Shown here piece after piece: positions 1 through 64,000 of a stretch of DNA of 64,000 nucleotides. The notes under the pieces were generated by a model. That model was not told the DNA's origin. It saw nothing but the letters and a program-made list of their open reading frames with translations, and ran no database searches. Position 1 is the stretch's first letter, and every line of letters begins with the position of its first letter. This stretch comes from Taibaiella lutea (GTDB lineage Bacteria > Bacteroidota > Bacteroidia > Chitinophagales > Chitinophagaceae). The position numbers and the translations under genes were made by a program. The DNA lies in contig NZ_VWSH01000004.1 in the NCBI RefSeq assembly GCF_008629695.1, forward strand, positions 620,001 through 684,000, given 5' to 3'.

Positions 1-1
1 A

Positions 2-2158
2 GACAAATCGGTTATTTCCAAAAAGTCTATTGCACAGATGGCAAAGCAACCTGATAAAATATATACGCCCAAAAAAACAGCGGGCAAAGCCAAAAAAGCA
101 GCAAAAACAAAAGAAGAAGAAACGGCAGGAGAAGAAGACAATGAAGCTGATGCAACCGCCATAGCAGCTCAAGGCAAAAGAAAAGCATTTTACACTATAG
201 CCAGTCCGATGCTGGCAACATTGGTCGATAAGCCATTTGAAGAAGAAGGCTGGATATACGAGATAAAATGGGACGGGTACCGGGCCGTCGCTTTTATGAA
301 CAAAGGAAAAGTGGTGCTCAAATCAAGAAACAATGTTTCGTTTGAAGAAAAGTTTGGCGATGTATATGATGCGTTACAGCAATGGAATGTGAATGCCATT
401 GTGGACGGCGAAATTGTGGTATTGAACAACAAAGGCATTCCTGATTTTGAAGCATTGCAGAGCTGGGGGAAAGAGGAAGAAGGCACATTGGTCTATTACG
501 TCTTTGATATTCTGTGGTTTGAGGGAAAAGACCTGACCGCATTGCCGCTGAATGAAAGAAGAGCTATACTTAAATCCATAATGCCGGATGATACCGTCAT
601 ACAATTCAGTGATGATTTTAAGACAAGTGCAAAAGAATTATTACAACAGGTAAAGCAAAAAGGGCTGGAAGGCATTATGGCAAAAAAGGCTGACAGCCTT
701 TACAAAACAGATTACAGAAGCAAGGAATGGCTTAAAATAAAGGACAATAACAGGCAGGAAATGGTGATTGGAGGCTTCACTAAAAATGCAGATACGAGCA
801 AACCATTCAGCGCCTTACTGATGGGCGTATTTCAGAACGGGAAATTTATATATACGGGCAAAGTGGGAACGGGTTTCAGTATTAAGATGCAGAAAGAGCT
901 GCTTGAAAAAATGAATGCCCTTGTTACCGACAAAAGCCCTTTTGAAGAAAGGGAAAAAACCCACGGTTATAATTTTTACACCAAACCACATATTGCAACA
1001 ACCACATGGCTGAAGCCACAGCTTATTGCAGAAGTAGCCTTTACCGAAATGACCAAAGATAATGTGATGCGGCATCCTGCATTTATGGGACTAAGAGAAG
1101 ATAAAAAAGCAAAGGAAGTAAAGCTGGAAAAAGCTGCACACACAAAAGAAGTTTTGCATTCCAAAACAAAACCGGTAACCAAAGCGGCAGACAAGCAAAC
1201 AAAACCTGTTAAATCCAAAACTGGAAAACCATTCATTGAAACTTCGGATACAGAAAGCGTTATAAAAACAGTTAACCGGCATCAACTGACTTTTACCAAT
1301 CTCAACAAGATATACTGGCCGAAAGAAAAAATAACGAAACGCGACCTTATCAATTATTATCATGACATAGCATCTTATATCCTGCCCTACCTGAAAGAAA
1401 GGCCGCAATCGTTGAACCGTTATCCGAATGGTATTACAGGCGAAAGTTTTTACCAGAAAGATGTAACAGGTAAAGTACCCGAATGGATGAAGACATTCGG
1501 GTACCAGAGCGAGGGAGACAACAAGGACAAGAACTTTTTGCTTTGCAATGATGAAGCAACGTTACTGTACATGGCTTCGCTGGGCTGCATCGAAATACAT
1601 CCCTGGAGCAGTACTGTAAAAAAACCTGAATACCCTACCTGGTGTGTGATTGACCTGGATCCTGACAAAAATTCATTTGATGATGTAATTGAAGCGGCAC
1701 AGGTAACACACCGCATACTGGACGATTTGAAGGTTGACAATTATGTAAAGACAAGTGGCTCAACGGGTATCCATATTTATATACCCCTCGGCGCGAAATA
1801 TACTTATGACCAAAGCAAAGAATTTGCGAGGATCATCGTAACGCTTGTACATAAAGAGTTACCAAAATTTACCAGCCTTGAACGTAATGTACGGTCGCGC
1901 AAAGGCAAGATGTATCTTGATTTTCTTCAGAACAGGAACCAGGCTACGCTGGCAGCGCCCTACTCCTGCAGGCCAAAACCGGGAGCAACGGTATCGATGC
2001 CACTGCAATGGGAAGAAGTAAAGAAAGGACTTAAAATGACGGACTTCCATATTTTCAACGCATTGGAAAGAGCGCAAAGCATGGGCGATATTTTCAAGCC
2101 TGTATTGGGTAAGGGCATTGATATGGAAAAAGCTATAAGTAATGCGCTGTCGTTATGA
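2..2158 (+). CDS. ligD: LigD-type ATP-dependent DNA ligase/polymerase, 5' end cut by the window
   Basis: Non-homologous end-joining ligase. The reading frame is open from base 2 with no stop before the ATG at 38, so the gene most likely starts outside the window and the usual N-terminal phosphoesterase domain would lie there (inference). Counting from the ATG at 38, the nucleotidyltransferase motif I is KWDG with catalytic Lys77. Later ligase motifs are EGIMAKK and WLKIK. A Lys-rich linker follows (about 365-420), then a LigD primase-polymerase domain with the metal-binding pair in WCVIDLDPD (about 535-543), the motif SGSTGIHIY and a third acidic residue in MYLDF near 628. The domain order ligase then polymerase fits Bacteroidota LigD. 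No Ku gene is visible. The family call is firm; only the true start is unknown. Confidence 0.93.
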   Translation, partial: DKSVISKKSIAQMAKQPDKIYTPKKTAGKAKKAAKTKEEETAGEEDNEADATAIAAQGKRKAFYTIASPMLATLVDKPFEEEGWIYEIKWDGYRAVAFMNKGKVVLKSRNNVSFEEKFGDVYDALQQWNVNAIVDGEIVVLNNKGIPDFEALQSWGKEEEGTLVYYVFDILWFEGKDLTALPLNERRAILKSIMPDDTVIQFSDDFKTSAKELLQQVKQKGLEGIMAKKADSLYKTDYRSKEWLKIKDNNRQEMVIGGFTKNADTSKPFSALLMGVFQNGKFIYTGKVGTGFSIKMQKELLEKMNALVTDKSPFEEREKTHGYNFYTKPHIATTTWLKPQLIAEVAFTEMTKDNVMRHPAFMGLREDKKAKEVKLEKAAHTKEVLHSKTKPVTKAADKQTKPVKSKTGKPFIETSDTESVIKTVNRHQLTFTNLNKIYWPKEKITKRDLINYYHDIASYILPYLKERPQSLNRYPNGITGESFYQKDVTGKVPEWMKTFGYQSEGDNKDKNFLLCNDEATLLYMASLGCIEIHPWSSTVKKPEYPTWCVIDLDPDKNSFDDVIEAAQVTHRILDDLKVDNYVKTSGSTGIHIYIPLGAKYTYDQSKEFARIIVTLVHKELPKFTSLERNVRSRKGKMYLDFLQNRNQATLAAPYSCRPKPGATVSMPLQWEEVKKGLKMTDFHIFNALERAQSMGDIFKPVLGKGIDMEKAISNALSL

Positions 2159-2229
2159 TACAGAGATTGCGGATTCAACCATACAACAATTCTACAATTC
2201 AAACATAAAACCATTTAAACATTAGAACC

Positions 2230-2967
2230 ATGCCCGAAGGACCATCGATTGTAATTATGAGAGAGGCTGTGGAAGCATTGCACCTGAAGGGGAAGAAAAT
2301 TCTGCATGTGGAAGGCAATGCTAAAATAGACAAAGAAAGATTATTGCATCAGAAAGTTACGGATATACGTTCCTGGGGTAAACATTTTCTTGTTTGCTTC
2401 AAAGATTTTACGCTAAGAATACATCTGATGATGTTTGGCACTTACCGCATCAATGAGCGAAAGGAAACAACACCAAGATTAAGTCTTCAATTCAAAGATG
2501 CCGAACTTAACTTTTACACTTGCTCAGTAAAATTGCTGGAAGGAACCGCAGACGAGAATTACGACTGGAGCAGAGACATCATGTCTGAACATTGGAAACC
2601 TACTCAGGCACTTGCCCACCTGAAAGAGCATCCGGATATGTTTGCCTGTGATGCATTGCTGCAGCAGGATATATTTTCGGGTAGTGGCAATATCATTAAA
2701 AACGAAGTATTGTTCATGACGAAAATTCATCCGCTGAGTATCATAGGGAAAATACCGCCGGCCAGATTGAAGGCAATGATTAAGCAGACAAGGGATTATA
2801 GCTTTGATTTCCTGAAATGGAAAAAGGAATATACATTGAGCAAACATTGGCTGGCTTATAACCAGAAAATCTGTCCGCGTTGCGATATCCCCCTAAAGAA
2901 ACAACATACAGGGAAAACAAAAAGGCGAAGCTTCTTTTGCGACAATTGCCAAAAAGAATATACATAG
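2230..2967 (+). CDS. Fpg/Nei-family DNA glycosylase (endonuclease VIII-like)
   Basis: Base-excision repair glycosylase/AP lyase. The N-terminus MPEGPS gives the catalytic Pro2 and Glu3 of the family. A conserved Lys in WGKHF (about residue 51) matches the beta-hairpin lysine. The C-terminus carries a CxxC...CxxC zinc finger (Cys215, Cys218, Cys237, Cys240). At 245 aa it is slightly short for the family, but all landmarks are present. It follows ligD after 71 bp, so a small DNA-repair cluster is plausible. The TAG stop at 2965-2967 is followed in the same frame by an open heptad-repeat stretch to 3333, so some readthrough product is conceivable. Subfamily (Fpg or Nei) is not resolved. Confidence 0.88.
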   Translation: MPEGPSIVIMREAVEALHLKGKKILHVEGNAKIDKERLLHQKVTDIRSWGKHFLVCFKDFTLRIHLMMFGTYRINERKETTPRLSLQFKDAELNFYTCSVKLLEGTADENYDWSRDIMSEHWKPTQALAHLKEHPDMFACDALLQQDIFSGSGNIIKNEVLFMTKIHPLSIIGKIPPARLKAMIKQTRDYSFDFLKWKKEYTLSKHWLAYNQKICPRCDIPLKKQHTGKTKRRSFFCDNCQKEYT

Positions 2968-3297
2968 AGATTTGGGGGATGGTTGAATTGTTTTAAAGAA
3001 CGGCTAAATCGTTTCAAAGTATGGCTGAGTCGTTCTGGAGCATGGATAAACCGTTTCAAAGAGCGGATAAATCGTTCTGAAGCATGGCTAAATCGTTTCG
3101 GAACATGGCTGAATCGTTTTGGAACATGGATGAATTGTTTCAAAGAACGGCTAAGTCGTTCTAAAGCATGGATGAATCGTTTCAAGGAACGGCTGAACCG
3201 TTCTGAAGCATTGCTGAATCGTTTCAAAGAACGGATAAATCGTTCTGAAGCATGGATGAACCGTTTCGGAGCATGGTTAAATTGTTTTGGAGAATGG
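2968..3297 (+). repeat. 21-bp tandem repeat array (about 15 units) encoding heptads if translated
   Basis: Fifteen consecutive 21-bp units run from 2983 to 3297, preceded by a partial unit from 2968 that begins directly after the glycosylase stop. A typical unit is aatcgtttcaaagaacgg plus a variable three-base codon. Read in the glycosylase frame, units alternate between NRFKER and NRSEAW types, each preceded by L, I or M. There is no stop until 3331-3333. Several differences between units are synonymous (cta/ctg, aat/aac, ttc/ttt, aaa/aag, gaa/gag), which would fit translation in this frame. The opposite strand is also open across the array. There are no unique spacers, so this is not a CRISPR array. 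Confidence 0.9.
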
Positions 3298-3329
3298 ATG
3301 AACTACTATTATGATAAGAATATAAAAGC

Positions 3330-3358
3330 GTAAAGCCTGCAAATTTTGCAGGCTTTAC
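3330..3358. terminator. Bidirectional intrinsic terminator between the repeat array and sucD
   Basis: The arm gtaaagcctgc (3330-3340) pairs perfectly with gcaggctttac (3348-3358) around an AT loop. A-rich sequence lies on one side and T-rich sequence on the other, so it can end transcripts from both directions. Confidence 0.75.
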
Positions 3359-3386
3359 TATAAAAAGAAATAATCTGAACTAAAAA

Positions 3387-4268
3387 TTAAGCCGGTACAC
3401 CATTTAACACAGCAGCCATAGTTTTACCGATATCAGCAGGGCTTGCTACAACGTGGATACCACATTCACCCATGATTTTCATTTTTGCAGCAGCAGTATC
3501 ATCCGCACCACCAACAATGGCACCGGCATGACCCATACGGCGGCCCGGAGGAGCTGTTTGTCCCGCGATGAAACCAACAACAGGTTTACGCATATTATCT
3601 TTCAGCCACATAGCAGCTTCCGCTTCCATGTTACCGCCAATTTCACCAATCATAATGATACCATCTGTTTCCGGATCGTTCATCAACATTTCAACGGCTT
3701 CTTTAGTAGTTGTTCCGATAATCGGATCTCCACCGATACCGATAGCTGTGGAAATACCCAAACCTGCTTTTACGCTTTGGTCAGCAGCTTCATAAGTCAA
3801 TGTACCTGATTTGGAAACGATACCGATACGGCCCGGAGTAAATACAAAACCCGGCATGATGCCGACTTTAGCTTCACCCGCAGTGATAACACCAGGGCAA
3901 TTCGGACCGATTAAACGGCACTCACGACCTTTGATATATTCACGTGCTTTAACCATATCCTGAACCGGAATACCTTCCGTAATACAAATAATTACTTTGA
4001 TACCTGCATCAGAAGCTTCCATAATAGCATCGGCAGCAAAAGCAGGCGGAACAAAGATGATGGAAGTATCAGCTCCGGCCTTAACAACAGCATCTTTTAC
4101 TGTGTTAAATACAGGACGATCCAAATGGGTAGAACCACCTTTGCCCGGCGTTACACCACCAACAACGTTCGTACCGTATTCAATCATTTGCGTAGCATGG
4201 AATGTGCCTTCAGTACCGGTAAACCCTTGTACAATTACTTTGGAATTTTTATTGACTAATACAGCCAT
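3387..4268 (-). CDS. sucD: Succinyl-CoA ligase, alpha subunit
   Basis: Alpha subunit of succinyl-CoA synthetase, the TCA-cycle enzyme that interconverts succinyl-CoA and succinate with substrate-level phosphorylation. The protein is 293 aa, the normal length. It shows the N-terminal CoA-binding Rossmann region ([10 protein letters not shown] near 15-24), the motif GPNCPG (about 121-126) and the phosphorylated active-site histidine in [10 protein letters not shown] (His247). The beta subunit sucC is not adjacent, as is common in Bacteroidota. A good -7 promoter element lies about 60 bp upstream, so it appears to be a single-gene transcript. Confidence 0.97.
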
Positions 4269-4327
4269 TGTCTATGTTTTGAGATTTAATATTGTGTTTT
4301 TTCCTTCCGGTTCGTACGAAATTGGCG

Positions 4328-4335
4328 CAAATATA
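4328..4335 (-). promoter_or_regulatory. -7 promoter element for sucD
   Basis: On the minus strand the sequence reads TATATTTG, an exact match to the Bacteroidota -7 consensus TAnnTTTG. It lies 60 bp upstream of the sucD start. A clear -33 element was not seen. Confidence 0.6.
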
Positions 4336-4454
4336 CAATAAGATGGGAAATAGGCAAGGGAGAAATTATAAATGGATTGCCGGGGAATTCAACAATCAAT
4401 TAATTTATTACATTCACAGCAATTTCTCAATAAACCATACAATAATAACTGTTA

Positions 4455-5930
4455 ATGAATACCGGCTCCAATTATCTGTTAAGGGTTATCATTTTTACAT
4501 TACCATTATTCTTACTGTGTGTAAATACAAATGCACAATTAAAAGGCACTGTAACAGATAAAGGCACTCATCAAGCGATTGCCGGAGCATCTGTTTATAT
4601 CAATAATACGACTTACGGATGTAAAGCCAATCAGAACGGGCATTTTGAGATGGTAAATTTTCCTGTACCGCCTTATCAGATTATTATTTCTTCAATTGGT
4701 TATAAAACAGCAACTTATAATGTAACGGCACAGCAAAGCGATGAAATAAAAATAGCATTGGAGCCAAAGATTCAGAATTTAAACGAAGTGGTTATTCTCA
4801 GCCCCGAAAAAGATGGCTGGGCAAGATATGGCGAGGAGTTTACAAAAGATTTTATAGGTTATTCTGCTTTTGCAAAAGAGTGTGAAATTCTGAATAAGGA
4901 AGTGATTGAGTTTAGGGATGACAAGGCCAATCATACACTGTTGGTTACAGCCCGAAAACCTTTAATGATAAAAAATAAAGCTACAGGCTATTTAATTACT
5001 TATTGGCTGGAAGATTACGAAAAAGATTACCTGAAGCATAAATTGTTTTTCAAAGGTTATTCACAATTTGAAGCTTTGGAATCGAGAAAAAAGAAAGCAA
5101 ATGAACGCTGGGAAAGCAACCGCGAATCGGCTTATCGTGGCTCCATACAACATTTCATGCGTTCGGTTTACCATAATTCTGTTTATGAGGATAGTTTTGA
5201 AATAAGGTTATTGAAAAGGGTTACCGCACAGGAATATGGCAGGTATGTTCCTATCAAGACGGATACATTTAATGCCATAACCGATTCTCTCATTCTCCGT
5301 ATGGTTAAACTTTATCTGAATTACGGTAAAAATGAAGTCCCTATATGGTCCACCTTAATTACAAACTGGAGTAAAGACCCGGCGGCCCTGATGCCTGTAA
5401 CAATTAATGGTACGGATGACGACTCCCTTGTAAACAAAAAGCTTGTTATCAAAAAAAATCCGCACCAACATAATGAAATATGGATACAATATTTCGATTT
5501 CAACTTTACGCCGGTAGATTCCATTGCACTAAAAATGGCGGCTTCTAAAATAAAGCTTACCAATAAAGACGGCTCGCCTGTGCCGCTTCCTAAAAGAACC
5601 AATGTACTTTATCAGGTATTATGGCGCGAAAAAATGCCGACAGACAGTTTTGTAACGAGAAATGCAAATGCCGGAGTCAATTTTAAATTTAAAGATTTCC
5701 TGCAAATCACCTATTTGGGAGAGCAAGAAGAACCTGAATATATTGGTTTCCAATCTTCTAAAAGCAATAAAAAACCCGACAACCAGGAAAGTATTATCAG
5801 CATCAGGAATCAGGACGGTATTTATATCTTACCAAATGGCAATTATTATGATCCTTACAATTTATTTATGGAGAAATATTGGGCTTATGAAAAGATAGAC
5901 AAGCTGTTGCCTCTGGACTATAAGCGGTAA
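4455..5930 (+). CDS. Exported CarboxypepD_reg-like protein
   Basis: A 491-aa protein with a Sec signal peptide (hydrophobic core LRVIIFTLPLFLLCV, ending near NTNAQ at about 28). It is followed by a carboxypeptidase-regulatory-like beta-sandwich (about 29-110, containing GTVTD, AGASVYIN, GHFEM and SSIGYKT). This domain is common at the N-terminus of Bacteroidota outer-membrane and surface proteins. The remaining 380 residues are soluble-looking, with no TonB plug or beta-barrel seen. Related proteins are usually annotated only as carboxypeptidase-like regulatory domain proteins, and the function is unknown. It is divergent from sucD and has no obvious operon partner. Confidence 0.8.
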   Translation: MNTGSNYLLRVIIFTLPLFLLCVNTNAQLKGTVTDKGTHQAIAGASVYINNTTYGCKANQNGHFEMVNFPVPPYQIIISSIGYKTATYNVTAQQSDEIKIALEPKIQNLNEVVILSPEKDGWARYGEEFTKDFIGYSAFAKECEILNKEVIEFRDDKANHTLLVTARKPLMIKNKATGYLITYWLEDYEKDYLKHKLFFKGYSQFEALESRKKKANERWESNRESAYRGSIQHFMRSVYHNSVYEDSFEIRLLKRVTAQEYGRYVPIKTDTFNAITDSLILRMVKLYLNYGKNEVPIWSTLITNWSKDPAALMPVTINGTDDDSLVNKKLVIKKNPHQHNEIWIQYFDFNFTPVDSIALKMAASKIKLTNKDGSPVPLPKRTNVLYQVLWREKMPTDSFVTRNANAGVNFKFKDFLQITYLGEQEEPEYIGFQSSKSNKKPDNQESIISIRNQDGIYILPNGNYYDPYNLFMEKYWAYEKIDKLLPLDYKR

Positions 5931-5985
5931 AATGTGCCGGGTTTTATCAACGATAGAATTTTAAAAATATTAGCTATAATATTCG

Positions 5986-5993
5986 TACTTTTG
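5986..5993 (+). promoter_or_regulatory. -7 promoter element for the ABC-F gene
   Basis: TACTTTTG matches TAnnTTTG exactly and lies 60 bp upstream of the ABC-F start. The upstream region is AT-rich, but no strong -33 motif was recognised. Confidence 0.6.
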
Positions 5994-6053
5994 CGCCCTG
6001 AAAATGGCGTACCAATTACGCCTTCATTTTAATTTCTACAGTATTTTTTCAAT

Positions 6054-7685
6054 ATGATTAGTGTAAATAATTTATCGCTTCGTTACGGCAAGCGTGTTTT
6101 GTTTGAGGATGTAAACCTGAAGTTTACAGAGGGGAATTGTTACGGTATCATTGGCGCTAACGGGGCGGGCAAATCTACGTTTATCAAAATTCTTTCGGGC
6201 GATATCGAACCTACTACAGGTAAGGTTGAGATTCCCAAAGGGCAACGTATGAGTGTTTTGAAACAGGAGCATCATAAATATGATGATGTGCAGGTTTTGC
6301 AGACGGTTATTATGGGCAATGAGGTTCTGTATAAAATCATGCAGGAAAAAGATGCTTTGTATGCCAAAGAGGACTTTACGGAAGAAGATGGTATGCGTGC
6401 GGGAGAACTGGAAGCCACTTTTGGCGAGATGGAAGGATGGAACGCGGAAAGTGATGCCGCAACGCTTTTAAGCAGTCTTGGTGTTAAGGAAGACAAGCAT
6501 TACATGAATGTAAAAGATCTGGATGGTAACGAAAAAGTACGTGTGTTATTGGCACAGGCGCTTTTCGGCAATCCGGATATTCTGCTGCTGGATGAGCCTA
6601 CCAATGATCTGGATTTACAGACCATCGGCTGGCTGGAAAACTTCCTTGCGGATTATGATAAAGTTGTTTTGGTCGTTTCGCATGATCGTCACTTCCTCGA
6701 TACGGTTTGTACACACGTTGCTGATATCGACTTTGGTAAGATCAATATCTTCACGGGTAACTATACTTTCTGGTATGAATCAAGTCAGTTGTTGCTGAAA
6801 CAACGTTCGGATCAAAATAAGAAGAAGGAAGATAAGATTGCAGAACTGAAAGAGTTCATTGCACGTTTCTCTGCAAATGCATCCAAGTCCAAACAGGCAA
6901 CCAGCCGTAAGAAAGCATTGGACAAAATCAATCTGGATGATATGCAGGCTTCCAACCGTAAATACCCTGCCATCCTTTTCAATAATCAAATAAGGGAAGC
7001 GGGCGATCAGATTCTGGAAGTAAAAGGTTTGGGTAAAACGCTGAATGGCCAAGTGCTTTTCAAAGACATCAATTTTGATCTGAAACGCGGACAAAAGGTA
7101 ACCGTTATTTCTGAAAACAGTCTGGCAACGACAGCGTTCTATAAAATCATCAACGGAGAGGATAAAGACTTTGAAGGTGAGTTTAAATGGGGCGTAACAA
7201 CTATTTCTGCTTATTTACCGGCAGAAAACGTGGAGTATTTCGAAAATGTAAATCTGAACCTTGTTGACTGGTTGCGTCAATATTCCGAAGAGAAGGATGA
7301 AACTTTCATCCGTGGTTTCCTCGGCAGAATGTTGTTTAGTGGTGAGGAAACTTTAAAACAATGTAATGTTTTGAGTGGAGGAGAGAAAGTACGTTGTATG
7401 TTGAGTCGTATGATGATGCAGAAAGGTAACGTACTAACATTTGACGAACCGACCAACCACCTTGACCTTGAATCGATTACCGCGTTGAACAATGGCATGA
7501 AAGATTTCAGGGGCACTATTATCTTTACTTCACGAGATCATGAATTGACGCAAACTGTTTGTGACAGAATCCTGGAAATAACTCCGGGTGGTTTAATAGA
7601 CAGGGAAATGCCTTTTGATGAATATATTGTTGATGAAAGAGTAAAACAATTACGTGCTGAAATGTACGGTGTTACTGTTTCTTAA
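6054..7685 (+). CDS. ABC-F family ATPase (YbiT/YkpA-like)
   Basis: Soluble twin-ATPase protein of the ABC-F family, which acts on ribosomes in translation. It is 543 aa with no membrane segment. The first ATPase domain has an intact Walker A (GANGAGKST, about 34-42) and Walker B (LLLDEPTNDLD), but its signature reads LDGNEK instead of LSGGE. The second domain has LSGGEK and TFDEPTNHLD, but the Walker A position (about 349-360, VISENSLATT) lacks the GK[ST] lysine. Non-canonical Walker A sequences at this place also occur in some YkpA/YbiT relatives (recalled, not checked). It is bounded by its own promoter and a strong terminator, so it is probably monocistronic. Confidence 0.93.
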   Translation: MISVNNLSLRYGKRVLFEDVNLKFTEGNCYGIIGANGAGKSTFIKILSGDIEPTTGKVEIPKGQRMSVLKQEHHKYDDVQVLQTVIMGNEVLYKIMQEKDALYAKEDFTEEDGMRAGELEATFGEMEGWNAESDAATLLSSLGVKEDKHYMNVKDLDGNEKVRVLLAQALFGNPDILLLDEPTNDLDLQTIGWLENFLADYDKVVLVVSHDRHFLDTVCTHVADIDFGKINIFTGNYTFWYESSQLLLKQRSDQNKKKEDKIAELKEFIARFSANASKSKQATSRKKALDKINLDDMQASNRKYPAILFNNQIREAGDQILEVKGLGKTLNGQVLFKDINFDLKRGQKVTVISENSLATTAFYKIINGEDKDFEGEFKWGVTTISAYLPAENVEYFENVNLNLVDWLRQYSEEKDETFIRGFLGRMLFSGEETLKQCNVLSGGEKVRCMLSRMMMQKGNVLTFDEPTNHLDLESITALNNGMKDFRGTIIFTSRDHELTQTVCDRILEITPGGLIDREMPFDEYIVDERVKQLRAEMYGVTVS

Positions 7686-7701
7686 TTAATTCCTTTATTA
7701 T

Positions 7702-7736
7702 AAAAGCCCGCTTAATCTTTGATTGAGCGGGCTTTT
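7702..7736 (+). terminator. Intrinsic terminator after the ABC-F gene
   Basis: A 16-bp stem (7702-7717 with 7721-7736, one G-T pair) contains aaaagcccgc and gcgggctttt around a ttt loop and ends in a T tract. Confidence 0.85.
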
Positions 7737-7847
7737 TCATTTAAAAATACAAACAATATGTTAATGTCAAAATAAAAAGGAGGAATATTCATTTCTGGCA
7801 CGGTTTTTGAGCTATATAAACCGTAACCAAAAAATCGTACTAAATTT

Positions 7848-8240
7848 ATGAAAAACTATTCTAAAAATCTATTGATTACCGGAACTGTTATATTATTTGC
7901 AAGTTGTTCCCCAAGAATGGCCGGAACCTGGAATATTGAAAAATACGAAGTAAATGAAGCCGGCAAATCAACCGTTTCTGTAGCAAATATCGGGTCCATC
8001 ACTTTCGACAAAAACAATACAGGCGTAAAAGACATTCAATATGCTATTTTTCAAAATGAATACACCGACAAAGCACCCTTTAAATGGCATAAAATAAATG
8101 AAAATACCATAAGCATTGAAGGAGATACATCAGACCTTACCAAAAGCTGGCTTATCATAGAAGATAAAAGAAAAGAACAAGTTTGGAAATCAACAGACGG
8201 TTCTACTAAAGTGCAGACACTTACATTGACTAAGCAATAA
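7848..8240 (+). CDS. Small lipoprotein, lipocalin-like
   Basis: A 130-aa predicted lipoprotein with a signal sequence ending in the lipobox FASC (Cys20). After the Cys, the stretch MAGTWNIEKYEV followed by alternating beta-type segments and ITFDKNNTG resembles the small lipocalin-like lipoproteins found widely in Bacteroidota (family resemblance only). No catalytic residues are evident. It lies between two intrinsic terminators and so is a single-gene unit. Confidence 0.75.
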   Translation: MKNYSKNLLITGTVILFASCSPRMAGTWNIEKYEVNEAGKSTVSVANIGSITFDKNNTGVKDIQYAIFQNEYTDKAPFKWHKINENTISIEGDTSDLTKSWLIIEDKRKEQVWKSTDGSTKVQTLTLTKQ

Positions 8241-8257
8241 ATTAGTTGAAACTTTAT

Positions 8258-8280
8258 AGGATAGGGTTTTACCCTATCCT
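8258..8280 (+). terminator. Intrinsic terminator after the first lipoprotein gene
   Basis: A perfect stem aggatagggt/accctatcct with a three-base loop is followed by gtttta. Confidence 0.7.
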
Positions 8281-8376
8281 GTTTTATGTCGTCCTTTCAG
8301 GACTTGCTAATGGTAACCAAACAAGGCAAAAAATTCACATAAAAGCATTTCCAATCATATCTAAATCTTAAAAAAC

Positions 8377-8826
8377 GTGACTCAAAAAAATCCTTTGACC
8401 ATTACTTTATCAATCGCCTTATTGCTATCATTAGGGTGCACCAAAACCCCTAATGATAAACCTGAAGCACCAAAATTAGAAGATTTCACTGTAACTATAA
8501 ATGGGACTAAGCATGTCTTAGACTCTTCTCAAGTGACGATATACCAAGGGAGGACCACAGAGATAAAAATAAACGCTGACCTTATTATCGTTCTATATGC
8601 TCCTGACTGGAATCCTCCGATTGACACTTATAGATTAGGTGGAGGCACTATTGAAACATTTGGAAAATACGGTTATTTATATCCAAGATCAGGTGAAATT
8701 ATAAGAATAAACAGAAATGATACCAATTTTTATGAGTGGATCTTTAAGGCACAATTACGACCAAATAATAAAGATTCAGTCGCGATGATAATTACCGATG
8801 GCCATGTAAAAAAAAGAAGGAATTAA
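8377..8826 (+). CDS. Hypothetical lipoprotein (GTG start)
   Basis: A 149-aa protein that starts with GTG and carries a signal peptide with lipobox LSLGC (Cys21). The mature part is mostly beta-type and Thr/Asp-rich. No family was recognised. The GTG start is chosen because the signal peptide only makes sense from there. It has a weak hairpin terminator after it and no nearby partner gene in the same transcript. Confidence 0.65.
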   Translation: MTQKNPLTITLSIALLLSLGCTKTPNDKPEAPKLEDFTVTINGTKHVLDSSQVTIYQGRTTEIKINADLIIVLYAPDWNPPIDTYRLGGGTIETFGKYGYLYPRSGEIIRINRNDTNFYEWIFKAQLRPNNKDSVAMIITDGHVKKRRN

Positions 8827-8850
8827 AGTATTGTTTCAAATGAATAATCC

Positions 8851-8878
8851 AAAGCATATCATCAATTGGTGTGCTTTT
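8851..8878 (+). terminator. Probable intrinsic terminator
   Basis: aaagcatatc pairs with ggtgtgcttt (two G-T pairs) and is followed by a T-rich run. Confidence 0.6.
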
Positions 8879-8936
8879 CTTTTTTGCTAAATCCTGACGG
8901 GAACAAATAGCATCATTTAATTTGGTTTCATTTATT

Positions 8937-8944
8937 TAACTTTG
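8937..8944 (+). promoter_or_regulatory. -7 promoter element for the cysteine desulfurase gene
   Basis: TAACTTTG matches TAnnTTTG exactly, 79 bp upstream of the start. A TTTG is present 12 bp upstream, closer than the usual -33 spacing. Confidence 0.55.
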
Positions 8945-9022
8945 CGGGGCCTTTTGACAAAAACAATGTGTTTTATTGTGAGGCTGCCATTTTTATAAAT
9001 TTATTTACAAGTTTTTGTTCTC

Positions 9023-10150
9023 ATGCAAAGAATATATTTCGACAATGCCGCCACTACTGCTTTGGATCCTGAAGTATTAGAGGTAATGATGCCTTATTTA
9101 ACCGAAAAGTTCGGAAACCCTTCTTCCATTTATTCTTATGGGAGAGAAACGAAAATTGCAATTGAAACTGCAAGAAAATCGGTTGCAAAAATATTGGGCG
9201 CGCATCCGGGTGAAATATTTTTTACATCAGGCGGGACAGAAAGCAGCAATACTGCAATCACAGCTGCCATCCGTGATTTAGGTTGCAAAAATATCATCAG
9301 CTCTCCGATTGAACATCATGCCACATTGCATTCTGTTGAATATTGGGGAAAACAAGACGGCCTTAAATTGAGCTTTATAAAACTGGACGAGACAGGGCAT
9401 GTTGACATGGAAAGTTTAAGAGCTTTGCTTGCTGCATCAACAGAACGCAGTCTGGTAACATTGATGCATGCCAATAATGAAATCGGAAATCTATTGGACA
9501 TTAAAGCAGTTGGTGAGCTTTGTAAAGAATACGATGCTATTTTTCATTGCGATACGGTTCAGACAGTAGGACATTATCCTTTGAACCTGAAAGAAATCAA
9601 TGTTCATTTTATTTCGGCGGCAGGCCATAAATTTCACGGACCTAAAGGCGTCGGTATTTTATATGTCAATGAAAATGTGAGTATCAAACCGATGATTAAC
9701 GGTGGCGGGCAGGAAAGGAATATGCGTGCGGGCACGGAGAATCTTTACGGTATTATAGGTTTTGCAAAAGCGTTGGAAATTGCTACTGCACGTTATGAGC
9801 AGGATAGCGCATACATTCAGGATTTGAAAAATTACATGAAGAGCCGTTTGGAAACCAACATCGAAGGTATCAGTTTCAACGGCGATTGTAACGGACGATG
9901 TTTATATACGGTATTGAATGTTGCTTTTCCTAAAACGGAAAAAACAGAAATGATTCTTTTCAATCTTGACATGGCGGGAATTTGCGTATCAGGCGGAAGC
10001 GCCTGCAGCAGCGGGGCTAATGCGGGCAGCCACGTTATCAATTCCATTGGAACAAACCTGAATCAGGTTCCTGTGCGTTTCTCTTTTTCAAGGCATAATA
10101 CTAAAGAAGAAGTAGATGCTGTTGTTGCTAAAGTAAAAGAATTTATCTGA
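9023..10150 (+). CDS. Cysteine desulfurase (NifS/IscS family)
   Basis: PLP-dependent enzyme that moves sulfur from L-cysteine to acceptors for Fe-S cluster or thio-cofactor synthesis. It is 375 aa, near the family norm. The N-terminus YFDNAATTALD, the PLP lysine in AGHKFHGPKG (Lys203) and the catalytic persulfide cysteine in SGGSACSSG (Cys328) are all present. The short loop around the Cys resembles the NifS/IscS group rather than SufS. No iscU or sufE neighbour is visible, so its pathway cannot be assigned from context. It ends at a strong terminator shared with a convergent gene. Confidence 0.95.
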   Translation: MQRIYFDNAATTALDPEVLEVMMPYLTEKFGNPSSIYSYGRETKIAIETARKSVAKILGAHPGEIFFTSGGTESSNTAITAAIRDLGCKNIISSPIEHHATLHSVEYWGKQDGLKLSFIKLDETGHVDMESLRALLAASTERSLVTLMHANNEIGNLLDIKAVGELCKEYDAIFHCDTVQTVGHYPLNLKEINVHFISAAGHKFHGPKGVGILYVNENVSIKPMINGGGQERNMRAGTENLYGIIGFAKALEIATARYEQDSAYIQDLKNYMKSRLETNIEGISFNGDCNGRCLYTVLNVAFPKTEKTEMILFNLDMAGICVSGGSACSSGANAGSHVINSIGTNLNQVPVRFSFSRHNTKEEVDAVVAKVKEFI

Positions 10151-10167
10151 GAAGAAATACAATAAAT

Positions 10168-10199
10168 AAAGAAGGCTGCGTCGTGACGCAGCCTTCTTT
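10168..10199. terminator. Bidirectional terminator between convergent genes
   Basis: A perfect 15-bp inverted repeat (aaagaaggctgcgtc with its complement at 10185-10199) with A and T flanks serves both the desulfurase and the barrel gene. Confidence 0.88.
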
Positions 10200-10221
10200 A
10201 TTTTATATAATGCAAATCTCT

Positions 10222-10857
10222 TTACAGCAGGTTAAACAAGGTAATTCCTACGTGAACCTGTACCTGGCTTGATTTCCAGGAATCGCTGACATCCCCTACG
10301 TTATTCATATCCGAAAGTCCGAAAACATAACGAACGCCTGCATTCAATTTAAACGGCAGTTGCACTTCAGCACCCACGACGCCCGAAACATATCCTTTCT
10401 TTACGACAGATTTAGTATCTTTTACAAATTCGCTGGCATCGGTTGTTGAAACGACACCTGAAAATTGTGGTCCTGCCGAGATCCAAAGCAGTTTCGGAAT
10501 AAGGTTAAATCCGACTGTGACAGGAACAGCTATTTCGCTTTGTTTAAAAGTACCATTCTTAAGGTTTTTTCCGGCAGTGGTTAAGTAGTTGCCAAAAGCA
10601 TTTCCGAAATTATCGCCGGTAGTAAGCGAGGTTTGCGTAAACAATAATTCGCCCTGAACCCTTATTGCAGATAACTTTACACCAACGACTGCACCTCCCA
10701 GAAAATATCCTTTAAAATCTCCATCCAGATTATCTCCGCTGGTTTTGCTCAGGTTTACACCTGCTTTGGCACCTATATATAATTTCTGAGCGTTGGATTT
10801 GGCTGTGAAAAGCAGGCATGTCAAAGCTGCCATAAATGTTAGTTTAAAAGCTTTCAT
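10222..10857 (-). CDS. PorT-like outer-membrane beta-barrel protein
   Basis: A 211-aa protein with a Sec signal peptide (core FMAALTCLLFT, cleavage near SNAQ at about 23). It is followed by amphipathic beta strands typical of the PorT/OMP_b-brl_2 families: YIGAKAGVNLS at the start of the mature chain, GVVGAEVQLP and AGVRYVFGLSD near the end, and a C-terminal strand ending in Phe-Asn-Leu-Leu. Such small barrels sit in the outer membrane and their roles are mostly unknown. It converges with the cysteine desulfurase gene and appears to be monocistronic. Confidence 0.82.
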   Translation of the reverse strand: MKAFKLTFMAALTCLLFTAKSNAQKLYIGAKAGVNLSKTSGDNLDGDFKGYFLGGAVVGVKLSAIRVQGELLFTQTSLTTGDNFGNAFGNYLTTAGKNLKNGTFKQSEIAVPVTVGFNLIPKLLWISAGPQFSGVVSTTDASEFVKDTKSVVKKGYVSGVVGAEVQLPFKLNAGVRYVFGLSDMNNVGDVSDSWKSSQVQVHVGITLFNLL

Positions 10858-11004
10858 ATTTTGGTTTGGTTTTGGTTATGAAGCGCAAGGTACAGTCAAT
10901 CTTCGATTAACAGACAGCTATGTTACACTTTAGTAATAAAATAGCATTTCTTCCTGACATCTTTCGTTTCACACCATCAACAATGAAAGCAAATAAAGGT
11001 TCAG

Positions 11005-12297
11005 CTATACCAATTCGATTACTGTAATTTCTGGTAAAATTCCCAACCGGCCGGGATATCCCAAAAAGCCATAGCCAACGTTTACATTCAGATATTGCTT
11101 ACCTTCCTGATAAAGCCCGGCCCATTGTTTATAGACATATTGAACGGGGCTCCATTGCATAAAGGGCAGACGTAAACCAAATTGCATACCATGTGTATGT
11201 CCGGCCAATGTAAGGTCAATATCGCCATATAAAGGCCGCACCTGAGCATCCCAATGTGTAGGATCATGGCTCATTAATATCTTAACAGGAACATCTTGTT
11301 CTTCAAGCCCTGCAGTTGCTTTCTTCATATCGCCATGTTTAGGAAATCTGGCCATATTACTCCAGTTTTCGACGCCGATTAAAGCAATTTTTTGTTGTTC
11401 TCTTTCAAAAATGACATGTTCATTCATCATCAGTTTCCAACCCATCTCGGCATGATGCTGTTTCAGGGTTTCGAGATTGCGGACTTTCGCTTCCGCGGAA
11501 GGCCATTCTATATAATCGCCGTAATCGTGGTTGCCTAAGGTGGAATATACGCCCATTGGGGCATTGAGCTTACTGAATATATCTTTATAAGGCACTATTT
11601 CTTCTGCTTTATTATTTACCAGATCGCCGGTAAACAATATAAGGTCTGCCTTTTCACGCATAATCATATCAACCCCGTGTTTCACGGCTTCGTGATTATC
11701 AAAACTTCCGGAATGTATATCCGATATCTGAACAATTTTTAAACCTTTAAAGGCCGGCGGCAATTTATCCAGAGGAATTTTATAACGTTTGATAATATAG
11801 CGGTATCTGTTTTTAGGCCCGTAAATAAATCCTGTAAAAAGCAGTCCGGCAGCAAGAACAGCCATGCGCGCAATAAAGGAAGAGCGGGAAATGCCATTCG
11901 GCATTTCAACCGGTTCATTGGGCGTTTGCGGAAAGAAGCTGCTGATACAACTTACAATCCATGTAATCAGCCTGCGCAAATCGTCCAATAGCATAAAAAC
12001 CGCCATCAAAACTTTTGCAGCCAAGAATCCCAATGTAAAAGACAGCAATAAAACCCGTAGCGAGGGATGCCAGGTTTCCATGGCCCATGTCCTGAAATTG
12101 AAGATGCTGAACCAGGCCAGAAGCGTAAGCAAAATATATAAAATAAAGACCGTAACTCTGAAAATATGGTTATGATTACGCATAGCAACATTCAGCGTTA
12201 CGATGCCATAATATTCAACGATTGCCAAGATTGCCAATGAAATAATAATCCCTGTGCTACTGCGCATGTGGTAAAATAGTTTAGAAAAAGAAATCAA
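11005..12297 (-). CDS. Membrane-anchored metallophosphoesterase (YkuE-like)
   Basis: A 430-aa protein. The N-terminal third has about four hydrophobic segments (for example IIISLAILAIVEYYGIV and FILYILLTLLAWFSIF, plus two more before residue 170). The C-terminal two thirds are a calcineurin-like phosphoesterase with the full metal-binding set: QISDIHSGS, FTGDLVN, GNHDYG, MSHDPTHWD and AGHTHG. This architecture matches YkuE-type enzymes, where the catalytic domain is outside the cytoplasmic membrane. The substrate is not inferable here. It is divergent from the tRNA-His promoter. Confidence 0.9.
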   Translation of the reverse strand: MISFSKLFYHMRSSTGIIISLAILAIVEYYGIVTLNVAMRNHNHIFRVTVFILYILLTLLAWFSIFNFRTWAMETWHPSLRVLLLSFTLGFLAAKVLMAVFMLLDDLRRLITWIVSCISSFFPQTPNEPVEMPNGISRSSFIARMAVLAAGLLFTGFIYGPKNRYRYIIKRYKIPLDKLPPAFKGLKIVQISDIHSGSFDNHEAVKHGVDMIMREKADLILFTGDLVNNKAEEIVPYKDIFSKLNAPMGVYSTLGNHDYGDYIEWPSAEAKVRNLETLKQHHAEMGWKLMMNEHVIFEREQQKIALIGVENWSNMARFPKHGDMKKATAGLEEQDVPVKILMSHDPTHWDAQVRPLYGDIDLTLAGHTHGMQFGLRLPFMQWSPVQYVYKQWAGLYQEGKQYLNVNVGYGFLGYPGRLGILPEITVIELV

Positions 12298-12324
12298 AAA
12301 TAACTCAAAAATAATTGCATTTTT

Positions 12325-12357
12325 TTTGGCAAAATCAAATGGAAGTTATTACCTTTG
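12325..12357 (+). promoter_or_regulatory. tRNA-His promoter
   Basis: A TTTG -33 element (12325-12328), a 21-bp spacer and the -7 element TACCTTTG (12350-12357) lie directly upstream of tRNA-His. The spacing and both boxes match the Bacteroidota consensus. Confidence 0.75.
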
Positions 12358-12368
12358 CACCCCAACAC

Positions 12369-12443
12369 GGAGGATATAGCTCAGTTGGTTAGAGCGTCGG
12401 TTTGTGGTTCCGAAGGTCGTGGGTTCGAGACCCATTATCCTCC
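12369..12443 (+). tRNA. tRNA-His (anticodon GTG), probable phage attachment site
   Basis: Complete cloverleaf. G-1 is at 12369, the acceptor gaggata pairs with tatcctc (12436-12442) and C73 is at 12443. The anticodon loop reads tttgtggtt with GTG, and the T-arm contains gggttcgagaccc. The extra G-1 opposite C73 is the hallmark of tRNA-His. CCA is not encoded. The integrase gene follows within 100 bp, so the 3' half of this tRNA is the likely attachment core (inference; the other end is not in the window). Confidence 0.96.
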
Positions 12444-12444
12444 C

Positions 12445-12481
12445 AAGGTGGAAAGCAAGTGTAGCAACGGCTTTCCACCTT
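12445..12481 (+). terminator. Intrinsic terminator after tRNA-His
   Basis: A perfect 12-bp stem aaggtggaaagc/gctttccacctt with a 13-base loop is followed by a long T tract. Confidence 0.88.
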
Positions 12482-12537
12482 TTTTCTTTCTCTTTAGTAA
12501 TTGGTAGTATCAAAATTCGCATAGTAAATCGCATAAA

Positions 12538-13752
12538 ATGATACAGCTAACCAATGGGTGTACCTGCACCGAATTAAAAATTTATCCCAAAAATTGGAAG
12601 AACAAAAATGCTTCTACAGCAAAGGACTGGTATATTTATTACACTTTCCACGATCCTTTGTTCATCAACAAATATCCAACTGGTAAGCCAGTCCAAGTTA
12701 AGAAAGGATTTAATTATTTCAAAAACTTAAAGGAACGCCAAGAGGCAGTTCAGATCGTGTTTGAAGCTACAAAGCTTAAAGTAAAAGAAAAAGGCTACAA
12801 TCCAATCACGGATCAATTCATGAAAATTGAAATTGAGGAGATAATCGACTATGAAGTTCATCCTGACACTCCAATTCTTGATGCGTTGACATCTGCACTT
12901 GAAAAGAAAAAAGCAGAATTAGAACCTCACACAATTGCTGATTACAAAAGCATGATGCTGTACTTCTCTAAATCAATTATTGAATTGAGATATGATACAA
13001 TGGCAATAAAAGATATTAAACGAAGACATATTAGGATTGCCTTACAGAATTGCAATAAGTCTCCTGATAGAACAAATAAATACAGGAGCCTTATTCAGGC
13101 TCTTTTTAAGGAGTTAAATCAAATGGAAACAATTGAGACAAATCCCGTAAACGATATTGCTATTTTAAAAACCGGCCCGAAAAATAAAAGAGTTACACTT
13201 ACCCTATCACAACGCAAAGAAATAAACGAATTTCTTTATAAAGCCCATTATCCATTTTGGAGGTATATGCAAATTTTCTTCCATTCAGGAGCCAGGAGTT
13301 CAGAATTATTCAACCTGAAAATACAAGATGTAGATTTAAAAAATCAGACTTATTTAGCTAATATAAAAAAGGGTGGACAAAATAAAATTGTAGAAAAAGT
13401 CATAAAGGACATCGCTCTACCCTATTGGCATGAGTTAATATCTAAGTGTAAGGAAAATGATTACTTATTTTCTTTCGGGTTTACACCTGGAACACAACGT
13501 GCTAACACAGACAGAATAAATAAACTTTGGAAGATGTTAGTTAAAGATAATGATAAACTCGGAAGGCCGCAGGCAGATTTTTACAGTCTTAAACATACGC
13601 ACTCAACCGAAGTAGTTGATCTGATTAATAAACACCAGGCAGCTGAACACAATAGTCATACAACCACAAAAATGGTTGACACTGTATATGATGTAAGAGC
13701 TGAAGCACGAAAGGCGGAAACTGTAAAAGAGCTGAAGAATGCATTTGCCTGA
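12538..13752 (+). CDS. int: Phage tyrosine integrase
   Basis: Site-specific recombinase of 404 aa. The middle part (about 95-200) looks like an all-helical SAM-like core-binding domain. The catalytic part has the first arginine in SGARSSELF (Arg253) and the tyrosine in MVDTVYDV (Tyr384). The usual HxxRH box is replaced by YSLKHTHST near 348-356, so the second Arg is Lys and the first His is Tyr. This variant form is recalled from other Bacteroidota integrases (not checked). It lies beside tRNA-His, where it would be expected for a tRNA-targeting phage. A bidirectional terminator closes it. Confidence 0.92.
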   Translation: MIQLTNGCTCTELKIYPKNWKNKNASTAKDWYIYYTFHDPLFINKYPTGKPVQVKKGFNYFKNLKERQEAVQIVFEATKLKVKEKGYNPITDQFMKIEIEEIIDYEVHPDTPILDALTSALEKKKAELEPHTIADYKSMMLYFSKSIIELRYDTMAIKDIKRRHIRIALQNCNKSPDRTNKYRSLIQALFKELNQMETIETNPVNDIAILKTGPKNKRVTLTLSQRKEINEFLYKAHYPFWRYMQIFFHSGARSSELFNLKIQDVDLKNQTYLANIKKGGQNKIVEKVIKDIALPYWHELISKCKENDYLFSFGFTPGTQRANTDRINKLWKMLVKDNDKLGRPQADFYSLKHTHSTEVVDLINKHQAAEHNSHTTTKMVDTVYDVRAEARKAETVKELKNAFA

Positions 13753-13778
13753 TTTTACAATCATAATATGATGTGTTA

Positions 13779-13810
13779 AAATGAGCGACCTGAGGTTAGG
13801 CCGCTCATTT
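13779..13810. terminator. Bidirectional terminator after the integrase
   Basis: aaatgagcg (13779-13787) pairs with cgctcattt (13802-13810), with further pairing inside the loop. It sits between two convergent genes. Confidence 0.78.
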
Positions 13811-14095
13811 TTAAATTTCAAATTCAAATCCCATTTCTATCAATTGGTTTGCTAATGGAGAATCATTAGGCGTACCCATGATATCAATTCTTGCCTGTGC
13901 CTGAGCTTGAACAGCAGGAATGGCAGCTATAACCTCATTATCGGACAAGTCAGATTTGCTTACAAAATCAGTCCCATCTATTTGAGCTGACAATGTACTT
14001 GTTAAAACATTTTCCTCGTTTACAATCTTCGTGCCGGTATTTAAGTCAACTTTCAATTTGATTTCATGCTCTGCGTATGTAATTGTCTTTTGCAT
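13811..14095 (-). CDS. Hypothetical protein, 94 aa
   Basis: Not recognised. It is a soluble, acidic protein whose start (MQKTITYAEHEIKLKVD) is beta-type and whose middle is rich in Ala/Gln (AIPAVQAQAQARID). It has its own promoter element 13 bp upstream and shares a terminator with the integrase gene. This looks like a small independent accessory unit next to the integrase. Confidence 0.55.
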   Translation of the reverse strand: MQKTITYAEHEIKLKVDLNTGTKIVNEENVLTSTLSAQIDGTDFVSKSDLSDNEVIAAIPAVQAQAQARIDIMGTPNDSPLANQLIEMGFEFEI

Positions 14096-14107
14096 TTTCT
14101 TTTTTCA

Positions 14108-14115
14108 CAAAGTTA
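14108..14115 (-). promoter_or_regulatory. -7 element for the 94-aa gene
   Basis: The minus strand reads TAACTTTG, an exact TAnnTTTG match. It lies 13 bp upstream of the start codon, so the 5' leader would be only a few bases long. Confidence 0.5.
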
Positions 14116-14188
14116 GCTAATTAGTTATTAAATATTCTTTTAGAATACTTCTTATTGAATTCATAAATGAACTTATTATTTTTGCTAC

Positions 14189-14455
14189 ATGCAAAAGCAA
14201 GTTCCACAAAATCCGGAAGTGATATCAGAAGTAGCCAGATTGAAAGAATTTTTTGAAACAACTCCGATACTTATTAAAGAATGGAGGGAGGGCTGCATGG
14301 TTGTAAAGGATATACCAAAGTTCATACAGCTGGAATTGAATGCTGCAGCAACATTTAATCCACAACATCCATTTAATCCACCTTTGAAGCGCTTACTACT
14401 GCTTGAACAGGCAGTTAGGAATCAAATTACGGCACCTAAGCAGTCAATTGCTTAG
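14189..14455 (+). CDS. Hypothetical protein, 88 aa
   Basis: Not recognised. It is a helical-looking soluble protein with a Pro-rich C-terminal half (NPQHPFNPPLKR). A -7 element TATTTTTG (14177-14184) ends only 5 bp before the ATG, so the mRNA may be almost leaderless if this start is right. The 3' end overlaps the convergent putAbiC-like gene by 20 bp, so transcription of the two genes may interfere. Confidence 0.5.
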   Translation: MQKQVPQNPEVISEVARLKEFFETTPILIKEWREGCMVVKDIPKFIQLELNAAATFNPQHPFNPPLKRLLLLEQAVRNQITAPKQSIA

Positions 14456-15224
14456 GTGAAAACGATTTTATATACTTAATCCTTTCAATAATCAGGTCTA
14501 TTTGGCCAAGTTCGCCGCTACCTGTTTGTTCCTCAACATTTACCAATACCACGTCTATACTACGCATGTTGGAAGATATAAACATCTGAAGTTCTTCCTT
14601 AAAAACTGATACAGAACTTATTAACGGATTCATCTTATCAATCCTTAATTCTGTTTCGTTTAAATACTTACAGTATTGAAAAACAAATCCAATTAATATT
14701 CCCAAATCGTCTATGCTTGGTTTGCCTGGATGATAATAATAGCTGATTATTTTTTCATCAGTTTTGGGCACATTGTCTTCTTTGTTTTTCTTTAAATGGC
14801 CTAAAATATTTTCTCTGGTTCTTGCTAAATTTATTAAAAGAGTATCTATACTACCTTTAGTGTCTTTATTAAATAAAGGATATGTCTTCTGAGTAATAAT
14901 GTTATTGTAGTGATTTATTTTATCGAAATAAAATTGTGAGTTTCTGCTTATTGATTCTTCATTTATTTGTTCCTGAACCAATTTATTTGCTTTTACTTGC
15001 TCCCTGAAGCTATAAAATACAAGAAGTGAGGATATTATGCCAATAATTGGGGCTGTCATACCTCCAATTGAATCGCCTATTTTACTTGAATTATCATTAT
15101 TATAAGATGGTAAAAATGCAATGTGCAAGGATGAAATAAGGGCCGGTATTGTATAAACAACAATGGCAAATAAAACGCCTATTCCGATAGCTTGAAATAT
15201 AATATTGTTTTTTTTGGGTTTCAT
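14436..15224 (-). CDS. putAbiC-like membrane protein, candidate phage-defence gene
   Basis: A 262-aa protein with two N-terminal membrane segments (IIFQAIGIGVLFAIVVYTIP and APIIGIISSLLVFYSF) separated by a short Asp/Gly loop (KIGDSIGG). A charged coil follows (REQVKANKLVQEQINEE) and then a soluble domain. This layout (paired TM segments, GDxxGG-like loop, QxxxN helix, then a domain starting YFDKINHYNNII) resembles the family annotated as putative phage abortive infection protein (putAbiC). That is a pattern judgement without a profile search. Its place in the accessory region of a prophage fits a superinfection or defence role (inference). Confidence 0.5.
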   Translation of the reverse strand: MKPKKNNIIFQAIGIGVLFAIVVYTIPALISSLHIAFLPSYNNDNSSKIGDSIGGMTAPIIGIISSLLVFYSFREQVKANKLVQEQINEESISRNSQFYFDKINHYNNIITQKTYPLFNKDTKGSIDTLLINLARTRENILGHLKKNKEDNVPKTDEKIISYYYHPGKPSIDDLGILIGFVFQYCKYLNETELRIDKMNPLISSVSVFKEELQMFISSNMRSIDVVLVNVEEQTGSGELGQIDLIIERIKYIKSFSPKQLTA

Positions 15225-15325
15225 GGCCTTTTTTTACAAATCTAATAATATAAGCCATTATTTGACACTCTTCTATTTTATGTTTGTCAAGTAAACAAAA
15301 CTTAATTTCTGTACGTTTTCAGGGT

Positions 15326-15556
15326 ATGGAATTTTTAGCTATACCAATAATGATAAATGGCAACGTCCAGTATTTTGATTTCCGCTATTCTGAAAAAGAT
15401 AAATATGATCAAGCTTGGCATATAACTTCTTTAGATAAAGAAACGGTTCTGGAAGAGGACTTTACAGTTATTAAAACAAATATGCCTGATTTTTGGCTAA
15501 AGCCTATGATTGATAGGTTGAAAGATATGCTGGAGAACAACGATTTTAACCCCTAA
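15326..15556 (+). CDS. Hypothetical protein upstream of umuD, 76 aa
   Basis: Not recognised. The ATG at 15326 is preferred over an in-frame TTG at 15284, because that TTG would lie inside a promoter-like TATGTTTG (15279-15286) and a purine run (caggg) precedes the ATG. The protein is compact and soluble, starting MEFLAIPIM and ending with a helix (MIDRLKDMLENN). It ends 9 bp before umuD, so it is probably the first gene of the mutagenesis operon. Confidence 0.5.
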   Translation: MEFLAIPIMINGNVQYFDFRYSEKDKYDQAWHITSLDKETVLEEDFTVIKTNMPDFWLKPMIDRLKDMLENNDFNP

Positions 15557-15565
15557 TTTTGGCCC

Positions 15566-16030
15566 ATGGAGTTTACACCAAAGGACAAGATAAAGGTCTA
15601 TCCAATATCTGTAGAGCAGAAGGCTGAGATAATGAAAATAGGTTTGTTCCGGGCAAAAGCGGGCTTTGCTTCGCCCGCCCAGGACTATGTTGTAAAGCCG
15701 TTTGAAATAACGGAACTGCTCATTCAACATCCTTCCAGTACATTTTTAATCGAATGTGAAGGTGACAGCATGGAGCCGGTCATACCTTGTTCAGCTTACC
15801 TGATAATTGACAGGTCCCTGCAGGTGAGAAACAATGATATTGTTCTGGCAGATTTGAACGGTGAGTTTAACGTAAAGTATTACACCCGCCGAGGTGATAA
15901 AGTAAAGCTTGTGCCGGCAAACCAGGCATATAAAACCGTTGAAATTCTAGACGGAATGGAATTTCAGGTATTTGGTGTAGTTGATTGGATTTTAATAAAC
16001 CCCCGTAAAGTAAATGTTCGCCCTCGTTGA
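15566..16030 (+). CDS. umuD: UmuD-like self-cleaving protease, translesion polymerase partner
   Basis: A LexA/UmuD-type serine peptidase of 154 aa. The cleavage region AGFASPAQDYV (about 32-42) matches the Cys/Ala-Gly site of UmuD. The catalytic serine is in EGDSMEP (Ser68) and the lysine in FNVKYYT (Lys104). There is no N-terminal DNA-binding domain, so it is a UmuD and not a repressor. RecA-stimulated cleavage would give the active form that works with UmuC (family knowledge). The gene overlaps umuC by 17 bp, indicating translational coupling. Confidence 0.92.
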   Translation: MEFTPKDKIKVYPISVEQKAEIMKIGLFRAKAGFASPAQDYVVKPFEITELLIQHPSSTFLIECEGDSMEPVIPCSAYLIIDRSLQVRNNDIVLADLNGEFNVKYYTRRGDKVKLVPANQAYKTVEILDGMEFQVFGVVDWILINPRKVNVRPR

Positions 16031-17273
16031 TTGCAATAACTTCTATGCCTCATGTGAGCGCCTTTTCCAGCCTAAACTGCGAAAGGTGCCTATTGTTGTG
16101 TTATCCAATAACGATGGCTGTGTTATAGCCCGCAGCAATGAAAGCAAGGCCTTGGGCATAAAGATGGGGGCATTGGCTTACGAAAACGAAGTGCTCTTTA
16201 AAGAAAATGGTGTAAGGGTTTTCAGTTCCAACTATACACTATACGGCGATATTTCTTCGCGGGTAATGGCAACATTAAATGAGTTCACACCTTCGATGGA
16301 AGTTTATTCTATTGATGAAGCTTTCCTTGACTTATCAAACATGGCAGGCGTTGACCTGAATTTATATACTCAGGAAATAAAGGATACAGTACTTCATAAT
16401 ATCGGTATCCCTACCTGCGTTGGTGCGGCGCCATCCAAAACCCTTTCCAAGTCGGCAAACCACTTTGCCAAGAAAATGACAGCGAACGGTTCTTTCTGTA
16501 TCGACTCAGAAGAAAAGCGGGAAATGGTTTTGCGCTGGCAGCCGGTCGATGATGTATGGGGCATAGGCAGGCAATACGCAATTTGGCTTATGGCAAACAA
16601 TGTCAATACAGCCTGGGAATTGGCCAATGCCAACAAAGAATGGATTAGGCAGAAAATGGGTGTGGTTGGTGTAAGACTTGTAAATGAACTTAACGGCATT
16701 TCCTGCATACCTATTGAAGAGGTACCACCGTCTAAAAAGGAAATCTGTACTTCCCGTTCGTTTAGCCATAACCTGACAGATAAGGATGAAATCCGCCAAT
16801 CAGTGGCCACACATATAACCAGATGCGCCGAAAAACTCCGGAAGCAGGGAACAGCTGCCGGCGCAATCCATGTTTTCCTACACACAAACCGGTTCAGGGA
16901 TTTGCCGCAGTATTACGGTGCCCTTACAATACCGTTGCTTACAGCAACAAACCTGACTGACGAGCTCCTGCATTATGGTATGATTGCTTTTGAACGGGCA
17001 TATAAAGAAGGCTACAGCTATAAAAAGTCCGGGGCTATTGTCCAGGATATTGTTCCCGCGAACCAAATCCAGCAATCCCTGTTTAGCAATAACCCCAACC
17101 GGGAAAAAGGTGCAGCCATCATGAAAGCATTGGACGGCATAAATGGGCGGATGGGAAAAGATACTATCAGGTATGGCGCTGCCGGCTATTCAAAGAAATG
17201 GAGGTTAAGAGCAGACATGATAAGCCCAAGGTACACTACCAACTTAAATGAAATCCTAAAGGTTAAAATATAA
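16014..17273 (+). CDS. umuC: UmuC-like Y-family DNA polymerase
   Basis: Translesion DNA polymerase (Pol V catalytic subunit type), 419 aa. It starts FALVDCNNFYASCERLF with the first metal-binding Asp, and the catalytic palm motif YSIDEAFLDLS is intact. The region VWGIGRQ is a helix-hairpin-helix site. The C-terminal little-finger and DUF4113-like end (TIRYGAAGYSKKWRLRADMISPRY) is typical of plasmid and phage UmuC proteins. Its stop codon overlaps the next start (TAATG). The phage-borne copy would raise mutagenesis or damage tolerance in the lysogen. Confidence 0.95.
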   Translation: MFALVDCNNFYASCERLFQPKLRKVPIVVLSNNDGCVIARSNESKALGIKMGALAYENEVLFKENGVRVFSSNYTLYGDISSRVMATLNEFTPSMEVYSIDEAFLDLSNMAGVDLNLYTQEIKDTVLHNIGIPTCVGAAPSKTLSKSANHFAKKMTANGSFCIDSEEKREMVLRWQPVDDVWGIGRQYAIWLMANNVNTAWELANANKEWIRQKMGVVGVRLVNELNGISCIPIEEVPPSKKEICTSRSFSHNLTDKDEIRQSVATHITRCAEKLRKQGTAAGAIHVFLHTNRFRDLPQYYGALTIPLLTATNLTDELLHYGMIAFERAYKEGYSYKKSGAIVQDIVPANQIQQSLFSNNPNREKGAAIMKALDGINGRMGKDTIRYGAAGYSKKWRLRADMISPRYTTNLNEILKVKI

Positions 17274-18004
17274 TGTGTTACCACGTATCAACACCAAAGA
17301 AAGCTAAACTTGAAGCCAAAGCAAGAGAAGAGAACCTGGTTATCCAAGGTGAGTTTGAACAATACTACCATGTTTCCGGATTCGCCCGCCCATACTTACC
17401 GGTGACTATCAATACTGAACCTACTGTAATTCAACCTGCCCAATGGAAACTTATACCGCATTGGGTGGCCAATGAAGAAGGGGCAAAGAAATACTCCAAT
17501 ACGCTTAATGCTGAATCTACCGGCATTTTTGATAAAGCTTCATACAAGCCTTATATTCAAAAGTTCCGTGGTCTTTTATGGATTGACGGTTTTTACGAAC
17601 CGCATAAAGTTGAAGGCAAAAAGGAAACTGAGAATTACTACCTATACCGGCCCAACAATGAAATATTCACATTAGGAATTGTGTATTCTCCCTGGATAAA
17701 TAAAGACACCGGAGAATTGACACATACCATTGCTGTAATCACCACACACGCAAACGAATTGCTGGCCGAGATACACAATGAAAAGAAACGCATGCCTCTC
17801 GTTATATCAGAATCGGATAGGGAGGGATGGTTGCACGCTAAAACAAGGCCTGAGATTGAATCCTTCATGCAGCCTGCAGGAAATGATTACCTGTTAGGCC
17901 ATAAAATTACCGCCCGTGTAACGAGCGGCAAGCAAGATTTTAATATACCTGAAGTACAAGAAAAAGCGCCTGAAGAAAACAAGGATAGAGGATTATTGTT
18001 TTAA
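17273..18004 (+). CDS. SRAP-domain abasic-site shielding protein (YedK/HMCES family)
   Basis: A 243-aa SRAP protein. The N-terminus MCYHVS exposes the conserved Cys2 that forms a thiazolidine crosslink with abasic sites in single-stranded DNA. Other family landmarks are WGLIP-like KLIPHW, NTLNAES (Asn and Glu), GFYEPHK and the terminal histidine-type motif RMPLVI. It is translationally coupled to umuC (1-bp overlap), so the cassette joins lesion bypass with protection of abasic sites. The C-terminal tail is charged and likely disordered. Confidence 0.92.
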   Translation: MCYHVSTPKKAKLEAKAREENLVIQGEFEQYYHVSGFARPYLPVTINTEPTVIQPAQWKLIPHWVANEEGAKKYSNTLNAESTGIFDKASYKPYIQKFRGLLWIDGFYEPHKVEGKKETENYYLYRPNNEIFTLGIVYSPWINKDTGELTHTIAVITTHANELLAEIHNEKKRMPLVISESDREGWLHAKTRPEIESFMQPAGNDYLLGHKITARVTSGKQDFNIPEVQEKAPEENKDRGLLF

Positions 18005-18098
18005 CGACATTTAAAGAATTGCCACACAACAAAATTGTGAATACGTCGTTATTGATTTAGTTATTTGTAATTTTGAAAGGCAAATTATTCCTAAATAA

Positions 18099-18171
18099 TT
18101 TGGATTATTGCTCAAACTGGATATATTTGTATCAGAAAATAAATTTTAAAATATTTTTTAAAATTTATTTT
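18099..18171 (+). promoter_or_regulatory. Promoter and 15-bp inverted repeat before the HEPN operon
   Basis: A TTTG -33 box (18099-18102), a 19-bp spacer and an exact -7 box TATATTTG (18122-18129) form the best promoter in the region. Directly downstream, at the expected start of transcription, a perfect 15-bp inverted repeat (18136-18150 with 18157-18171, arm aaaataaattttaaa) lies 27 bp before the first start codon. It could be an operator for autoregulation or a 5' hairpin. Confidence 0.65.
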
Positions 18172-18198
18172 GCCCTGACCACCATATGAATTAAGTTA

Positions 18199-18606
18199 AT
18201 GAGTGAATTCATTCAAAAAGCAGAATATAACTATTTGGCTGCCAAAAACCTTATCAATGAAAATCTTTTTGCGCCAAGTATTAAATGTAGCTACTACAGA
18301 TGTGTACAAATAATGCTACACTATTTATATGATAAAAAGGGATTCAATGATAAAACATTTTATGAATCACGAACTACCTCTCGACACGGCTCTCACGCAC
18401 ATGCAATTTATTTAACTGGTTTAGATTTAATTACGAAATGCGATCGTGGTGATTATAAGTATTTTCAGGATAAAATACAGGTTTTAAAAGCCTTAAGAGA
18501 AAAATCAGATTATAAAAATTTGCCAATATCTAAAGATGAATCAAATGATGCCCTATCTATTTCAGATTCTCTTAGAAATATATTAATTAAAACATTGAAG
18601 CTATGA
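18199..18606 (+). CDS. HEPN-domain protein, candidate RNase toxin
   Basis: An all-helical 135-aa protein with HEPN features: a first helix AEYNYLAAKNLIN, a second helix SIKCSYYRCVQIMLHYLY with the conserved aromatic pair, and the R-x4-6-H signature in RTTSRHGSHAHAI (about 58-70). HEPN proteins are often metal-independent RNases in toxin-antitoxin and defence systems. Its stop overlaps the next start (ATGA), and a SecB-like chaperone gene follows. This order fits a toxin-antitoxin-chaperone module with this protein as toxin (inference). The HEPN call rests on motif and helix pattern only. Confidence 0.65.
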   Translation: MSEFIQKAEYNYLAAKNLINENLFAPSIKCSYYRCVQIMLHYLYDKKGFNDKTFYESRTTSRHGSHAHAIYLTGLDLITKCDRGDYKYFQDKIQVLKALREKSDYKNLPISKDESNDALSISDSLRNILIKTLKL

Positions 18607-19136
18607 AAAGCCAAATAAAATCTTTCCTCCTAGAAGAATTGACAAAATTACAAAAGCAATTTTGTAACATTAAAATAAAGTATGCCTTTAATATAGCTAT
18701 TGAAGTCCATATTGTTGAAATAACTCCAGATACGGAATATCATTCAAATGATCGACTTGATGAATCTTGGTTAAATATTGCTATGGATTTTATGAAGCGT
18801 TTCCCTAATGAAGAAATTTCTTTTATAACAGACGATTCTATTTTAAAAATTAAATCACCTGAATTTGTTTTACAGCCTGAGTATAGCATGATTTTTGACT
18901 CAGCCTCATTTGACTTAATATTTGATAACTTCTCTCCGATGATTGAAAGCTCCTATGACATTATTTCTGATACCATAGAATCAACTCAAATAGTTTACGA
19001 GACAATCAATAGTTCAATTCAAAAAGAGACCAACTATTTGCCAGGAATAAAGTTACTCACAGGAATGAAAAATAAGAGTGAGAGTGGAGTGAATAATAAA
19101 CTTATTGGCAGTACTCAATATGCAATGGCGGCTTAA
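18603..19136 (+). CDS. 177-aa partner of the HEPN protein, candidate antitoxin with chaperone-dependent tail
   Basis: Not recognised as a known family. The N-terminal 70 residues look alpha/beta (KYAFNIAIEVHIVEITPD), followed by an acidic stretch and a long C-terminal part with hydrophobic patches (PGIKLLTGM, KLIGSTQYAMAA). It overlaps the HEPN gene by 4 bp and ends 9 bp before the SecB-like gene. In known chaperone-dependent modules the antitoxin has a C-terminal chaperone-addiction segment, and this tail is a candidate (inference). The tail also holds NYLPGIK, a motif shared with the small proteins encoded just downstream. Confidence 0.5.
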   Translation: MKSQIKSFLLEELTKLQKQFCNIKIKYAFNIAIEVHIVEITPDTEYHSNDRLDESWLNIAMDFMKRFPNEEISFITDDSILKIKSPEFVLQPEYSMIFDSASFDLIFDNFSPMIESSYDIISDTIESTQIVYETINSSIQKETNYLPGIKLLTGMKNKSESGVNNKLIGSTQYAMAA

Positions 19137-19145
19137 AATTACACC

Positions 19146-19589
19146 ATGACCACAAAAATCCATACCGCATCTTATAGAATTGAAGATGTAATTATCATTG
19201 AGAGCAACTTTAAAAGAGATTTATCCATTAACGATGACGATGGATCAATAAAAAATCACATAAGCCTAAAAAACTCTTCAGAAAAAGATCCAGACAATAA
19301 TAATTTCTGGATAATAACAGAAGCAAACATTGAGGGTAAACAAGGAGAGAAGTCAGTATTTTCTGCTAAAGTTGTTATTGTTGGCATTTTCGAAAAGATA
19401 GGTGAAGGTGAATTGGAAATGGAAACATTTAAAAGAATAAATGGGCCCGCTATGCTATTCCCTTTTTTACGAGAGCACATTGCAACAAATTGTGTCAAGG
19501 CTGGAATGAAAAAAATATTGCTTCCACCAATAAATTTCACTAAACAAGATGATGACGAGAGCGGTGAGAGTGAAGGTCTTCAAGATTAA
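19146..19589 (+). CDS. SecB-like chaperone
   Basis: A 147-aa SecB-fold protein. The C-terminal half follows SecB closely: a beta strand FSAKVVIVGIFEKIGE, then INGPAMLFPFLREHIA (equal to the CPNILFPYARE region of E. coli SecB), then KILLPPINF (equal to LNLAPVNF), with an acidic tail. Canonical SecB is mainly proteobacterial. SecB-like proteins elsewhere are often the chaperone of toxin-antitoxin-chaperone systems (Rv1957 in Mycobacterium tuberculosis and CmdC in E. coli CmdTAC). Here it is the third gene of the HEPN operon, closed by a strong terminator, so it most likely controls the folding of the 177-aa partner. Confidence 0.82.
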   Translation: MTTKIHTASYRIEDVIIIESNFKRDLSINDDDGSIKNHISLKNSSEKDPDNNNFWIITEANIEGKQGEKSVFSAKVVIVGIFEKIGEGELEMETFKRINGPAMLFPFLREHIATNCVKAGMKKILLPPINFTKQDDDESGESEGLQD

Positions 19590-19599
19590 TTTAAAAACG

Positions 19600-19638
19600 A
19601 AATAAAATTGCAGCAAATAAATTGCTGCAATTTTATTT
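19600..19638 (+). terminator. Intrinsic terminator ending the HEPN/SecB operon
   Basis: A perfect 17-bp stem (arm aaataaaattgcagcaa with complement 19622-19638) and T-rich 3' arm. It ends only 3 bp before the next start codon, so the following gene would need readthrough. Confidence 0.8.
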
Positions 19639-19641
19639 TAC

Positions 19642-19869
19642 ATGTCTCCTATGGAACCAATTTACAAAGAAGAGAACTCGTTGCCCGGTATCAAATCAAT
19701 AGAAATATATGAAGCTGTGATCGAAGATGATAATTCCCTTTATCCTATTAAGGTTAATCAAAAGGATTACACTCTAAGAATGAACGCTGAGGGATTCTGG
19801 AGGGTTGAAGGGCTATCTGAAGAAATGAGTGTTTACATAGGTGAGCTTGTCGAATTTCACGAATTATAA
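19642..19869 (+). CDS. Small LPGIK-family protein, 75 aa
   Basis: Not recognised outside this window. It contains NSLPGIKSIEIYEA, then YPIKVNQKDYTLRM, a Trp (FWRVEG) and VYIGELVEF near the end. The next gene, the minus-strand gene at 22606 and a remnant at 23541-23639 share this pattern: LPG/LPD near the start, tyrosine-rich beta segments, a central Trp and a final YIG-type strand. It starts 3 bp after the terminator of the chaperone operon. Function is unknown; proximity suggests a link to the HEPN operon. Confidence 0.55.
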   Translation: MSPMEPIYKEENSLPGIKSIEIYEAVIEDDNSLYPIKVNQKDYTLRMNAEGFWRVEGLSEEMSVYIGELVEFHEL

Positions 19870-19871
19870 TC

Positions 19872-20105
19872 ATGGAATATCCTCGCCTCACACTTATCAA
19901 TCAGCTGCCTGATGTAAAAATGATTGAAATATTTGCTCCTTTCGAGCAAAACAATAGAATGGTGTATCCAGTAACTGTTGACGGGCTTAAAACTACTTTT
20001 GAAAATACAGGCATTCATGCATGGACGGCAAAAGGCTTCGGCCTGGCATTTTCGCAAGAATTAATTGATTATATTGGTGCTGAAATTGAACAATTTGAAA
20101 TATAA
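19872..20105 (+). CDS. Small LPGIK-family protein, 77 aa
   Basis: A paralogue of the preceding gene, 2 bp downstream. Aligned landmarks are NQLPDVKMIEIF (against NSLPGIKSIEIY), YPVTVDGL (against YPIKVNQK), a central Trp in HAWTAKGF and DYIGAEIEQFEI at the C-terminus (against VYIGELVEFHEL). The two are probably co-transcribed. No function is known. The C-terminal end matches the remnant at 23541-23639 almost exactly. Confidence 0.55.
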   Translation: MEYPRLTLINQLPDVKMIEIFAPFEQNNRMVYPVTVDGLKTTFENTGIHAWTAKGFGLAFSQELIDYIGAEIEQFEI

Positions 20106-20111
20106 ATTTGA

Positions 20112-20888
20112 TCACTCTATTATAACCATATTAAAAGTTGTCCCCATTCCAGATTCTCCAGATTGAAACATCCATACTGTGAAATATTCATTTGTTACCT
20201 CCATAAGCTTATACTCATCGTAATTCACAGTTTCTATGTATACAATCGGCGGATTTGGAAATGTTGGTAACCCTTCCCCATTACTTCTTTTAATGTCCTT
20301 AAAATAATATTTGACCATATCACCGCCTTGTTTTTTATTAAAAGGTACATTTCTAATTACATACACTCCACTTTTGACAATATCCTTGTCACTAATGCTA
20401 TTAATCACTTCCGCCAGTTGATTAACTTTTCTTGAAAGGTTATCTGCTGAGCTTCCAGTATTTTCAACTATAGTAGAAGTGTTTTTATCTTTATTAATTA
20501 AATCATTGTATTTCCCGTCTAACTGTTGATATTTCGTTTGTATATCAATAAATCTTGTAGCCATTAAATCTTGACTATCCCTTAATACATTTATAGAATC
20601 CTGAGCATTCTTTAATTCGGGATCCAGTTTACCATGAATAGTAGAGGAAATCGAATCAGATATTGAAGACAATTCCTTCCTACCAATTAAAGCAACGACA
20701 GCAATTATGAGGGGAAAAACTGCTGTTATGTATTGCATCCTGTACTTTACTTCATAATATTTAGCTTCATCAATTCTTGCATTTGCATGGGTCTGTTTTG
20801 CCCTTTTTCTGTCATCCCTTATACTGACGAACAGTAAAATGCCAATTGTCAAAAGTAATAATGTGATAATAAGTCCGAGGTATTCCAT
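20112..20888 (-). CDS. Membrane-anchored coiled-coil protein, 258 aa
   Basis: Not recognised. Two membrane segments are clear (LGLIITLLLLTIGILLFVSI at 4-23 and YITAVFPLIIAVVALIG at about 53-69). A long helical, probably coiled-coil region follows (about 75-175, SISDSISSTI, LRDSQDLMATRF, LSRKVNQLAEVI) and then a beta-type C-terminal domain (PIVYIETVNYDEY, TTFNMVIIE). That layout suggests a membrane-tethered sensor or effector. It converges with the LPGIK pair, 7 bp away, and stands alone on the minus strand of the accessory region. Confidence 0.6.
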   Translation of the reverse strand: MEYLGLIITLLLLTIGILLFVSIRDDRKRAKQTHANARIDEAKYYEVKYRMQYITAVFPLIIAVVALIGRKELSSISDSISSTIHGKLDPELKNAQDSINVLRDSQDLMATRFIDIQTKYQQLDGKYNDLINKDKNTSTIVENTGSSADNLSRKVNQLAEVINSISDKDIVKSGVYVIRNVPFNKKQGGDMVKYYFKDIKRSNGEGLPTFPNPPIVYIETVNYDEYKLMEVTNEYFTVWMFQSGESGMGTTFNMVIIE

Positions 20889-21050
20889 ATGGGTAATTTG
20901 AGTTTAATAAACGAAATTAAATATATTTTTGAATTTTAAGTATCTATAATTACCTACCATTAGGTATAGGAATGCCCTCATGTCGTCAGTTACTTTGCAT
21001 TATAAAATTTTATTATTATGCAAAAAATTCCAACATCCTTTCAGGTATAA

Positions 21051-21347
21051 ATGAAGTATCAGGATTTATGTAGTCAAGGCAAAGGTATACAAGACCTTTC
21101 GTCTATCGAACGTATCATTATTGGCGCTCCCATTTTCACCTTATTTCAGGAATGGCTATTCCGCAAAAGGTTACTGGCTGTTTTGAAAGAAAGCTTTAAA
21201 GAGCCTGAATCCTATGTAAAATTTGAGGCTTTTATTGAGAGATATCCGAAAACCGAAAATGGACGGCAGCAGCTGGCCATTCTATTGAGTGATGCGAGGA
21301 TTGACTTTCGGATAATTAATGGCTATACTAGACGGAAATATAATTAA
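21051..21347 (+). CDS. Hypothetical protein, 98 aa
   Basis: Not recognised. A helical, basic protein containing SSIERIIIGAPIFTLFQEWLF and two further amphipathic helices (LLAVLKESFKEPE, GRQQLAILLSDARIDF). No membrane segment is convincing. It stands alone in the accessory region with no clear partner. Confidence 0.5.
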   Translation: MKYQDLCSQGKGIQDLSSIERIIIGAPIFTLFQEWLFRKRLLAVLKESFKEPESYVKFEAFIERYPKTENGRQQLAILLSDARIDFRIINGYTRRKYN

Positions 21348-21472
21348 ACATCAAACAGGCCAGAATAATATTCCGAGCAGCTTATTGTAATTCTATCACA
21401 ATATTCAATTATTAATGATACTATCGCAACTTTACCTCCGCGTTTCTGTTGTTGGATTCTAATATAGAATCA

Positions 21473-21544
21473 ATGAAAAAAAGAGTTATCATAACATTGT
21501 GTATTGGAGCTATCACAGTCTTATTAATCTTGAAACTGATGTAA
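21473..21544 (+). CDS. 23-aa hydrophobic peptide
   Basis: ATG followed by 22 codons and TAA. The product has a short basic N-terminus (MKKR) and one hydrophobic segment (VIITLCIGAITVLLILKL) that would span a membrane. Size and make-up are like type I toxins or small membrane regulators, but a short hydrophobic stretch could also arise by chance in AT-rich DNA. A promoter-like region (cgcaactttacc) lies about 40 bp upstream. Confidence 0.3.
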   Translation: MKKRVIITLCIGAITVLLILKLM

Positions 21545-21628
21545 AATTACAGTGGTTGAAAATATGTATCCATAATCTAATCGTGTAAATTCTGTTGTCT
21601 TACAAATTCTTTTTTTTGTTTTATTTTT

Positions 21629-21705
21629 TACTTTTGCAACGGTATTTTCTATGGCTAGAAATACATTTGTTTAAGCATGCAGTTTTAAAGCTGCATGCTT
21701 TTTTT
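21629..21705 (+). ncRNA. Short promoter-terminator unit, candidate small RNA of about 60 nt
   Basis: An exact -7 element TACTTTTG (21629-21636) would start transcription near 21643. A perfect 10-bp terminator stem aagcatgcag/ctgcatgctt (21673-21682, 21691-21700) with a T tract ends it near 21702. The only reading frame inside is a 7-codon ATG...TAA. This fits a small RNA or a leader-peptide unit. The -33 region is T-rich without a well-spaced TTTG. Confidence 0.45.
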
Positions 21706-22184
21706 GAACTATTAAACCGATATTTCGTTATCAATGCGGTTAACGATTATCCTATATAATTGTTTAGTGAAATTGAAAAGTATGCCTCCCGGTATGCTTT
21801 TCTTTTTTAGCCGTGCTTAATCATTATAAATACATTTAATTAACGATTGAGTTGAAAAGCAAAGTGCAGGACAGGAATTTTTTAGATTAATTTAAATGCC
21901 ATTTTCTTGTGCATTTTTTTCAGTTAATTATAAGCTACAAGAGCTTAAGCCGGCCCAAGAATGTGGCGGCATTAACCGCGTCATAATAATTATGACTGAC
22001 ATACTACATTACGAACTGCGTTTTGTTCATCTCAATTTACCGAATCACTAATTACTTTGTGGAAAGTAATAATTTATAAAAAATAATTATTCCAAACTTA
22101 ACCTTATCTTCATCTTCTGTTATTTATTCAGGGTTGAGCTAATGCTTTGAATCTTCTAGCGGATTACCTAATCCATCAAAGAAA
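21706..22184. other. Gene-free stretch with a terminator and a perfect palindrome
   Basis: No gene was found in these 479 bases. A terminator-like hairpin lies at 21776-21801 (aaaagtatgcc/ggtatgctttt with two G-T pairs, then T-rich), although no gene precedes it. A perfect 17-base palindrome, gtcataataattatgac, lies at 21980-21996, about 190 bp before the LytTR regulator gene, and is a candidate protein-binding site. A second AT-rich inverted repeat lies near 22067-22092. Confidence 0.5.
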
Positions 22185-22562
22185 ATGAATAGTAAAAGCA
22201 AAATCACCGGAGAACCTATTTCGGAAGAAACAAACAATTCCTATCTATTTATAAAAACTGGAATTCGATATGAAAAATTGAATATCGCAGACTTAATGTT
22301 TGTTAAGACAGAGGGGAAATACATTGGTCTCATTTTTAAGGACGGGAAACGATTACTCAGGATTTCATTGGTTAATTTCCTAAAAGAAACTATTCAAATT
22401 AATTTGGTAAGAGTCCATAAATGTTTCGCAATAAATACCGAATTTATAACCTCACATGCAACAAAAGAAGTAATGATATTGGATTATAAAATACCTATAG
22501 GCAGACAGTATAAAGAGTTTTGGCAAAAATATCTGATTGGAAAGGATAACGACAAAAAGTAA
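22185..22562 (+). CDS. Solo LytTR DNA-binding regulator
   Basis: A 125-aa protein that is essentially one LytTR domain. It begins FIKTGIRYEKLNIADLMFVK, then GKYIGLIF, LRISLVNFLKE, the typical RVHKCFAINTEFI and ends with IPIGRQYKEFWQKYL. LytTR domains bind direct repeats as response-regulator outputs. Here the receiver domain is absent, so activity would not depend on phosphorylation of this chain. It is a plausible regulator of the prophage accessory genes. No phage CI-type repressor was seen elsewhere in the window. Confidence 0.85.
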   Translation: MNSKSKITGEPISEETNNSYLFIKTGIRYEKLNIADLMFVKTEGKYIGLIFKDGKRLLRISLVNFLKETIQINLVRVHKCFAINTEFITSHATKEVMILDYKIPIGRQYKEFWQKYLIGKDNDKK

Positions 22563-22605
22563 AGGTGTATATTATCAAATGTGATTCTGAGTCTTATCTA
22601 ATATT

Positions 22606-22869
22606 CTAAATTGAATTATCATCAATGTAACATCCTATGCAATTCAACATATCATCTCCATGCTTTGTGACACTATCTCCGGATACCCACATGTGATTGC
22701 CATTCTTTCGAACCGAGAACGTGTTTTCCCCAATATTAACTGAGTAGTTTTTGTAAATACTATCATCTCCTGGCATCCTTTTTACACTAAACGCATTGAT
22801 TGAACTTTCGGGAATCATACCAGGTAAATTATTATCTTCCATTTTAATGTATTTTACAATGTAAGACAA
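22606..22869 (-). CDS. Small LPGIK-family protein, 87 aa (or 78 aa)
   Basis: Shares the pattern of the genes at 19642 and 19872: NNLPGMIPESSINAF near the start, YSVNIGENTFSVRKNG, a central Trp in HMWVSG and NCIGCYIDD at the end. It is on the opposite strand to the others. An internal ATG at codon 10 (MEDNNLPG, 22842) gives a start position closer to that of the paralogues. Function is unknown. Confidence 0.5.
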   Translation of the reverse strand: MSYIVKYIKMEDNNLPGMIPESSINAFSVKRMPGDDSIYKNYSVNIGENTFSVRKNGNHMWVSGDSVTKHGDDMLNCIGCYIDDNSI

Positions 22870-23211
22870 GGTAGTTATAATTAAAACATAACTACTATTA
22901 TTTAACTGTTATTAACATGCCAATGGGAAGAGAGAATAACAAAAGCACACCGAATGGGAGTAAAGTGTGCTTTTAATCTGGGTAGAATCGACTTAACCAG
23001 AGTAACACAAAAGTATTCTAATTCTATAACTGTTTATCACAACAGTTTATTAAACTTGCTACTGAACTATTACTGCCTTTCCATGTTGTGTTAGATAATT
23101 AAATGTTTCTCCTAATTCATTTGATTTGTGTTATTGTTCAGAAAGGTAGCGATTGCATGTCGCTACCTTTTTTATATTTAAACCTGTATTCCTACAAATA
23201 AATTTCGGTAT
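22870..23211. other. Gene-free stretch with two terminator-like hairpins
   Basis: No gene was found. Two hairpins are clear: 22941-22974 (aaaagcacac/gtgtgctttt) and 23142-23170 (aaaggtagcga/tcgctaccttt, then a T tract). Neither follows a plus-strand gene within 350 bp, so they may close short untranslated transcripts. Confidence 0.45.
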
Positions 23212-23400
23212 ATGCTAGAATCTTATGTCTTATTCCTTAAAGGTAATCAGCTATTAAGCTACAATTTGCTAAATGGCAATTCCTTTACAATCCTAACCAA
23301 CGATGAAATATCATACCTTTCAGATGTCATTTCAAAAAGAGATTTATTGATTACAAACAATAGACAGTTAAAGAGATTGTTGCAATGTGGTCATATTTAG
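23212..23400 (+). CDS. Hypothetical protein, 62 aa
   Basis: Not recognised. A compact small protein (MLESYVLFLKGNQLL at the start, ISYLSDVISKRDLLI in the middle). It lies between two terminator-like hairpins (23142-23170 and 23413-23443), so it may be an independent unit. The frame is short and AT-rich and could be chance. Confidence 0.35.
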   Translation: MLESYVLFLKGNQLLSYNLLNGNSFTILTNDEISYLSDVISKRDLLITNNRQLKRLLQCGHI

Positions 23401-23412
23401 TTCATTAAATGA

Positions 23413-23443
23413 GAAAACACACCCGGATGGAGAGTGTGCTTTC
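23413..23443 (+). terminator. Terminator-like hairpin
   Basis: gaaaacacac pairs with gtgtgctttc except for one A-C mismatch, followed by tttttc. It resembles the hairpin at 22941-22974 in both stem and loop. Confidence 0.5.
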
Positions 23444-23540
23444 TTTTTCATTAGATTGGTTAATCGAAAAACAAAAGTAGACTAAGCAATTGAATACTTT
23501 TCATAAGCTTTCCTTAAACTTATGTCATAGGGCTCTCTCT

Positions 23541-23639
23541 TCCATTTTATACTTATATGCCGCAGCTTATTTCGGACCTTTGTTACCTCTCAATGAATTA
23601 ATTAACTATATTGGTAATGAAATTGAACAGTTTGAATAG
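23541..23639 (+). pseudogene. 3' remnant of an LPGIK-family gene
   Basis: An open stretch without a start codon ends with NELINYIGNEIEQFE and TAG at 23637-23639. This matches the C-terminus of the gene at 19872 (QELIDYIGAEIEQFE). The upstream part is degraded, with only weak similarity (YAAAYFG against AWTAKGF). It shows past duplication or recombination in this region. Confidence 0.55.
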
Positions 23640-23689
23640 TAATATTCAGTTTTACATTTGACTGAAGTGTTTTATGATTTTAAAAGTAA

Positions 23690-24223
23690 ATGTATTTAAT
23701 GATGACAATAGCAAAACTCAATGAAGCTATTAGGCTTTCGTTACAACAAGAAAACTACTATAGCGCTTTGGCACTCGCTCTAACCATGCCCGACATTTGC
23801 GGTAAGATGGAGTTTCCAAAATTAGGAAGCGAAGCAAGATCAAAAAATTGGTTTGACAAATACATGCGCAAAAATTATGAATGTGAAATAATGGAAAAAC
23901 ATGTGGTGTTTATGACAGCTGGTGATTGCTATGCTTTGCGGTGCAGCTTCTTACATGAAGCCAAAGATGACATTGAACACCAAAGAGCAAGTGATACTTT
24001 GAAAAGGTTTCAGTTTACAACGCTAGGCATTCATAGGATTAAAACTGATGAGATCCTTAATCTCAATGTGTCAAATTTTTGCCTTGAAATATGTGCAGCT
24101 GTAGACGAATGGATTGATGGGGTATCTTCTGATAATGAAATAATGGAGAGGACAAATCTTTTGCTAACAATTAAAGACTCAACTTATTCCCCTATCCCAT
24201 TTGTAACGATAGGGAATAAGTAA
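23690..24223 (+). CDS. HEPN-like protein, 177 aa
   Basis: A helical protein beginning MYLMMTIAKLNEAIRLSL; the true start may be the second or third Met. The motif GDCYALRCSFLHEA (about 85-98) contains R-x4-H and resembles the catalytic helix of some HEPN families. Further helices follow. Related proteins are common as hypothetical proteins in mobile regions (recalled, not checked). It converges with the lysis genes at the end of the accessory block. A toxin or defence role is possible but unproven. Confidence 0.55.
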   Translation: MYLMMTIAKLNEAIRLSLQQENYYSALALALTMPDICGKMEFPKLGSEARSKNWFDKYMRKNYECEIMEKHVVFMTAGDCYALRCSFLHEAKDDIEHQRASDTLKRFQFTTLGIHRIKTDEILNLNVSNFCLEICAAVDEWIDGVSSDNEIMERTNLLLTIKDSTYSPIPFVTIGNK

Positions 24224-24277
24224 TTCCACAAAATATTACTTTAATTCATTTGATTTGATATAACCATACAGTTCTGG

Positions 24278-24844
24278 TTAAACAATCGCCTTCATCGCCC
24301 TTTCCCAGAACTCCTGGCGGTCCCTCAACCCATTTAGACCACCATTGATTTTCTTGGTGATATCAATAAACCATCCATCTTTATTTCTTTCGGCTATTTC
24401 ATTAAGCTTTCTTTTTTGCCAGAACCAACATGCTGATTGAACGGCATATTTAGGTGTCGTCAATAATAATGGAGTATTGATTAGATCAATACCTAAAGCC
24501 TTTCCACATTCAAGGTGGTTTGATCTGCCAGTTATTTGTATCAAACCATGTCCTTTGAATTTTACGCCATCGCCAGGGTGAATATTCCCTAAATCTTTCC
24601 TGCCTTCATAATCCTTCCCTGATGCCAGCTCTGATGTGTATCGAAAAGACCCTGATTCGTGTGCTACTTGTGCTATAAAGGCTCTAACCTTGTCAATAGT
24701 ATCAATGCCATACATTGGCATGAACTTGTTTAAATAAGGAACGTATGCATCAAAACCTCTCGGAGCGAAAGGGCAAATCTTTTTTAGCTGGTCTAATGTA
24801 ATTTGAATTAGCCCTAAAGCCAACTCGCCTTTAATGTTTTCCAT
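24278..24844 (-). CDS. Endolysin, GH19 chitinase-like muramidase
   Basis: A 188-aa glycoside hydrolase family 19 protein. Key sites are AHESGSFRYTSE (catalytic Glu in the HES motif), GDGVKFKGHGLIQITGR (GxGxIQITG signature) and ACWFWQ. Phages of Gram-negative bacteria often use GH19 enzymes to cut peptidoglycan for release. There is no signal peptide, so it would need the holin. It is the last gene of the rightward-to-leftward late transcript, following spanin and holin candidates. Confidence 0.9.
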   Translation of the reverse strand: MENIKGELALGLIQITLDQLKKICPFAPRGFDAYVPYLNKFMPMYGIDTIDKVRAFIAQVAHESGSFRYTSELASGKDYEGRKDLGNIHPGDGVKFKGHGLIQITGRSNHLECGKALGIDLINTPLLLTTPKYAVQSACWFWQKRKLNEIAERNKDGWFIDITKKINGGLNGLRDRQEFWERAMKAIV

Positions 24845-24881
24845 AATACTTATTTTGACGGCGGTATTTTACGCCATGAGA

Positions 24882-25331
24882 TTATTTGATTGTAGCCTTA
24901 TGGTCGTAATACCACTGTAGCAGATACGTTGCGTCCTTCCAGTCGAGTTTACCATCAGCCGCAACCTGAGCTATTAGAATTGACAAATCATGCAGAAATG
25001 CAGACTTAAAGTCCCCATCCAATTCCTCTAAAGTTTTCAAAGCACATTGCAAAATCCTATTCGGATCGGTTTCATCACTACACGCTTCAACAAGCTTTAA
25101 CTTTTTAAGGATATTTGGCAGCTCAGCACGAAGCCATTCTTTAACTTTATCATCAATATCAGTTGGAATGATAGCAGTTAATATATCGACGACAGGGTTG
25201 TCAATAACGTTTTTTATGTTTTCTACAACTGTAACGCCAATATGTATTGCTTGCTTCAATTCCGGCAAAAGGCCATCGAATAAATCCTTGATGCCTTCCC
25301 AAATCTTTTTTAAAAATGTTCCTAAACTCAT
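24882..25331 (-). CDS. Phage late protein, 149 aa, unknown
   Basis: Not recognised. The ATG at 25331 (MSLGTFLKKIWEGIKD) is preferred over one at 25400, because the longer form would run into the upstream gene and adds an unlikely Ile-rich extension. The protein is helical and starts amphipathically. The C-terminal 80 residues (ILIAQVAADGKLDWKDATYLL) resemble small phage proteins seen near lysis genes. It lies between the spanin-like pair and the endolysin. Confidence 0.55.
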   Translation of the reverse strand: MSLGTFLKKIWEGIKDLFDGLLPELKQAIHIGVTVVENIKNVIDNPVVDILTAIIPTDIDDKVKEWLRAELPNILKKLKLVEACSDETDPNRILQCALKTLEELDGDFKSAFLHDLSILIAQVAADGKLDWKDATYLLQWYYDHKATIK

Positions 25332-25375
25332 GATATTTATTTTTATATTAATTGTTATAAAGTAATTTTTGACAG

Positions 25376-25864
25376 TTACCGCTTCCAAAATTTCCACCAA
25401 TGCCTTTTAGGTTTAGGAACATAGAAAGCAGTATCAATAAACTCATTCGGGACAGGTGTTTCTACAGATGTGTTCATGTCTTCAAGGAAATTATCAATAT
25501 CCACAATCACATACCCTTTGTAATATTCAGCAGGCGGTTCAAATATTTCACCATTGTATCGGATGGCTACGGTTGGCTTTAGCACTTTGATTGAATTGCT
25601 CACTATCCGAGGCGCTTTATTACTGAGCTGTTTAGTCATAATTATGAGCTCATGTGCTTCGGTTAAATTTCTATCCTCTTTGCGGTCGTTAAGTTGACGT
25701 AAATACTCCAACGAATCTATTGTGCTTTGCGCTGGCGCAATTGTCTTCATATCAGTTTGAGAAGATGAACGGGGCTGAGGCCATAGAATAAAGAACCCTA
25801 CAATTAAGCCTACAATGCCAAACATCGGCTTACCTTTTATATCGGGGGAGTTTGTGTTTTTCAT
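25376..25864 (-). CDS. Membrane-anchored late protein, 162 aa
   Basis: Not recognised. One N-terminal membrane segment (FGIVGLIVGFFILWP) is followed by a periplasm-type domain with a Pro-rich C-terminus ending in KRHWWKFWKR. It overlaps the upstream spanin-like gene by 4 bp (ATGA). By position it may take part in outer-membrane disruption. Confidence 0.5.
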   Translation of the reverse strand: MKNTNSPDIKGKPMFGIVGLIVGFFILWPQPRSSSQTDMKTIAPAQSTIDSLEYLRQLNDRKEDRNLTEAHELIIMTKQLSNKAPRIVSNSIKVLKPTVAIRYNGEIFEPPAEYYKGYVIVDIDNFLEDMNTSVETPVPNEFIDTAFYVPKPKRHWWKFWKR

Positions 25865-26184
25865 TTTTTACTTGCTTTTTTTACGGCAACTTTAGCTGCC
25901 GTTATTGCGTAATACATAGAATCTGATTTCCTGCTCCGTTCTTTCTCATCTTTCAGCTGGCTTTCCAATATTTCCTTTGCTTGCTGACCGTTTCTCTGTT
26001 CGCACTCAATATTTGCTTTTGTAAGATTTCCAATGGTAATATCCTGTTCTGATATCTTACCATCTTTTCTTTTCCCTTCCCGTACCAAAAAAGCCGATGA
26101 AGAAAATGCGACAAAAGCAATGACTATTATTAATTGATTGGTCCGACTTTGCTTTAGCCACCATTGCCACATTTTCAAGTTCAT
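25861..26184 (-). CDS. Inner-membrane spanin-like protein, 107 aa
   Basis: One N-terminal membrane segment (LIIVIAFVAFSSSAFLV) with a basic cytoplasmic tip, then a charged coiled-coil region (AKEILESQLKDEKERSRK) and a Lys-rich end. That is the shape of an i-spanin, the inner-membrane part of the complex that fuses the two membranes at lysis (shape only, no family match). It lies between holin and endolysin. Confidence 0.5.
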   Translation of the reverse strand: MNLKMWQWWLKQSRTNQLIIVIAFVAFSSSAFLVREGKRKDGKISEQDITIGNLTKANIECEQRNGQQAKEILESQLKDEKERSRKSDSMYYAITAAKVAVKKASKK

Positions 26185-26214
26185 TGGATTTCATTTTAGA
26201 TTTAATTTGGTCAC

Positions 26215-26427
26215 TTACTTGGATGCAGTCGTGTCAATTGCTTTATTCGTTACAACACGTAACAGAATGTTTACTGCTGTCGTTACAGTTCCAACAATTG
26301 CCAGGTATTTTGTTTTATCCTCGATACCTATTGCAGTCAAAAGATTACTGTCAACTAAGGCAAGCATTGCCAATACCGCTGCGAGCAGGTTTGCCCAGAT
26401 TGTTTTTGATTGAAACCACTTTTTCAT
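26215..26427 (-). CDS. Holin candidate, 70 aa
   Basis: The start at 26427 gives MKKWFQSKTIWANLLAAVLA, which is how small phage holins of this type often begin. The longer frame upstream has no plausible start. Two hydrophobic segments (IWANLLAAVLAMLALV, YLAIVGTVTTAVNILLRVV) are joined by a short charged turn. It lies between the tail spike and lysis genes. Confidence 0.65.
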   Translation of the reverse strand: MKKWFQSKTIWANLLAAVLAMLALVDSNLLTAIGIEDKTKYLAIVGTVTTAVNILLRVVTNKAIDTTASK

Positions 26428-26462
26428 TGATTTATATTTATATTGTTTTTGATTAATGTGGA

Positions 26463-29315
26463 CTATGGAGCTGTATAATTGTAAATATTTGTTGTGTTGA
26501 TATTTCGATACAGTGCCGGATTTGTTGGGTATGAGATAACACCACCATTGGGGCAACCTGTACATCCTGGATTATCTGTCCTTATTACGTTATTTATAAT
26601 AGCTTCAGAGAGCGTACCTATAATGTCTATAGTTCCTCCGGTAGTTGTTGTATCTCCAGCCCGAGAAATCACATTATCAATTATGAAATTGTATGTGCTC
26701 CCAAGTGTATTTGATACTGATGTACTACCAACAACAACTGCGGCAGCAGCTCTTTTTGCTGCACCTTTCGGGCTATTGTCGAGTATATTTCTCACCTGAT
26801 GATCATGTGAGTTTACGCCGGTTCCGTTAAGAAAACGTACCATGTTTTCTGCGGATGTTCCTTTTATGTCATGAACATTTCCATAGGCTATGTCATCCAA
26901 TCCGGAACCTCTTGCCACGCCGCCCATAACCAAAGTATAGCCATAGGCTCCACCAGTAAAAGCACCGTCAATTATACCAGTTTGTGCCACTATATCATCA
27001 TCTGTGGTAGCATTGATGTTATACACTTCGTAGTTTTGGCACCCAGCCCTTAAATCAATTCCATCTTTGTTTCTTGTTCTTTTTGAAACACCGCCAACAG
27101 ATATCGTACCAGAAGTTTTAATAGTAATATCATGTACTTTTATACCTGTACAGTATTCAAATGACATGCCCCAACAATGCGGCTCAACTATAGTTAAGCC
27201 TGCGATTTCTACATTATTGACATTCCCCATCAAAATGCCAATATTCCGCCAGTCTCCGGTTTGTGTCTGGCCTGATACGCCAGCATCACTTCCGTAAGTT
27301 TGGTTTCCTGTAGGACTTAACGATATGGTTTTAGCGTAGTCGCCTGTTGACCTCGGATTATCTGCGCCTTCCAAAACGGCCATACCCTCACCAAGTATCT
27401 TTACATTCGCCTGTGGTGTAACCGGATTAAATTTTCCCAATCCTACGTTAGCGCTTCTAAACCAATTATCCCGGCTTATGTCAGAATTCTTAATTTTTGT
27501 ATCTCTTACAATGATGGTAACATTTGCAGGTACTAAAATTGCTGAATCAATTAACCACAAGGGACGATTTAAGGAATCATTATACCCTATTACAACCCTT
27601 CTCTGTGAGTTTGATGAAATGGAAGCAAGGGCAACAGCCTGTCTTATTTTTTGGATGTCGGTACCTGAGAACTGGTTCGGACTGATGTCAATGGAAACGG
27701 TACCTGATGGATTTGGCGGTATTGGTGGTAAACGATCAGCCAAATTATCATATCTGTAATCAAAATAATTACTTAATCGTTTATCTCTTTTTCCATTTCC
27801 AATTGTGCCGAATGAAGAATAAGACGATGTCGGGTAATGTCCGTCTGTCGTTCCCCATTGCTCAATCATTAAAACATTCTTATCCTGCCATGTGGCAGCG
27901 TCACGGCTCAACGTAAATGCAAAGTATGCCGCTTTGGACGGAATTATCATTTTCGGCACATCGCCTGAAATGAAAGTCTGCGAACCTATCGGTACTTTTT
28001 TATAGTTGTAATACCAAATCTTGATATTGTTTACAACAGAGAATGAAAGTCCGGAAAAATAATATGGAACTGTAGTATCTGGAATTAACTGAAATCCTGA
28101 CCATGAACCTGTCGCGTTTGCAATCGCGCCACCTGTTACGGCATCAATATAAAAACCGGTCACCTCCTTACTTTTGTCAAAAATATTGAGCTGGCGTGTC
28201 GTAAAAACAGGAGCTGTAGTATCATAAACATAAGCAACCCCTCCCACGTCTTTAGATGCAACATATTGAACTGGCGGTGTTTGGTCCTTTTTCAGCACTT
28301 CATCACCGGCATACAACACTTTACCTGTACCAGTTGTATTAAAGGCAGAATACGAAGATGGATATGTTCCGGTTGGACTACCATATTCTTCGATTAATAA
28401 AGAATCCTTATTCTGCCAAACAACGCTGCTTGCCTTGGTTGTTATGGCCCAGAACATTGCCTGATCAGGAATAACTAATACCTTACTTCCTGACGATGTA
28501 AAGTCCTGAAATGATATTGCAGTTTTCCTTGCATCATAATACCATATCCTCGGTGTGGCCGTGCCTGTATAACTTAAGTTTGCAATATAGGTTTTCGTTG
28601 CATCCAATGTCTGGAAAGAGCTCCATTGACCACCAGTATTAGGAACGTTGGCCCCTGTACCTGCCTGAAGCACTCTTCCATCAACTGCAATTGATTTATC
28701 AAAAATATTCAGCTGCCGGATTGAAGATTTATATCCATACACGGCTTTTAAGCTATCATCAACCTGCTTAAGTGTTTTTGTAGAACCACCATTAAGCGCG
28801 TAACCGGAAAGGTTAATAGGAATAACCGTCTTAGTATAAATGCTTCCATTCTTTGTAATGTAAACATAACCACTATCCAATGTTATGACATATCCACCCA
28901 TCTTTGTATAAGTACCATTAACAGATGGTGTATAAATACCGTTTAATGTTGGAGAATCTACAGGAGTAACAGAACCTTTGAATCCGGATGCTATTCCTAC
29001 AGTTACAAAGTCAGTATATCGCTTTGCGCTGTCTCTGGTTTGAGCGACTTTAGCAGAATCTGGTAAGGTAGATGTCAACCCGGTTTTAGGGTCAGTAAAT
29101 TTTAAGGTTGTATCTCCTTTTTTAATCCATAAAGTGTTGGAGTATCCCGGATACCAGTTGGCGGAATCCCTTACAGGCAGGCCAAAATAATTTGGGAACT
29201 GCCACCCATCATCCCGGATTATTAATTGTTGAGCATTGCCTGGTCGTGATGCGTAAGGCTGTGCAAAGGAGGTTGCTGAAATTAATAGAAGAAAAAAGTA
29301 GATTAGCTTTTTCAT
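26463..29315 (-). CDS. Tail spike/fibre with beta-helix domain and a signal peptide
   Basis: A 950-aa protein. The C-terminal 400 residues look like a right-handed parallel beta-helix (pectate-lyase-like; IDISPNQFSGTDIQKIRQA at the start, then repeated short strands such as NNVEIAGLTI and IKVHDITIK). The middle has two copies of a module that opens with RQLNIFDKS (about 197-335 and 373-510). Unusually for a virion protein, it starts with a clear Sec signal peptide (MKKLIYFFLLLISATSFAQ). By position, as the last structural gene before holin, it is probably the receptor-binding spike. Confidence 0.72.
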   Translation of the reverse strand: MKKLIYFFLLLISATSFAQPYASRPGNAQQLIIRDDGWQFPNYFGLPVRDSANWYPGYSNTLWIKKGDTTLKFTDPKTGLTSTLPDSAKVAQTRDSAKRYTDFVTVGIASGFKGSVTPVDSPTLNGIYTPSVNGTYTKMGGYVITLDSGYVYITKNGSIYTKTVIPINLSGYALNGGSTKTLKQVDDSLKAVYGYKSSIRQLNIFDKSIAVDGRVLQAGTGANVPNTGGQWSSFQTLDATKTYIANLSYTGTATPRIWYYDARKTAISFQDFTSSGSKVLVIPDQAMFWAITTKASSVVWQNKDSLLIEEYGSPTGTYPSSYSAFNTTGTGKVLYAGDEVLKKDQTPPVQYVASKDVGGVAYVYDTTAPVFTTRQLNIFDKSKEVTGFYIDAVTGGAIANATGSWSGFQLIPDTTVPYYFSGLSFSVVNNIKIWYYNYKKVPIGSQTFISGDVPKMIIPSKAAYFAFTLSRDAATWQDKNVLMIEQWGTTDGHYPTSSYSSFGTIGNGKRDKRLSNYFDYRYDNLADRLPPIPPNPSGTVSIDISPNQFSGTDIQKIRQAVALASISSNSQRRVVIGYNDSLNRPLWLIDSAILVPANVTIIVRDTKIKNSDISRDNWFRSANVGLGKFNPVTPQANVKILGEGMAVLEGADNPRSTGDYAKTISLSPTGNQTYGSDAGVSGQTQTGDWRNIGILMGNVNNVEIAGLTIVEPHCWGMSFEYCTGIKVHDITIKTSGTISVGGVSKRTRNKDGIDLRAGCQNYEVYNINATTDDDIVAQTGIIDGAFTGGAYGYTLVMGGVARGSGLDDIAYGNVHDIKGTSAENMVRFLNGTGVNSHDHQVRNILDNSPKGAAKRAAAAVVVGSTSVSNTLGSTYNFIIDNVISRAGDTTTTGGTIDIIGTLSEAIINNVIRTDNPGCTGCPNGGVISYPTNPALYRNINTTNIYNYTAP

Positions 29316-29317
29316 AA

Positions 29318-29680
29318 TTATAACAGTGTAATTAGATATTCTGTGTTTGGGATTATCGAATTTAAATTTGGAGTGATTGTCGTAATACCGTCAACATCAC
29401 TTTGAGTAAAGCCGAGAGTCCTGATAAGCGGTTCGCCAGGGCCTTCTATTTTTGCTACTATCTGACCATTCAGATTATCAAAAACGAATTTTGATGGATT
29501 AGTATCGGTTGAGGTTGCAAAGAAATGCTTGCCTTGAATCAGGTTCTTAACTGCCAAAACCTCCTGGTCTATATAATCAGCCATTTTATTATTGTGGCTA
29601 CTATGGCGGACTTTAGTAACCTTTCCGGCCCCAAGAATCTTCGTGTTATTAGATTGATTTAAATCGTCTCTTGTAATCAT
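29318..29680 (-). CDS. Phage structural protein, 120 aa, next to the spike
   Basis: Not recognised. It begins MITRDDLNQSNNTKILGAGK and is mostly beta-type (FVFDNLNGQIVAKI, TTITPNLNSII). It is directly upstream of the spike gene, 2 bp away, suggesting a spike-attachment or baseplate part. Confidence 0.5.
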   Translation of the reverse strand: MITRDDLNQSNNTKILGAGKVTKVRHSSHNNKMADYIDQEVLAVKNLIQGKHFFATSTDTNPSKFVFDNLNGQIVAKIEGPGEPLIRTLGFTQSDVDGITTITPNLNSIIPNTEYLITLL

Positions 29681-29694
29681 GGTATAGCATTTTA

Positions 29695-30060
29695 TTAATC
29701 ATAGCCACCGGCATAGTATTCATCTAAATCATATTCAGAATCTGCATCTTCAAAAGAGCTTAAAACAAATGAGCCTGAAGAGAAACCTTCTATGTTAGAA
29801 TAAATAAATTCCTGATATTGACTTGTAAAAAAGTAACCTTGTAAATCGTTAGCCGGTACAAATGTTTCTTCCATATATTGAAACAATTCACCAATAGTTT
29901 CAAAGCCATCATTAACTTCAAATGTTGTTTCTCCGAGTGTAATGCTCACCAAGTAAATATTATTCTTAGGCAGCCTGGTGTATGGGTTTGAGCCTTTTGA
30001 TAAGTTCAGCCCCCAGCCACTTAAAGGAAATCCACATTGAGAATATTTCTTTGAATACAT
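29695..30060 (-). CDS. Phage structural protein, 121 aa
   Basis: Not recognised. The ATG at 30060 (MYSKKYSQCGFPLSG) avoids overlap with the upstream gene and is preferred over 30096. It is rich in Tyr, Asn and acidic residues, ending YDLDEYYAGGYD. It is probably part of the distal tail set by position. Confidence 0.45.
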   Translation of the reverse strand: MYSKKYSQCGFPLSGWGLNLSKGSNPYTRLPKNNIYLVSITLGETTFEVNDGFETIGELFQYMEETFVPANDLQGYFFTSQYQEFIYSNIEGFSSGSFVLSSFEDADSEYDLDEYYAGGYD

Positions 30061-30064
30061 ATTC

Positions 30065-30331
30065 TTACCATTTACAGAGTGGGCATTGCTTATCAACTAC
30101 TAGTGTGACCTGGACACATGGGCATTTACAAATACCGCATTTCAACACTTCTTCATGCCTTCCGTCTCCGTTGAGAATAACCAACATTTTCGAGACCTTA
30201 GCTTCATTACAGGTTTTGCATTGTTGCATCCTCAATTCACTAAGCTTTTGTTCTGCGGCTGTAGTATCAATTATTTTATATTTTTTACTCCAGCCAATAA
30301 TTATTTGAACCATTTTTTTTAACATCCGCAA
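30065..30331 (-). CDS. Cys-rich zinc-ribbon protein, 88 aa
   Basis: A small protein with four CxxC-type pairs or near pairs (CKTC near 36, then CGICKCPC and CPLC at the end), likely binding one or two zinc ions. The N-terminus is amphipathic (MLKKMVQIIIGW). No function was recognised. It overlaps the head-tail connector candidate by 13 bp. Confidence 0.55.
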   Translation of the reverse strand: MRMLKKMVQIIIGWSKKYKIIDTTAAEQKLSELRMQQCKTCNEAKVSKMLVILNGDGRHEEVLKCGICKCPCVQVTLVVDKQCPLCKW

Positions 30332-31026
30332 CCTCCATAATTGTCATCATCATAAATACTGGTTACCCAGCTTGTCTTTCCTTCTGTAGCAATACCATCT
30401 TCCTCACATTCGCATTTCTTAGTATATTTAGGATAATCTGCCTTATTTTTACAAAGCCATATATGCATTGAAGCAATCAATGGGTTTATCCTGTCTTCCA
30501 GCCATTTATCCATCAGCCATTTTGCATCCTTCAAATCAATGCCTACTGACATACTTGCCTTATCGCCAATCAGCGCTGTTTCGGGATTGTTCTTCATAAT
30601 GCCCTGAGAAGCAAACTGGGCATAGTTTTCGGGTAATGCTACAAACCGAACACACTCAGCTGTCAGCTTCCAGAGATATGTGTCCCATAACTTTTTATCA
30701 GTTGCTGAAAGGTTCTCAGAAGCATTAATTACATCACCGATATTAATTTGCGAATCAGGATTTGTACTGTCTGCAGCTAGACGATATGAAACATTAATCT
30801 TAGCCTGTAGATCTGCCTTATTGATGCTGTCAACTAGCACATTTTTGGAATCAATCAGGTGGTCATAATAGTCAGAACCTATTGCCCATCTGATAAATCT
30901 TTCTTCAGCAATTTCAATAGCCGATAAGTATTTTCCTGCATCGATTGTATTGGATGAAGAAGTTTTGCTGATAACTTCCTGTGGGGTTATCAGAACTTTA
31001 CGGCTTATTAGATTTCTTTGGTACAT
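30319..31026 (-). CDS. Head-tail connector candidate, 235 aa
   Basis: A helical protein just after the portal gene, overlapping it by 29 bp. It starts MYQRNLISRKVLITPQEV and contains several amphipathic helices (AIEIAEERFIRWAIGSDYYD). The C-terminus is Cys-rich (KKCECEED, GGCGC). Size and position fit the adaptor proteins that sit between portal and tail in Bacteroidota phages. The assignment rests on context. Confidence 0.45.
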   Translation of the reverse strand: MYQRNLISRKVLITPQEVISKTSSSNTIDAGKYLSAIEIAEERFIRWAIGSDYYDHLIDSKNVLVDSINKADLQAKINVSYRLAADSTNPDSQINIGDVINASENLSATDKKLWDTYLWKLTAECVRFVALPENYAQFASQGIMKNNPETALIGDKASMSVGIDLKDAKWLMDKWLEDRINPLIASMHIWLCKNKADYPKYTKKCECEEDGIATEGKTSWVTSIYDDDNYGGCGC

Positions 31027-32443
31027 ACGGTATTTTTGAAACGGTTCCTATTTCTGCAATTGCTTGTTCTCTGGTGCACCCAAGGCGGTTGATTAATAGT
31101 TCAACTGCAGCCTCTACTGAATACCAGCCTTCGGCTATTGCTTTAATAATTTCCAGTGTTATCCGGATGCCATCGGCAGAATTCATCAAATCACGATTAC
31201 CCTTACTTTTAAGTGCTTTAGGCGTTATCGTAAATACAGGGTCAGACCACTTTTCCCCCAACCAGTCCTGAGCTATCTCTGCTATTGGCTTGATTAAATT
31301 TTCAATAAAGAAGTTTACAATAGGATTGATAACCGTATTCAGCTTCTGTTCATAGATTTCCTGCAGATAACCGGCACCTTTTCCCAATGCACTTTCACTT
31401 TGTAAACCCGCAAGGACCGCATCCCATTGATTTGAAAGGATAATCACATCTCTTGCTTCAGCATTCTGTTCTTTGAAACTTCCTTCTTTACGAGTATCAA
31501 AAGGCATGAACTTGCTTTGTTCAATACCTGCTTCTGAAGCAAACACTGCTACCCTACCCCTTTTGCCGCTGCCGGTATGTTGATTTAAAATCTTTCTTCC
31601 AAGCTTATCAGCTTCTGCCTGTGATACATTGCCGGCAAGTACAATTGCACCGCCTACTACCATATTGTTTTCCAGGTTATCAAGATTGTATCTTGCACCC
31701 TGGTATTCCAAACATTGATGTAAAATGCTCGGAACTGATGAAGGCATACCGTAATCATCATAACCGGCAAATGCGTTCTGCAGCCAGATAGCTGTTCTTT
31801 CAACACCCGTTTTTGTATCTTTTGACCAGCTTTTATTTTTATTAAAACCCCGGTCATAAAGTGGAATTGATTTGAATTTTTCAGCGTCTGTAACAACTCC
31901 TTTCTTCCTGAATTGCCGGGAGTATATCATGTTTACAATATCTCCGGAAGCATCAGGCACCCCAAGCCTGCAGTCAAGGAAATTGTGTGAATACACATAT
32001 ACAAACTTTTTTCCTGCTACAGTGCCTCTAAGTATCTCAATTGGTGCATTACCGGTTGTATAAAAATTCTCAATTGCCTTTTTCAGAACGGTATTTAATG
32101 TTTCCTTTTTCCTGTTTGCCTTTTGGAAAATTTCCAGAAAACCTGCAGGCCATTTTTCAGGATCTACATCTTTAATAGAAAGGCCATCACCTATTGTATA
32201 ATCTGTTTTGGTGGTTATACAGGCATTCTGTGTCGGGCTTTGAATTCTTGCCTCTAAAAGAGTGCCAAAGAAATTATCGTTAGGAAAAAGGAATGGTATG
32301 TAAGCGTTGCCACTATCAACATTATAGGACGCACCAGTAAACTCAAAGGGTATAGGATTCTTAGCATCCAGTACCACCTCGTTAGAAACGTGGATGGATG
32401 TTTTTTTCCCGGATACTATTCGCTTTTTGGCACCTGGTGGCAT
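30998..32443 (-). CDS. Portal protein
   Basis: A 481-aa protein resembling phage portal proteins. It has an N-terminal region with IPFEFTGASYN, a beta part with VYSHNFLDCRLG and a helical C-terminus (NTVINPIVNFFIENLIKPIAE) of the kind that lines the portal wing and crown. The length is normal. It follows the capsid genes instead of preceding them, which is not the usual order. The match is by overall pattern. Confidence 0.72.
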   Translation of the reverse strand: MPPGAKKRIVSGKKTSIHVSNEVVLDAKNPIPFEFTGASYNVDSGNAYIPFLFPNDNFFGTLLEARIQSPTQNACITTKTDYTIGDGLSIKDVDPEKWPAGFLEIFQKANRKKETLNTVLKKAIENFYTTGNAPIEILRGTVAGKKFVYVYSHNFLDCRLGVPDASGDIVNMIYSRQFRKKGVVTDAEKFKSIPLYDRGFNKNKSWSKDTKTGVERTAIWLQNAFAGYDDYGMPSSVPSILHQCLEYQGARYNLDNLENNMVVGGAIVLAGNVSQAEADKLGRKILNQHTGSGKRGRVAVFASEAGIEQSKFMPFDTRKEGSFKEQNAEARDVIILSNQWDAVLAGLQSESALGKGAGYLQEIYEQKLNTVINPIVNFFIENLIKPIAEIAQDWLGEKWSDPVFTITPKALKSKGNRDLMNSADGIRITLEIIKAIAEGWYSVEAAVELLINRLGCTREQAIAEIGTVSKIPYVPKKSNKP

Positions 32444-32465
32444 TTACAATAATTGAATTAACGGT

Positions 32466-32753
32466 TTACTTCTTTTCTGAACCCGGAACCTGATTTGAAT
32501 CAGCAGGTTTTTCAGTCTTGACAGCGTCTGTATTGCTTTTAATATCTGCAATAACCTGACTAGTCTTACCGGACTGTAGTTCCTGAAGTGTCGGCAATTG
32601 TTCGAAGTAGTTTGAAAGCGATTTACTGTTGCTTTGCCTTGCATACAAGGCCAGCTCCTGAAGTTCCTGAAGCGTTCTTTGTCCTAACGGTTTTGCATTA
32701 CTGCCGAAGCCCACTTTAGTTTCCAGATATTTTTTCTTGATTGAGATTTGCAT
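32466..32753 (-). CDS. Phage protein, 95 aa, between capsid block and portal
   Basis: Not recognised. Helical and Gln/Lys-rich (MQISIKKKYLETKVGFG, LGQRTLQELQELALYAR), with a disordered-looking acidic/Pro tail. It may be a small scaffold or connector part by position. Confidence 0.45.
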   Translation of the reverse strand: MQISIKKKYLETKVGFGSNAKPLGQRTLQELQELALYARQSNSKSLSNYFEQLPTLQELQSGKTSQVIADIKSNTDAVKTEKPADSNQVPGSEKK

Positions 32754-32815
32754 AATTGTGTTTTTAATAAAAAGGTGGCAATTTTAAACTGCCACCTTTT
32801 ATCAGTTATGAAATA

Positions 32816-33412
32816 CTAAGCAGTTTCCAGGTCAATTATTGACTGTACCGTGCCGGTATACTCAAACAATGGCCTGTTGTAATCACCAACCATAATTGCG
32901 GTCTGTGAATTCGGATCATCCATCAACTTGCCTGAAGTACCGGTAGAACCATCCTGTTGCATTTCAAGAGGAATGCTAATGGCAGCGCCATTAACATATT
33001 TCTCTCCGGCAATCAGAATTTTTCCGCTATTCATCTGGATGACAAGCCCAACCCCACAGCAGCAACCAGCTTTGTCAACAGCAATGTTCCAGTTTGCAAT
33101 CAATTGTGACAATTCTGCAAGTTGGAATTCAAGTTTATGTGCATACTTTACAGAGCAACCATTGCGTGACTGTGTATAAGTATATTCAGCGGTCTTTTTA
33201 TCGAAGCGGATTGGATACATCAATGCGCCGTCGGCTGCAACAGCATCCTCACTAAGAGCTATAACAGTATAAGGTGCAACTGTTCCATCTACTGCCGGAG
33301 CTGCCTGAGTGAAATCGAAATCTTCACCATCAAAGATCCAAACACGGGCAATCCCGCCTGTTGTTGCTGAACATGTCCTGTTATATGGTTTTAATTTGAC
33401 ACAAAGTGACAT
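32816..33412 (-). CDS. Tail-tube-like structural protein, 198 aa
   Basis: A beta-rich protein (VDGTVAPYTVIAL, SIPLEMQQDGSTGTSGKL, LFEYTGTVQSI) with a Cys-rich turn (AGCCCGVG). The last part reads like the end of a major tail protein or a virion decoration protein. It lies between capsid and portal genes. No other good tail-tube candidate was seen in the window, so this is the best one (inference). Confidence 0.45.
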   Translation of the reverse strand: MSLCVKLKPYNRTCSATTGGIARVWIFDGEDFDFTQAAPAVDGTVAPYTVIALSEDAVAADGALMYPIRFDKKTAEYTYTQSRNGCSVKYAHKLEFQLAELSQLIANWNIAVDKAGCCCGVGLVIQMNSGKILIAGEKYVNGAAISIPLEMQQDGSTGTSGKLMDDPNSQTAIMVGDYNRPLFEYTGTVQSIIDLETA

Positions 33413-33462
33413 ACAAAGATATTTTAAAAGTTACGTAAATAAATATTATTGAACTTATTTAA

Positions 33463-34503
33463 TTACTGTTCAGGCACAGCAAAAGAAACATATTCCGGAA
33501 GCGCAATCTGTGTACCGGCTTTCAGGAACATTTGGAAATACCAGGAAAGGTCTTTCTTTTCATACCAAACCATCAGTGAGGTTGAATCAGGGCCATTGCC
33601 TGTTTCCCCATCCATCTCACCATATGTTTTATCAGTACCGTAAACAAAGTTCCCTCTAACTGTAAGGATTGCCGCATTACGGTTAGGGCCGCCATATACT
33701 TCAGCCATAATTGGCTCCCATAATGGTTCTACAAGAATTGGAATACCTTCAAATGTTGAAATGCTTACTCCATTTGCATAATTGGCAATGATGGTATCTG
33801 CCTGACCGGTATTCTTTAACCATTTACGGTAACCGTCCAAAACGGATTGCGTAACCGTAAAGTATTTCTCTGCAGGTGGCAATGAACGCATTAATGGATG
33901 CTGGTTGTCATAAAGGTTCTGTAGTACATTTACCGCTGTTTGAGGGCTTGTCCTTAAATCCCTTACTGGGATTGAGAAACCCTGGTTTTCTGGAATTGCT
34001 CCTGCAGCATAATACGCGGCAATCCATTTAAAGATACCATCGTACTTATTTGTTGACCACTCAGACGGGCTATCAATCCTTTCAATGTCACCGAAGTAGG
34101 CATTTGATGCAACATCAGTCATGACTGCTTGTCTGAACCAAGGAAGGATTTTATTACCGAATAATGGATCCTGATTTCTCCAGTCTTTTAAACAGCCGGT
34201 GTAAAACTCGTTTTTACAATGCTTTGCTGCAGCATATAGTTCATCAACCGTAATGCGACGATTGGTGGTACCTGCAACCTTCTTATAATTCAGATCACAG
34301 GAAGCGTCGCGGCGTTGAAGAATGTTTTTCATTCTTCTGATTTCAATGATATCTCTTTTTGAGATTACATTGTCCATCAGAGTGAATTCTCCAAGTGTGC
34401 CGGTAAATGGCATGGTTTCCGGAACCAAATCCTGGAATGCAGGAATGATAATTGATTCATGAAACTGAAGACTTGATATAGAAAATGGTTGTAGAATTGT
34501 CAT
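33463..34503 (-). CDS. Major capsid protein candidate
   Basis: A 346-aa protein directly after the head protease and a small neighbour. It has a helical N-terminal arm (about 45-95, including IRRMKNILQRR), a central helical domain and a beta-rich C-terminal part (GNFVYGTDKTYGEMDG, SWYFQMFLKAGTQIALP) of the type found at the end of capsid subunits. Length is normal for an HK97-fold capsid protein. The assignment rests on order and composition. Confidence 0.65.
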   Translation of the reverse strand: MTILQPFSISSLQFHESIIIPAFQDLVPETMPFTGTLGEFTLMDNVISKRDIIEIRRMKNILQRRDASCDLNYKKVAGTTNRRITVDELYAAAKHCKNEFYTGCLKDWRNQDPLFGNKILPWFRQAVMTDVASNAYFGDIERIDSPSEWSTNKYDGIFKWIAAYYAAGAIPENQGFSIPVRDLRTSPQTAVNVLQNLYDNQHPLMRSLPPAEKYFTVTQSVLDGYRKWLKNTGQADTIIANYANGVSISTFEGIPILVEPLWEPIMAEVYGGPNRNAAILTVRGNFVYGTDKTYGEMDGETGNGPDSTSLMVWYEKKDLSWYFQMFLKAGTQIALPEYVSFAVPEQ

Positions 34504-34556
34504 TTTATTAAAAATTGATTGCGTTAATAATTTTATCCTTCAGAAATGTTGTTTGG

Positions 34557-35186
34557 CTATGCAGCTACTAAGGCAGTTTGTTTTGCAATCAAATCAGCCA
34601 ATGCATCATCAACATCTTCTTGCGTAGCATCTTCGTCATTAATAACAGCGAGGGCAGCAGTTTTAGAAGTAACAAATGCAGTCCAGGTAGGAGCAGTGTA
34701 GGCATCTTCATCCAATAAGGCAACGGCATTTAATTTGGCTTGTAACGCTGTTTTGTCAACATCAATAGGATTTGGTTCAGGTGCCGGGTCTAGAGGTGTC
34801 TGTGCCGAAGCCTCTGAAAATTTCTTATCCCAGCCGCCGAGGCTACCGGCAGCACCGATTTGACTTGCAGAACCATCAGCAGTACAGCCACCGTTTGTTA
34901 TAATTGTAGCAGTTACAGAATAAGGTTTAGAGGCGTTTAAGGATGCAGTACTTACCACTACATTTCCATTAACAGTGTCTATGTGGCCAAATGCTGTACC
35001 GCCGAATTGGTCATGGACGGCAATGCGACCAATCTTCCAGCCATCTGGTGAGGAAACAGTGCTTGCGCTGGTAACAGTTACTGTCTTTGCACCCGCATTA
35101 TAGGCATAAGTCAGGACAGGAGTAAAACCACTGCAATTGCAATTTCTACAGTAGTTAATGAGGTTTGAATTATCTATAGCTATCAT
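34557..35186 (-). CDS. Virion protein with FIVAR-like repeat, 209 aa
   Basis: The N-terminal 110 residues are an Ig-like beta region with two cysteines near the start (YCRNCNC), as in decoration proteins. The C-terminal 60 residues resemble a FIVAR helical domain (DKTALQAKLNAVALLDED, then DATQEDVDDALADLI). It sits between head protease and capsid, so it may be a decoration or cement protein with a cell-surface or sugar-binding FIVAR element (inference). Confidence 0.5.
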   Translation of the reverse strand: MIAIDNSNLINYCRNCNCSGFTPVLTYAYNAGAKTVTVTSASTVSSPDGWKIGRIAVHDQFGGTAFGHIDTVNGNVVVSTASLNASKPYSVTATIITNGGCTADGSASQIGAAGSLGGWDKKFSEASAQTPLDPAPEPNPIDVDKTALQAKLNAVALLDEDAYTAPTWTAFVTSKTAALAVINDEDATQEDVDDALADLIAKQTALVAA

Positions 35187-35236
35187 CGCTAAAATGAGTT
35201 AAGAATTGATTAGTAAATATTGTTTCTTGGTACCGG

Positions 35237-36382
35237 TTACTCAGCTTCAGCCGTTGCCTTGCCGAATGAACCTATTACTTTTGCTTTGGGGGCTTTCTCA
35301 GGGCCATCATGGGATTCTTTGCCAAGCTTATCCTGGATTTCAGTTTTCAAATCACCATTTTCCTTTTCAAGTTTTGCATTGGCAGCTTCCAAATCCTTGA
35401 TACGCTGTTCGTATTTTTCAAAAACTGCATTGGTAACAGAATTAACGATACCGGTTTGGAACGCACCATCAGCTTTTTCAAAATCTGCAATCTTATCCTG
35501 GATAGGTTTGATTTCCTCTGATACATCTGTCTGCAAACCCTCTATCATGGTTTTCATGGGCTCTCCGATTAAGTTGGCCACATCAACAGATAATGTTTCA
35601 GGAGTCGTTTTTTCAATTTTCTTACCTGTAATAGCGTCAATAAAGGCGTTTACTTTGTCTTTGAACTTCATAAAATTTGTTTTGAATGATTGAAAATCTT
35701 CTGGCTCTGCTTCTTCTTCAGAGTCTTCGTCAGTAATTAAGTTTTGGGGGATATTGCGATAGTCCGGTGCAAGCGTTTTTACTCTTGCCGCAATCTGGAA
35801 CTGTTCGTTATCGTTGTAGGTTTCATCTGCGAAGCCTTGGGCCACCGCTTCAGAACCTGTCATCCAATAATCACCTTTCTCGATGAGCGCATTAATTTCG
35901 TTGACAGACTTACCGGTACGTTGAGCATAGATGTCAACTATCTGGCGGGTGTACATATCCACAACATCGGCAGCGTTCCTTAAATCATCGCTGTTGCCGA
36001 TGGCGCCTCCCCAGGCTTTGTGGATAACCATAAAACCGTTTCGTGCGATTTTTAATTTACCCTTGTTTGCTGCCATTGCCATAACGGAAGCAATGGAGCC
36101 GGCCATACCGATTATATCGGTTTCGACTTTTACACCGTAATGCTTCAGGAAATTGTAAATAGCAAGACCAATTGAGGCATCACCACCCTGGCTATCAATC
36201 GTGAGGATTACAGTTTTGGGATTGTAATTTTTCACTTGCTTTACAACGTCATTAACCATGTTGGTTGTGTCGCCGGTCCACCAGTCGTATTCATTGAAAA
36301 TGTCATCGAGGAAAAACAGCTCCAGTGTGGAATTATCACCAACTGAATTACGAATTGCTACTTTGAAGTTTTGCTTTGCCAT
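35237..36382 (-). CDS. ClpP-like head maturation protease with scaffold-like tail
   Basis: A 381-aa protein. The N-terminal 210 residues are a ClpP-fold serine protease with the Ser in MAGSIASVMAM and the His in MVIHKAWGG. The C-terminal 170 residues are acidic and form a coiled coil (YEQRIKDLEAANAKLEKENG), like a scaffolding region, so one gene probably supplies both protease and scaffold. It opens the head block (protease, FIVAR-like, capsid, tail-like, portal). Confidence 0.88.
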   Translation of the reverse strand: MAKQNFKVAIRNSVGDNSTLELFFLDDIFNEYDWWTGDTTNMVNDVVKQVKNYNPKTVILTIDSQGGDASIGLAIYNFLKHYGVKVETDIIGMAGSIASVMAMAANKGKLKIARNGFMVIHKAWGGAIGNSDDLRNAADVVDMYTRQIVDIYAQRTGKSVNEINALIEKGDYWMTGSEAVAQGFADETYNDNEQFQIAARVKTLAPDYRNIPQNLITDEDSEEEAEPEDFQSFKTNFMKFKDKVNAFIDAITGKKIEKTTPETLSVDVANLIGEPMKTMIEGLQTDVSEEIKPIQDKIADFEKADGAFQTGIVNSVTNAVFEKYEQRIKDLEAANAKLEKENGDLKTEIQDKLGKESHDGPEKAPKAKVIGSFGKATAEAE

Positions 36383-36464
36383 CTTGATAGCAAAGGTCAG
36401 ATAGGATGTAGCTACTAAAAGTGAATTTTGGTTGTAAGTGTTCGGTTTATACGTACGAAAAATG

Positions 36465-36472
36465 TAACTTTC
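36465..36472 (+). promoter_or_regulatory. -7 element before a 36-aa gene
   Basis: TAACTTTC differs from TAnnTTTG only in the last base and lies 14 bp upstream of an ATG on the plus strand, opposite to all flanking phage genes. Confidence 0.35.
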
Positions 36473-36486
36473 TCAAAATTATTAAA

Positions 36487-36597
36487 ATGAAACCTACAAC
36501 TGAGGAAATTTTAAATGGATTAAATGATGATGATTTACAATTATCATTTGAAGAAATGCTTTCTAATAATGCAACGCTAGAATATGGCGATACATAG
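36487..36597 (+). CDS. Small acidic protein, 36 aa, on the opposite strand to the late genes
   Basis: ATG to TAG, encoding MKPTTEEILNGLNDDDLQLS and 16 further residues. The product is acidic and helix-forming. It has a promoter-like element just upstream and is followed by an AT-rich gap and then the convergent 329-aa gene. It looks like part of a small inserted cassette (moron). The gene is short and its reality is unproven. Confidence 0.35.
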   Translation: MKPTTEEILNGLNDDDLQLSFEEMLSNNATLEYGDT

Positions 36598-36658
36598 ATT
36601 TTTAAAAAATAATTAATATTTCGGTTCGATTTGTCAAATACTTATTTAAGAAATCACT

Positions 36659-37648
36659 TTACAATTCAATATTACCAGATTCAGAATCATTTATTTCTTT
36701 CCCTAATGCGATAAGTATTTCCGAAGGTTTAGAAAGTAAATCAGGACGCTTATTTAGCAAATGCAATTCTTTAATAGAAAGTGTTCTTACTTGAACATTA
36801 ACTTCTCCATCTGTATTTGTCACCTTTACAACAATTAGGGATCCAATTCTAATTGCTGCGTTAGGTATATTCTCGACTGATTTTAATATATTTAGCAAAG
36901 CTTCAGAGTTATTCTTATCAATCTCTGACTGTGGTTTTAAAATTGTATTAACTTCGACGCCATATTCAACTTCTTTAATCCTGTCTGTTACTTCGCTACT
37001 AGTTAGTGCCTTTTTTGAGTTGGCAATTAATCTTTTAATCCATGATCCATGTATAGCCTGAAATTCTATTGATTTTTGAAATCCGATGAAATCAAGAAAA
37101 TCTAAAATAGAAGTATACGTATTGAATATATCCGTTGAATTATCTGTATCCAAGTAAATATTAACTGGAATTCTTTGAATGCCAAATTCAAGATTGTTAT
37201 CAGGATTTGAAACAATATTAAATACAATTTCCTTCAATTCACCATTTTCAACTTGTAACTCTTCAACAGATTCCTTCAACAAATCTACTTTTTTAAGCAC
37301 TTCCTTAATTGCTTCATTTTGAATATCCTTTTCTAAGATACTATCCGTATTTATATTATTTACTCGAGTAAAATCATTGAGTCTTTCATAAAATTCTTTT
37401 ACATATTTTTCATCTGTAGTTTTAATTGTTGTTTCTGAAGATTTAGAATTAATTTGAAATATATCTTCATTGAATAATCCTCCAAATTGTATTTTATAAG
37501 GACCATTTCTACCTTTTATGTATTCTGGAAGGGTATTAAAATGCCACTTATAATTATGCTTAGACAACTCTTCGACTAACTTACTTACTCTTGCTTCAAA
37601 TTCATCAAGTTCAGCTTGGGTAATTTGGTTACTGTTATCTGTAGACAT
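36659..37648 (-). CDS. Inserted gene of unknown function, 329 aa (moron candidate)
   Basis: Not recognised. A soluble protein whose first part is Lys/Glu-rich with a coiled-coil segment (EVLKKVDLLKESVEELQVEN, about 123-142), followed by an alpha/beta part (NIYLDTDNSTDIFNTYTSIL, ALLNILKSVENIPNA). It is not similar to structural genes and sits between the tape measure block and the head protease with its own promoter element, so it appears to have been inserted into the late region. Its composition is more AT-rich than that of its neighbours. Confidence 0.6.
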   Translation of the reverse strand: MSTDNSNQITQAELDEFEARVSKLVEELSKHNYKWHFNTLPEYIKGRNGPYKIQFGGLFNEDIFQINSKSSETTIKTTDEKYVKEFYERLNDFTRVNNINTDSILEKDIQNEAIKEVLKKVDLLKESVEELQVENGELKEIVFNIVSNPDNNLEFGIQRIPVNIYLDTDNSTDIFNTYTSILDFLDFIGFQKSIEFQAIHGSWIKRLIANSKKALTSSEVTDRIKEVEYGVEVNTILKPQSEIDKNNSEALLNILKSVENIPNAAIRIGSLIVVKVTNTDGEVNVQVRTLSIKELHLLNKRPDLLSKPSEILIALGKEINDSESGNIEL

Positions 37649-37683
37649 TGTTTTAGATTAAAATGGAGAATTTAGATTTATTA

Positions 37684-37691
37684 CAAAAATA
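37684..37691 (-). promoter_or_regulatory. -7 element for the 329-aa moron gene
   Basis: On the minus strand the sequence reads TATTTTTG, an exact TAnnTTTG match, about 36 bp upstream of the start codon. A private promoter in the middle of the late genes supports the moron view. Confidence 0.45.
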
Positions 37692-37729
37692 TGTATTTTC
37701 TATATTGTTAAACCTACTAATGTTTTTTG

Positions 37730-37972
37730 TCATTTTTTTAATTGTTCTCCACATTTCCTACACCGGCTCTGTACTGTGCTCTTCGATAGCTTTACTTTAT
37801 TTGCAATCTGTTGTAATGATTTTTTCTTTGCTCGCTCAGAACACACTACAACCTGAACCATATCCACGCCGGTGAGCTTTAAGAACTTGTCCATATCAAG
37901 CAATGCGAGTTCCCGGAGCTGTTCTTTCAAGTCAGGGAATGTTATTGTAGTAACTGTTACTTTCCTTCTCAT
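37730..37972 (-). CDS. Helix-turn-helix protein, 80 aa
   Basis: A short protein ending in a helix-turn-helix (SLQQIANKVKLSKSTVQSRC, about 52-71) and CxxCG. The first half is helical. The start overlaps the end of the tape measure gene by 4 bp, so it is translated with it. A role in late regulation is possible. Placement after a tape measure gene is unusual. Confidence 0.55.
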   Translation of the reverse strand: MRRKVTVTTITFPDLKEQLRELALLDMDKFLKLTGVDMVQVVVCSERAKKKSLQQIANKVKLSKSTVQSRCRKCGEQLKK

Positions 37973-40900
37973 AGTGTTGCGAGTTTAACGGCCTTAGATT
38001 TTTTATCCTGGTAATTTGTTACTGCGTTAGGGTTTAATTGAACCTGTAGGGTTAATATTTGACTGCTCATTGCGGTTATAGCATCTGCCTGGGCTTTTAA
38101 GGTAGCCAGCACTTCGGAGTTATCCTGTGCGGCAGCGGTATTAAGATATTGCCTTGGCATAATCACCGGCGCTTTAAGGTTCATTCCCAAACTGCCGCCA
38201 TAATCATACATGAATCTTGTTGCACCAGGTGCAAAATCAACACCGCCCCCTGCAACATTCGCAGCTGAAGATATTTGTGCCGGCGTACCGGTTACTGTCA
38301 TTCTTTTACCACTGGACATGCTATTTTTATTGATAACATAACCTTCCTTGCCTTCTACTTCTTTATTCGATATCGGTATGCCGCCATTCACGTGAGAGGG
38401 ACCATCGAATATTCCACCGTAACTGAGTGTAGATTTTAGCTTACCACCCTTTTCAAATTTAGTAGATTCAATTTTAGCACGCTGTAAAGCATAAGAAGCA
38501 GCGACCAACCCTAGATTAATAGCCACTTGTGCATAATTCGGTAGAGATAGCAATGATCTTACGGCAGCTAATGCTGAATCGACTGCCAATTCTTTTAATG
38601 CAATCTTTTTCTTTTCTTCACTATACTTCTTATCAGATGCCGCTCGTTTAGCATCGTACTTTTTCTCGATTTCTTCCTTTTGCTGTTCAGAAGTAGCCAG
38701 GTTTAATTCCTGTTCTTTTTGGGCATCTTGCTCTTTGTTGGTTTGTTCCTGAGCGTTTTCAATCTTTTGTTTTTGCAAATCGAAAAGTGGCTTTAAAATT
38801 GATTGATTGGCAGCTTCTATTGCGGAGGTTATTTTACCAAGAGCATTCCTGAAATCATCCCAGCCATCGAGAATGGTGTCTAAGTTATTTTGAGAAATAG
38901 CTGCTGAATTTTCAGCTAATTCTTTATTTAATCCTTCTACTTGACTGTTGTAATCTTTTTCGTTGATTACTCCTGCAGTATGCAGCTTTTCTGTCTCGAT
39001 TAATTTCGAATAAATAGAAGCGCGTTGAATTTGAAGTATTTTTGCTTGATGTTTTCTTTCAAGATCTTCAAATGCTTCCTTTCTTGCCTCTTCGGTTGCA
39101 AATTGCTGATTGAATAGTTCTGTTTTAGCATTAGCAAAGCTGGTATCTTCTTGATTTGCAGATGAGGTAGTACCTTTATCAATGGCCTCAAATGTTGTGT
39201 CATAAATTTTTTTGTTATTTTCCAGCCTATCATTTAAGATTTTCGTTTCTAGCTTTTTCAGTTCATCCCATCTTTTCTGAGCATTTTCTAAAGATTTTAC
39301 ACCATATTTTGCCTCTAATGTGTTCAAGGAAACATTGAAATCTATTTGTGCTTTTAAGGCATCATTATCATATTGTAATTGTGCTTCTGATTTTTGCAGC
39401 TCTGTACTATTTACACTTTCGGTTACTAACTTTAATTTGTTATCGGCATTTCGATTAGCAGATTGAAGAGTTTGCTGAGCTGATTTTTCACCAAGATCAT
39501 ATAGCTTCTGGTTTTTATCTTTTTCAGCGAGAACAGCCTGAAGCATTAATTCAGCTCTTTGTTTCTTTTCTTCAGCATTTCCTTCTTTAATAATCGCAAG
39601 TTTCTTGGTAATACCATCTTGAGTGATTTTATTTAATTCAGTATAGTAATCAAATTCAGAAATAGTTCCCAGAGTTTTTCGTTTTTCGAGTTCAGCTTTA
39701 AGTAGGTCAGTTTCCGTTTCAATTTCTTTTAAGCTATCTTTAGTTTCCCCAGTAAGCTTTGCACCATTATAGGTTTTTTCTTTCTCGGGCTTACCGTTTT
39801 TCTTCGCGTTGAGGTCATCTAATTCCTTCTGATAAATTTGTCGCTGCTTTATATTACTATCTTGTGCATTTTTATCGGTCAAAGCTATAAGGGCATAGGA
39901 ATCTTCGAGACTTTTAATTAAATCCTTAAGTTCATTTTCTAGTTCACCAACAGTTTGTTTAGCACCGTTTTTAGAATCATCTGAAATTTTCTTGGCACTA
40001 TCTACAATCTGACCTCCTATTGCTTTTGTGAAAAAATCAATATCTTTCTGGGCTTCCTTCTGTAGTTGTTGATAATAGTATTTTATATATGCCTGCTCTG
40101 AATTTAATGTTCCAAATTTAACTGCATCAATTACAGAGGAAAAAAATGGATTACTTGCTTGCTTCCTATACTCTTCTTTTGCAAAATCAGGATCAGTGGC
40201 TGCACGAGCTTCATTCTTTTGGGCATCCAATAATTTTTCGCGAGACTTAGTCAATCCATTATCTATAGCCTGAGCTTTTGCTTTGTTTTCCAAGGCTTTT
40301 ACATAATCATTTATAACCTTTATTCCTTCGGCTGTTTTTATATTTTCCAGTTTAAGGTTTCCCAAGTATTCTGGAGCTATTGCAATTAATTGTTGAAGAG
40401 CAATTTTTCTTGCTGCAAGAGAAATATTGTTGTCCTTAATAACAGAAGTTAAGGCATTTATTTTTGCAGTAGTGCCGGCAGTAGCCTGAGCAACCTCAGT
40501 CTGGATTTCTCCATTTAACTGCGACGCTCTATAATTATCTTTTAATTTATTGGTAGATGCAAATACAGCAGTTCCCAGTGCCACAAACCCGGCTGTAACA
40601 GCACCTATAATTGCCAATATCCATCCAAACGGAAGAGAGACCAAGGCTGCCCTGAACAAATTTGTTGCTGTTGTTGCTATGTTTGTAGCTCCGGAGAAAA
40701 AACCCATTACTGCAGTATATGCAGTTTGTGCGATAGTCAAAGCACCGAGTGCAATTCGTGAAATTAAAAGTTGGGCATTTAAGAGAGCCAGCCGGCTATA
40801 TTGTAAAACTAACTCCTTGTTTGCTACAGCCCATCCAGCGGCCCACAAAGTAACCAGCGAAATCACAGTTGGCAGATTATTTATAAATAACAGGACCAGG

Positions 40901-42711
40901 CTAGAAATAGCAAGCAATGTTAGTTGAAATGCTTTACTGTTGGCTGCATCTGCAAAGGCTTTAGACAATTTGTCTAAAGAAGCAGACAGATTATTGTTTT
41001 TGGCTGCAAATGCATCTTCAATATTACTTGTATTCTGAAATGACACATTAGCAGTGTCTATGCTTTTCCTGAATGCATCAGCATTTTTACTTAGCACTCC
41101 AAGAACCGATGTCACTCTTCCTTTCCCAAGCTCACTATCTGCAAATGCTTGTGATATTTCCTCAATACCAGTTTTACCCTTCGTTAAACCTTCTGCAACT
41201 TTTAATAATGCTTCCTCCGGACGGCTGTTTAACAATGTTGAAAACTGCTTTTGTGTTAAACCGGCTATCTCACCATATTTTTTAGTGTCAGTTGCAAGTT
41301 TAGGTATGATCTTTACCAAAGCCGTGGAAGAAACTTCTGCGCTCTGGCCAAATTGCTCAAATCCGGACGCAAGTCCCAGTACTGACGGCAGGGTTATGTC
41401 ACTTATGCCCCGAAGACCAGCCATTCTTGTAGCGAAATCATTTAAGAAAGGAACGGATGCAATACTTTCATTTGCAAGTGTCCTTACTGCATTACCGGTA
41501 CGAAGCAAATTATCACCATTCACAGCCTCGGTACCAAGAAATACATTTATAAGCTTTACAAGGTCTTCCGTACCCTTTTCAACATCACCGAAATCCTTAC
41601 CAAAAGCTATCTTTATTTTATCGATGGATTCCGCTACCCCTGCAAGATTCTCTTCTGATACCCCTGCCTTGGCTGCAATATTTGCTATCTCTTCTAACCC
41701 TGTGAGCTTTGTTCTGGTATCAATATCTGCCAGACTTTTTACCAGTTCATCTGCCCCACCCTTGACTTTGCCTAACTCTATTTCAAGATTTGTTGTTTGA
41801 TCTGATAACTCTTTAGCAATCCCCGTTTCTTTCCTGATACCGCTTAATGCTGCCTGTATTCCTATATATCCTATAGCAACCTGCGCCACTTGTTTCCCAA
41901 GGTCCCTAAAGCTTGCCTTGAGCCCATCGACAATTTGTGTTCCAACACCGGTGCCCCTGATACCTTGTTCCAGCGAAACTATCTGAGTATTAAGTTGGCC
42001 TGCAGCAGCTCTGTTTTCCAGCAGTTGCCTTTCAAGCGTATCTAATGAACCTTGCCCGGTCGATTGAACAGCCCTTAATTCTGTCCTTAATTTTTCAAAC
42101 TCAGTATTAAGATCCCTTGCCTTGGTTTTTGCCTGGGTTAACTGGTTTTGGATTAGGTCAGTAAGCCCGGCATCACGGAAAGCATTTAAAATGCCGGTCT
42201 TGTATTCCCCAACAAGCGTACCGTCCGGAGAAAGTGACCTGTTGAAATTGTCAAGCTGGGTTTTCAATACCCTTAATTCATTTTGCGCCTGCGTAACCTG
42301 AAGCTTATCATTTAACGGAATGACACTTTTGGCGATCTGCGAAAGCTCACGATACCGCTGCGATATTTCATAATAACTACCAGAAACAGCTGCATTGCCA
42401 TTTGTAATTTGCTTTTGCTGAGACAGTTCCTGCTGGCGGATTAGCTGAGCCTGCTTTCCCTGGTTAATAAGTTCCTGACGTTGTACTTTTAGCTGCAGTT
42501 CTTGAACCCGTAATTCCTCGAATTGACCCTTCAGCTTATTAACAGCCTCTGTGTCTCCATCAAAAGAGGCCTTAATCGTCTCTTTGTTTAATGCCTGCTT
42601 TGACCGCTTTATTTGAGCGAATTCAAGGTTTATTTGCTCCAAAGTTGCGATAACATGTTCGCCACCCAACTCCTGCAAGTCGTATATTTTGGTAATTTTT
42701 TCTCCGGCCAT
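37969..42711 (-). CDS. Tail tape measure protein
   Basis: The largest gene, 1580 aa, with the features of a tape measure: long helical and coiled-coil stretches (for example 60-110 and 1000-1400), a Ser/Gly-rich opening, hydrophobic membrane-type segments in the middle (LLAISSLVLLFINNLPTVIS, about 595-615, and TLAWA-like stretches), and Ala/Gln-rich ends. By the usual rule of about 0.15 nm per residue the tail would be near 240 nm (estimate). It is followed by a coupled HTH gene. Confidence 0.9.
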   Translation of the reverse strand: MAGEKITKIYDLQELGGEHVIATLEQINLEFAQIKRSKQALNKETIKASFDGDTEAVNKLKGQFEELRVQELQLKVQRQELINQGKQAQLIRQQELSQQKQITNGNAAVSGSYYEISQRYRELSQIAKSVIPLNDKLQVTQAQNELRVLKTQLDNFNRSLSPDGTLVGEYKTGILNAFRDAGLTDLIQNQLTQAKTKARDLNTEFEKLRTELRAVQSTGQGSLDTLERQLLENRAAAGQLNTQIVSLEQGIRGTGVGTQIVDGLKASFRDLGKQVAQVAIGYIGIQAALSGIRKETGIAKELSDQTTNLEIELGKVKGGADELVKSLADIDTRTKLTGLEEIANIAAKAGVSEENLAGVAESIDKIKIAFGKDFGDVEKGTEDLVKLINVFLGTEAVNGDNLLRTGNAVRTLANESIASVPFLNDFATRMAGLRGISDITLPSVLGLASGFEQFGQSAEVSSTALVKIIPKLATDTKKYGEIAGLTQKQFSTLLNSRPEEALLKVAEGLTKGKTGIEEISQAFADSELGKGRVTSVLGVLSKNADAFRKSIDTANVSFQNTSNIEDAFAAKNNNLSASLDKLSKAFADAANSKAFQLTLLAISSLVLLFINNLPTVISLVTLWAAGWAVANKELVLQYSRLALLNAQLLISRIALGALTIAQTAYTAVMGFFSGATNIATTATNLFRAALVSLPFGWILAIIGAVTAGFVALGTAVFASTNKLKDNYRASQLNGEIQTEVAQATAGTTAKINALTSVIKDNNISLAARKIALQQLIAIAPEYLGNLKLENIKTAEGIKVINDYVKALENKAKAQAIDNGLTKSREKLLDAQKNEARAATDPDFAKEEYRKQASNPFFSSVIDAVKFGTLNSEQAYIKYYYQQLQKEAQKDIDFFTKAIGGQIVDSAKKISDDSKNGAKQTVGELENELKDLIKSLEDSYALIALTDKNAQDSNIKQRQIYQKELDDLNAKKNGKPEKEKTYNGAKLTGETKDSLKEIETETDLLKAELEKRKTLGTISEFDYYTELNKITQDGITKKLAIIKEGNAEEKKQRAELMLQAVLAEKDKNQKLYDLGEKSAQQTLQSANRNADNKLKLVTESVNSTELQKSEAQLQYDNDALKAQIDFNVSLNTLEAKYGVKSLENAQKRWDELKKLETKILNDRLENNKKIYDTTFEAIDKGTTSSANQEDTSFANAKTELFNQQFATEEARKEAFEDLERKHQAKILQIQRASIYSKLIETEKLHTAGVINEKDYNSQVEGLNKELAENSAAISQNNLDTILDGWDDFRNALGKITSAIEAANQSILKPLFDLQKQKIENAQEQTNKEQDAQKEQELNLATSEQQKEEIEKKYDAKRAASDKKYSEEKKKIALKELAVDSALAAVRSLLSLPNYAQVAINLGLVAASYALQRAKIESTKFEKGGKLKSTLSYGGIFDGPSHVNGGIPISNKEVEGKEGYVINKNSMSSGKRMTVTGTPAQISSAANVAGGGVDFAPGATRFMYDYGGSLGMNLKAPVIMPRQYLNTAAAQDNSEVLATLKAQADAITAMSSQILTLQVQLNPNAVTNYQDKKSKAVKLATL

Positions 42712-42762
42712 GATTATTATAGTTATTTATTATCTTATTTAAGTACCTAAAGTTTAAATGAA

Positions 42763-45174
42763 TTATCCGATAAGGTCTGAAGGAAGCGCAAGCAACCTCT
42801 GATAAACAGTATCCTTTCCCCCGGATATTAAAACACCGTTCGTTACACTGCTCAATGATGGGAAGCAGCTGTCACTATCGGCCTGAGACATCGGAAACCA
42901 TTTCCACAGATAGCATTGCGTTGATTCACTTGCCAATGGTTTATATCCATAAATATTGAACAGGTGATAAATGGCATTATCCTGGATTATTGCCTCACGA
43001 TGATAAAAATTAGTGATATCTGATGTTGAAAGGTTGTACCATGCTTTGTGTCTTTTCCCGTAACGCATTATAGATAACCGCTGCAGGAAAAACCTTCTCA
43101 TTAGCCCATGAACAACCGCACCCTTTGGGTTGGTTGCGCTATCGACATTCTGGTCGCTATATGTCAAAACAGGGTCATTCTCCCCTCCTTTATTATAATT
43201 CACAGCAAACATTTCAGGGCAACCGTAAGAAGCATTCTCAAACTTTATCCTGCCATTTTTAAATACAGGGTCTGAAAGGTTAACCCTGCGGGCAAAAGCA
43301 ATCTTAGGGCCAAATTTATACTGTGAAGTGCTTGCCGATGTGTTGGAAATATTCTCCGGAATCATCGCTATAAGTTGCGGGGACACCTGATCATCAGACA
43401 AAGTTTTCCACTCATCCATCCTGATATGCATTACAGGCGTAAAAAAACGATTCTCATTGTCTTTCTTTCCGGTTTTGAAACGATTTGGGAATATGTACTT
43501 TGATGAACCTGGTAAAGTGCTGTTCCGGTCTACAAATCGTTTGGCCGCACCATCGGAAGAATCGTCCTTAAAAAGCATATTGAATTCCTGCTCGATGTCT
43601 GAGTATAATTCTAATTCGGACTCCTTTGCTAAGTCCATTTTCTGGCTCCAGTCGATTTTCCCCAATCCGAAATATCCTGTGATTTTGCTTAGTGGGTTAC
43701 TGCCGGTATAATACGGATAGGTAGGTTCGATAACTACAATTTTGTTTATCGGGTCTGATTGAAACTGAAGGTCAAACAAATCTATAAGGCCTCTCAATAA
43801 ATCAAGAAAATTGTAGTTCTTTAACTCGTCATAAATTTTCAAATCAACAATTGAACCGACAACTTTTTTAAAACCTGTCACCTCTAATGTGGTTGCAAGA
43901 ATTTGAATAGTCGGACCACCTCCTCCTGCAAAAAAATATCTCCCATAAACTCTCACAGCCGCAGAACTTACAGCTCCAACATTTATTCTTGCAAATAATA
44001 TCATTTGTATTGTCGCACCAGGTGAAACGTTCTTCACGGTAAAAACAAATGGCGTATCCTGAATTATTCCATCATCAATAGATGAATTATCATAAATCAT
44101 TGCCTGATCTGAAATACCACCTCCGATAACAGTCCAGTCTATCCAAAGGGAACATTCTCCACCATCAAAAGAGGCAGGCACAGAAATAGTAAATTCAATA
44201 TCTGTTACACCTAATAACGATGCTTGAGTGCCATTAAAGACATACTGCATTACTCCGGAAGATGTATTGTAGGAATAATTTCCACCATTATCATATCCTA
44301 AAGGGCTGCTTGTATATGATAGTTCAAAAGTATCATTGGTTACGTTTCCTGACGCAGCGCCGTCCCCGATTAGATAATCCGCATCAGTATTATCTCCAAA
44401 GAATGACCAATAGCTATCTCCATTGTAATTTGACATATTAGTTGGCGTACCGGTAGCTTTAAACTTCAAAGGATCCAATTTTGAGCTATCCATCAGAAGG
44501 AAATCTCCCCATGTCCAGGGAAGTACCAGCCCCCTGAAATAAGCACTATCCAGAAAGCTACTTTGAATTTTATAACCCAAAGACTTGAACGCACGCCATA
44601 TAATCCAGTAAACGGAGATAGATGGACGCAAATCAAGCGTTGTCATCCCACCATCTGTAAGGCCTTTCGAGTACCTGACCGGGCAATAGAAATAATCAAG
44701 CGTTTCACTTAATCCATTAAAGTTATACCAGGTGTTGAATACCACCGATTGATTGAAGATATGGGTATGACTGCTTAAAAAATCGTGCAAAGTGCTATCC
44801 TGTAACGGCAGCATCCAGTCACCATTATTACCGTAAAAGTTGAGCTTATAGGCTTTTGGATTACCGTTCTGGCTGACAGTTGATTTTACCAATGCCTTTC
44901 CTTTAAATAGTTGAATACCATTTGCTTCAATCAGGCAATCCATAGCATTCTTTACGGCATCATTTTCAATATTTGCATCATGGTAGGTGCCAAATGTCGT
45001 ATCATTCTCCAGTGTGGCCGGCACAGATATATCCAATGAAACAGAACTCTTCTTTTCAGAAAAGTTATCTTCATTTTCCAGTTCGTAATCAATGGATATC
45101 GGTACGGCTTCGACACTTTCAACATCCACCGGCCGGTCGTTAATCCTGAAGTTCAAATATTTTGTTTCTGACAT
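42763..45174 (-). CDS. Large tail protein, 803 aa
   Basis: Not matched to a named family. It starts with a beta-rich part (YLNFRINDRPVDVESVEAVP), contains KSSVSLDISVPATLEND and many Trp/Tyr-rich beta segments, and resembles the large tail-tip or baseplate proteins of Bacteroidota phages. It lies directly upstream of the tape measure in transcription. The neighbour 45177-46523 is similar in style. A tail-tip or carbohydrate-binding role is plausible. Confidence 0.55.
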   Translation of the reverse strand: MSETKYLNFRINDRPVDVESVEAVPISIDYELENEDNFSEKKSSVSLDISVPATLENDTTFGTYHDANIENDAVKNAMDCLIEANGIQLFKGKALVKSTVSQNGNPKAYKLNFYGNNGDWMLPLQDSTLHDFLSSHTHIFNQSVVFNTWYNFNGLSETLDYFYCPVRYSKGLTDGGMTTLDLRPSISVYWIIWRAFKSLGYKIQSSFLDSAYFRGLVLPWTWGDFLLMDSSKLDPLKFKATGTPTNMSNYNGDSYWSFFGDNTDADYLIGDGAASGNVTNDTFELSYTSSPLGYDNGGNYSYNTSSGVMQYVFNGTQASLLGVTDIEFTISVPASFDGGECSLWIDWTVIGGGISDQAMIYDNSSIDDGIIQDTPFVFTVKNVSPGATIQMILFARINVGAVSSAAVRVYGRYFFAGGGGPTIQILATTLEVTGFKKVVGSIVDLKIYDELKNYNFLDLLRGLIDLFDLQFQSDPINKIVVIEPTYPYYTGSNPLSKITGYFGLGKIDWSQKMDLAKESELELYSDIEQEFNMLFKDDSSDGAAKRFVDRNSTLPGSSKYIFPNRFKTGKKDNENRFFTPVMHIRMDEWKTLSDDQVSPQLIAMIPENISNTSASTSQYKFGPKIAFARRVNLSDPVFKNGRIKFENASYGCPEMFAVNYNKGGENDPVLTYSDQNVDSATNPKGAVVHGLMRRFFLQRLSIMRYGKRHKAWYNLSTSDITNFYHREAIIQDNAIYHLFNIYGYKPLASESTQCYLWKWFPMSQADSDSCFPSLSSVTNGVLISGGKDTVYQRLLALPSDLIG

Positions 45175-45176
45175 TA

Positions 45177-46523
45177 TTAATTTCTTTGACGTATGTTTTC
45201 ATTGGACATGGTGAATTGAATCTGGGTAACATATTCATACCTGTCCTGGCTCTTCCTTAAAACAAATTCTCCATCTTTTACTAAAATCGGAATATTGGCA
45301 GCATCCTGCCCCTGACCACCCGGCCACTCAATATATACTTCAGGTGAATCAAATAACTCTTTCAGCCACTGCTGCATATCTTCACCATATTCACAGGTAC
45401 TTACGGTAAATTGCTCATTGCTTATGACAGTTAGCTTCTTAGCGCCTCCATCCGATTTCACTAAAGGAAATTTCAACGCCTTTTGCCATTCGTCAGAAGT
45501 AGTAATAATGCTGCCATTGATTTCGGAGAAGTTCACCGCATCATAAAAGCCCAGATAATTCAGGAACCGTACATGTAAACGTTGCTTATTGCAATTGCAT
45601 CCATAAGTTTTAAAAAGTGGCGTCTTAAAACTTGCATTCAATACACTGGGTGGCACAATTGATAAATCATAAACAAGCGATAAAGTATATTCAGTTATAT
45701 CATCAAAGGGAACTGTTGTAGGAGTTATTGGCAACAAATTTGAATACCAGGTTAGGGGCTTTAATTGAATGATACCTGTCGGGATGCTAATTGCTATATT
45801 ATTTTGTCCGGAATACACATACTGTGTATATGCATTAGTAAATGACATATCGCCATCTCTCTTATAACTGATGGCTAATGAATAATTTGATTCACCTGAA
45901 GGCAACTTGATTGAAAACAGCGGGAAAGAATCATAATCGTATTTTGATATGATGTAGCCATTGGGCCGGTGGCTTAATGGCATAAATTCATATCCTGCTG
46001 CAGGAGGGAAACCAAGCGGCACTTTATAGAAATTAAGATGAGTCTTTAAATCCTGGTTGTCTTCATGCTGAAGCACGGAGTTCAAAACATAAAAAGTCGG
46101 GGACGCATATCCTCCGCTACCAGGTGAACCTTCCGGAACTATAAACCCATTTGAATCCGTTGAACTTACCCTGAACTTGCAATAACAGGCAGACGATGAG
46201 CCATTAACTCCTATAAAATCCGTTGTTGTCGGTGCTATAGAAAGCAAATTCAACAAAGGCAAATTTGATTTCAGGTATTCCTGAACGACTGTTTGAATAT
46301 CAAATATCCAATATGGTGCATTGAAGGCATTAATCTGGTAATAGGTGGTTGATGTCTGTGTCTTATAGTAAGTACCATTAAAGTAAATATCACAATAAAC
46401 AACAGGCGGGAATGTGCCTATAAGTGTTGAATCAAATTTAGGCTGAAAAATAATAGGCCGGTATGCCGCATTCAGGCTTGAAGCAGTTGGCCGTACATTA
46501 CTTTGAAAACTTGTTATGGGCAT
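45177..46523 (-). CDS. Tail protein, 448 aa
   Basis: A beta-rich protein that begins MPITSFQSNVRPTASSLNAA and has Ser/Gly/Pro-rich turns and two Cys pairs (CNCN). It has the style of a distal-tail or baseplate protein and is separated by 2 bp from the 803-aa gene. No family was recognised. Confidence 0.5.
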   Translation of the reverse strand: MPITSFQSNVRPTASSLNAAYRPIIFQPKFDSTLIGTFPPVVYCDIYFNGTYYKTQTSTTYYQINAFNAPYWIFDIQTVVQEYLKSNLPLLNLLSIAPTTTDFIGVNGSSSACYCKFRVSSTDSNGFIVPEGSPGSGGYASPTFYVLNSVLQHEDNQDLKTHLNFYKVPLGFPPAAGYEFMPLSHRPNGYIISKYDYDSFPLFSIKLPSGESNYSLAISYKRDGDMSFTNAYTQYVYSGQNNIAISIPTGIIQLKPLTWYSNLLPITPTTVPFDDITEYTLSLVYDLSIVPPSVLNASFKTPLFKTYGCNCNKQRLHVRFLNYLGFYDAVNFSEINGSIITTSDEWQKALKFPLVKSDGGAKKLTVISNEQFTVSTCEYGEDMQQWLKELFDSPEVYIEWPGGQGQDAANIPILVKDGEFVLRKSQDRYEYVTQIQFTMSNENIRQRN

Positions 46524-46526
46524 GGC

Positions 46527-47012
46527 TTAAATAGTTTCAGACTTGGTCTTATTAAATGTTTTTGAAATTTCAGCATCAATGCCGGCAAGTATTTGCTTGT
46601 CAATATCCCGGTTTATGGCATCATTTACTACCTTAAGGAACTTCAACCGGTTATTGGTTTTGCTGAACCTTCTTGAATTATCAGTTGGCATCCCTTCTTT
46701 CATCCATGTCATTATAGTTGCACCTGCAGCTTTCTTTGCCTCTTTTGTCGAAAGGCCCCGTTTTATGAAGTATTTAATGACATAAGGCAGTTGAGCCCAG
46801 CTTGCAGAACCTGCCTGAAAACCATCATTCACATATCTTGCATATCCCAATGCAGTACCCGTGATTCTCGTACCATCAGGTCCTGATGTTACATTATCGG
46901 ATAATGACCTTTCAAGATTGCCGGTTAAGTAGTGCCCTTGATTCTTTAATTCCTTTTTTATGGCAGGCTTTATTTTGTTAGCTGCAGCTTGCATAACTGA
47001 TCTGATACTCAT
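46527..47012 (-). CDS. HK97 gp10-like tail completion protein
   Basis: A basic 161-aa protein resembling HK97-gp10/minor tail proteins: an N-terminal helix (VMQAAANKIKPAIKKELKNQ), then YLTGNLERSLSDNV and YARYVNDGF, where the aromatic-Val-x-x-Gly stretch is typical. Such proteins join tail to connector. Confidence is moderate. Confidence 0.6.
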   Translation of the reverse strand: MSIRSVMQAAANKIKPAIKKELKNQGHYLTGNLERSLSDNVTSGPDGTRITGTALGYARYVNDGFQAGSASWAQLPYVIKYFIKRGLSTKEAKKAAGATIMTWMKEGMPTDNSRRFSKTNNRLKFLKVVNDAINRDIDKQILAGIDAEISKTFNKTKSETI

Positions 47013-47023
47013 ACGGATTCTGT

Positions 47024-47680
47024 TTATTCGGTTTTAGTATTTAGAGTGTCTGTATAAACTTTAAGTGTAACTTCTAAATATTTGGCTATTGAGAATGCTA
47101 TATTCAGCGGAAGCTGCTGCATTAAGCTATGCCTTTCCTCCAGATAGTTATTAATATCAGCCGCGGTCTCGCCCTTTTTTCTCAAATACATTGCGCATAG
47201 AGCCGGCAGCTTATTCCAGTCTCCTTCTGAAAATGCTTTCAATTGAATTACCATCTTCTTAAGCTCCAGAAATGAATCATACATCAATCCATCTTCCGGT
47301 ACAAAATCTATTGGAGGAATGATGTTCCAAATTGAATTATTAACTATATATTCCGGCTCAATATCTAGTTCAAACTGTTCATCAGTCATAATTGAGGTTG
47401 AGGATGTGTAAACATTTATCAATTGGTTTACATCAAAATTTGTCCTCATCTCTTCAAGTTCAATGCCGGTATAAAAGGAAAAGAATTTACAGGCTGCATC
47501 AGATAAAAGTAAAAATGCCTCTACATCTTTATCGGATGAATCAGGCATTAAGTCAATTTCTTTTTTCTTGGCATCTAAAGCATTGCCATAGTTCTCTTTC
47601 CACTTTATCCACTGTTCAAGTGTGATTGAATGCAGGGAGTTTGGTATGGAATATTGACGGTCCATGTAGTTTATGTTCAT
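47024..47680 (-). CDS. Phage structural or assembly protein, 218 aa
   Basis: A helical protein with ITLEQWIKWKENYGN, FFSFYTGIELEEM, DSFLELKKMVIQLKAF and LPLNIAFSIAKYLEVTL. It shares this pattern with the 281-aa protein at 49086, which suggests a duplication: similar opening (ITL-x-Q-x-I...YG), a FxxxYLTG/FxxFYTG turn and the closing LPLxIA helix. Function is unknown. Confidence 0.5.
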   Translation of the reverse strand: MNINYMDRQYSIPNSLHSITLEQWIKWKENYGNALDAKKKEIDLMPDSSDKDVEAFLLLSDAACKFFSFYTGIELEEMRTNFDVNQLINVYTSSTSIMTDEQFELDIEPEYIVNNSIWNIIPPIDFVPEDGLMYDSFLELKKMVIQLKAFSEGDWNKLPALCAMYLRKKGETAADINNYLEERHSLMQQLPLNIAFSIAKYLEVTLKVYTDTLNTKTE

Positions 47681-47943
47681 AATTCCTCCAGTATTTTTTC
47701 TTGTTTACGGATTTCTATTAATGCAGGCTCCAGTTGCTTGAAGTTGTTGAATATATTTGTAACACACATTGGACAATCCAGGTCATTTTCACCATGAGGG
47801 TCAACATATTGCGTCCAGAGAGTAAACAGGATACGCATGTGCCGGTCGCTTGCAGATGCAATAGATTTGTAAATCATATTTTCCTCCAGTATCTGATTAC
47901 GGTATTCCTTCGGAATAGCCATTGCCATTTCGTTCAGTGTCAT
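47677..47943 (-). CDS. Phage protein, 88 aa
   Basis: Not recognised. Helical, with one CPMC pair (about 57-60) and a closing helix (QLEPALIEIRKQEKILEE). It overlaps the next gene by 4 bp (ATGA) and is part of a tightly packed operon. Confidence 0.5.
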   Translation of the reverse strand: MTLNEMAMAIPKEYRNQILEENMIYKSIASASDRHMRILFTLWTQYVDPHGENDLDCPMCVTNIFNNFKQLEPALIEIRKQEKILEEL

Positions 47944-47944
47944 A

Positions 47945-48253
47945 TTAGGTAAGTTGGACGTTGAATTTTTTGGATACGATTCTTTTTAATTTTTCCGGGG
48001 TAACATTCGGATGCTTTGCGCGATATCTGATTGCATAGTTCTTCATTTTGTTCATCAAAAGATTTCGCTGCTTTTCTTCACCAGGTGACAATTCAGTTAC
48101 CACTTCAAACACTTCACCGGTTTTTGCATTGACCACGGCCATTTTAGGTTTATCGTCCGATTGAACACAAGGTTGTACAGGTAAATTCAACAATGAAGGA
48201 CAAGCAAGTCCAAATCTTTTAAGCGTTTCTGCTATTTGTGCATCTGTTTGCAT
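47945..48253 (-). CDS. Phage protein, 102 aa
   Basis: Not recognised. A Cys-containing N-terminus (GLACPSLLNLPVQPC) is followed by a basic helical C-terminus (MNKMKNYAIRYRAKHPNVTP). It sits in the packed tail operon, 1 bp from the next gene. Confidence 0.5.
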   Translation of the reverse strand: MQTDAQIAETLKRFGLACPSLLNLPVQPCVQSDDKPKMAVVNAKTGEVFEVVTELSPGEEKQRNLLMNKMKNYAIRYRAKHPNVTPEKLKRIVSKKFNVQLT

Positions 48254-48255
48254 AT

Positions 48256-48858
48256 TTATAAATGTTCCGGATGTGAATCGACTGATTCGGGTAATTGGAA
48301 TGTTGTTTCAAAATCTGATGGATAATCGTCTTCAGTACAGGACTCGTTGAGTACAAGAGTAAAATATAAAATCACTCCACTCACACCATCATTGCCTATC
48401 ATTGTTACTGGTTCGATAAGAGGGTTGCTGTTTTGCTTTATATGAAAAGTACTATTGAATACTTTCTGCAAGGTCTTTATAAACATTACTGCGCATCGCT
48501 TCATATCATGCCAATCGAAAAGCAAACGGTGCTGGCTTGTATTTGTATTCGGGTTCAATGAGGCAATTTGGTTGCCAGGCAGTTGGAATGAAGCATTTAA
48601 AAACATCATTGTGACCTCATATTCATCCTTAAAATAATCCTCCATGTAATCGCCTGAAGATTGTGGTGGCATCATTAAGGCAAGCGGATACTGCTTTTCT
48701 TTATATTGGTCGCCAAAACTGAATTTCAGGACTTCTTCCAGGTTATCCGTGTTTAGTTCATGGCCAAATTGCGGGCAAATATGAAAATGGCCTTTAATAG
48801 CCTTAGATTGATTAAGGACAGATTGAAATAAAGATTCGATGTAGGGATATGAAAGCAT
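48256..48858 (-). CDS. Possible tail terminator protein, 200 aa
   Basis: The sequence starts LSYPYIESLFQSVLNQSKA, has KYPLALMMPP-like QYPLALMMPPQSSGDY and a C-terminal GVILYFTLVLNESCTED strand. The mix of an N-terminal helix with strands and its place before gp10-like and tail genes suggest a tail terminator or joining protein. No family match is claimed. Confidence 0.4.
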   Translation of the reverse strand: MLSYPYIESLFQSVLNQSKAIKGHFHICPQFGHELNTDNLEEVLKFSFGDQYKEKQYPLALMMPPQSSGDYMEDYFKDEYEVTMMFLNASFQLPGNQIASLNPNTNTSQHRLLFDWHDMKRCAVMFIKTLQKVFNSTFHIKQNSNPLIEPVTMIGNDGVSGVILYFTLVLNESCTEDDYPSDFETTFQLPESVDSHPEHL

Positions 48859-48860
48859 AG

Positions 48861-49082
48861 TTATTTTGACTTTAAGTGAAACTTAATAAACCGGTTTCGT
48901 TTTGGTGATTTCAACAGGGAAACAGAAGGTTGAACATCGGAAGCAAACGTTATAATACCCTTTGGCCATTTCATTGCTTCTAATATTAAATTGGCTTCAC
49001 TCTTATCAATATTTTTTGGTTTGATGCTAATGATTGGCGGAATGTTATAATTGCGTAAATTCCTCCTCTTGGATTTGTTCAT
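48861..49082 (-). CDS. Basic phage protein, 73 aa
   Basis: Not recognised. A highly basic small protein with MNKSKRRNLRNYNIPPI at its start and KSPKRNRFIKFHLKSK at the end. It may bind nucleic acid or be a virion component. Part of the late operon. Confidence 0.45.
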   Translation of the reverse strand: MNKSKRRNLRNYNIPPIISIKPKNIDKSEANLILEAMKWPKGIITFASDVQPSVSLLKSPKRNRFIKFHLKSK

Positions 49083-49085
49083 ATT

Positions 49086-49931
49086 CTATTTTTTATAAGC
49101 TGCTTCTGTATCTAACGCAACAGCTTCGTTATATTGCTTTTCTTCACTTGCAGAAACAAGGACATCATAAGCCTTAGCGGCCCGGGCACAATCAATTGAA
49201 TTCATTCCACTATTTGCAATATCAAACACTTTTGTAGCTGCTACGGATTTCAAGAAATTAACCCATCCCCATTGATTAAGATGGCTTTTGATATGATTTC
49301 CGGATTTGATTTGTGATTCACTGAATACAGGAAAATACTCCTGCAGATATTCAGTGAATGATTCATACCATTGTGCAACTAAAACTGCAATTTCAAGCGG
49401 TAAGGATCTAAACAATTCAAGTCTTATACTATTTTCATAAAGAAATCCAGGTGAATAGAACTCTTCCTCTTGACGAAGGAATATAGCTGCTATGTAATAA
49501 ATTATTTCCCACTTGCTACCTTTTTCTTCTATGACATTTTGAGCCATTACCTTTGAGTCTATAAATTCTCCGAAAGTCATCATGCTATCTGGCCTCAAAC
49601 CTTGTGCTGGCAGATACCATATATTTTCATTCCAGGCTACGGTTTTAGAATATTCTCTTTCCGGATTAAATAATGGTGATATCTTATGCCGGTATAGATC
49701 CAGTGCCTCGTTAATTGTGATTTCAGATTGGAGCTCATCAACAACTTTTCCTGTTAAGTAAGAAATTAACCAAAACGCATTGCTAATTTCAAAATCGATC
49801 AATTCGAAATCCTTAGCAATATCATTGTCCATTTCTTCTATTTCCTTTAATCGCAGTTCAATTAGTTCTCCATATTGATTATGGAAATCAATTGCCTGGC
49901 CAAGAGTAATGAATTCAGGAAGATTGATCAT
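49086..49931 (-). CDS. Phage protein, 281 aa, paralogue of the 218-aa protein
   Basis: A helical protein with FITLGQAIDFHNQYGE, FWLISYLTGK, MMTFGEFIDSKVMAQ and LPLEIAVLVAQWYE. These match the layout of the 218-aa protein at 47024, as noted there. It carries a 60-residue C-terminal extension. Its start overlaps the end of the upstream gene (ATGA). Confidence 0.5.
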   Translation of the reverse strand: MINLPEFITLGQAIDFHNQYGELIELRLKEIEEMDNDIAKDFELIDFEISNAFWLISYLTGKVVDELQSEITINEALDLYRHKISPLFNPEREYSKTVAWNENIWYLPAQGLRPDSMMTFGEFIDSKVMAQNVIEEKGSKWEIIYYIAAIFLRQEEEFYSPGFLYENSIRLELFRSLPLEIAVLVAQWYESFTEYLQEYFPVFSESQIKSGNHIKSHLNQWGWVNFLKSVAATKVFDIANSGMNSIDCARAAKAYDVLVSASEEKQYNEAVALDTEAAYKK

Positions 49932-50869
49932 TTGTCATTTAGGTAATTACTGATGGTGCCGGTGCTTTTACCTAATTTTTCAGCAATCTCTTTAACTGTT
50001 AAACCTTCTTCTTTCAAACGTTTAGCTTCAATTACTGCCTGAGCTTTAGTCAATTCAGTATCTGCGCCTTCATTGCTGGTATTTGTTTCATCTGATTGGC
50101 CTGAACCATCACTCGTTCCAGCTTCTTTCTTGATTGAATCATCATTAGAGCCTTTCGATTCCTCATTCTTCTGATAATCAGACTTAACGATGTCTTTCAG
50201 TTCGTTCAATTTTGGAGATTGTTCAGATTGTTGAAGGGAATTAATTTCCGAGCTGGCATGAACTGTAGTTTGAGACTCAGGAAGATCTTTTTGCCATGGG
50301 CTTTTAACCTCGTCAGAAGTTTGTTGTCCTGAATCTGATTGGGAATGTGCAGCATCTATTGCTGTATTTAATGTTTCTGATCCTTTAATCCCAGCTTTTA
50401 TATCTTCTATAAATAGGATATCCAATTCAGCATCACGCCAGTTTTCTACATTTGCAAGTTTGGCTGCACCTCGTAATATTGAAACGCCTTTCGGCTCTCT
50501 GGTTACTTCCAAAATTTTTTCATTTGACATCTTCGGGATTCTTTCATAGAATTCTTTTATCCTGTCAATAAGTTTTTCTTTCTCTGTTTGTGTGGGCGTA
50601 GTAGTTTCTTCAGTAATGGGTTTGCGCTGATCAACCTGAATCCCCATTATCTTGGTAATAGGTTTGAATTCGTTTCCTGTATTTTCTAACTCTTTTTCAG
50701 GAAGTCCAGACAAAGAGTAAAACCGCTTCTCGATGATTCCAATCTGATTAAAGATTGTTTCAGAAAGGTTCTTTAGGTCCGGTTCTGTCTCTAATGTCTC
50801 TTTGATGGAATGTTTTGCAGCATTTAAAATAGCTGCTGATTCTTGGATTACTTTGTTATGTGGATTCAT
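49928..50869 (-). CDS. Helix-turn-helix protein with disordered middle, 313 aa
   Basis: The N-terminal 170 residues are helical (for example KLIDRIKEFYERI). The middle is low-complexity, rich in Ser, Gln, Asn and Glu (about 185-265). The C-terminal 40 residues form a clear helix-turn-helix (LTVKEIAEKLGKSTGTISNY). It may be a DNA-binding packaging or late regulatory factor. It follows the large terminase gene by 94 bp. Confidence 0.55.
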   Translation of the reverse strand: MNPHNKVIQESAAILNAAKHSIKETLETEPDLKNLSETIFNQIGIIEKRFYSLSGLPEKELENTGNEFKPITKIMGIQVDQRKPITEETTTPTQTEKEKLIDRIKEFYERIPKMSNEKILEVTREPKGVSILRGAAKLANVENWRDAELDILFIEDIKAGIKGSETLNTAIDAAHSQSDSGQQTSDEVKSPWQKDLPESQTTVHASSEINSLQQSEQSPKLNELKDIVKSDYQKNEESKGSNDDSIKKEAGTSDGSGQSDETNTSNEGADTELTKAQAVIEAKRLKEEGLTVKEIAEKLGKSTGTISNYLNDK

Positions 50870-50963
50870 CGTATTAATGTTTTGCCAAAGTTACTAAAAA
50901 AGGTATTATTTAACTTTATTAGTATTTAATGACTCACATTATTTGCACATACATAGAGAATGA

Positions 50964-52535
50964 CTACAGATCTGATTCAATCCATTCCAAATCTTCATTA
51001 TCTAAAGTTGAGGTGTCATCGTTGCTGACAACAATTTTTCCATTTCCATGGAGGCGTTGAATAGCTTGAGCTAATACATCGGCCACATCTTTCCAAGGAC
51101 TTTTAGGGAAGAGGAGAATGCCTTGTTTGCTGTCATTATACAATTTATCGGCAATACTCTTTCTTATAAATACCATACCGGCTTCAGCTGGAGGTGTTGC
51201 CATGTTTGCCCTGGCTACTTTATCACCACCCGCAACTTCCACTTCAATTGCCACAATTCCCATTTTAGTAAGTGATTGCTTGGCGCTCTTACCGGAAGCC
51301 TTTGCTTCAATATAGTGAGGACCTCCAATCTTTTTCATCCATCCTATGAGCTTTGGAAACTCATACCATTCCCATTGAACATCATCAATATAAATATTGT
51401 GTCCAATCTTTCCTGCAGCAATAAATGCACTGGCCGCATTTTCATCCTTATCAGTATAAGCCAAATCCCAATCCTTACCATATTTGCTCATTAGGTGTTT
51501 AGCCGGGAAAAGATGATCAGGAATTTCTTTAAACCACTTTTTCCATATCAACCCACCAGCTGGTGCCGGCATTTGATCCATTTGGCCTGCGAAGCCTGCT
51601 GAACCCAAATCTAATCTTGCCTCACTCACTGCTTTGGGGCCTAATCTAACAAGATCTAAATAGCCTTTGGTATAATATTGACGATATTGTAAAGGCGAAA
51701 CATTTATAGAATCTGTTGCAGGTAATCGCACATGATGTATTGAATTCTTTTTCTTTTCAAGCAAATGGCCAGTTGGATCGTTTGTTGCCAAACGTTGCAT
51801 TATAAGGATCGTTACAGTAACTGCCTTATCTACCTTACGCATTGGTATTGTCGAATCAAACCAGGCATTAGCATTATTTACCTGATCAATAGAAGCGGCC
51901 TGTTTCGGGTTTAGCGGGTCATCAATGGTAATTATATGAGCATGCACACCGGTGACAGTACCACCGATAGAAGTTACATATCGCTGGCCGTTTTTGGTTG
52001 TACGATAGTTTGTTTTATTATCCTGATCTGATCTAATCTCAACTTCTGGAAAGTACGTTCGGTATTTGTCACTCCTGATGATGTTCCTTGATGCCATTGC
52101 ATGCTCTGTAGACAATGACATTGAATAGCTTGCTGTAATATGCCTTAGAGAAGGATCACGCGTCCAACTCCATGCCGGCGCCATGATGGTAGCAATAGTA
52201 GATTTTGATGTACCTGGAGGAATGTTTATAATTACATCTTTGTCTTTTGGGAGGCGCTTCCTGATTTTACGCTTTGGATTATTAGGATCAGGCACCATTA
52301 TTCCTATAACACGTTCATAAGCCTGTTGAATTTCATCACACAACACATCAAGGTGCCAATTCCATACCAATTCATCCTCGACAATAATAGACCACATCTC
52401 TTTAACGAAAAAAGACAACCGCCTACGGCTGAGTTCCGCGGCGGCAAGATCTGGGCTAAGTAATAATTGTCTTTCTTCCTTTTGAATTTCTCTGGCTTGT
52501 TCCCTTAAGGCTGTGCGAGGTCTTGCAGCTTTCAT
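50964..52535 (-). CDS. terL: Terminase large subunit
   Basis: Packaging ATPase and nuclease, 523 aa. The Walker A-type site PPGTSKST (106-113), the Walker B-type site ITIDDPLN (about 207-214) and the RNase H-like nuclease residues in LAYTDKDENAAS, YIEAKASGKSAK and DVADVLAQAIQRL are all present. It translocates DNA into the prohead and cuts it. It follows the putative small subunit by 1 bp. This is the clearest head-packaging gene in the window. Confidence 0.93.
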   Translation of the reverse strand: MKAARPRTALREQAREIQKEERQLLLSPDLAAAELSRRRLSFFVKEMWSIIVEDELVWNWHLDVLCDEIQQAYERVIGIMVPDPNNPKRKIRKRLPKDKDVIINIPPGTSKSTIATIMAPAWSWTRDPSLRHITASYSMSLSTEHAMASRNIIRSDKYRTYFPEVEIRSDQDNKTNYRTTKNGQRYVTSIGGTVTGVHAHIITIDDPLNPKQAASIDQVNNANAWFDSTIPMRKVDKAVTVTILIMQRLATNDPTGHLLEKKKNSIHHVRLPATDSINVSPLQYRQYYTKGYLDLVRLGPKAVSEARLDLGSAGFAGQMDQMPAPAGGLIWKKWFKEIPDHLFPAKHLMSKYGKDWDLAYTDKDENAASAFIAAGKIGHNIYIDDVQWEWYEFPKLIGWMKKIGGPHYIEAKASGKSAKQSLTKMGIVAIEVEVAGGDKVARANMATPPAEAGMVFIRKSIADKLYNDSKQGILLFPKSPWKDVADVLAQAIQRLHGNGKIVVSNDDTSTLDNEDLEWIESDL

Positions 52536-52536
52536 G

Positions 52537-53019
52537 TTATTCGTCCTCCCTTGGTTTGCGGGCTAAAACTATTTTCTCGAGAACTTCATTTGATAATTTT
52601 GTATAATCTACATCTGAAGGAATATGTTTTACCTGCAGCGGTTTCTCTTCATCGCCTGAAATCTCTATTTTCTTTATTGAAAGTCCCTCAAGTTTTATAA
52701 TTTCCTTTTCAATAGAAAGCAATGCCTTAATACCTTCAGGTGTTGTCCTGTATTCCTGCGCAAGTGAACGCTTCATGTGCTTTAATTCCTGAATCTTGAA
52801 TTTCCTTTTTTTATCCAGCGATTCATCTTCAAAATCAATCCATCTTTCCCTTGCCAACTGGATCATTTTTTCAGCATGGCGTTTTGAATTACTCCATTTT
52901 TGGTCAATAATATTTTTCAAAACCATAGCATGGGTATTACCCTCTATCAGCCATGCCTGGACAGCCAAGAGCCTTCTTTCAAATTCAACCTTAGTAGACC
53001 TTGGTGGCGCTTTCATCAA
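52537..53019 (-). CDS. Putative terminase small subunit, 160 aa
   Basis: A helical, charged protein with WSNSKRHAEKMIQLARERW in the first half and a coiled-coil middle. Its position just before terL and its size fit a small terminase subunit, which binds the packaging site. The family was not recognised with certainty. Overlaps the upstream gene by 4 bp. Confidence 0.5.
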   Translation of the reverse strand: MMKAPPRSTKVEFERRLLAVQAWLIEGNTHAMVLKNIIDQKWSNSKRHAEKMIQLARERWIDFEDESLDKKRKFKIQELKHMKRSLAQEYRTTPEGIKALLSIEKEIIKLEGLSIKKIEISGDEEKPLQVKHIPSDVDYTKLSNEVLEKIVLARKPREDE

Positions 53020-53255
53020 GACGAAGGGTATAACATGTTTATGATTTCAATAAGGTCTTTTTGCTCCTGTATTATTGCGCGGATTTTAGAAGCCTCATCT
53101 TCCCTCTTTTGCTGAACCGATTCGGGTATATTTTCTAAAGAAGAAGATGATATTGCCGTTAATGCATCGATACGGTTATTCATCCTTTTCTGCAGGAGTT
53201 CGATTATTGGCTTTATTGTGGCTGCCATAAGTAATATTTTTTCTGTTTCACTCAT
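53016..53255 (-). CDS. Phage protein, 79 aa
   Basis: Not recognised. A helical protein (MSETEKILLMAATIKPIIEL) ending in KDLIEIINMLYPSS. It lies between the tRNA gene and the terminase genes in the same transcript. Confidence 0.5.
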   Translation of the reverse strand: MSETEKILLMAATIKPIIELLQKRMNNRIDALTAISSSSLENIPESVQQKREDEASKIRAIIQEQKDLIEIINMLYPSS

Positions 53256-53317
53256 TGGTTTCGATTTTCGGGTTGCAAAATTGCAATATCACTACGCCAA
53301 TGGGTGTCGCTTATTAG

Positions 53318-53389
53318 AGCGGCAAGGTCGATTCGAACGCCATCTCCTGATTGGTTAATCAGGCGCTATACCAGTTAAGCTATTGCCGC
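53318..53389 (-). tRNA. Phage tRNA-Gly-like gene with an 8-base anticodon loop (AACC)
   Basis: On the minus strand the acceptor gcggcaa pairs perfectly with ttgccgc, position 73 is T, and the D and T-loop (ttcgaat) landmarks are present. The anticodon stem cctga/tcagg leaves an 8-base loop ttaaccaa. G1-C72, C2-G71, G3-C70, U73 and the CC in the anticodon are glycine identity features. In a normal tRNA-Gly the loop would be 7 bases, so the triplet has been replaced by AACC. The T-stem is imperfect (one or two mismatches), so partial decay is possible. It is transcribed with mom and the terminase genes. Confidence 0.6.
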
Positions 53390-53518
53390 ATGTTTCTTTG
53401 GGTATGGTTTTGCCGATTTCCGGCATTTATCTTTTAGTTGTTTCACCAAAGGGAATATATACCTGTGCTTGCCTTTCGTATAAACCAGTTCTGCATCCGG
53501 ATCAATATACGTCCTAAT
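53375..53518 (-). pseudogene. C-terminal extension of the mom-like gene after the TGA
   Basis: This stretch continues the mom frame directly after TGA. The segment DPDAELVYTKGKHRYIFPL looks like the closing region of Mom proteins (recalled pattern, not a search). Its last codons overlap the 5' end of the tRNA gene (53375-53389). A full-length Mom of 206 residues would result if the TGA were read as an amino acid. Confidence 0.6.
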
Positions 53519-53995
53519 TCATTCAATACTTTGTTTCCACCCTTTTTTAGCAATTGACCTGCCATGTATTACTTTTCCTCGAATCTTAAACTTCGGTGTA
53601 CCGCCGTTTAGTTCAGTAAGGCCTTCATATATCCAGTTCGTCGCTTGATAAATTGTTCCTGCATGTTCCTGGTCACAATCAGCGTATGAAACAACAAGCC
53701 TCAATAACGGATTCATTTTCTGCAGCAACTTTAGTGAGATTGAAAGAGCCTTAGATGTATTCTCCTGTTTTCCATTTAGAGCTACCCTCACTAGTTCACA
53801 GACTTGACCTTGTACCAATCCATATTTTTTGCCTTGGTGCTGGTTAGCACCGGAGGAATAAACAATACAACCGCACCACTCACCCTTATCATTAAAAACA
53901 GAAAAGGAACATAGTGTCATAGGCATAGCTTTAGCGTAATGAAAGTTAAAGCATGAATATTTAACAGCTTGATATGATGCTATTTCAAGTTTCAT
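53519..53995 (-). CDS. Mom-like DNA modification protein, truncated by an in-frame TGA
   Basis: Resembles the Mom family (phage Mu type), GNAT-like proteins that modify adenine in DNA and protect it from restriction. Landmarks are SCFNFHYAKAMP at the start, GCIVYSSGANQ, QVCELVRVALN, VVSYADCDQEHAGTIYQATN and KFKIRGKVIHGRSIAKK. The start at 53995 overlaps the ParB-like stop (ATGA). The TGA at 53519-53521 falls where relatives appear to have a Trp (SIE then stop), and the same frame continues for 47 codons (IRTYIDPDAELVYTKGKHRY...) to TAA at 53375-53377. The truncated product lacks this Mom C-terminus. Either a disabling mutation or recoding. Confidence 0.7.
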   Translation of the reverse strand: MKLEIASYQAVKYSCFNFHYAKAMPMTLCSFSVFNDKGEWCGCIVYSSGANQHQGKKYGLVQGQVCELVRVALNGKQENTSKALSISLKLLQKMNPLLRLVVSYADCDQEHAGTIYQATNWIYEGLTELNGGTPKFKIRGKVIHGRSIAKKGWKQSIE

Positions 53996-54618
53996 ATTTC
54001 TCCGCAAGAAACAGAATAAAAAGATTCTGGGAATTCTTCTAACAAACTGGATATCATAGGCATCGCTGCTTCTAATTGCCTGGGGTTGCTGAAAGTTATT
54101 TTAATTGTTGCTGGCTTCTCCTTTCCTACAGCTGTAAGTTCTTCCGGAATAGGTAGCGTCTGAAGCATTTCAAATTGTTCAATCTCGGAAAGATTAATTG
54201 AATTAAAAATTTCGCTGTTTATCTGCAGGTCATAAATATTCATGAACGCCTGCATGCCTTCCAATGTGATTTTGGCATATCGTGACGAGAAAACAAGAAC
54301 AAGTGCAGCTGCTTCAGCTTTGTCATTACAGTCAATGAATAAAGCGGGCAACTTTTCAGGAACACTTATTCCTTCACACTCTAATTCTTCCAGGTCATGC
54401 TTACGATGATATCCATCCAAGCACCAAATGTCATTATTTTCATCCTGCCACACATTGAATGCATCGGCGAATCCATTCGCAACCAACGATTCTTTCAATT
54501 TGGATTTATTGACTGCTGTATGCTCCTTGAAACCATCCTGTTGTATAAATTTCAATTGTTTCCAGTTAATGTTTTCCGTTCTAATTATCCTTGACTTTAT
54601 TGTATTCTTATTCTTCAT
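53992..54618 (-). CDS. ParB-like nuclease-domain protein, 208 aa
   Basis: A ParB/Srx-type domain. It has NWKQLKFIQQDGFKEHTAVN, then KLKESLVANGFADAFNVWQD, the catalytic-type pattern LDGYHRKHDLEELE and a helical end. Proteins of this fold are frequent in phages next to modification or packaging genes; the activity may be nucleotide hydrolysis (family knowledge, not tested here). Transcribed with and directly before mom. The upstream region holds a promoter and a 9-bp inverted repeat. Confidence 0.8.
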   Translation of the reverse strand: MKNKNTIKSRIIRTENINWKQLKFIQQDGFKEHTAVNKSKLKESLVANGFADAFNVWQDENNDIWCLDGYHRKHDLEELECEGISVPEKLPALFIDCNDKAEAAALVLVFSSRYAKITLEGMQAFMNIYDLQINSEIFNSINLSEIEQFEMLQTLPIPEELTAVGKEKPATIKITFSNPRQLEAAMPMISSLLEEFPESFYSVSCGEI

Positions 54619-54646
54619 TTTACTTCTACGCCGATTTATAATGAAG

Positions 54647-54689
54647 CAAAGTTACTTAAATAGATAATATATACCTTTTAAAGTAACTT
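54647..54689 (-). promoter_or_regulatory. Promoter with flanking inverted repeat before the parB-mom-terminase operon
   Basis: The minus strand has an exact -7 element TAACTTTG (54647-54654). A 9-bp repeat, aagttactt (54649-54657) and its inverse aagtaactt (54681-54689), brackets the promoter with a 23-bp spacer. A regulator bound at both would cover the -7 to -33 zone. The late operon may start here. Confidence 0.55.
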
Positions 54690-54750
54690 CATAATTATAA
54701 GATGTCAATCTTTTCAATCTTTACCTTTTTACAAGTAGTTAGCTTGAGTT

Positions 54751-55350
54751 TTATTTAAGCTTTATGGTGTCAAATTTCCCTTTTAGGTTTTTGGCAATAA
54801 AAGAACCAATTGATTCGGCATTACAGAGCTGTTCCCAGATTTCATTCGGTACATTGGTATATTGGTAAAATCCTATTTTAAACGCAACCTCAAGAATTCT
54901 CTTTAGCGGGAAATAAAACAACTTTTTTACGTTACTACTATTCAAAGAAGACTTTTCCAGTACTCCACTTGGAACGATGGTCTTAATTTCCAGTTTGCAG
55001 CTGTTCCTTTCCGAAAGGCGAACTGTTTCCGCTTCCAAATCAGTAACACATTGATTGATGCTTTCCAGGCTATCATAATTGTAAGGATTGAAAACGCGGT
55101 CATTTGGAGCCCGTGTTTCAGCCACAAAATCAATTAAGTAATAGACAGTGTTGTTTTTATTTGCCTCGAAAGCTTCTTCGAAAGTGTCATAATCACCATT
55201 ATTTACTTCTCGCCTGATAAGTCCTTCATCTTCCTTTTTGTCAATTTTTCGTGTTACAATGGCGTATCTTTTAGAGATTGCCATTACTTGATAAGGGAGC
55301 GTTTCATTTGCAAAAATTACTTCGTCTCTGTATTTTAAATTGTTTTCCAT
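54751..55350 (-). CDS. Phage early protein, 199 aa
   Basis: Resembles phage hypothetical proteins beginning LKYRDEVIFANETLPYQVM with YYLIDFVAETRAPNDRVFN in the middle. It appears soluble with a helical C-terminus. No function is known. About 130 bp separate it from the parB operon promoter. Confidence 0.5.
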   Translation of the reverse strand: MENNLKYRDEVIFANETLPYQVMAISKRYAIVTRKIDKKEDEGLIRREVNNGDYDTFEEAFEANKNNTVYYLIDFVAETRAPNDRVFNPYNYDSLESINQCVTDLEAETVRLSERNSCKLEIKTIVPSGVLEKSSLNSSNVKKLFYFPLKRILEVAFKIGFYQYTNVPNEIWEQLCNAESIGSFIAKNLKGKFDTIKLK

Positions 55351-55386
55351 TTTATACCGGTTGACCGTTCTCCGGAAGGGTTTTAA

Positions 55387-55647
55387 TTAAAGATTTTGTT
55401 CAATAAAAAGCTTACTGTTCTCATAAAAAGGGTCCTTTTGTGAGTTAAACCTTGAAGCATCTGTTTTGTTGTTTTCAAGAATACATTTTTTACAATAATT
55501 ATTTCCTTCTATTTCGTGCCAACCGTGATCAATCAGCCTGTCTTCCAAGTCATTCATTTCAGGAAATGTTCCATAACCTTCACGACTTTCGAATACTTCC
55601 TTGCAGTTGTCACAGACAGCAACATATACCTGAGTTGTTTTTATCAT
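55387..55647 (-). CDS. Zinc-ribbon phage protein, 86 aa
   Basis: Contains two Cys pairs, CDNC (12-15) and CKKC (about 52-55), separated by about 36 residues, which fits one zinc site. The rest is acidic. No function was recognised. Confidence 0.5.
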   Translation of the reverse strand: MIKTTQVYVAVCDNCKEVFESREGYGTFPEMNDLEDRLIDHGWHEIEGNNYCKKCILENNKTDASRFNSQKDPFYENSKLFIEQNL

Positions 55648-55652
55648 GCTGT

Positions 55653-55892
55653 TTAATTTAACTCTGGGTCTTCATAGTCTACCATTTTTTTCCAATCCGC
55701 TTCGTGGGTGCCAGGCCTGCAGGGTATCTCCGCAATTAGTTTTCCGTCAACCTTGCAATAACCAAGTTCATTTTTCTCACAATAATTTTGTGCATCAGAA
55801 ATGGATATCCCAGGAACATTAGGCCCTAAAAATGTTTTTAATTCACCATCAATCGGGCTTATTGCCCGAATGACTGTTGTATATAAGCTCAT
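55653..55892 (-). CDS. Phage protein, 79 aa
   Basis: Not recognised. A compact protein with ISPIDGELKTFLGPNVPG near the start and Cys-containing NYCEKNELGYCKVDG in the middle. It belongs to the row of small early genes. Confidence 0.45.
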   Translation of the reverse strand: MSLYTTVIRAISPIDGELKTFLGPNVPGISISDAQNYCEKNELGYCKVDGKLIAEIPCRPGTHEADWKKMVDYEDPELN

Positions 55893-55950
55893 TTATATTG
55901 ATGTTTTGTTCAGAATGCAAATAGGCTGGACCCTGATTAGTTAGGGGATA

Positions 55951-56289
55951 TTATTTTTCATTTCCAAATTCTATACTTAGTTTGTCCCAGAATGGGCTTC
56001 CTTCAAATCCAAGGAAAACACCAGATTCGTAAATGTATTTTCGTAAATTCTTCCCTCGTTCTGTTTTGTCATAAATACAATAAGAGGACAAGTTCAACGC
56101 AAGTGTATTTAAGAGTTTATCTTTAGTCTCGTTTTCTTTTGATAACACAGAAACATACGATTGAACTATTGTAGTAAAATCTATGACTTTGGCTTCAAGC
56201 AACTGAATGATCAATAGATTTACTTCAAGTGGGTCTAAATCTTTGATTTCATTAATGATTGCATAGTTTTTTTGGAAGTATGCCTTCAT
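55951..56289 (-). CDS. Phage protein, 112 aa
   Basis: Not recognised. A helical protein (MKAYFQKNYAIINEIKDLDP at the start) with an aromatic closing part (GFEGSPFWDKLSIEFG). It lies between two early genes with short gaps. Confidence 0.45.
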   Translation of the reverse strand: MKAYFQKNYAIINEIKDLDPLEVNLLIIQLLEAKVIDFTTIVQSYVSVLSKENETKDKLLNTLALNLSSYCIYDKTERGKNLRKYIYESGVFLGFEGSPFWDKLSIEFGNEK

Positions 56290-56311
56290 AGATAATGTAA
56301 TTTATCGTGCT

Positions 56312-57187
56312 TTAATTTAAGAATTCCGGCTTACCGGTAGTTGACAATACTTCAAACTCTACTACGAAAAGCCAAGGATTCGCGTAACGGGAATCAGAAC
56401 CATTTATTTTATCCCAAAGAGTGCAGAACGATGTTACAGCTAACCCTACGGTTGGATAGTCATCATTCGGATGGCCATATCCTTTCGTATCAGCCAGATA
56501 GTCCTTGTACCTCATTCGACCATCAATATCACTTAGATATCTTTGAATTCCTTCCGCAACAGCATCATCTTCCGAAATGTCCATTAGCCTCTCTACTCTG
56601 ATATTTTTAACCTTAAGCCAAATCCTCGCTGCTTCTTTAGGCATGTGGATAGATGGTTTGAATGGCTGAGCCTTTCCGGTTCGCTTGTAAAATATTTCAT
56701 CATCTTCCGAGGTTTCATTATCATTTTTATCCACTATTTTAAAAATTCCTTTCTCCGCCATGGCATCTAATTGGAACTGCAGCCATTCTGCCGTAAAAGC
56801 ACTATTATCAAATGCGTCTTTCAAATTCCATTCCAATACTTCGCCAGTAGCGTACTTGATATCGCATGTGCCATCTTCGAAATCCCATGAGTTAATTTGC
56901 CAGCTTTCCCTCACCCAAAGGAAATCACCAGGCTTCCCGTAGGGACATTGACCTAAGATATCCTCAACATCTCCATCTTCATTTAGCAATAACCATTCAG
57001 CCGGTTCCATTTTGCCATCATCTTCATTAAACCATTCTTTGTAAGCGTGATGGATACCATCCATTTCTACTTTGTCCCAATTTTGAGCAGCGTGATTCTT
57101 AATTATACGCCTTGTCTGTGTTTTCCTACCTTCTATTAAGGCTTGCACCATTATTGTGCTGAATAGGATTGGTATTTCCTTAATCAT
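56312..57187 (-). CDS. ASCH-like phage protein, 291 aa
   Basis: Starts IPILFSTIMVQALIEGRKTQ followed by TRRIIK, and contains CPYGKPGDFLWVRESW and WLKVKNIRVERLMDIS. This is the pattern of the phage ASCH-type proteins, in which an RNA- or nucleotide-binding PUA-like fold is expected. Its function in phages is unsettled. It overlaps the upstream HTH gene by 8 bp. Confidence 0.7.
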   Translation of the reverse strand: MIKEIPILFSTIMVQALIEGRKTQTRRIIKNHAAQNWDKVEMDGIHHAYKEWFNEDDGKMEPAEWLLLNEDGDVEDILGQCPYGKPGDFLWVRESWQINSWDFEDGTCDIKYATGEVLEWNLKDAFDNSAFTAEWLQFQLDAMAEKGIFKIVDKNDNETSEDDEIFYKRTGKAQPFKPSIHMPKEAARIWLKVKNIRVERLMDISEDDAVAEGIQRYLSDIDGRMRYKDYLADTKGYGHPNDDYPTVGLAVTSFCTLWDKINGSDSRYANPWLFVVEFEVLSTTGKPEFLN

Positions 57188-57386
57188 TGGAAACCTCCTT
57201 TTCGTTTACTTCAAATTTCCCTTCCTGATGAAGCTTTCGGAAATAATGTACTCTTTGTTGATCAATGGAGTGCCTTTCTGCAATTTCGCTATCAGAATCG
57301 CCTTTTACTATCAATCTCTTGATCGATAGTACTTCAGCACCATTTAAGTTTCGCATTTCATGCGCTTTGATAGATTTTTGTTTCAT
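57180..57386 (-). CDS. Helix-turn-helix protein, 68 aa
   Basis: A small DNA-binding protein with a single helix-turn-helix (SDSEIAERHSIDQQRVHYFR, about 31-50). It may be an early regulator. It overlaps the ASCH-like gene, so both are co-translated. Confidence 0.55.
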   Translation of the reverse strand: MKQKSIKAHEMRNLNGAEVLSIKRLIVKGDSDSEIAERHSIDQQRVHYFRKLHQEGKFEVNEKEVSND

Positions 57387-57413
57387 TTTTATAATTGCCC
57401 ATTCGGACCGGTT

Positions 57414-58025
57414 TTAGTTTAATGTCGATTTTTTCGCCCTTTCCTTTATTTCTGACAATATATCCTCATCTTCTGATTCTTCACATTCAAGAAAACAGAA
57501 GTCATTTATATCTTCTTCTTTTTTCTTTTTAATCATTTCTTTAATAACCTCTGGGGTATAGGTTACTTTAGACATATTGGTACATTCTTCCATGAAAATG
57601 GACACTCGCTCCATCATTGAAAAAAGATCAAGTACTTCTCCACACATTGCTTCCAGTAAATCTTCTTTGGAAAGGTTCTCCCATCCCCTTACCATCTCGG
57701 GATGTTTTTCACGCATTTGATGTGTATTCGGCATGTTCTTCGGAATAAATCCTTCTGGATGCTCTTCGTATTGCTCTCTATCCAAGTCGGCAGCAATTAA
57801 AGCTCCGGCAACAATTTTCCGTGATCTCTCGCTTTTTTGCATAAGACGTGTACAGTAATTAAAATTCCAGTTGGCAGGCAAGGTTCCACTTCCGGTTAAA
57901 AGTGTAATAGCTGCCCTTATTAATTGGCCTTTTGAGTTTTCTTCAAAATCAGACTTTACTGTTCTGCCATGTTTTTCGATTTGTTCTTGCCTTTCTTGGG
58001 CAATAAGTTCAATCCCTGTTTTCAT
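57414..58025 (-). CDS. Phage protein, 203 aa
   Basis: The N-terminal 110 residues follow a phage family that starts GIELIAQERQEQIEKHG and has KGQLIRAAITLL and IVAGALIAADLDR. This all-helical pattern resembles MazG/dATP-type nucleotide-hydrolase-related phage proteins (low confidence). The C-terminal end is very acidic. Possible nucleotide-pool role. Confidence 0.45.
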   Translation of the reverse strand: MKTGIELIAQERQEQIEKHGRTVKSDFEENSKGQLIRAAITLLTGSGTLPANWNFNYCTRLMQKSERSRKIVAGALIAADLDREQYEEHPEGFIPKNMPNTHQMREKHPEMVRGWENLSKEDLLEAMCGEVLDLFSMMERVSIFMEECTNMSKVTYTPEVIKEMIKKKKEEDINDFCFLECEESEDEDILSEIKERAKKSTLN

Positions 58026-58077
58026 AATGCAATGCCCATCCGGAGCCGGTGTTTAGTTGAGTAAAAGAATATTGTTG

Positions 58078-58275
58078 TTATTTACAATTACAAATGGTCC
58101 ATTTTTTGTCATTGAATTCCTGCAAGGGCATTTCCTGAACACTTAAGTTGTATTTGAATACCTCATTTTTAAATTCGTTTCTTGCCTTCACATTTTTGTT
58201 GAGCAAGTCTGAGTGAGCGGCCCGAACCCAATTGTTACACTTTGGGCAAACTGATACTTTAACCGGTTGTTCCAT
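58078..58275 (-). CDS. Zinc-ribbon protein, 65 aa
   Basis: Cys pairs CPKC (about 10-13) and CNC at the C-terminus with conserved Trp-type positions between, suggesting a zinc ribbon. No function was recognised. Part of the early operon. Confidence 0.5.
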   Translation of the reverse strand: MEQPVKVSVCPKCNNWVRAAHSDLLNKNVKARNEFKNEVFKYNLSVQEMPLQEFNDKKWTICNCK

Positions 58276-58327
58276 TTATTATATAATTTGAAGTGATTGT
58301 TGTAATAAATTTTGAAGAAAATTGTAT

Positions 58328-58456
58328 TTAGAATTTTCCACGTAATATTTCATAGCAGGTCCTGATCACCCAACAGATGAAAAACAGCAAGAGTGCGCAT
58401 GCCCCCAAAAACTTAATAGGGCCTACATTTTCTATGATCCTCAAAAGTGATTCCAT
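58328..58456 (-). CDS. 42-aa single-pass membrane protein
   Basis: ATG at 58456-58454 overlaps the stop of the upstream gene (TAATG) and the frame ends at 58328. The product has one membrane segment (FLGACALLLFFICWVI, about 16-31) and a positively charged C-terminus (RTCYEILRGKF). The overlap with the upstream stop supports real translation. A role in lysis inhibition, superinfection or membrane regulation is possible but not shown. Confidence 0.5.
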   Translation of the reverse strand: MESLLRIIENVGPIKFLGACALLLFFICWVIRTCYEILRGKF

Positions 58457-58878
58457 TATAAAAGAATTTGATTATTAGTTTGTAACTCCTGGTACAGGGT
58501 ATTTCCATTCTTAGTAACAGCGTAGGGCAGGAATACCTGTGCCATATCGGCCAATTCAGCTTCTATGATTGCCATCTGAGCCTCAACCCAATCTTTAATA
58601 ATTCGCCAGCCAACACGTAGCGCCTGTTCCTTATTACATTTATTGCGTGGTACCTTTTTGTTTTTCTGCATGGCCTTCATCACACCTTCGAAATTGCAGG
58701 GCATTGAAAAAGCCATATCACGATTGTTCCAGTTAACAGAAAATGTAAGTGCAATCGGATTGCCATCCTTATCATTATCCATCACAACTTTCCTTGCGCC
58801 TCTCTTTGCAAGGATTTGCTGAATTTCTGTGATGGTTTTGTAAGCATCAATGGAGGTTGTGTAGTTTAGTATTGGCAT
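58456..58878 (-). CDS. Phage protein, 140 aa
   Basis: Resembles a phage family with TSIDAYKTITEIQQILAKRG, SVNWNNRDMAFSMPCNFEG and RVGWRIIKDWVEAQMAIIE. This family is usually annotated only as hypothetical in phages with early DNA-metabolism genes. It is translationally coupled to the following 42-aa gene. Confidence 0.55.
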   Translation of the reverse strand: MPILNYTTSIDAYKTITEIQQILAKRGARKVVMDNDKDGNPIALTFSVNWNNRDMAFSMPCNFEGVMKAMQKNKKVPRNKCNKEQALRVGWRIIKDWVEAQMAIIEAELADMAQVFLPYAVTKNGNTLYQELQTNNQILL

Positions 58879-58896
58879 AATTATTAATAATTATTG

Positions 58897-59688
58897 TTAG
58901 AAATTGTATTTTGGAAAATCCCTTATCCTTAAATCTTCCGGCCATTCATCCATATCACCACCATGCCGGTCTTTTAATTTTAATTGCTTTGATAGATGCG
59001 TTCCAAGTTGCTTCACGAATACGGAAATGTGTTCTCGTTTGCAGTCATTAATAATCTTTCTAATCCATTCCAATTCGCATGGCCGGTACCGGTATTTACC
59101 GTTTTCATTTCCTGATTCACCTCCGACAATAACCCAATCAATTCCAGGCAATACATGAAACGATTCTTTTAATTGCTCATAATACTTCATCGCTTTTGAT
59201 AAGTCGATTTCACCATGCAGGGGTTCTAGGCTTAAAAACTTCACTTTAGCATCTATCTCGGTAACCAGCGATACCATTCTTTCTATTGCCCCCTGACTTC
59301 CTATGCTGGTTCCCAGCCACACATTATCCCAACCTTCACCCCAATCAGCTGGCAGACATTCTGGTATGCGTTCCGGCCTTTTGGTAAGTATCTGGAAAGT
59401 ATGCTGCGGGCATCTGCGGATAATATCCCAGGCTTCATGTCGGTAACTATCAATGTCAGGGTGAAAGAAGTCTGTAAGGGAACATGTAAATATTCTGCTT
59501 GGTTCCTTTATTGTCAATGGCAGATTAAATACTGTCTTTGTCCTGATAACCTGGGCTGGGTCATATCTGGTATTATTAAGGCTCTGCCGGTACATGTAAC
59601 AGAACTTACAATCAGCATCAACCTTGCTGCAGCCACGGGCTATATTCCAAGTGTGATCTGTCCAGGCTATACTACTTTCTTTTCCCAT
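58897..59688 (-). CDS. DUF5131 (phage Gp37/Gp68) protein, 263 aa
   Basis: Begins SSIAWTDHTWNIARGCSKV with the Cys cluster C-x6-C-x2-C (GCSKVDADCKFCYMY), and contains FTCSLTDFFHPD, QILTKRPERI and WVIVGGESG. This is the phage Gp37/Gp68 family, which looks like a relative of radical SAM proteins by its cysteines. The substrate is unknown. It overlaps the HNH gene by 17 bp. Confidence 0.82.
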   Translation of the reverse strand: MGKESSIAWTDHTWNIARGCSKVDADCKFCYMYRQSLNNTRYDPAQVIRTKTVFNLPLTIKEPSRIFTCSLTDFFHPDIDSYRHEAWDIIRRCPQHTFQILTKRPERIPECLPADWGEGWDNVWLGTSIGSQGAIERMVSLVTEIDAKVKFLSLEPLHGEIDLSKAMKYYEQLKESFHVLPGIDWVIVGGESGNENGKYRYRPCELEWIRKIINDCKREHISVFVKQLGTHLSKQLKLKDRHGGDMDEWPEDLRIRDFPKYNF

Positions 59689-60313
59689 TTCTTATTTTTT
59701 TATTGATATTAACTCCCCAAGTGGGTGTATTTTTATGACATTTACGGCATAGGCATCTACCGTTTTCAACTTCAAAAATTCTTTCATTTAACAATGCTTC
59801 TTCTATTGTTTTGATATTATCTTCAAACACAATCTTTGCTAATGGAATAATATGATCTGCATCAATCGTTATATTATTTCCAGCTTTTTTCACATTGCAA
59901 TGTGTACATGTAAACTGATCCTTTCTATAAACATCTCTTCTCCATTTTTTATATCTTTCGGTATTCCTTATTTGTAGAATGAGTGAACTAATGCCGCCTT
60001 TCCAGTTTGGATTTCCAGGTCCTTTATTTATAATTCTCATTTTTTGTTTAGAATCTTCAGTATGTAGTTTGCCTTTAAAAGTTGATACACGTCCTTTTGT
60101 AACGACCTTCACTTTTACTCTTTGACAGAATCTGCACTTAGATACTAATCTATCCCACCTTGAATTGTCAATATTGAATAGTGCTTTTGATATCCATTTT
60201 CTACATTTAAAGCACCACTTTAACCCATTGCTTACTTGCTGGTTATAAAAGTCTAAGTTCATACCTTCCTTTTTACAGAATTGCTTAATCCGGCCTTCTC
60301 TTGTTGTCCCCAT
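59672..60313 (-). CDS. HNH endonuclease with zinc-binding N-terminus, 213 aa
   Basis: The start at 60313 (MGTTREGRIKQFCKKEGM) is preferred because the longer frame to 60379 would run through the divergent promoter region. The N-terminal part has CFKC and CRFC pairs (treble clef). The C-terminal part is an HNH nuclease: CTHC, DADHIIPLAK (His-containing catalytic motif) and CRKCHKNT. HNH genes in phages are often homing or packaging nucleases. It is adjacent to a tRNA-like unit on the other strand. Confidence 0.82.
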   Translation of the reverse strand: MGTTREGRIKQFCKKEGMNLDFYNQQVSNGLKWCFKCRKWISKALFNIDNSRWDRLVSKCRFCQRVKVKVVTKGRVSTFKGKLHTEDSKQKMRIINKGPGNPNWKGGISSLILQIRNTERYKKWRRDVYRKDQFTCTHCNVKKAGNNITIDADHIIPLAKIVFEDNIKTIEEALLNERIFEVENGRCLCRKCHKNTPTWGVNINKKIRNGKRK

Positions 60314-60344
60314 CCTATATAATAGTTTATATAATTTAATTTTG

Positions 60345-60352
60345 TACCTTTG
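60345..60352 (+). promoter_or_regulatory. -7 element for the plus-strand tRNA-like unit
   Basis: TACCTTTG is an exact TAnnTTTG match, 33 bp upstream of the tRNA-like sequence, in the divergent gap between it and the HNH gene. Confidence 0.5.
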
Positions 60353-60385
60353 AGTTACTCTACTCTCCGAAGTGACCAAGGTTCC

Positions 60386-60470
60386 TTCGGTGTGTCAGAG
60401 TGGTTTATCGTGCTCGCCTTAGAAACGAGTGGCTGTAAAAGGTCCGCAGGTTCGAATCCTGTCGCCTCCG
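60386..60470 (+). tRNA. tRNA-Ser-like gene with anticodon TAG and a broken 5' acceptor
   Basis: Has a long variable arm, the T-arm gcaggttcgaatcctgt, a 3' acceptor cgcctcc and G73. The D-arm sequence (tgtcagagtgg) and G73 are serine-type. The anticodon loop reads cttagaa, giving anticodon TAG (codon CTA, leucine). The 5' acceptor (ttcggtg) pairs only in its last four bases, unless a 7-base bulge (ttccttc, 60382-60388) is allowed with the two Gs before it. It has its own promoter and a ggctcc-ttcg-ggagcc hairpin after it (60480-60495). It may be a decayed or unusual tRNA. Confidence 0.5.
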
Positions 60471-60522
60471 CAATAATTTGGCTCCTTCGGGAGCCACTTT
60501 GGATTTTAGGGCAGTAATAATT

Positions 60523-60984
60523 CTATTTCATTTTACGATAAGCTAAAGCAATCAATCCTGCATCTCTCATTTCCTGATTCGTCCGACCTTTCAATCCTGT
60601 TTGCTTTTCAAATTCTTGAGCTGTTATTTTCCTGTCTGGTCCCTTCCAGACCTTCAACAACGGTTTTATTTCCTTGAACGGAACTTTCAGATGATCACAC
60701 ATTTCAGATATTTTTTTAGCCACTTCAAAGTTTGCTCCTGTCCTCTCCCCTATTTTGGCATTGATATTTGCAGTTCCCCGAATCTTATGCCAGTTGCCTT
60801 TATTAAGCCATCCGGCCTCTATTACGACGAGTTTTATGTTATCCTTGTGTTCTGTTAAGTATTTATACAATTCAAAGAATTTAAGGCAGGTTAATTCAAG
60901 TTCGTTGGTGACCTGATTTATTGTTGCTACACCTGAAGCATCAACATCAGGATCAATTCCTATTATCAAGGTTTTCATATCCAT
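60523..60984 (-). CDS. RuvC-like Holliday junction resolvase
   Basis: A 153-aa protein with the RNase H-fold acidic residues of RuvC: IIGIDPDVDASG (first Asp), LVVIEAG (Glu) and EMRDAGLIALAY (Asp near the end). It probably cuts branched phage DNA before packaging. Start overlaps the stop of the previous gene by 1 bp (TAATG). Confidence 0.85.
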   Translation of the reverse strand: MDMKTLIIGIDPDVDASGVATINQVTNELELTCLKFFELYKYLTEHKDNIKLVVIEAGWLNKGNWHKIRGTANINAKIGERTGANFEVAKKISEMCDHLKVPFKEIKPLLKVWKGPDRKITAQEFEKQTGLKGRTNQEMRDAGLIALAYRKMK

Positions 60985-61295
60985 TAGCTGACCTTTGCCA
61001 TATCATGAATGGTTTTCAATTGCCGTACAACATGTGCGATAGGTTTACTATGGTAATCCTTAATAACCTCCGATATCGCCTTAATGATGGGACCTGATTC
61101 ACTTTTGTTTGCAGATTCAATTACTGCCCTTTCAAATTGTTTCTTAGAATTTGCCGTTTCACTTTCAGCCACCTGCTCCAGATATCTCATAACCCTCCCC
61201 GAACGTGACTTTGTATGCTCCGGAAGCGTGAAACCAAACTGTGCGGTAAGCAAGTCACGTAAACGATTATAGTTTTCTATTGATTTAGTATTCAT
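60984..61295 (-). CDS. Phage protein, 103 aa
   Basis: Not recognised. A helical, basic protein (NRLRDLLTAQFGFTLPEHTK at the start; SKKQFERAVIESANK in the middle). It is in the replication operon, overlapping both neighbours. Confidence 0.45.
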   Translation of the reverse strand: MNTKSIENYNRLRDLLTAQFGFTLPEHTKSRSGRVMRYLEQVAESETANSKKQFERAVIESANKSESGPIIKAISEVIKDYHSKPIAHVVRQLKTIHDMAKVS

Positions 61296-61482
61296 TGTCT
61301 GATTTTGATTTAATTATTAAATAAACTTTCGTCCCTTCCATCAAATGTGGGCCAATACCGTCCATTATTTTCAATAACACCAACTCATCCTCTTCCAAAC
61401 GTTCTATCACATTTGGATTGTCGGAAAGGGAAATAGGGACATTGGTAACATGGCCGTTGGGATGGTGTATTTCGATTCTCAT
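61285..61482 (-). CDS. Phage protein, 65 aa
   Basis: Not recognised. Beta-type and compact (MRIEIHHPNGHVTNVPISLS at the start), ending VYLIIKSKSDNEY. It directly follows the dnaB helicase stop with no gap. Confidence 0.45.
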   Translation of the reverse strand: MRIEIHHPNGHVTNVPISLSDNPNVIERLEEDELVLLKIMDGIGPHLMEGTKVYLIIKSKSDNEY

Positions 61483-62976
61483 TTAAAATGGTGCATCGTC
61501 AAACGCCTGCATCTTCTTACCCTCTATCCTTTCATCTGGTGAGGAGGTTGGCATACCGGCAAATGGCTTAAAAGTTGTATTGCGCCCCATGTAGGCATTT
61601 GCTTCCGAGGGGTTCATCCACTTCTGTATATTTCCAAAAAACTTGCATTCCTCCATATCCCCTAAACTGCCATTCCTATGTTTTGCTATTTTTATGACAT
61701 TTTTTATCTGGCCGCTTTCGGCATCTTTGGGATGGTGGATAAACATTACTATATCAGCATCCTGTTCTATGGCACCGGATTCTCTTAAATCGGAAAGCAT
61801 AGGCTCCTTATCACTTCTTTTTTCAACATCACGGCTCATCTGTGAAAGCGCTATTACCGGTATATCCAATTCTTTGGCAATACCTTTCAGCCCACGCGAT
61901 ATCTTGCTTATTTCCTGTTCACGGTTGCCTCCCTTTGTTTCGCCGGCCATCAGCTGCAGATAGTCGATAATCAGCAATCCGATATTGTGTTTCCTTTTTA
62001 ACCTCTTGGCGCGGGCGCGGAGTTGGGTAATCGAAACCCCAAATGTTTCATCTATGTGAATATTCTTGCTTGCTATGATGTTTAAAGTCTGGTCAATATG
62101 TGATGTTTCGATATCAGAGAGCTGCCCTTTTGTTATTTTTTCCAGCTCTATCAGAGACAAAGCGGAAACAACTCTTTTCATAAGTTGATCAGCTCCCATC
62201 TCAAGGCTGAATATTGCTACCGGTACAGGGTCTTCACCGACGGTAGCATTCAAGGCAAGGTTTAAAGCAAAAGCAGTCTTTCCAACGGAAGGCCTTGCAG
62301 CAAGAATAATTAAATCCGTATTTTGCCAGCCACCGGTTTTATCATTGAGCCATGAATAACCTGTATTTACTCCGGTAATGTCTTTCTTGTTTTCTTTTGC
62401 AGCCTGAAGATTTTCCATGAAGGGAATAATCAAATCCCTGATGGGTTTAGCTTCCGATATATCACCTTCCGAAATAATCCTGATTAGTTCTTGATCTGCG
62501 GCATGCACTATATCGTTTAATGATTCACCATTTTCATAAGACAATGCCATTAATTCGCCGGCAACCTTTATCGATTCACGTCTCTTATAACATTCCAGAA
62601 TATCTTCAGCATGGGAGAGGATTGTGTGATCAAATACTGTCTTGTCTGATAATTTTGTAAGGAAATAACCACCGCCAATCAATTCAAGGTTACCTGAATT
62701 TGAAAGCTCCGTAGTTACACCAACAAGATCAACTTTCTGGCCCTTACCGTTCATGGTGAGGATTGCATCATAAATCCTCTGATGAGCATCGAGATAAAAG
62801 CATTCACCGGATTTAAGGATTTCCATTACCTCTATCAATCTTCCGGAACCGTTAATCAGCTGACTCAGTACTGCAGATTCCGCCTCTTTGTTTTGAGGGG
62901 GAATTTTGCCGTACATTGGCTGAATAACAGGTTTCTTTTGGCTATTGATCAATTTATTTAATTTAATTGTTTCCAC
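61483..62976 (-). CDS. dnaB: Replicative DNA helicase (DnaB family)
   Basis: A 497-aa DnaB-type helicase. It has the N-terminal helical domain (PPQNKEAESAVLSQLINGS), then Walker A ARPSVGKTAF (Lys233), LFIDYLQLM-type LLIIDYLQLM (Walker B), and the late motifs REQEISKISRGLKGIAKEL, ALSQMSRDVEKR and SGAIEQDADIVMFIHH. It unwinds DNA at the phage fork. It overlaps the initiator-like gene by 14 bp. Confidence 0.95.
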   Translation of the reverse strand: METIKLNKLINSQKKPVIQPMYGKIPPQNKEAESAVLSQLINGSGRLIEVMEILKSGECFYLDAHQRIYDAILTMNGKGQKVDLVGVTTELSNSGNLELIGGGYFLTKLSDKTVFDHTILSHAEDILECYKRRESIKVAGELMALSYENGESLNDIVHAADQELIRIISEGDISEAKPIRDLIIPFMENLQAAKENKKDITGVNTGYSWLNDKTGGWQNTDLIILAARPSVGKTAFALNLALNATVGEDPVPVAIFSLEMGADQLMKRVVSALSLIELEKITKGQLSDIETSHIDQTLNIIASKNIHIDETFGVSITQLRARAKRLKRKHNIGLLIIDYLQLMAGETKGGNREQEISKISRGLKGIAKELDIPVIALSQMSRDVEKRSDKEPMLSDLRESGAIEQDADIVMFIHHPKDAESGQIKNVIKIAKHRNGSLGDMEECKFFGNIQKWMNPSEANAYMGRNTTFKPFAGMPTSSPDERIEGKKMQAFDDAPF

Positions 62977-63685
62977 GGTTATACCAGTTTGTAAAAGTGT
63001 AATAGGCCGAATTATTCTTTTGATTCAGTAATTTCCAATTGTGCATTTTTAAACAAAGCGACATTATTTCCTCCGATGTACATTTTTCTTTCAGTTTTAG
63101 AAATTGCTCCTGCGTAAATGGCTCTTTCATTTTGGTAACAGCCGGCGCCTTATCCAATAGCCATGCCTGAAATTTTATAAAAGAATCATCGGAAAGAATT
63201 GGCTGTGTCTGAGTTTCGTCAGAAACAATCTCTTCTTTTTCTTTACTTTCCTTTACTTTACTTTTCTTTCCATTTATTGCATTGCTTTTGGTTTGCTTTT
63301 GTAATGCATTTGCATTGGAATTGCTTTCTTCTTTTGATTTATTCCATCTCTCGTGGGCTGCCTGGCTTCTTTTTTGAGATATTTCTTCTTTAATATCCAT
63401 CCTTCTTTTAAGACTTTCGGAGTAGAAACACTTACCACATTCGGTAAAGGAGAATAACCCGAAATCATTAATAATGGATTTTATTTTGGCGGAATCGGAA
63501 CGAAGGTCATAGGCTATAACATTATAATCACAGACACTCGTATAGTTCTCGCACTCTCTTAATTTTTCAATAATTGCCCAAAAAAGCCCATAGCCCTCCC
63601 ACCCTAACTTCATCCTTAAAGCCACCGTCTTATCATCTCCCCGCGCATTACTATCGTGAGAAAAGTAAAATTTGTCCTTTGCCAT
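62963..63685 (-). CDS. Replication initiator-like protein (DUF4373/Lin1244-type)
   Basis: A 240-aa protein beginning KFYFSHDSNARGDDKTVAL and containing MKLGWEGYGLFWAIIEKLRE. This is the Lin1244/Lin1753-type N-terminal domain seen in phage replication organisers. The middle is a charged linker, and the C-terminal part (about 180-235) may bind the helicase. Its neighbour dnaB fits a role in loading the helicase at the phage origin, which may lie in or near this gene. Confidence 0.78.
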   Translation of the reverse strand: MAKDKFYFSHDSNARGDDKTVALRMKLGWEGYGLFWAIIEKLRECENYTSVCDYNVIAYDLRSDSAKIKSIINDFGLFSFTECGKCFYSESLKRRMDIKEEISQKRSQAAHERWNKSKEESNSNANALQKQTKSNAINGKKSKVKESKEKEEIVSDETQTQPILSDDSFIKFQAWLLDKAPAVTKMKEPFTQEQFLKLKEKCTSEEIMSLCLKMHNWKLLNQKNNSAYYTFTNWYNRGNN

Positions 63686-63694
63686 TTCATATTT

Positions 63695-63877
63695 TTAACT
63701 TGCTTCAAATAATTCTTGTTGCGGGTTCCTTGGTTTCATTTCCTGTTTTATTACGTTGTCCAGGATTGCTTCATATTTTTTCATCCGCTTTCTAACATTA
63801 CCATCACGGGTCAATTCATACTTCTTCTGAAGCTGCCTGACTTCGAAAACAAGTAATATGAATTGTGCCGGTGTCAT
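63695..63877 (-). CDS. Small helical phage protein, 60 aa
   Basis: Not recognised. Helical and charged (QFILLVFEVRQLQKKYELTR). The ATG shares one base with the TGA stop of the methyltransferase upstream (TGATG), so translation is coupled. Confidence 0.5.
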   Translation of the reverse strand: MTPAQFILLVFEVRQLQKKYELTRDGNVRKRMKKYEAILDNVIKQEMKPRNPQQELFEAS

Positions 63878-64000
63878 CAGGCAACTTTTTTAATATTACT
63901 TCTTTGTAATGACAATTCATTAATGGCCAGTGTCATCCTGTTTGTCCATGCCATTACAACATGCGGCACGACACTATTACCAATAAATTTCTTCTGGTCT
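63877..64000 (-). CDS. C-5 cytosine DNA methyltransferase, C-terminal fragment cut by the window edge
   Basis: Reading the minus strand from 63999, the frame gives DQKKFIGNSVVPHVVMAWTN and 21 more residues before TGA at 63877-63879. The GNSVVP stretch is motif X of C-5 cytosine methyltransferases, which lies near their C-terminus. The rest of the gene is beyond the window. It suggests that the phage also methylates DNA on cytosine. Confidence 0.72.
   Translation of the reverse strand, partial: DQKKFIGNSVVPHVVMAWTNRMTLAINELSLQRSNIKKVA

Follow-up and report, generated by a model that had tools for sequence, protein, structure and literature searches.

A candidate toxin-antitoxin-chaperone system with a HEPN-type toxin in a Taibaiella lutea prophage, with an antitoxin tail tracking the host tmRNA tag

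Among described systems, the closest to the locus studied here are the toxin-antitoxin-chaperone (TAC) systems, in particular CmdTAC (PD-T4-9) of E. coli; the papers on these and related systems, given below by PMC number, are cited from excerpts. In CmdTAC the antitoxin CmdA ends in LAA and is degraded by ClpP unless held by the chaperone CmdC; once the capsid protein of phage T4 takes CmdC away, this degradation sets in and the toxin becomes active; TAC antitoxins are described as sharing the LAA end of CmdA (PMC11618068). Both CmdTAC and MqsRAC, which have SecB-like chaperones, defend against phages (PMC9519451).

The window analysed here, i.e. the whole stretch of 64,000 nucleotides, contains a trio of + strand open reading frames, of which genes 1 and 2 overlap by 4 bases and genes 2 and 3 are separated by 9 bases, confirming the overlapping or closely spaced arrangement described in an earlier note on this DNA. 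The trio and its flanking elements are:

18199-18606, + strand: gene 1, 135 aa, HEPN protein, candidate toxin
18603-19136, + strand: gene 2, 177 aa, candidate antitoxin, conserved between HEPN and SecB
19146-19589, + strand: gene 3, 147 aa, SecB-like chaperone, PF02556
18099-18129, + strand: Bacteroidota-type promoter-like match (TTTG, 19 nt, TATATTTG), by position only
18136-18171, no strand assigned: perfect inverted repeat in the leader, 16-nt arms and 4-nt spacer
19600-19638, no strand assigned: terminator-like stem 3' of gene 3, 17-nt perfect stem and 5-nt loop

We read the trio as prophage cargo encoding a TAC system whose toxin is of the HEPN type, and assign to this reading a probability of roughly 0.7. 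The earlier note had proposed it as a candidate TAC, and gene order, folds, recurrence and the co-occurrence of the gene 2 tail with SecB all lend support to that proposal. The regulatory elements which it had listed fared unevenly. Regarding the shared terminator, a stem does lie 3' of gene 3, the terminator scan placing it on the minus strand; regarding the shared promoter, the motif, which we take to be that of Bacteroidota promoters, is matched 5 times in the window for 4.41 expected, so that only its position speaks for the match at 18099-18129. The leader repeat, noted as 15 bp, is real and has perfect 16-nt arms (18136-18151 and 18156-18171), a length reached by none of 500 dinucleotide shuffles of 18005-18198, the largest shuffled value being 11, but nothing ties it to the suggested autoregulation. 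The 1-kb block of lowest GC content in the window, 18001-19000 (28% GC), falls in this region. Directly after the terminator, at 19642-20105, there are two small ORFs of 75 and 77 aa, alike by eye and with no Pfam family match, the first containing LPGIK, a string also found in the gene 2 tail.

The recurrence of the trio was analysed by a scan of genome contigs, using as query an alignment of nine SecB proteins, all from HEPN-type loci, from which 80 of 119 candidate loci were kept, and by a viral scan yielding 17 loci, with one new viral contig coming from an additional HEPN scan. The search for the same trio in other neighbourhoods had been named beforehand as a check, and HEPN, gene 2 and SecB were found in this order in 78 of the 97 loci with distinct SecB (65/79 genome loci, 12/17 viral contigs and 1/1 other), a gene 2 relative lying beside SecB in 85 of them; since the query was drawn from the HEPN-type family, these shares are not prevalences. 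The median HEPN-gene 2 spacing is −4, i.e. the genes overlap. Judged by their record titles, the loci come from Bacteroidota belonging to many families, apart from three in Ignavibacteriota and one in Chlorobiota, and gene 2 profiles match 14/396 genomes of the order and 4/395 genomes of the phylum, one of them doubtfully. Gene 2 alone as query retrieved no relative in the genome-contig scan, and plasmids yielded none either, whether queried with the DNA or with proteins 1 and 2. SecB itself occurs in 11/395 phylum genomes, and from our reading of the neighbours all 11 lie beside toxin-antitoxin-like genes: 3 HEPN-type (the window included), 5 HigBA-like and 3 ADP-ribosyltransferase-like. A SecB tree of 105 rows rests on few columns and leaves many forks unresolved; on it the HEPN label is explained by 7 changes, versus 18.7 when shuffled. 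The pairwise distances of the three proteins correlate at 0.72-0.79 (76 trios; 0/2000 permutations), which could also arise from shared host phylogeny.

Some loci depart from this pattern. In L024 and L213, which share the same gene 2 protein, the HEPN frame is broken by an in-frame TGA, gene 2 and SecB being open and the gene 2 tail being identical to the host tag. A Planctomycetota locus (L098:3837-5270), a possible far relative of the trio, combines SecB with a weak match to HEPN and with a protein of 180 aa that ends in AKAA and goes unrecognised by the gene 2 profile. In L236:1102-2374, SecB is preceded by a 90-aa ORF and followed by an ADP-ribosyltransferase-like one, an order that is not toxin-antitoxin-chaperone.

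The trio is cargo of a prophage, whose left end is defined by the following features:

12370-12444: tRNA-His, with the integrase gene alongside
12401-12444, + strand: left attachment repeat, the last 44 bases of tRNA-His
12538-13752, + strand: integrase (PHROG integrase, 115.5 bits), adjoining tRNA-His

An exact second copy of the 44-base end of tRNA-His, absent from the first 16 kb downstream, is located further on at the window-equivalent 80107-80150. Both attachment repeats look intact, and the prophage that they delimit measures ~67.7 kb; the trio lies within it, ~5.8 kb from the left end. The window also contains genes for a portal, a head protease, a tape measure protein, a terminase and a DnaB-like helicase, and 6 of the 10 proteins tested have a PHROG match. 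An IMG/VR contig of 64,654 bases, which judged by its coordinates begins at the integrase, encodes a SecB 100% identical to gene 3. We also observed an SOS-type cassette beside the trio, at 15566-18004, in which genes for a UmuD-like peptidase S24, a UmuC-like polymerase (IMS) and an SRAP protein follow one another; further inside the prophage, at 53317-53389, ARAGORN reports a tRNA-like gene whose anticodon, aacc, has four bases.

This setting bears on what a working TAC system would be for, as it could serve the maintenance of the prophage through addiction rather than phage defence. The position of the trio between the repeats agrees with such a role, as do the 12/17 viral contigs that carry it; on the other side, most other copies lie on genome contigs for which no prophage call was made here, and the two described systems with SecB-like chaperones mentioned above defend against phages. 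We consider addiction somewhat unlikely.

Gene 2 had been described as an unrecognised 177-aa protein and this description stands, as in profile searches it exceeds no curated family cut-off and returns sub-threshold names only; the weak names PIN_4, DUF6734 and a PHROG were rejected as below the curated cut-off. Its predicted organization is as follows:

18603-18878, + strand: folded domain, residues 1-92, alpha-beta-beta-alpha-beta
18879-19133, + strand: disordered tail, residues 93-177, pLDDT about 47-63 in most blocks, candidate chaperone-addiction region
19107-19133, + strand: last nine residues, GSTQYAMAA, 8/9 as in the host tmRNA tag GNTQYAMAA

A recognisable MNT protein was rejected for gene 2, as profiles give no support (no Pfam MNT match; hhalign probability 0.02 against 10 MNTs) and its conserved columns lack what we take to be the MNT catalytic motif. 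The modelled structure provides an MNT fold as a lead only, with KH-like as the other candidate for residues 1-92; the comparison is that of VIA-align, in which a family missing from the list may still match.

The ssrA-like, AA-terminated end of gene 2 is a property of the family. Indeed, 81 of the 85 gene 2 proteins end in AA, the exceptions being L034 and L036 (KAS), L066 (LTV) and L065 (short frame), and on adding two relatives the figure becomes 82/87 (L020 ending in AA, L006 in CC); in the same loci, this end is found in 0/61 HEPN proteins, 0/66 SecB proteins and 5/402 mechanically defined ORFs of at least 200 aa. We compared the tails with the tags of their own hosts, taken from tmRNA genes found with Rfam RF00023 and read by ARAGORN, seven of the tags used coming from our own scan. 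A host tag was available for 67 of 86 gene 2 proteins, the other 19 being from 12 viral contigs and 7 genomes. Over positions −9 to −3 there are 175 matches between tail and own host tag, versus 125.8±6.4 with shuffled tags (0/20,000), and with ARAGORN tags only (60 rows) 156 versus 114.1±6.0 (0/20,000). When each distinct tag is represented by a single row (35 rows, 20 draws), the matches amount to 89-104 for 64.1 shuffled. When the nearest gene 2 relative with another host tag is considered, the own tag fits better in 29 cases, worse in 8 and equally in 30 (sign test p 7.5e-4), although both the host tags and gene 2 reflect phylogeny, an effect that this neighbour test removes only partly. 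Also, Met or Leu at −3 follows the host (15/25 versus 4/40, p 3.7e-5).

At the level of individual loci, the tail equals the host tag over all nine residues in L024, L068, L073 (host tag from our own scan), L075 and L127, the uncommon tags GERTYAMAA, GEYSYAMAA and DNTSYALAA being among these identical tails, and four more tails, including that of the window, match at 8/9 residues. L075 and L054, which are 48% identical over their first 100 residues, have the tails DNTSYALAA and GTNKFALAA, their host tags being DNTSYALAA and GDNNFALAA, the latter from our own scan. Altogether 15/67 tails match at least 7/9 tag residues and 52/67 match fewer than seven; among the 15, another host's tag fits better in L032, L063 and L102 and ties in L055 and L074. 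That in most tails the likeness to the tag is partial counts against the TAC reading, and so do the SecB-adjacent exceptions noted above (L034, L036, L066 and L006).

The AA end is present in 1 of the 8 other TAC antitoxins of the census, and according to our reading of the printed primers the four antitoxins cloned in PMC5105189 all lack it. We further observed a CmdT-like toxin, a short antitoxin and SecB in two Bacteroidota, at L007:628-1893 (G043) and L005:594-1845 (G060). In G043, where the toxin scores 51.2 bits to PD-T4-9_A, the unrelated antitoxin ends in GNTQYAMAA, exactly the host tag, and the HEPN-type one in this genome in KKDYTMAA; the system of G060 ends in PKLAA, the host tag from our own scan being GERQFAMAA.

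These observations might be accounted for if the tail were a generic ClpX signal, composed of a hydrophobic residue followed by Ala-Ala, with the likeness to the host tag arising from shared ancestry and convergence on the ssrA consensus. Many tails do share just AA plus Leu, Met or Tyr with the tag, close relatives tie in 30/67 cases, and the published CmdA ends in LAA. However, the five exact nine-residue tails, uncommon tags included, the result per distinct tag and the dependence of Met or Leu at −3 on the host argue against this explanation, which we regard as unlikely.

A further comparison is offered by eight gene 2 proteins retrieved in the search of the order without an adjacent SecB (in G362, G368, G422, G355 and G287, and three tandem copies in G293), which are related, come from few genera and form a small and not independent sample. 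A HEPN match lies beside 7 of the 8, split into two ORFs in two cases, and none was found beside the gene 2 of L018 (G355). PF02556 has no match in 5 of these 6 genomes, G355 having one on another contig. The SecB-less proteins are 105-128 aa long (two with the start moved downstream), versus a median of 157 (121-218) beside SecB; they lack the C-terminal extension, and the AA end is found in 0/8 of them versus 81/85 with SecB. The tandem copies (L021-L023, contig 12 of G293, about 553-556 kb) form three HEPN-gene 2 pairs, one HEPN copy being split into two ORFs. HEPN-profile matches with neither gene 2 nor SecB nearby were observed in L216, L217, L230 and L233.

Gene 1 passes the Pfam HEPN profile PF05168 just above its cut-off (22.7 bits for 22) and a HEPN fold was found by profile and fold comparison, which bears out its earlier assignment as HEPN-type. 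Its closest solved relatives, both by fold and by sequence profile, are AF_0298 (2hsb) and PDB 9xbd/9xbc; the literature search found no relevant paper on 9xbd/9xbc, nor on the function of 9xbd, and from the printed alignments 9xbc carries F in place of the Y in the RNRSDY of 9xbd. The canonical R-x4-6-H active-site motif that the earlier note had read in gene 1 is absent: the candidate motif formed by R58 or R62 with H66 was rejected, as neither arginine is conserved among 75-76 relatives. Instead, gene 1 has R100-x3-D104-Y105 with H66 upstream, and K7, H66, R100, D104 and Y105 are conserved in the family. The PF05168 group has been described as varying from the canonical motif (PMC3710099), and gene 1 probably encodes an RNase from the AF_0298-like group of HEPN proteins, its site being formed by H66, R100, D104 and Y105. 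The absence of R-x4-6-H would also be compatible with a non-catalytic HEPN protein that does harm by binding RNA or ribosomes, the circuit being otherwise unchanged, and non-catalytic HEPN toxins are allowed for by Anantharaman et al. 2013 (PMC3710099). Yet for AF_0298-like proteins that have a second His of this kind the same source suggests an alternative site, and H66, R100, D104 and Y105 are each retained at 93-100% across the 76 trios, making a non-catalytic toxin improbable.

Taken as a TAC system with a HEPN toxin, the trio could operate as follows. Residues 1-92 of gene 2 would bind the putatively toxic gene 1 protein, and the disordered tail would render gene 2 dependent on gene 3. 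As the tail is a near-copy of the host tmRNA (ssrA) tag, the unprotected antitoxin should be a target of ClpXP, being read like a tmRNA-tagged protein and then destroyed, a fate that the SecB-like chaperone would block by covering the tail. Drawing the chaperone away would expose the tag, remove the antitoxin and free the HEPN enzyme, and by analogy with CmdTAC the trigger in phage defence might be the capsid protein of an infecting phage. The near-copy of the host's waste tag thus suggests a way in which the toxin could be released.

A speculative and doubtful extension is that an antitoxin with the host tmRNA tag is wired into ribosome rescue, the load on the chaperone being weighed against the load on ClpXP. 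At rest the SecB-like chaperone would mask the tag, and its loss to phage proteins would unmask it; mRNA cleavage by the HEPN protein would stall ribosomes and lead tmRNA to tag many unfinished proteins, which would compete for ClpXP and spare newly made antitoxin, as a built-in brake. On moving, the system would need re-tuning to the tag of each new host, and the antitoxin domain could derive from an MNT antitoxin whose catalytic activity was lost.

The roles could also be reversed or shared, with gene 2 being harmful and HEPN its partner, or both forming one effector that SecB keeps folded. There is a precedent in CmdT, which has no great toxicity by itself and depends on CmdA for its accumulation (PMC11445053, PMC11618068), but in known TAC systems it is the antitoxin that is disordered, ends in a degron and is linked to the chaperone, and the enzyme-like invariant residues belong to HEPN, so we hold this to be very improbable.

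Gene 3 is the sole SecB match in this 4.27-Mb genome and, as had been claimed, a clear SecB-like chaperone, scoring 54 bits to Pfam PF02556 for a cut-off of 26 and 48.5 bits to the PADLOC CmdC model PD-T4-9_C, a likeness common to other TAC chaperones. That it is an ordinary export SecB placed by accident beside two unrelated genes is hardly credible, as although it passes the general Pfam cut-off it falls far under every NCBIfam SecB equivalog cut-off (best 48.9 bits versus 143), SecB is rare in the phylum and in all 11 cases beside toxin-antitoxin-like genes, and the trio distances are correlated.

If the reading of the trio as a TAC system with a HEPN toxin is true, a HEPN toxin joins the TAC systems, as one of three TAC types in the Bacteroidota census. 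The host-matched tag would offer a direct test of the turnover of a TAC antitoxin and of the adaptation of a mobile system to its host, and the SecB-less relatives a natural comparison for the rise of chaperone dependence.

In respect to known systems, the trio shares with CmdTAC the toxin-antitoxin-chaperone order and the SecB-like chaperone, gene 3 matching its CmdC models, and both antitoxins have a long unstructured C-terminus ending in AA. However, the antitoxin domain of CmdTAC is unrelated to gene 2 by sequence, the excerpts of PMC11618068 and PMC9519451 state no match to a host tag, and the CmdTAC toxin is an ADP-ribosyltransferase, whereas gene 1 is a HEPN protein that matched no PADLOC model at E 1 and does not belong to the CmdT family. 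The TAC systems of the HigBA, HicAB and MqsRA kind (PMC5105189) have the same three-gene order but different toxin and antitoxin families. The expectation of a toxin class different from those of HigBAC and CmdTAC is supported, and in the open-licence literature neither a TAC system with a HEPN toxin nor an antitoxin tail tracking the host tag was found described. In contrast to the HEPN-MNT (type VII) pairs, which have R-x4-H-x-Y, gene 1 has R-x3-D-Y, its partner has neither an MNT profile match nor the catalytic motif, and a chaperone is added. AF_0298 (2hsb) and 9xbd/9xbc have the same R..DY and upstream H as gene 1. To our knowledge none of them is linked to a chaperone. Finally, in the integration-dependent immunity of mycobacteriophages an ssrA-like C-terminal tag also acts as a stability switch on phage proteins, but there the tag is on a repressor and is removed by integration (PMC8092301), whereas in the trio it would be covered by the chaperone.
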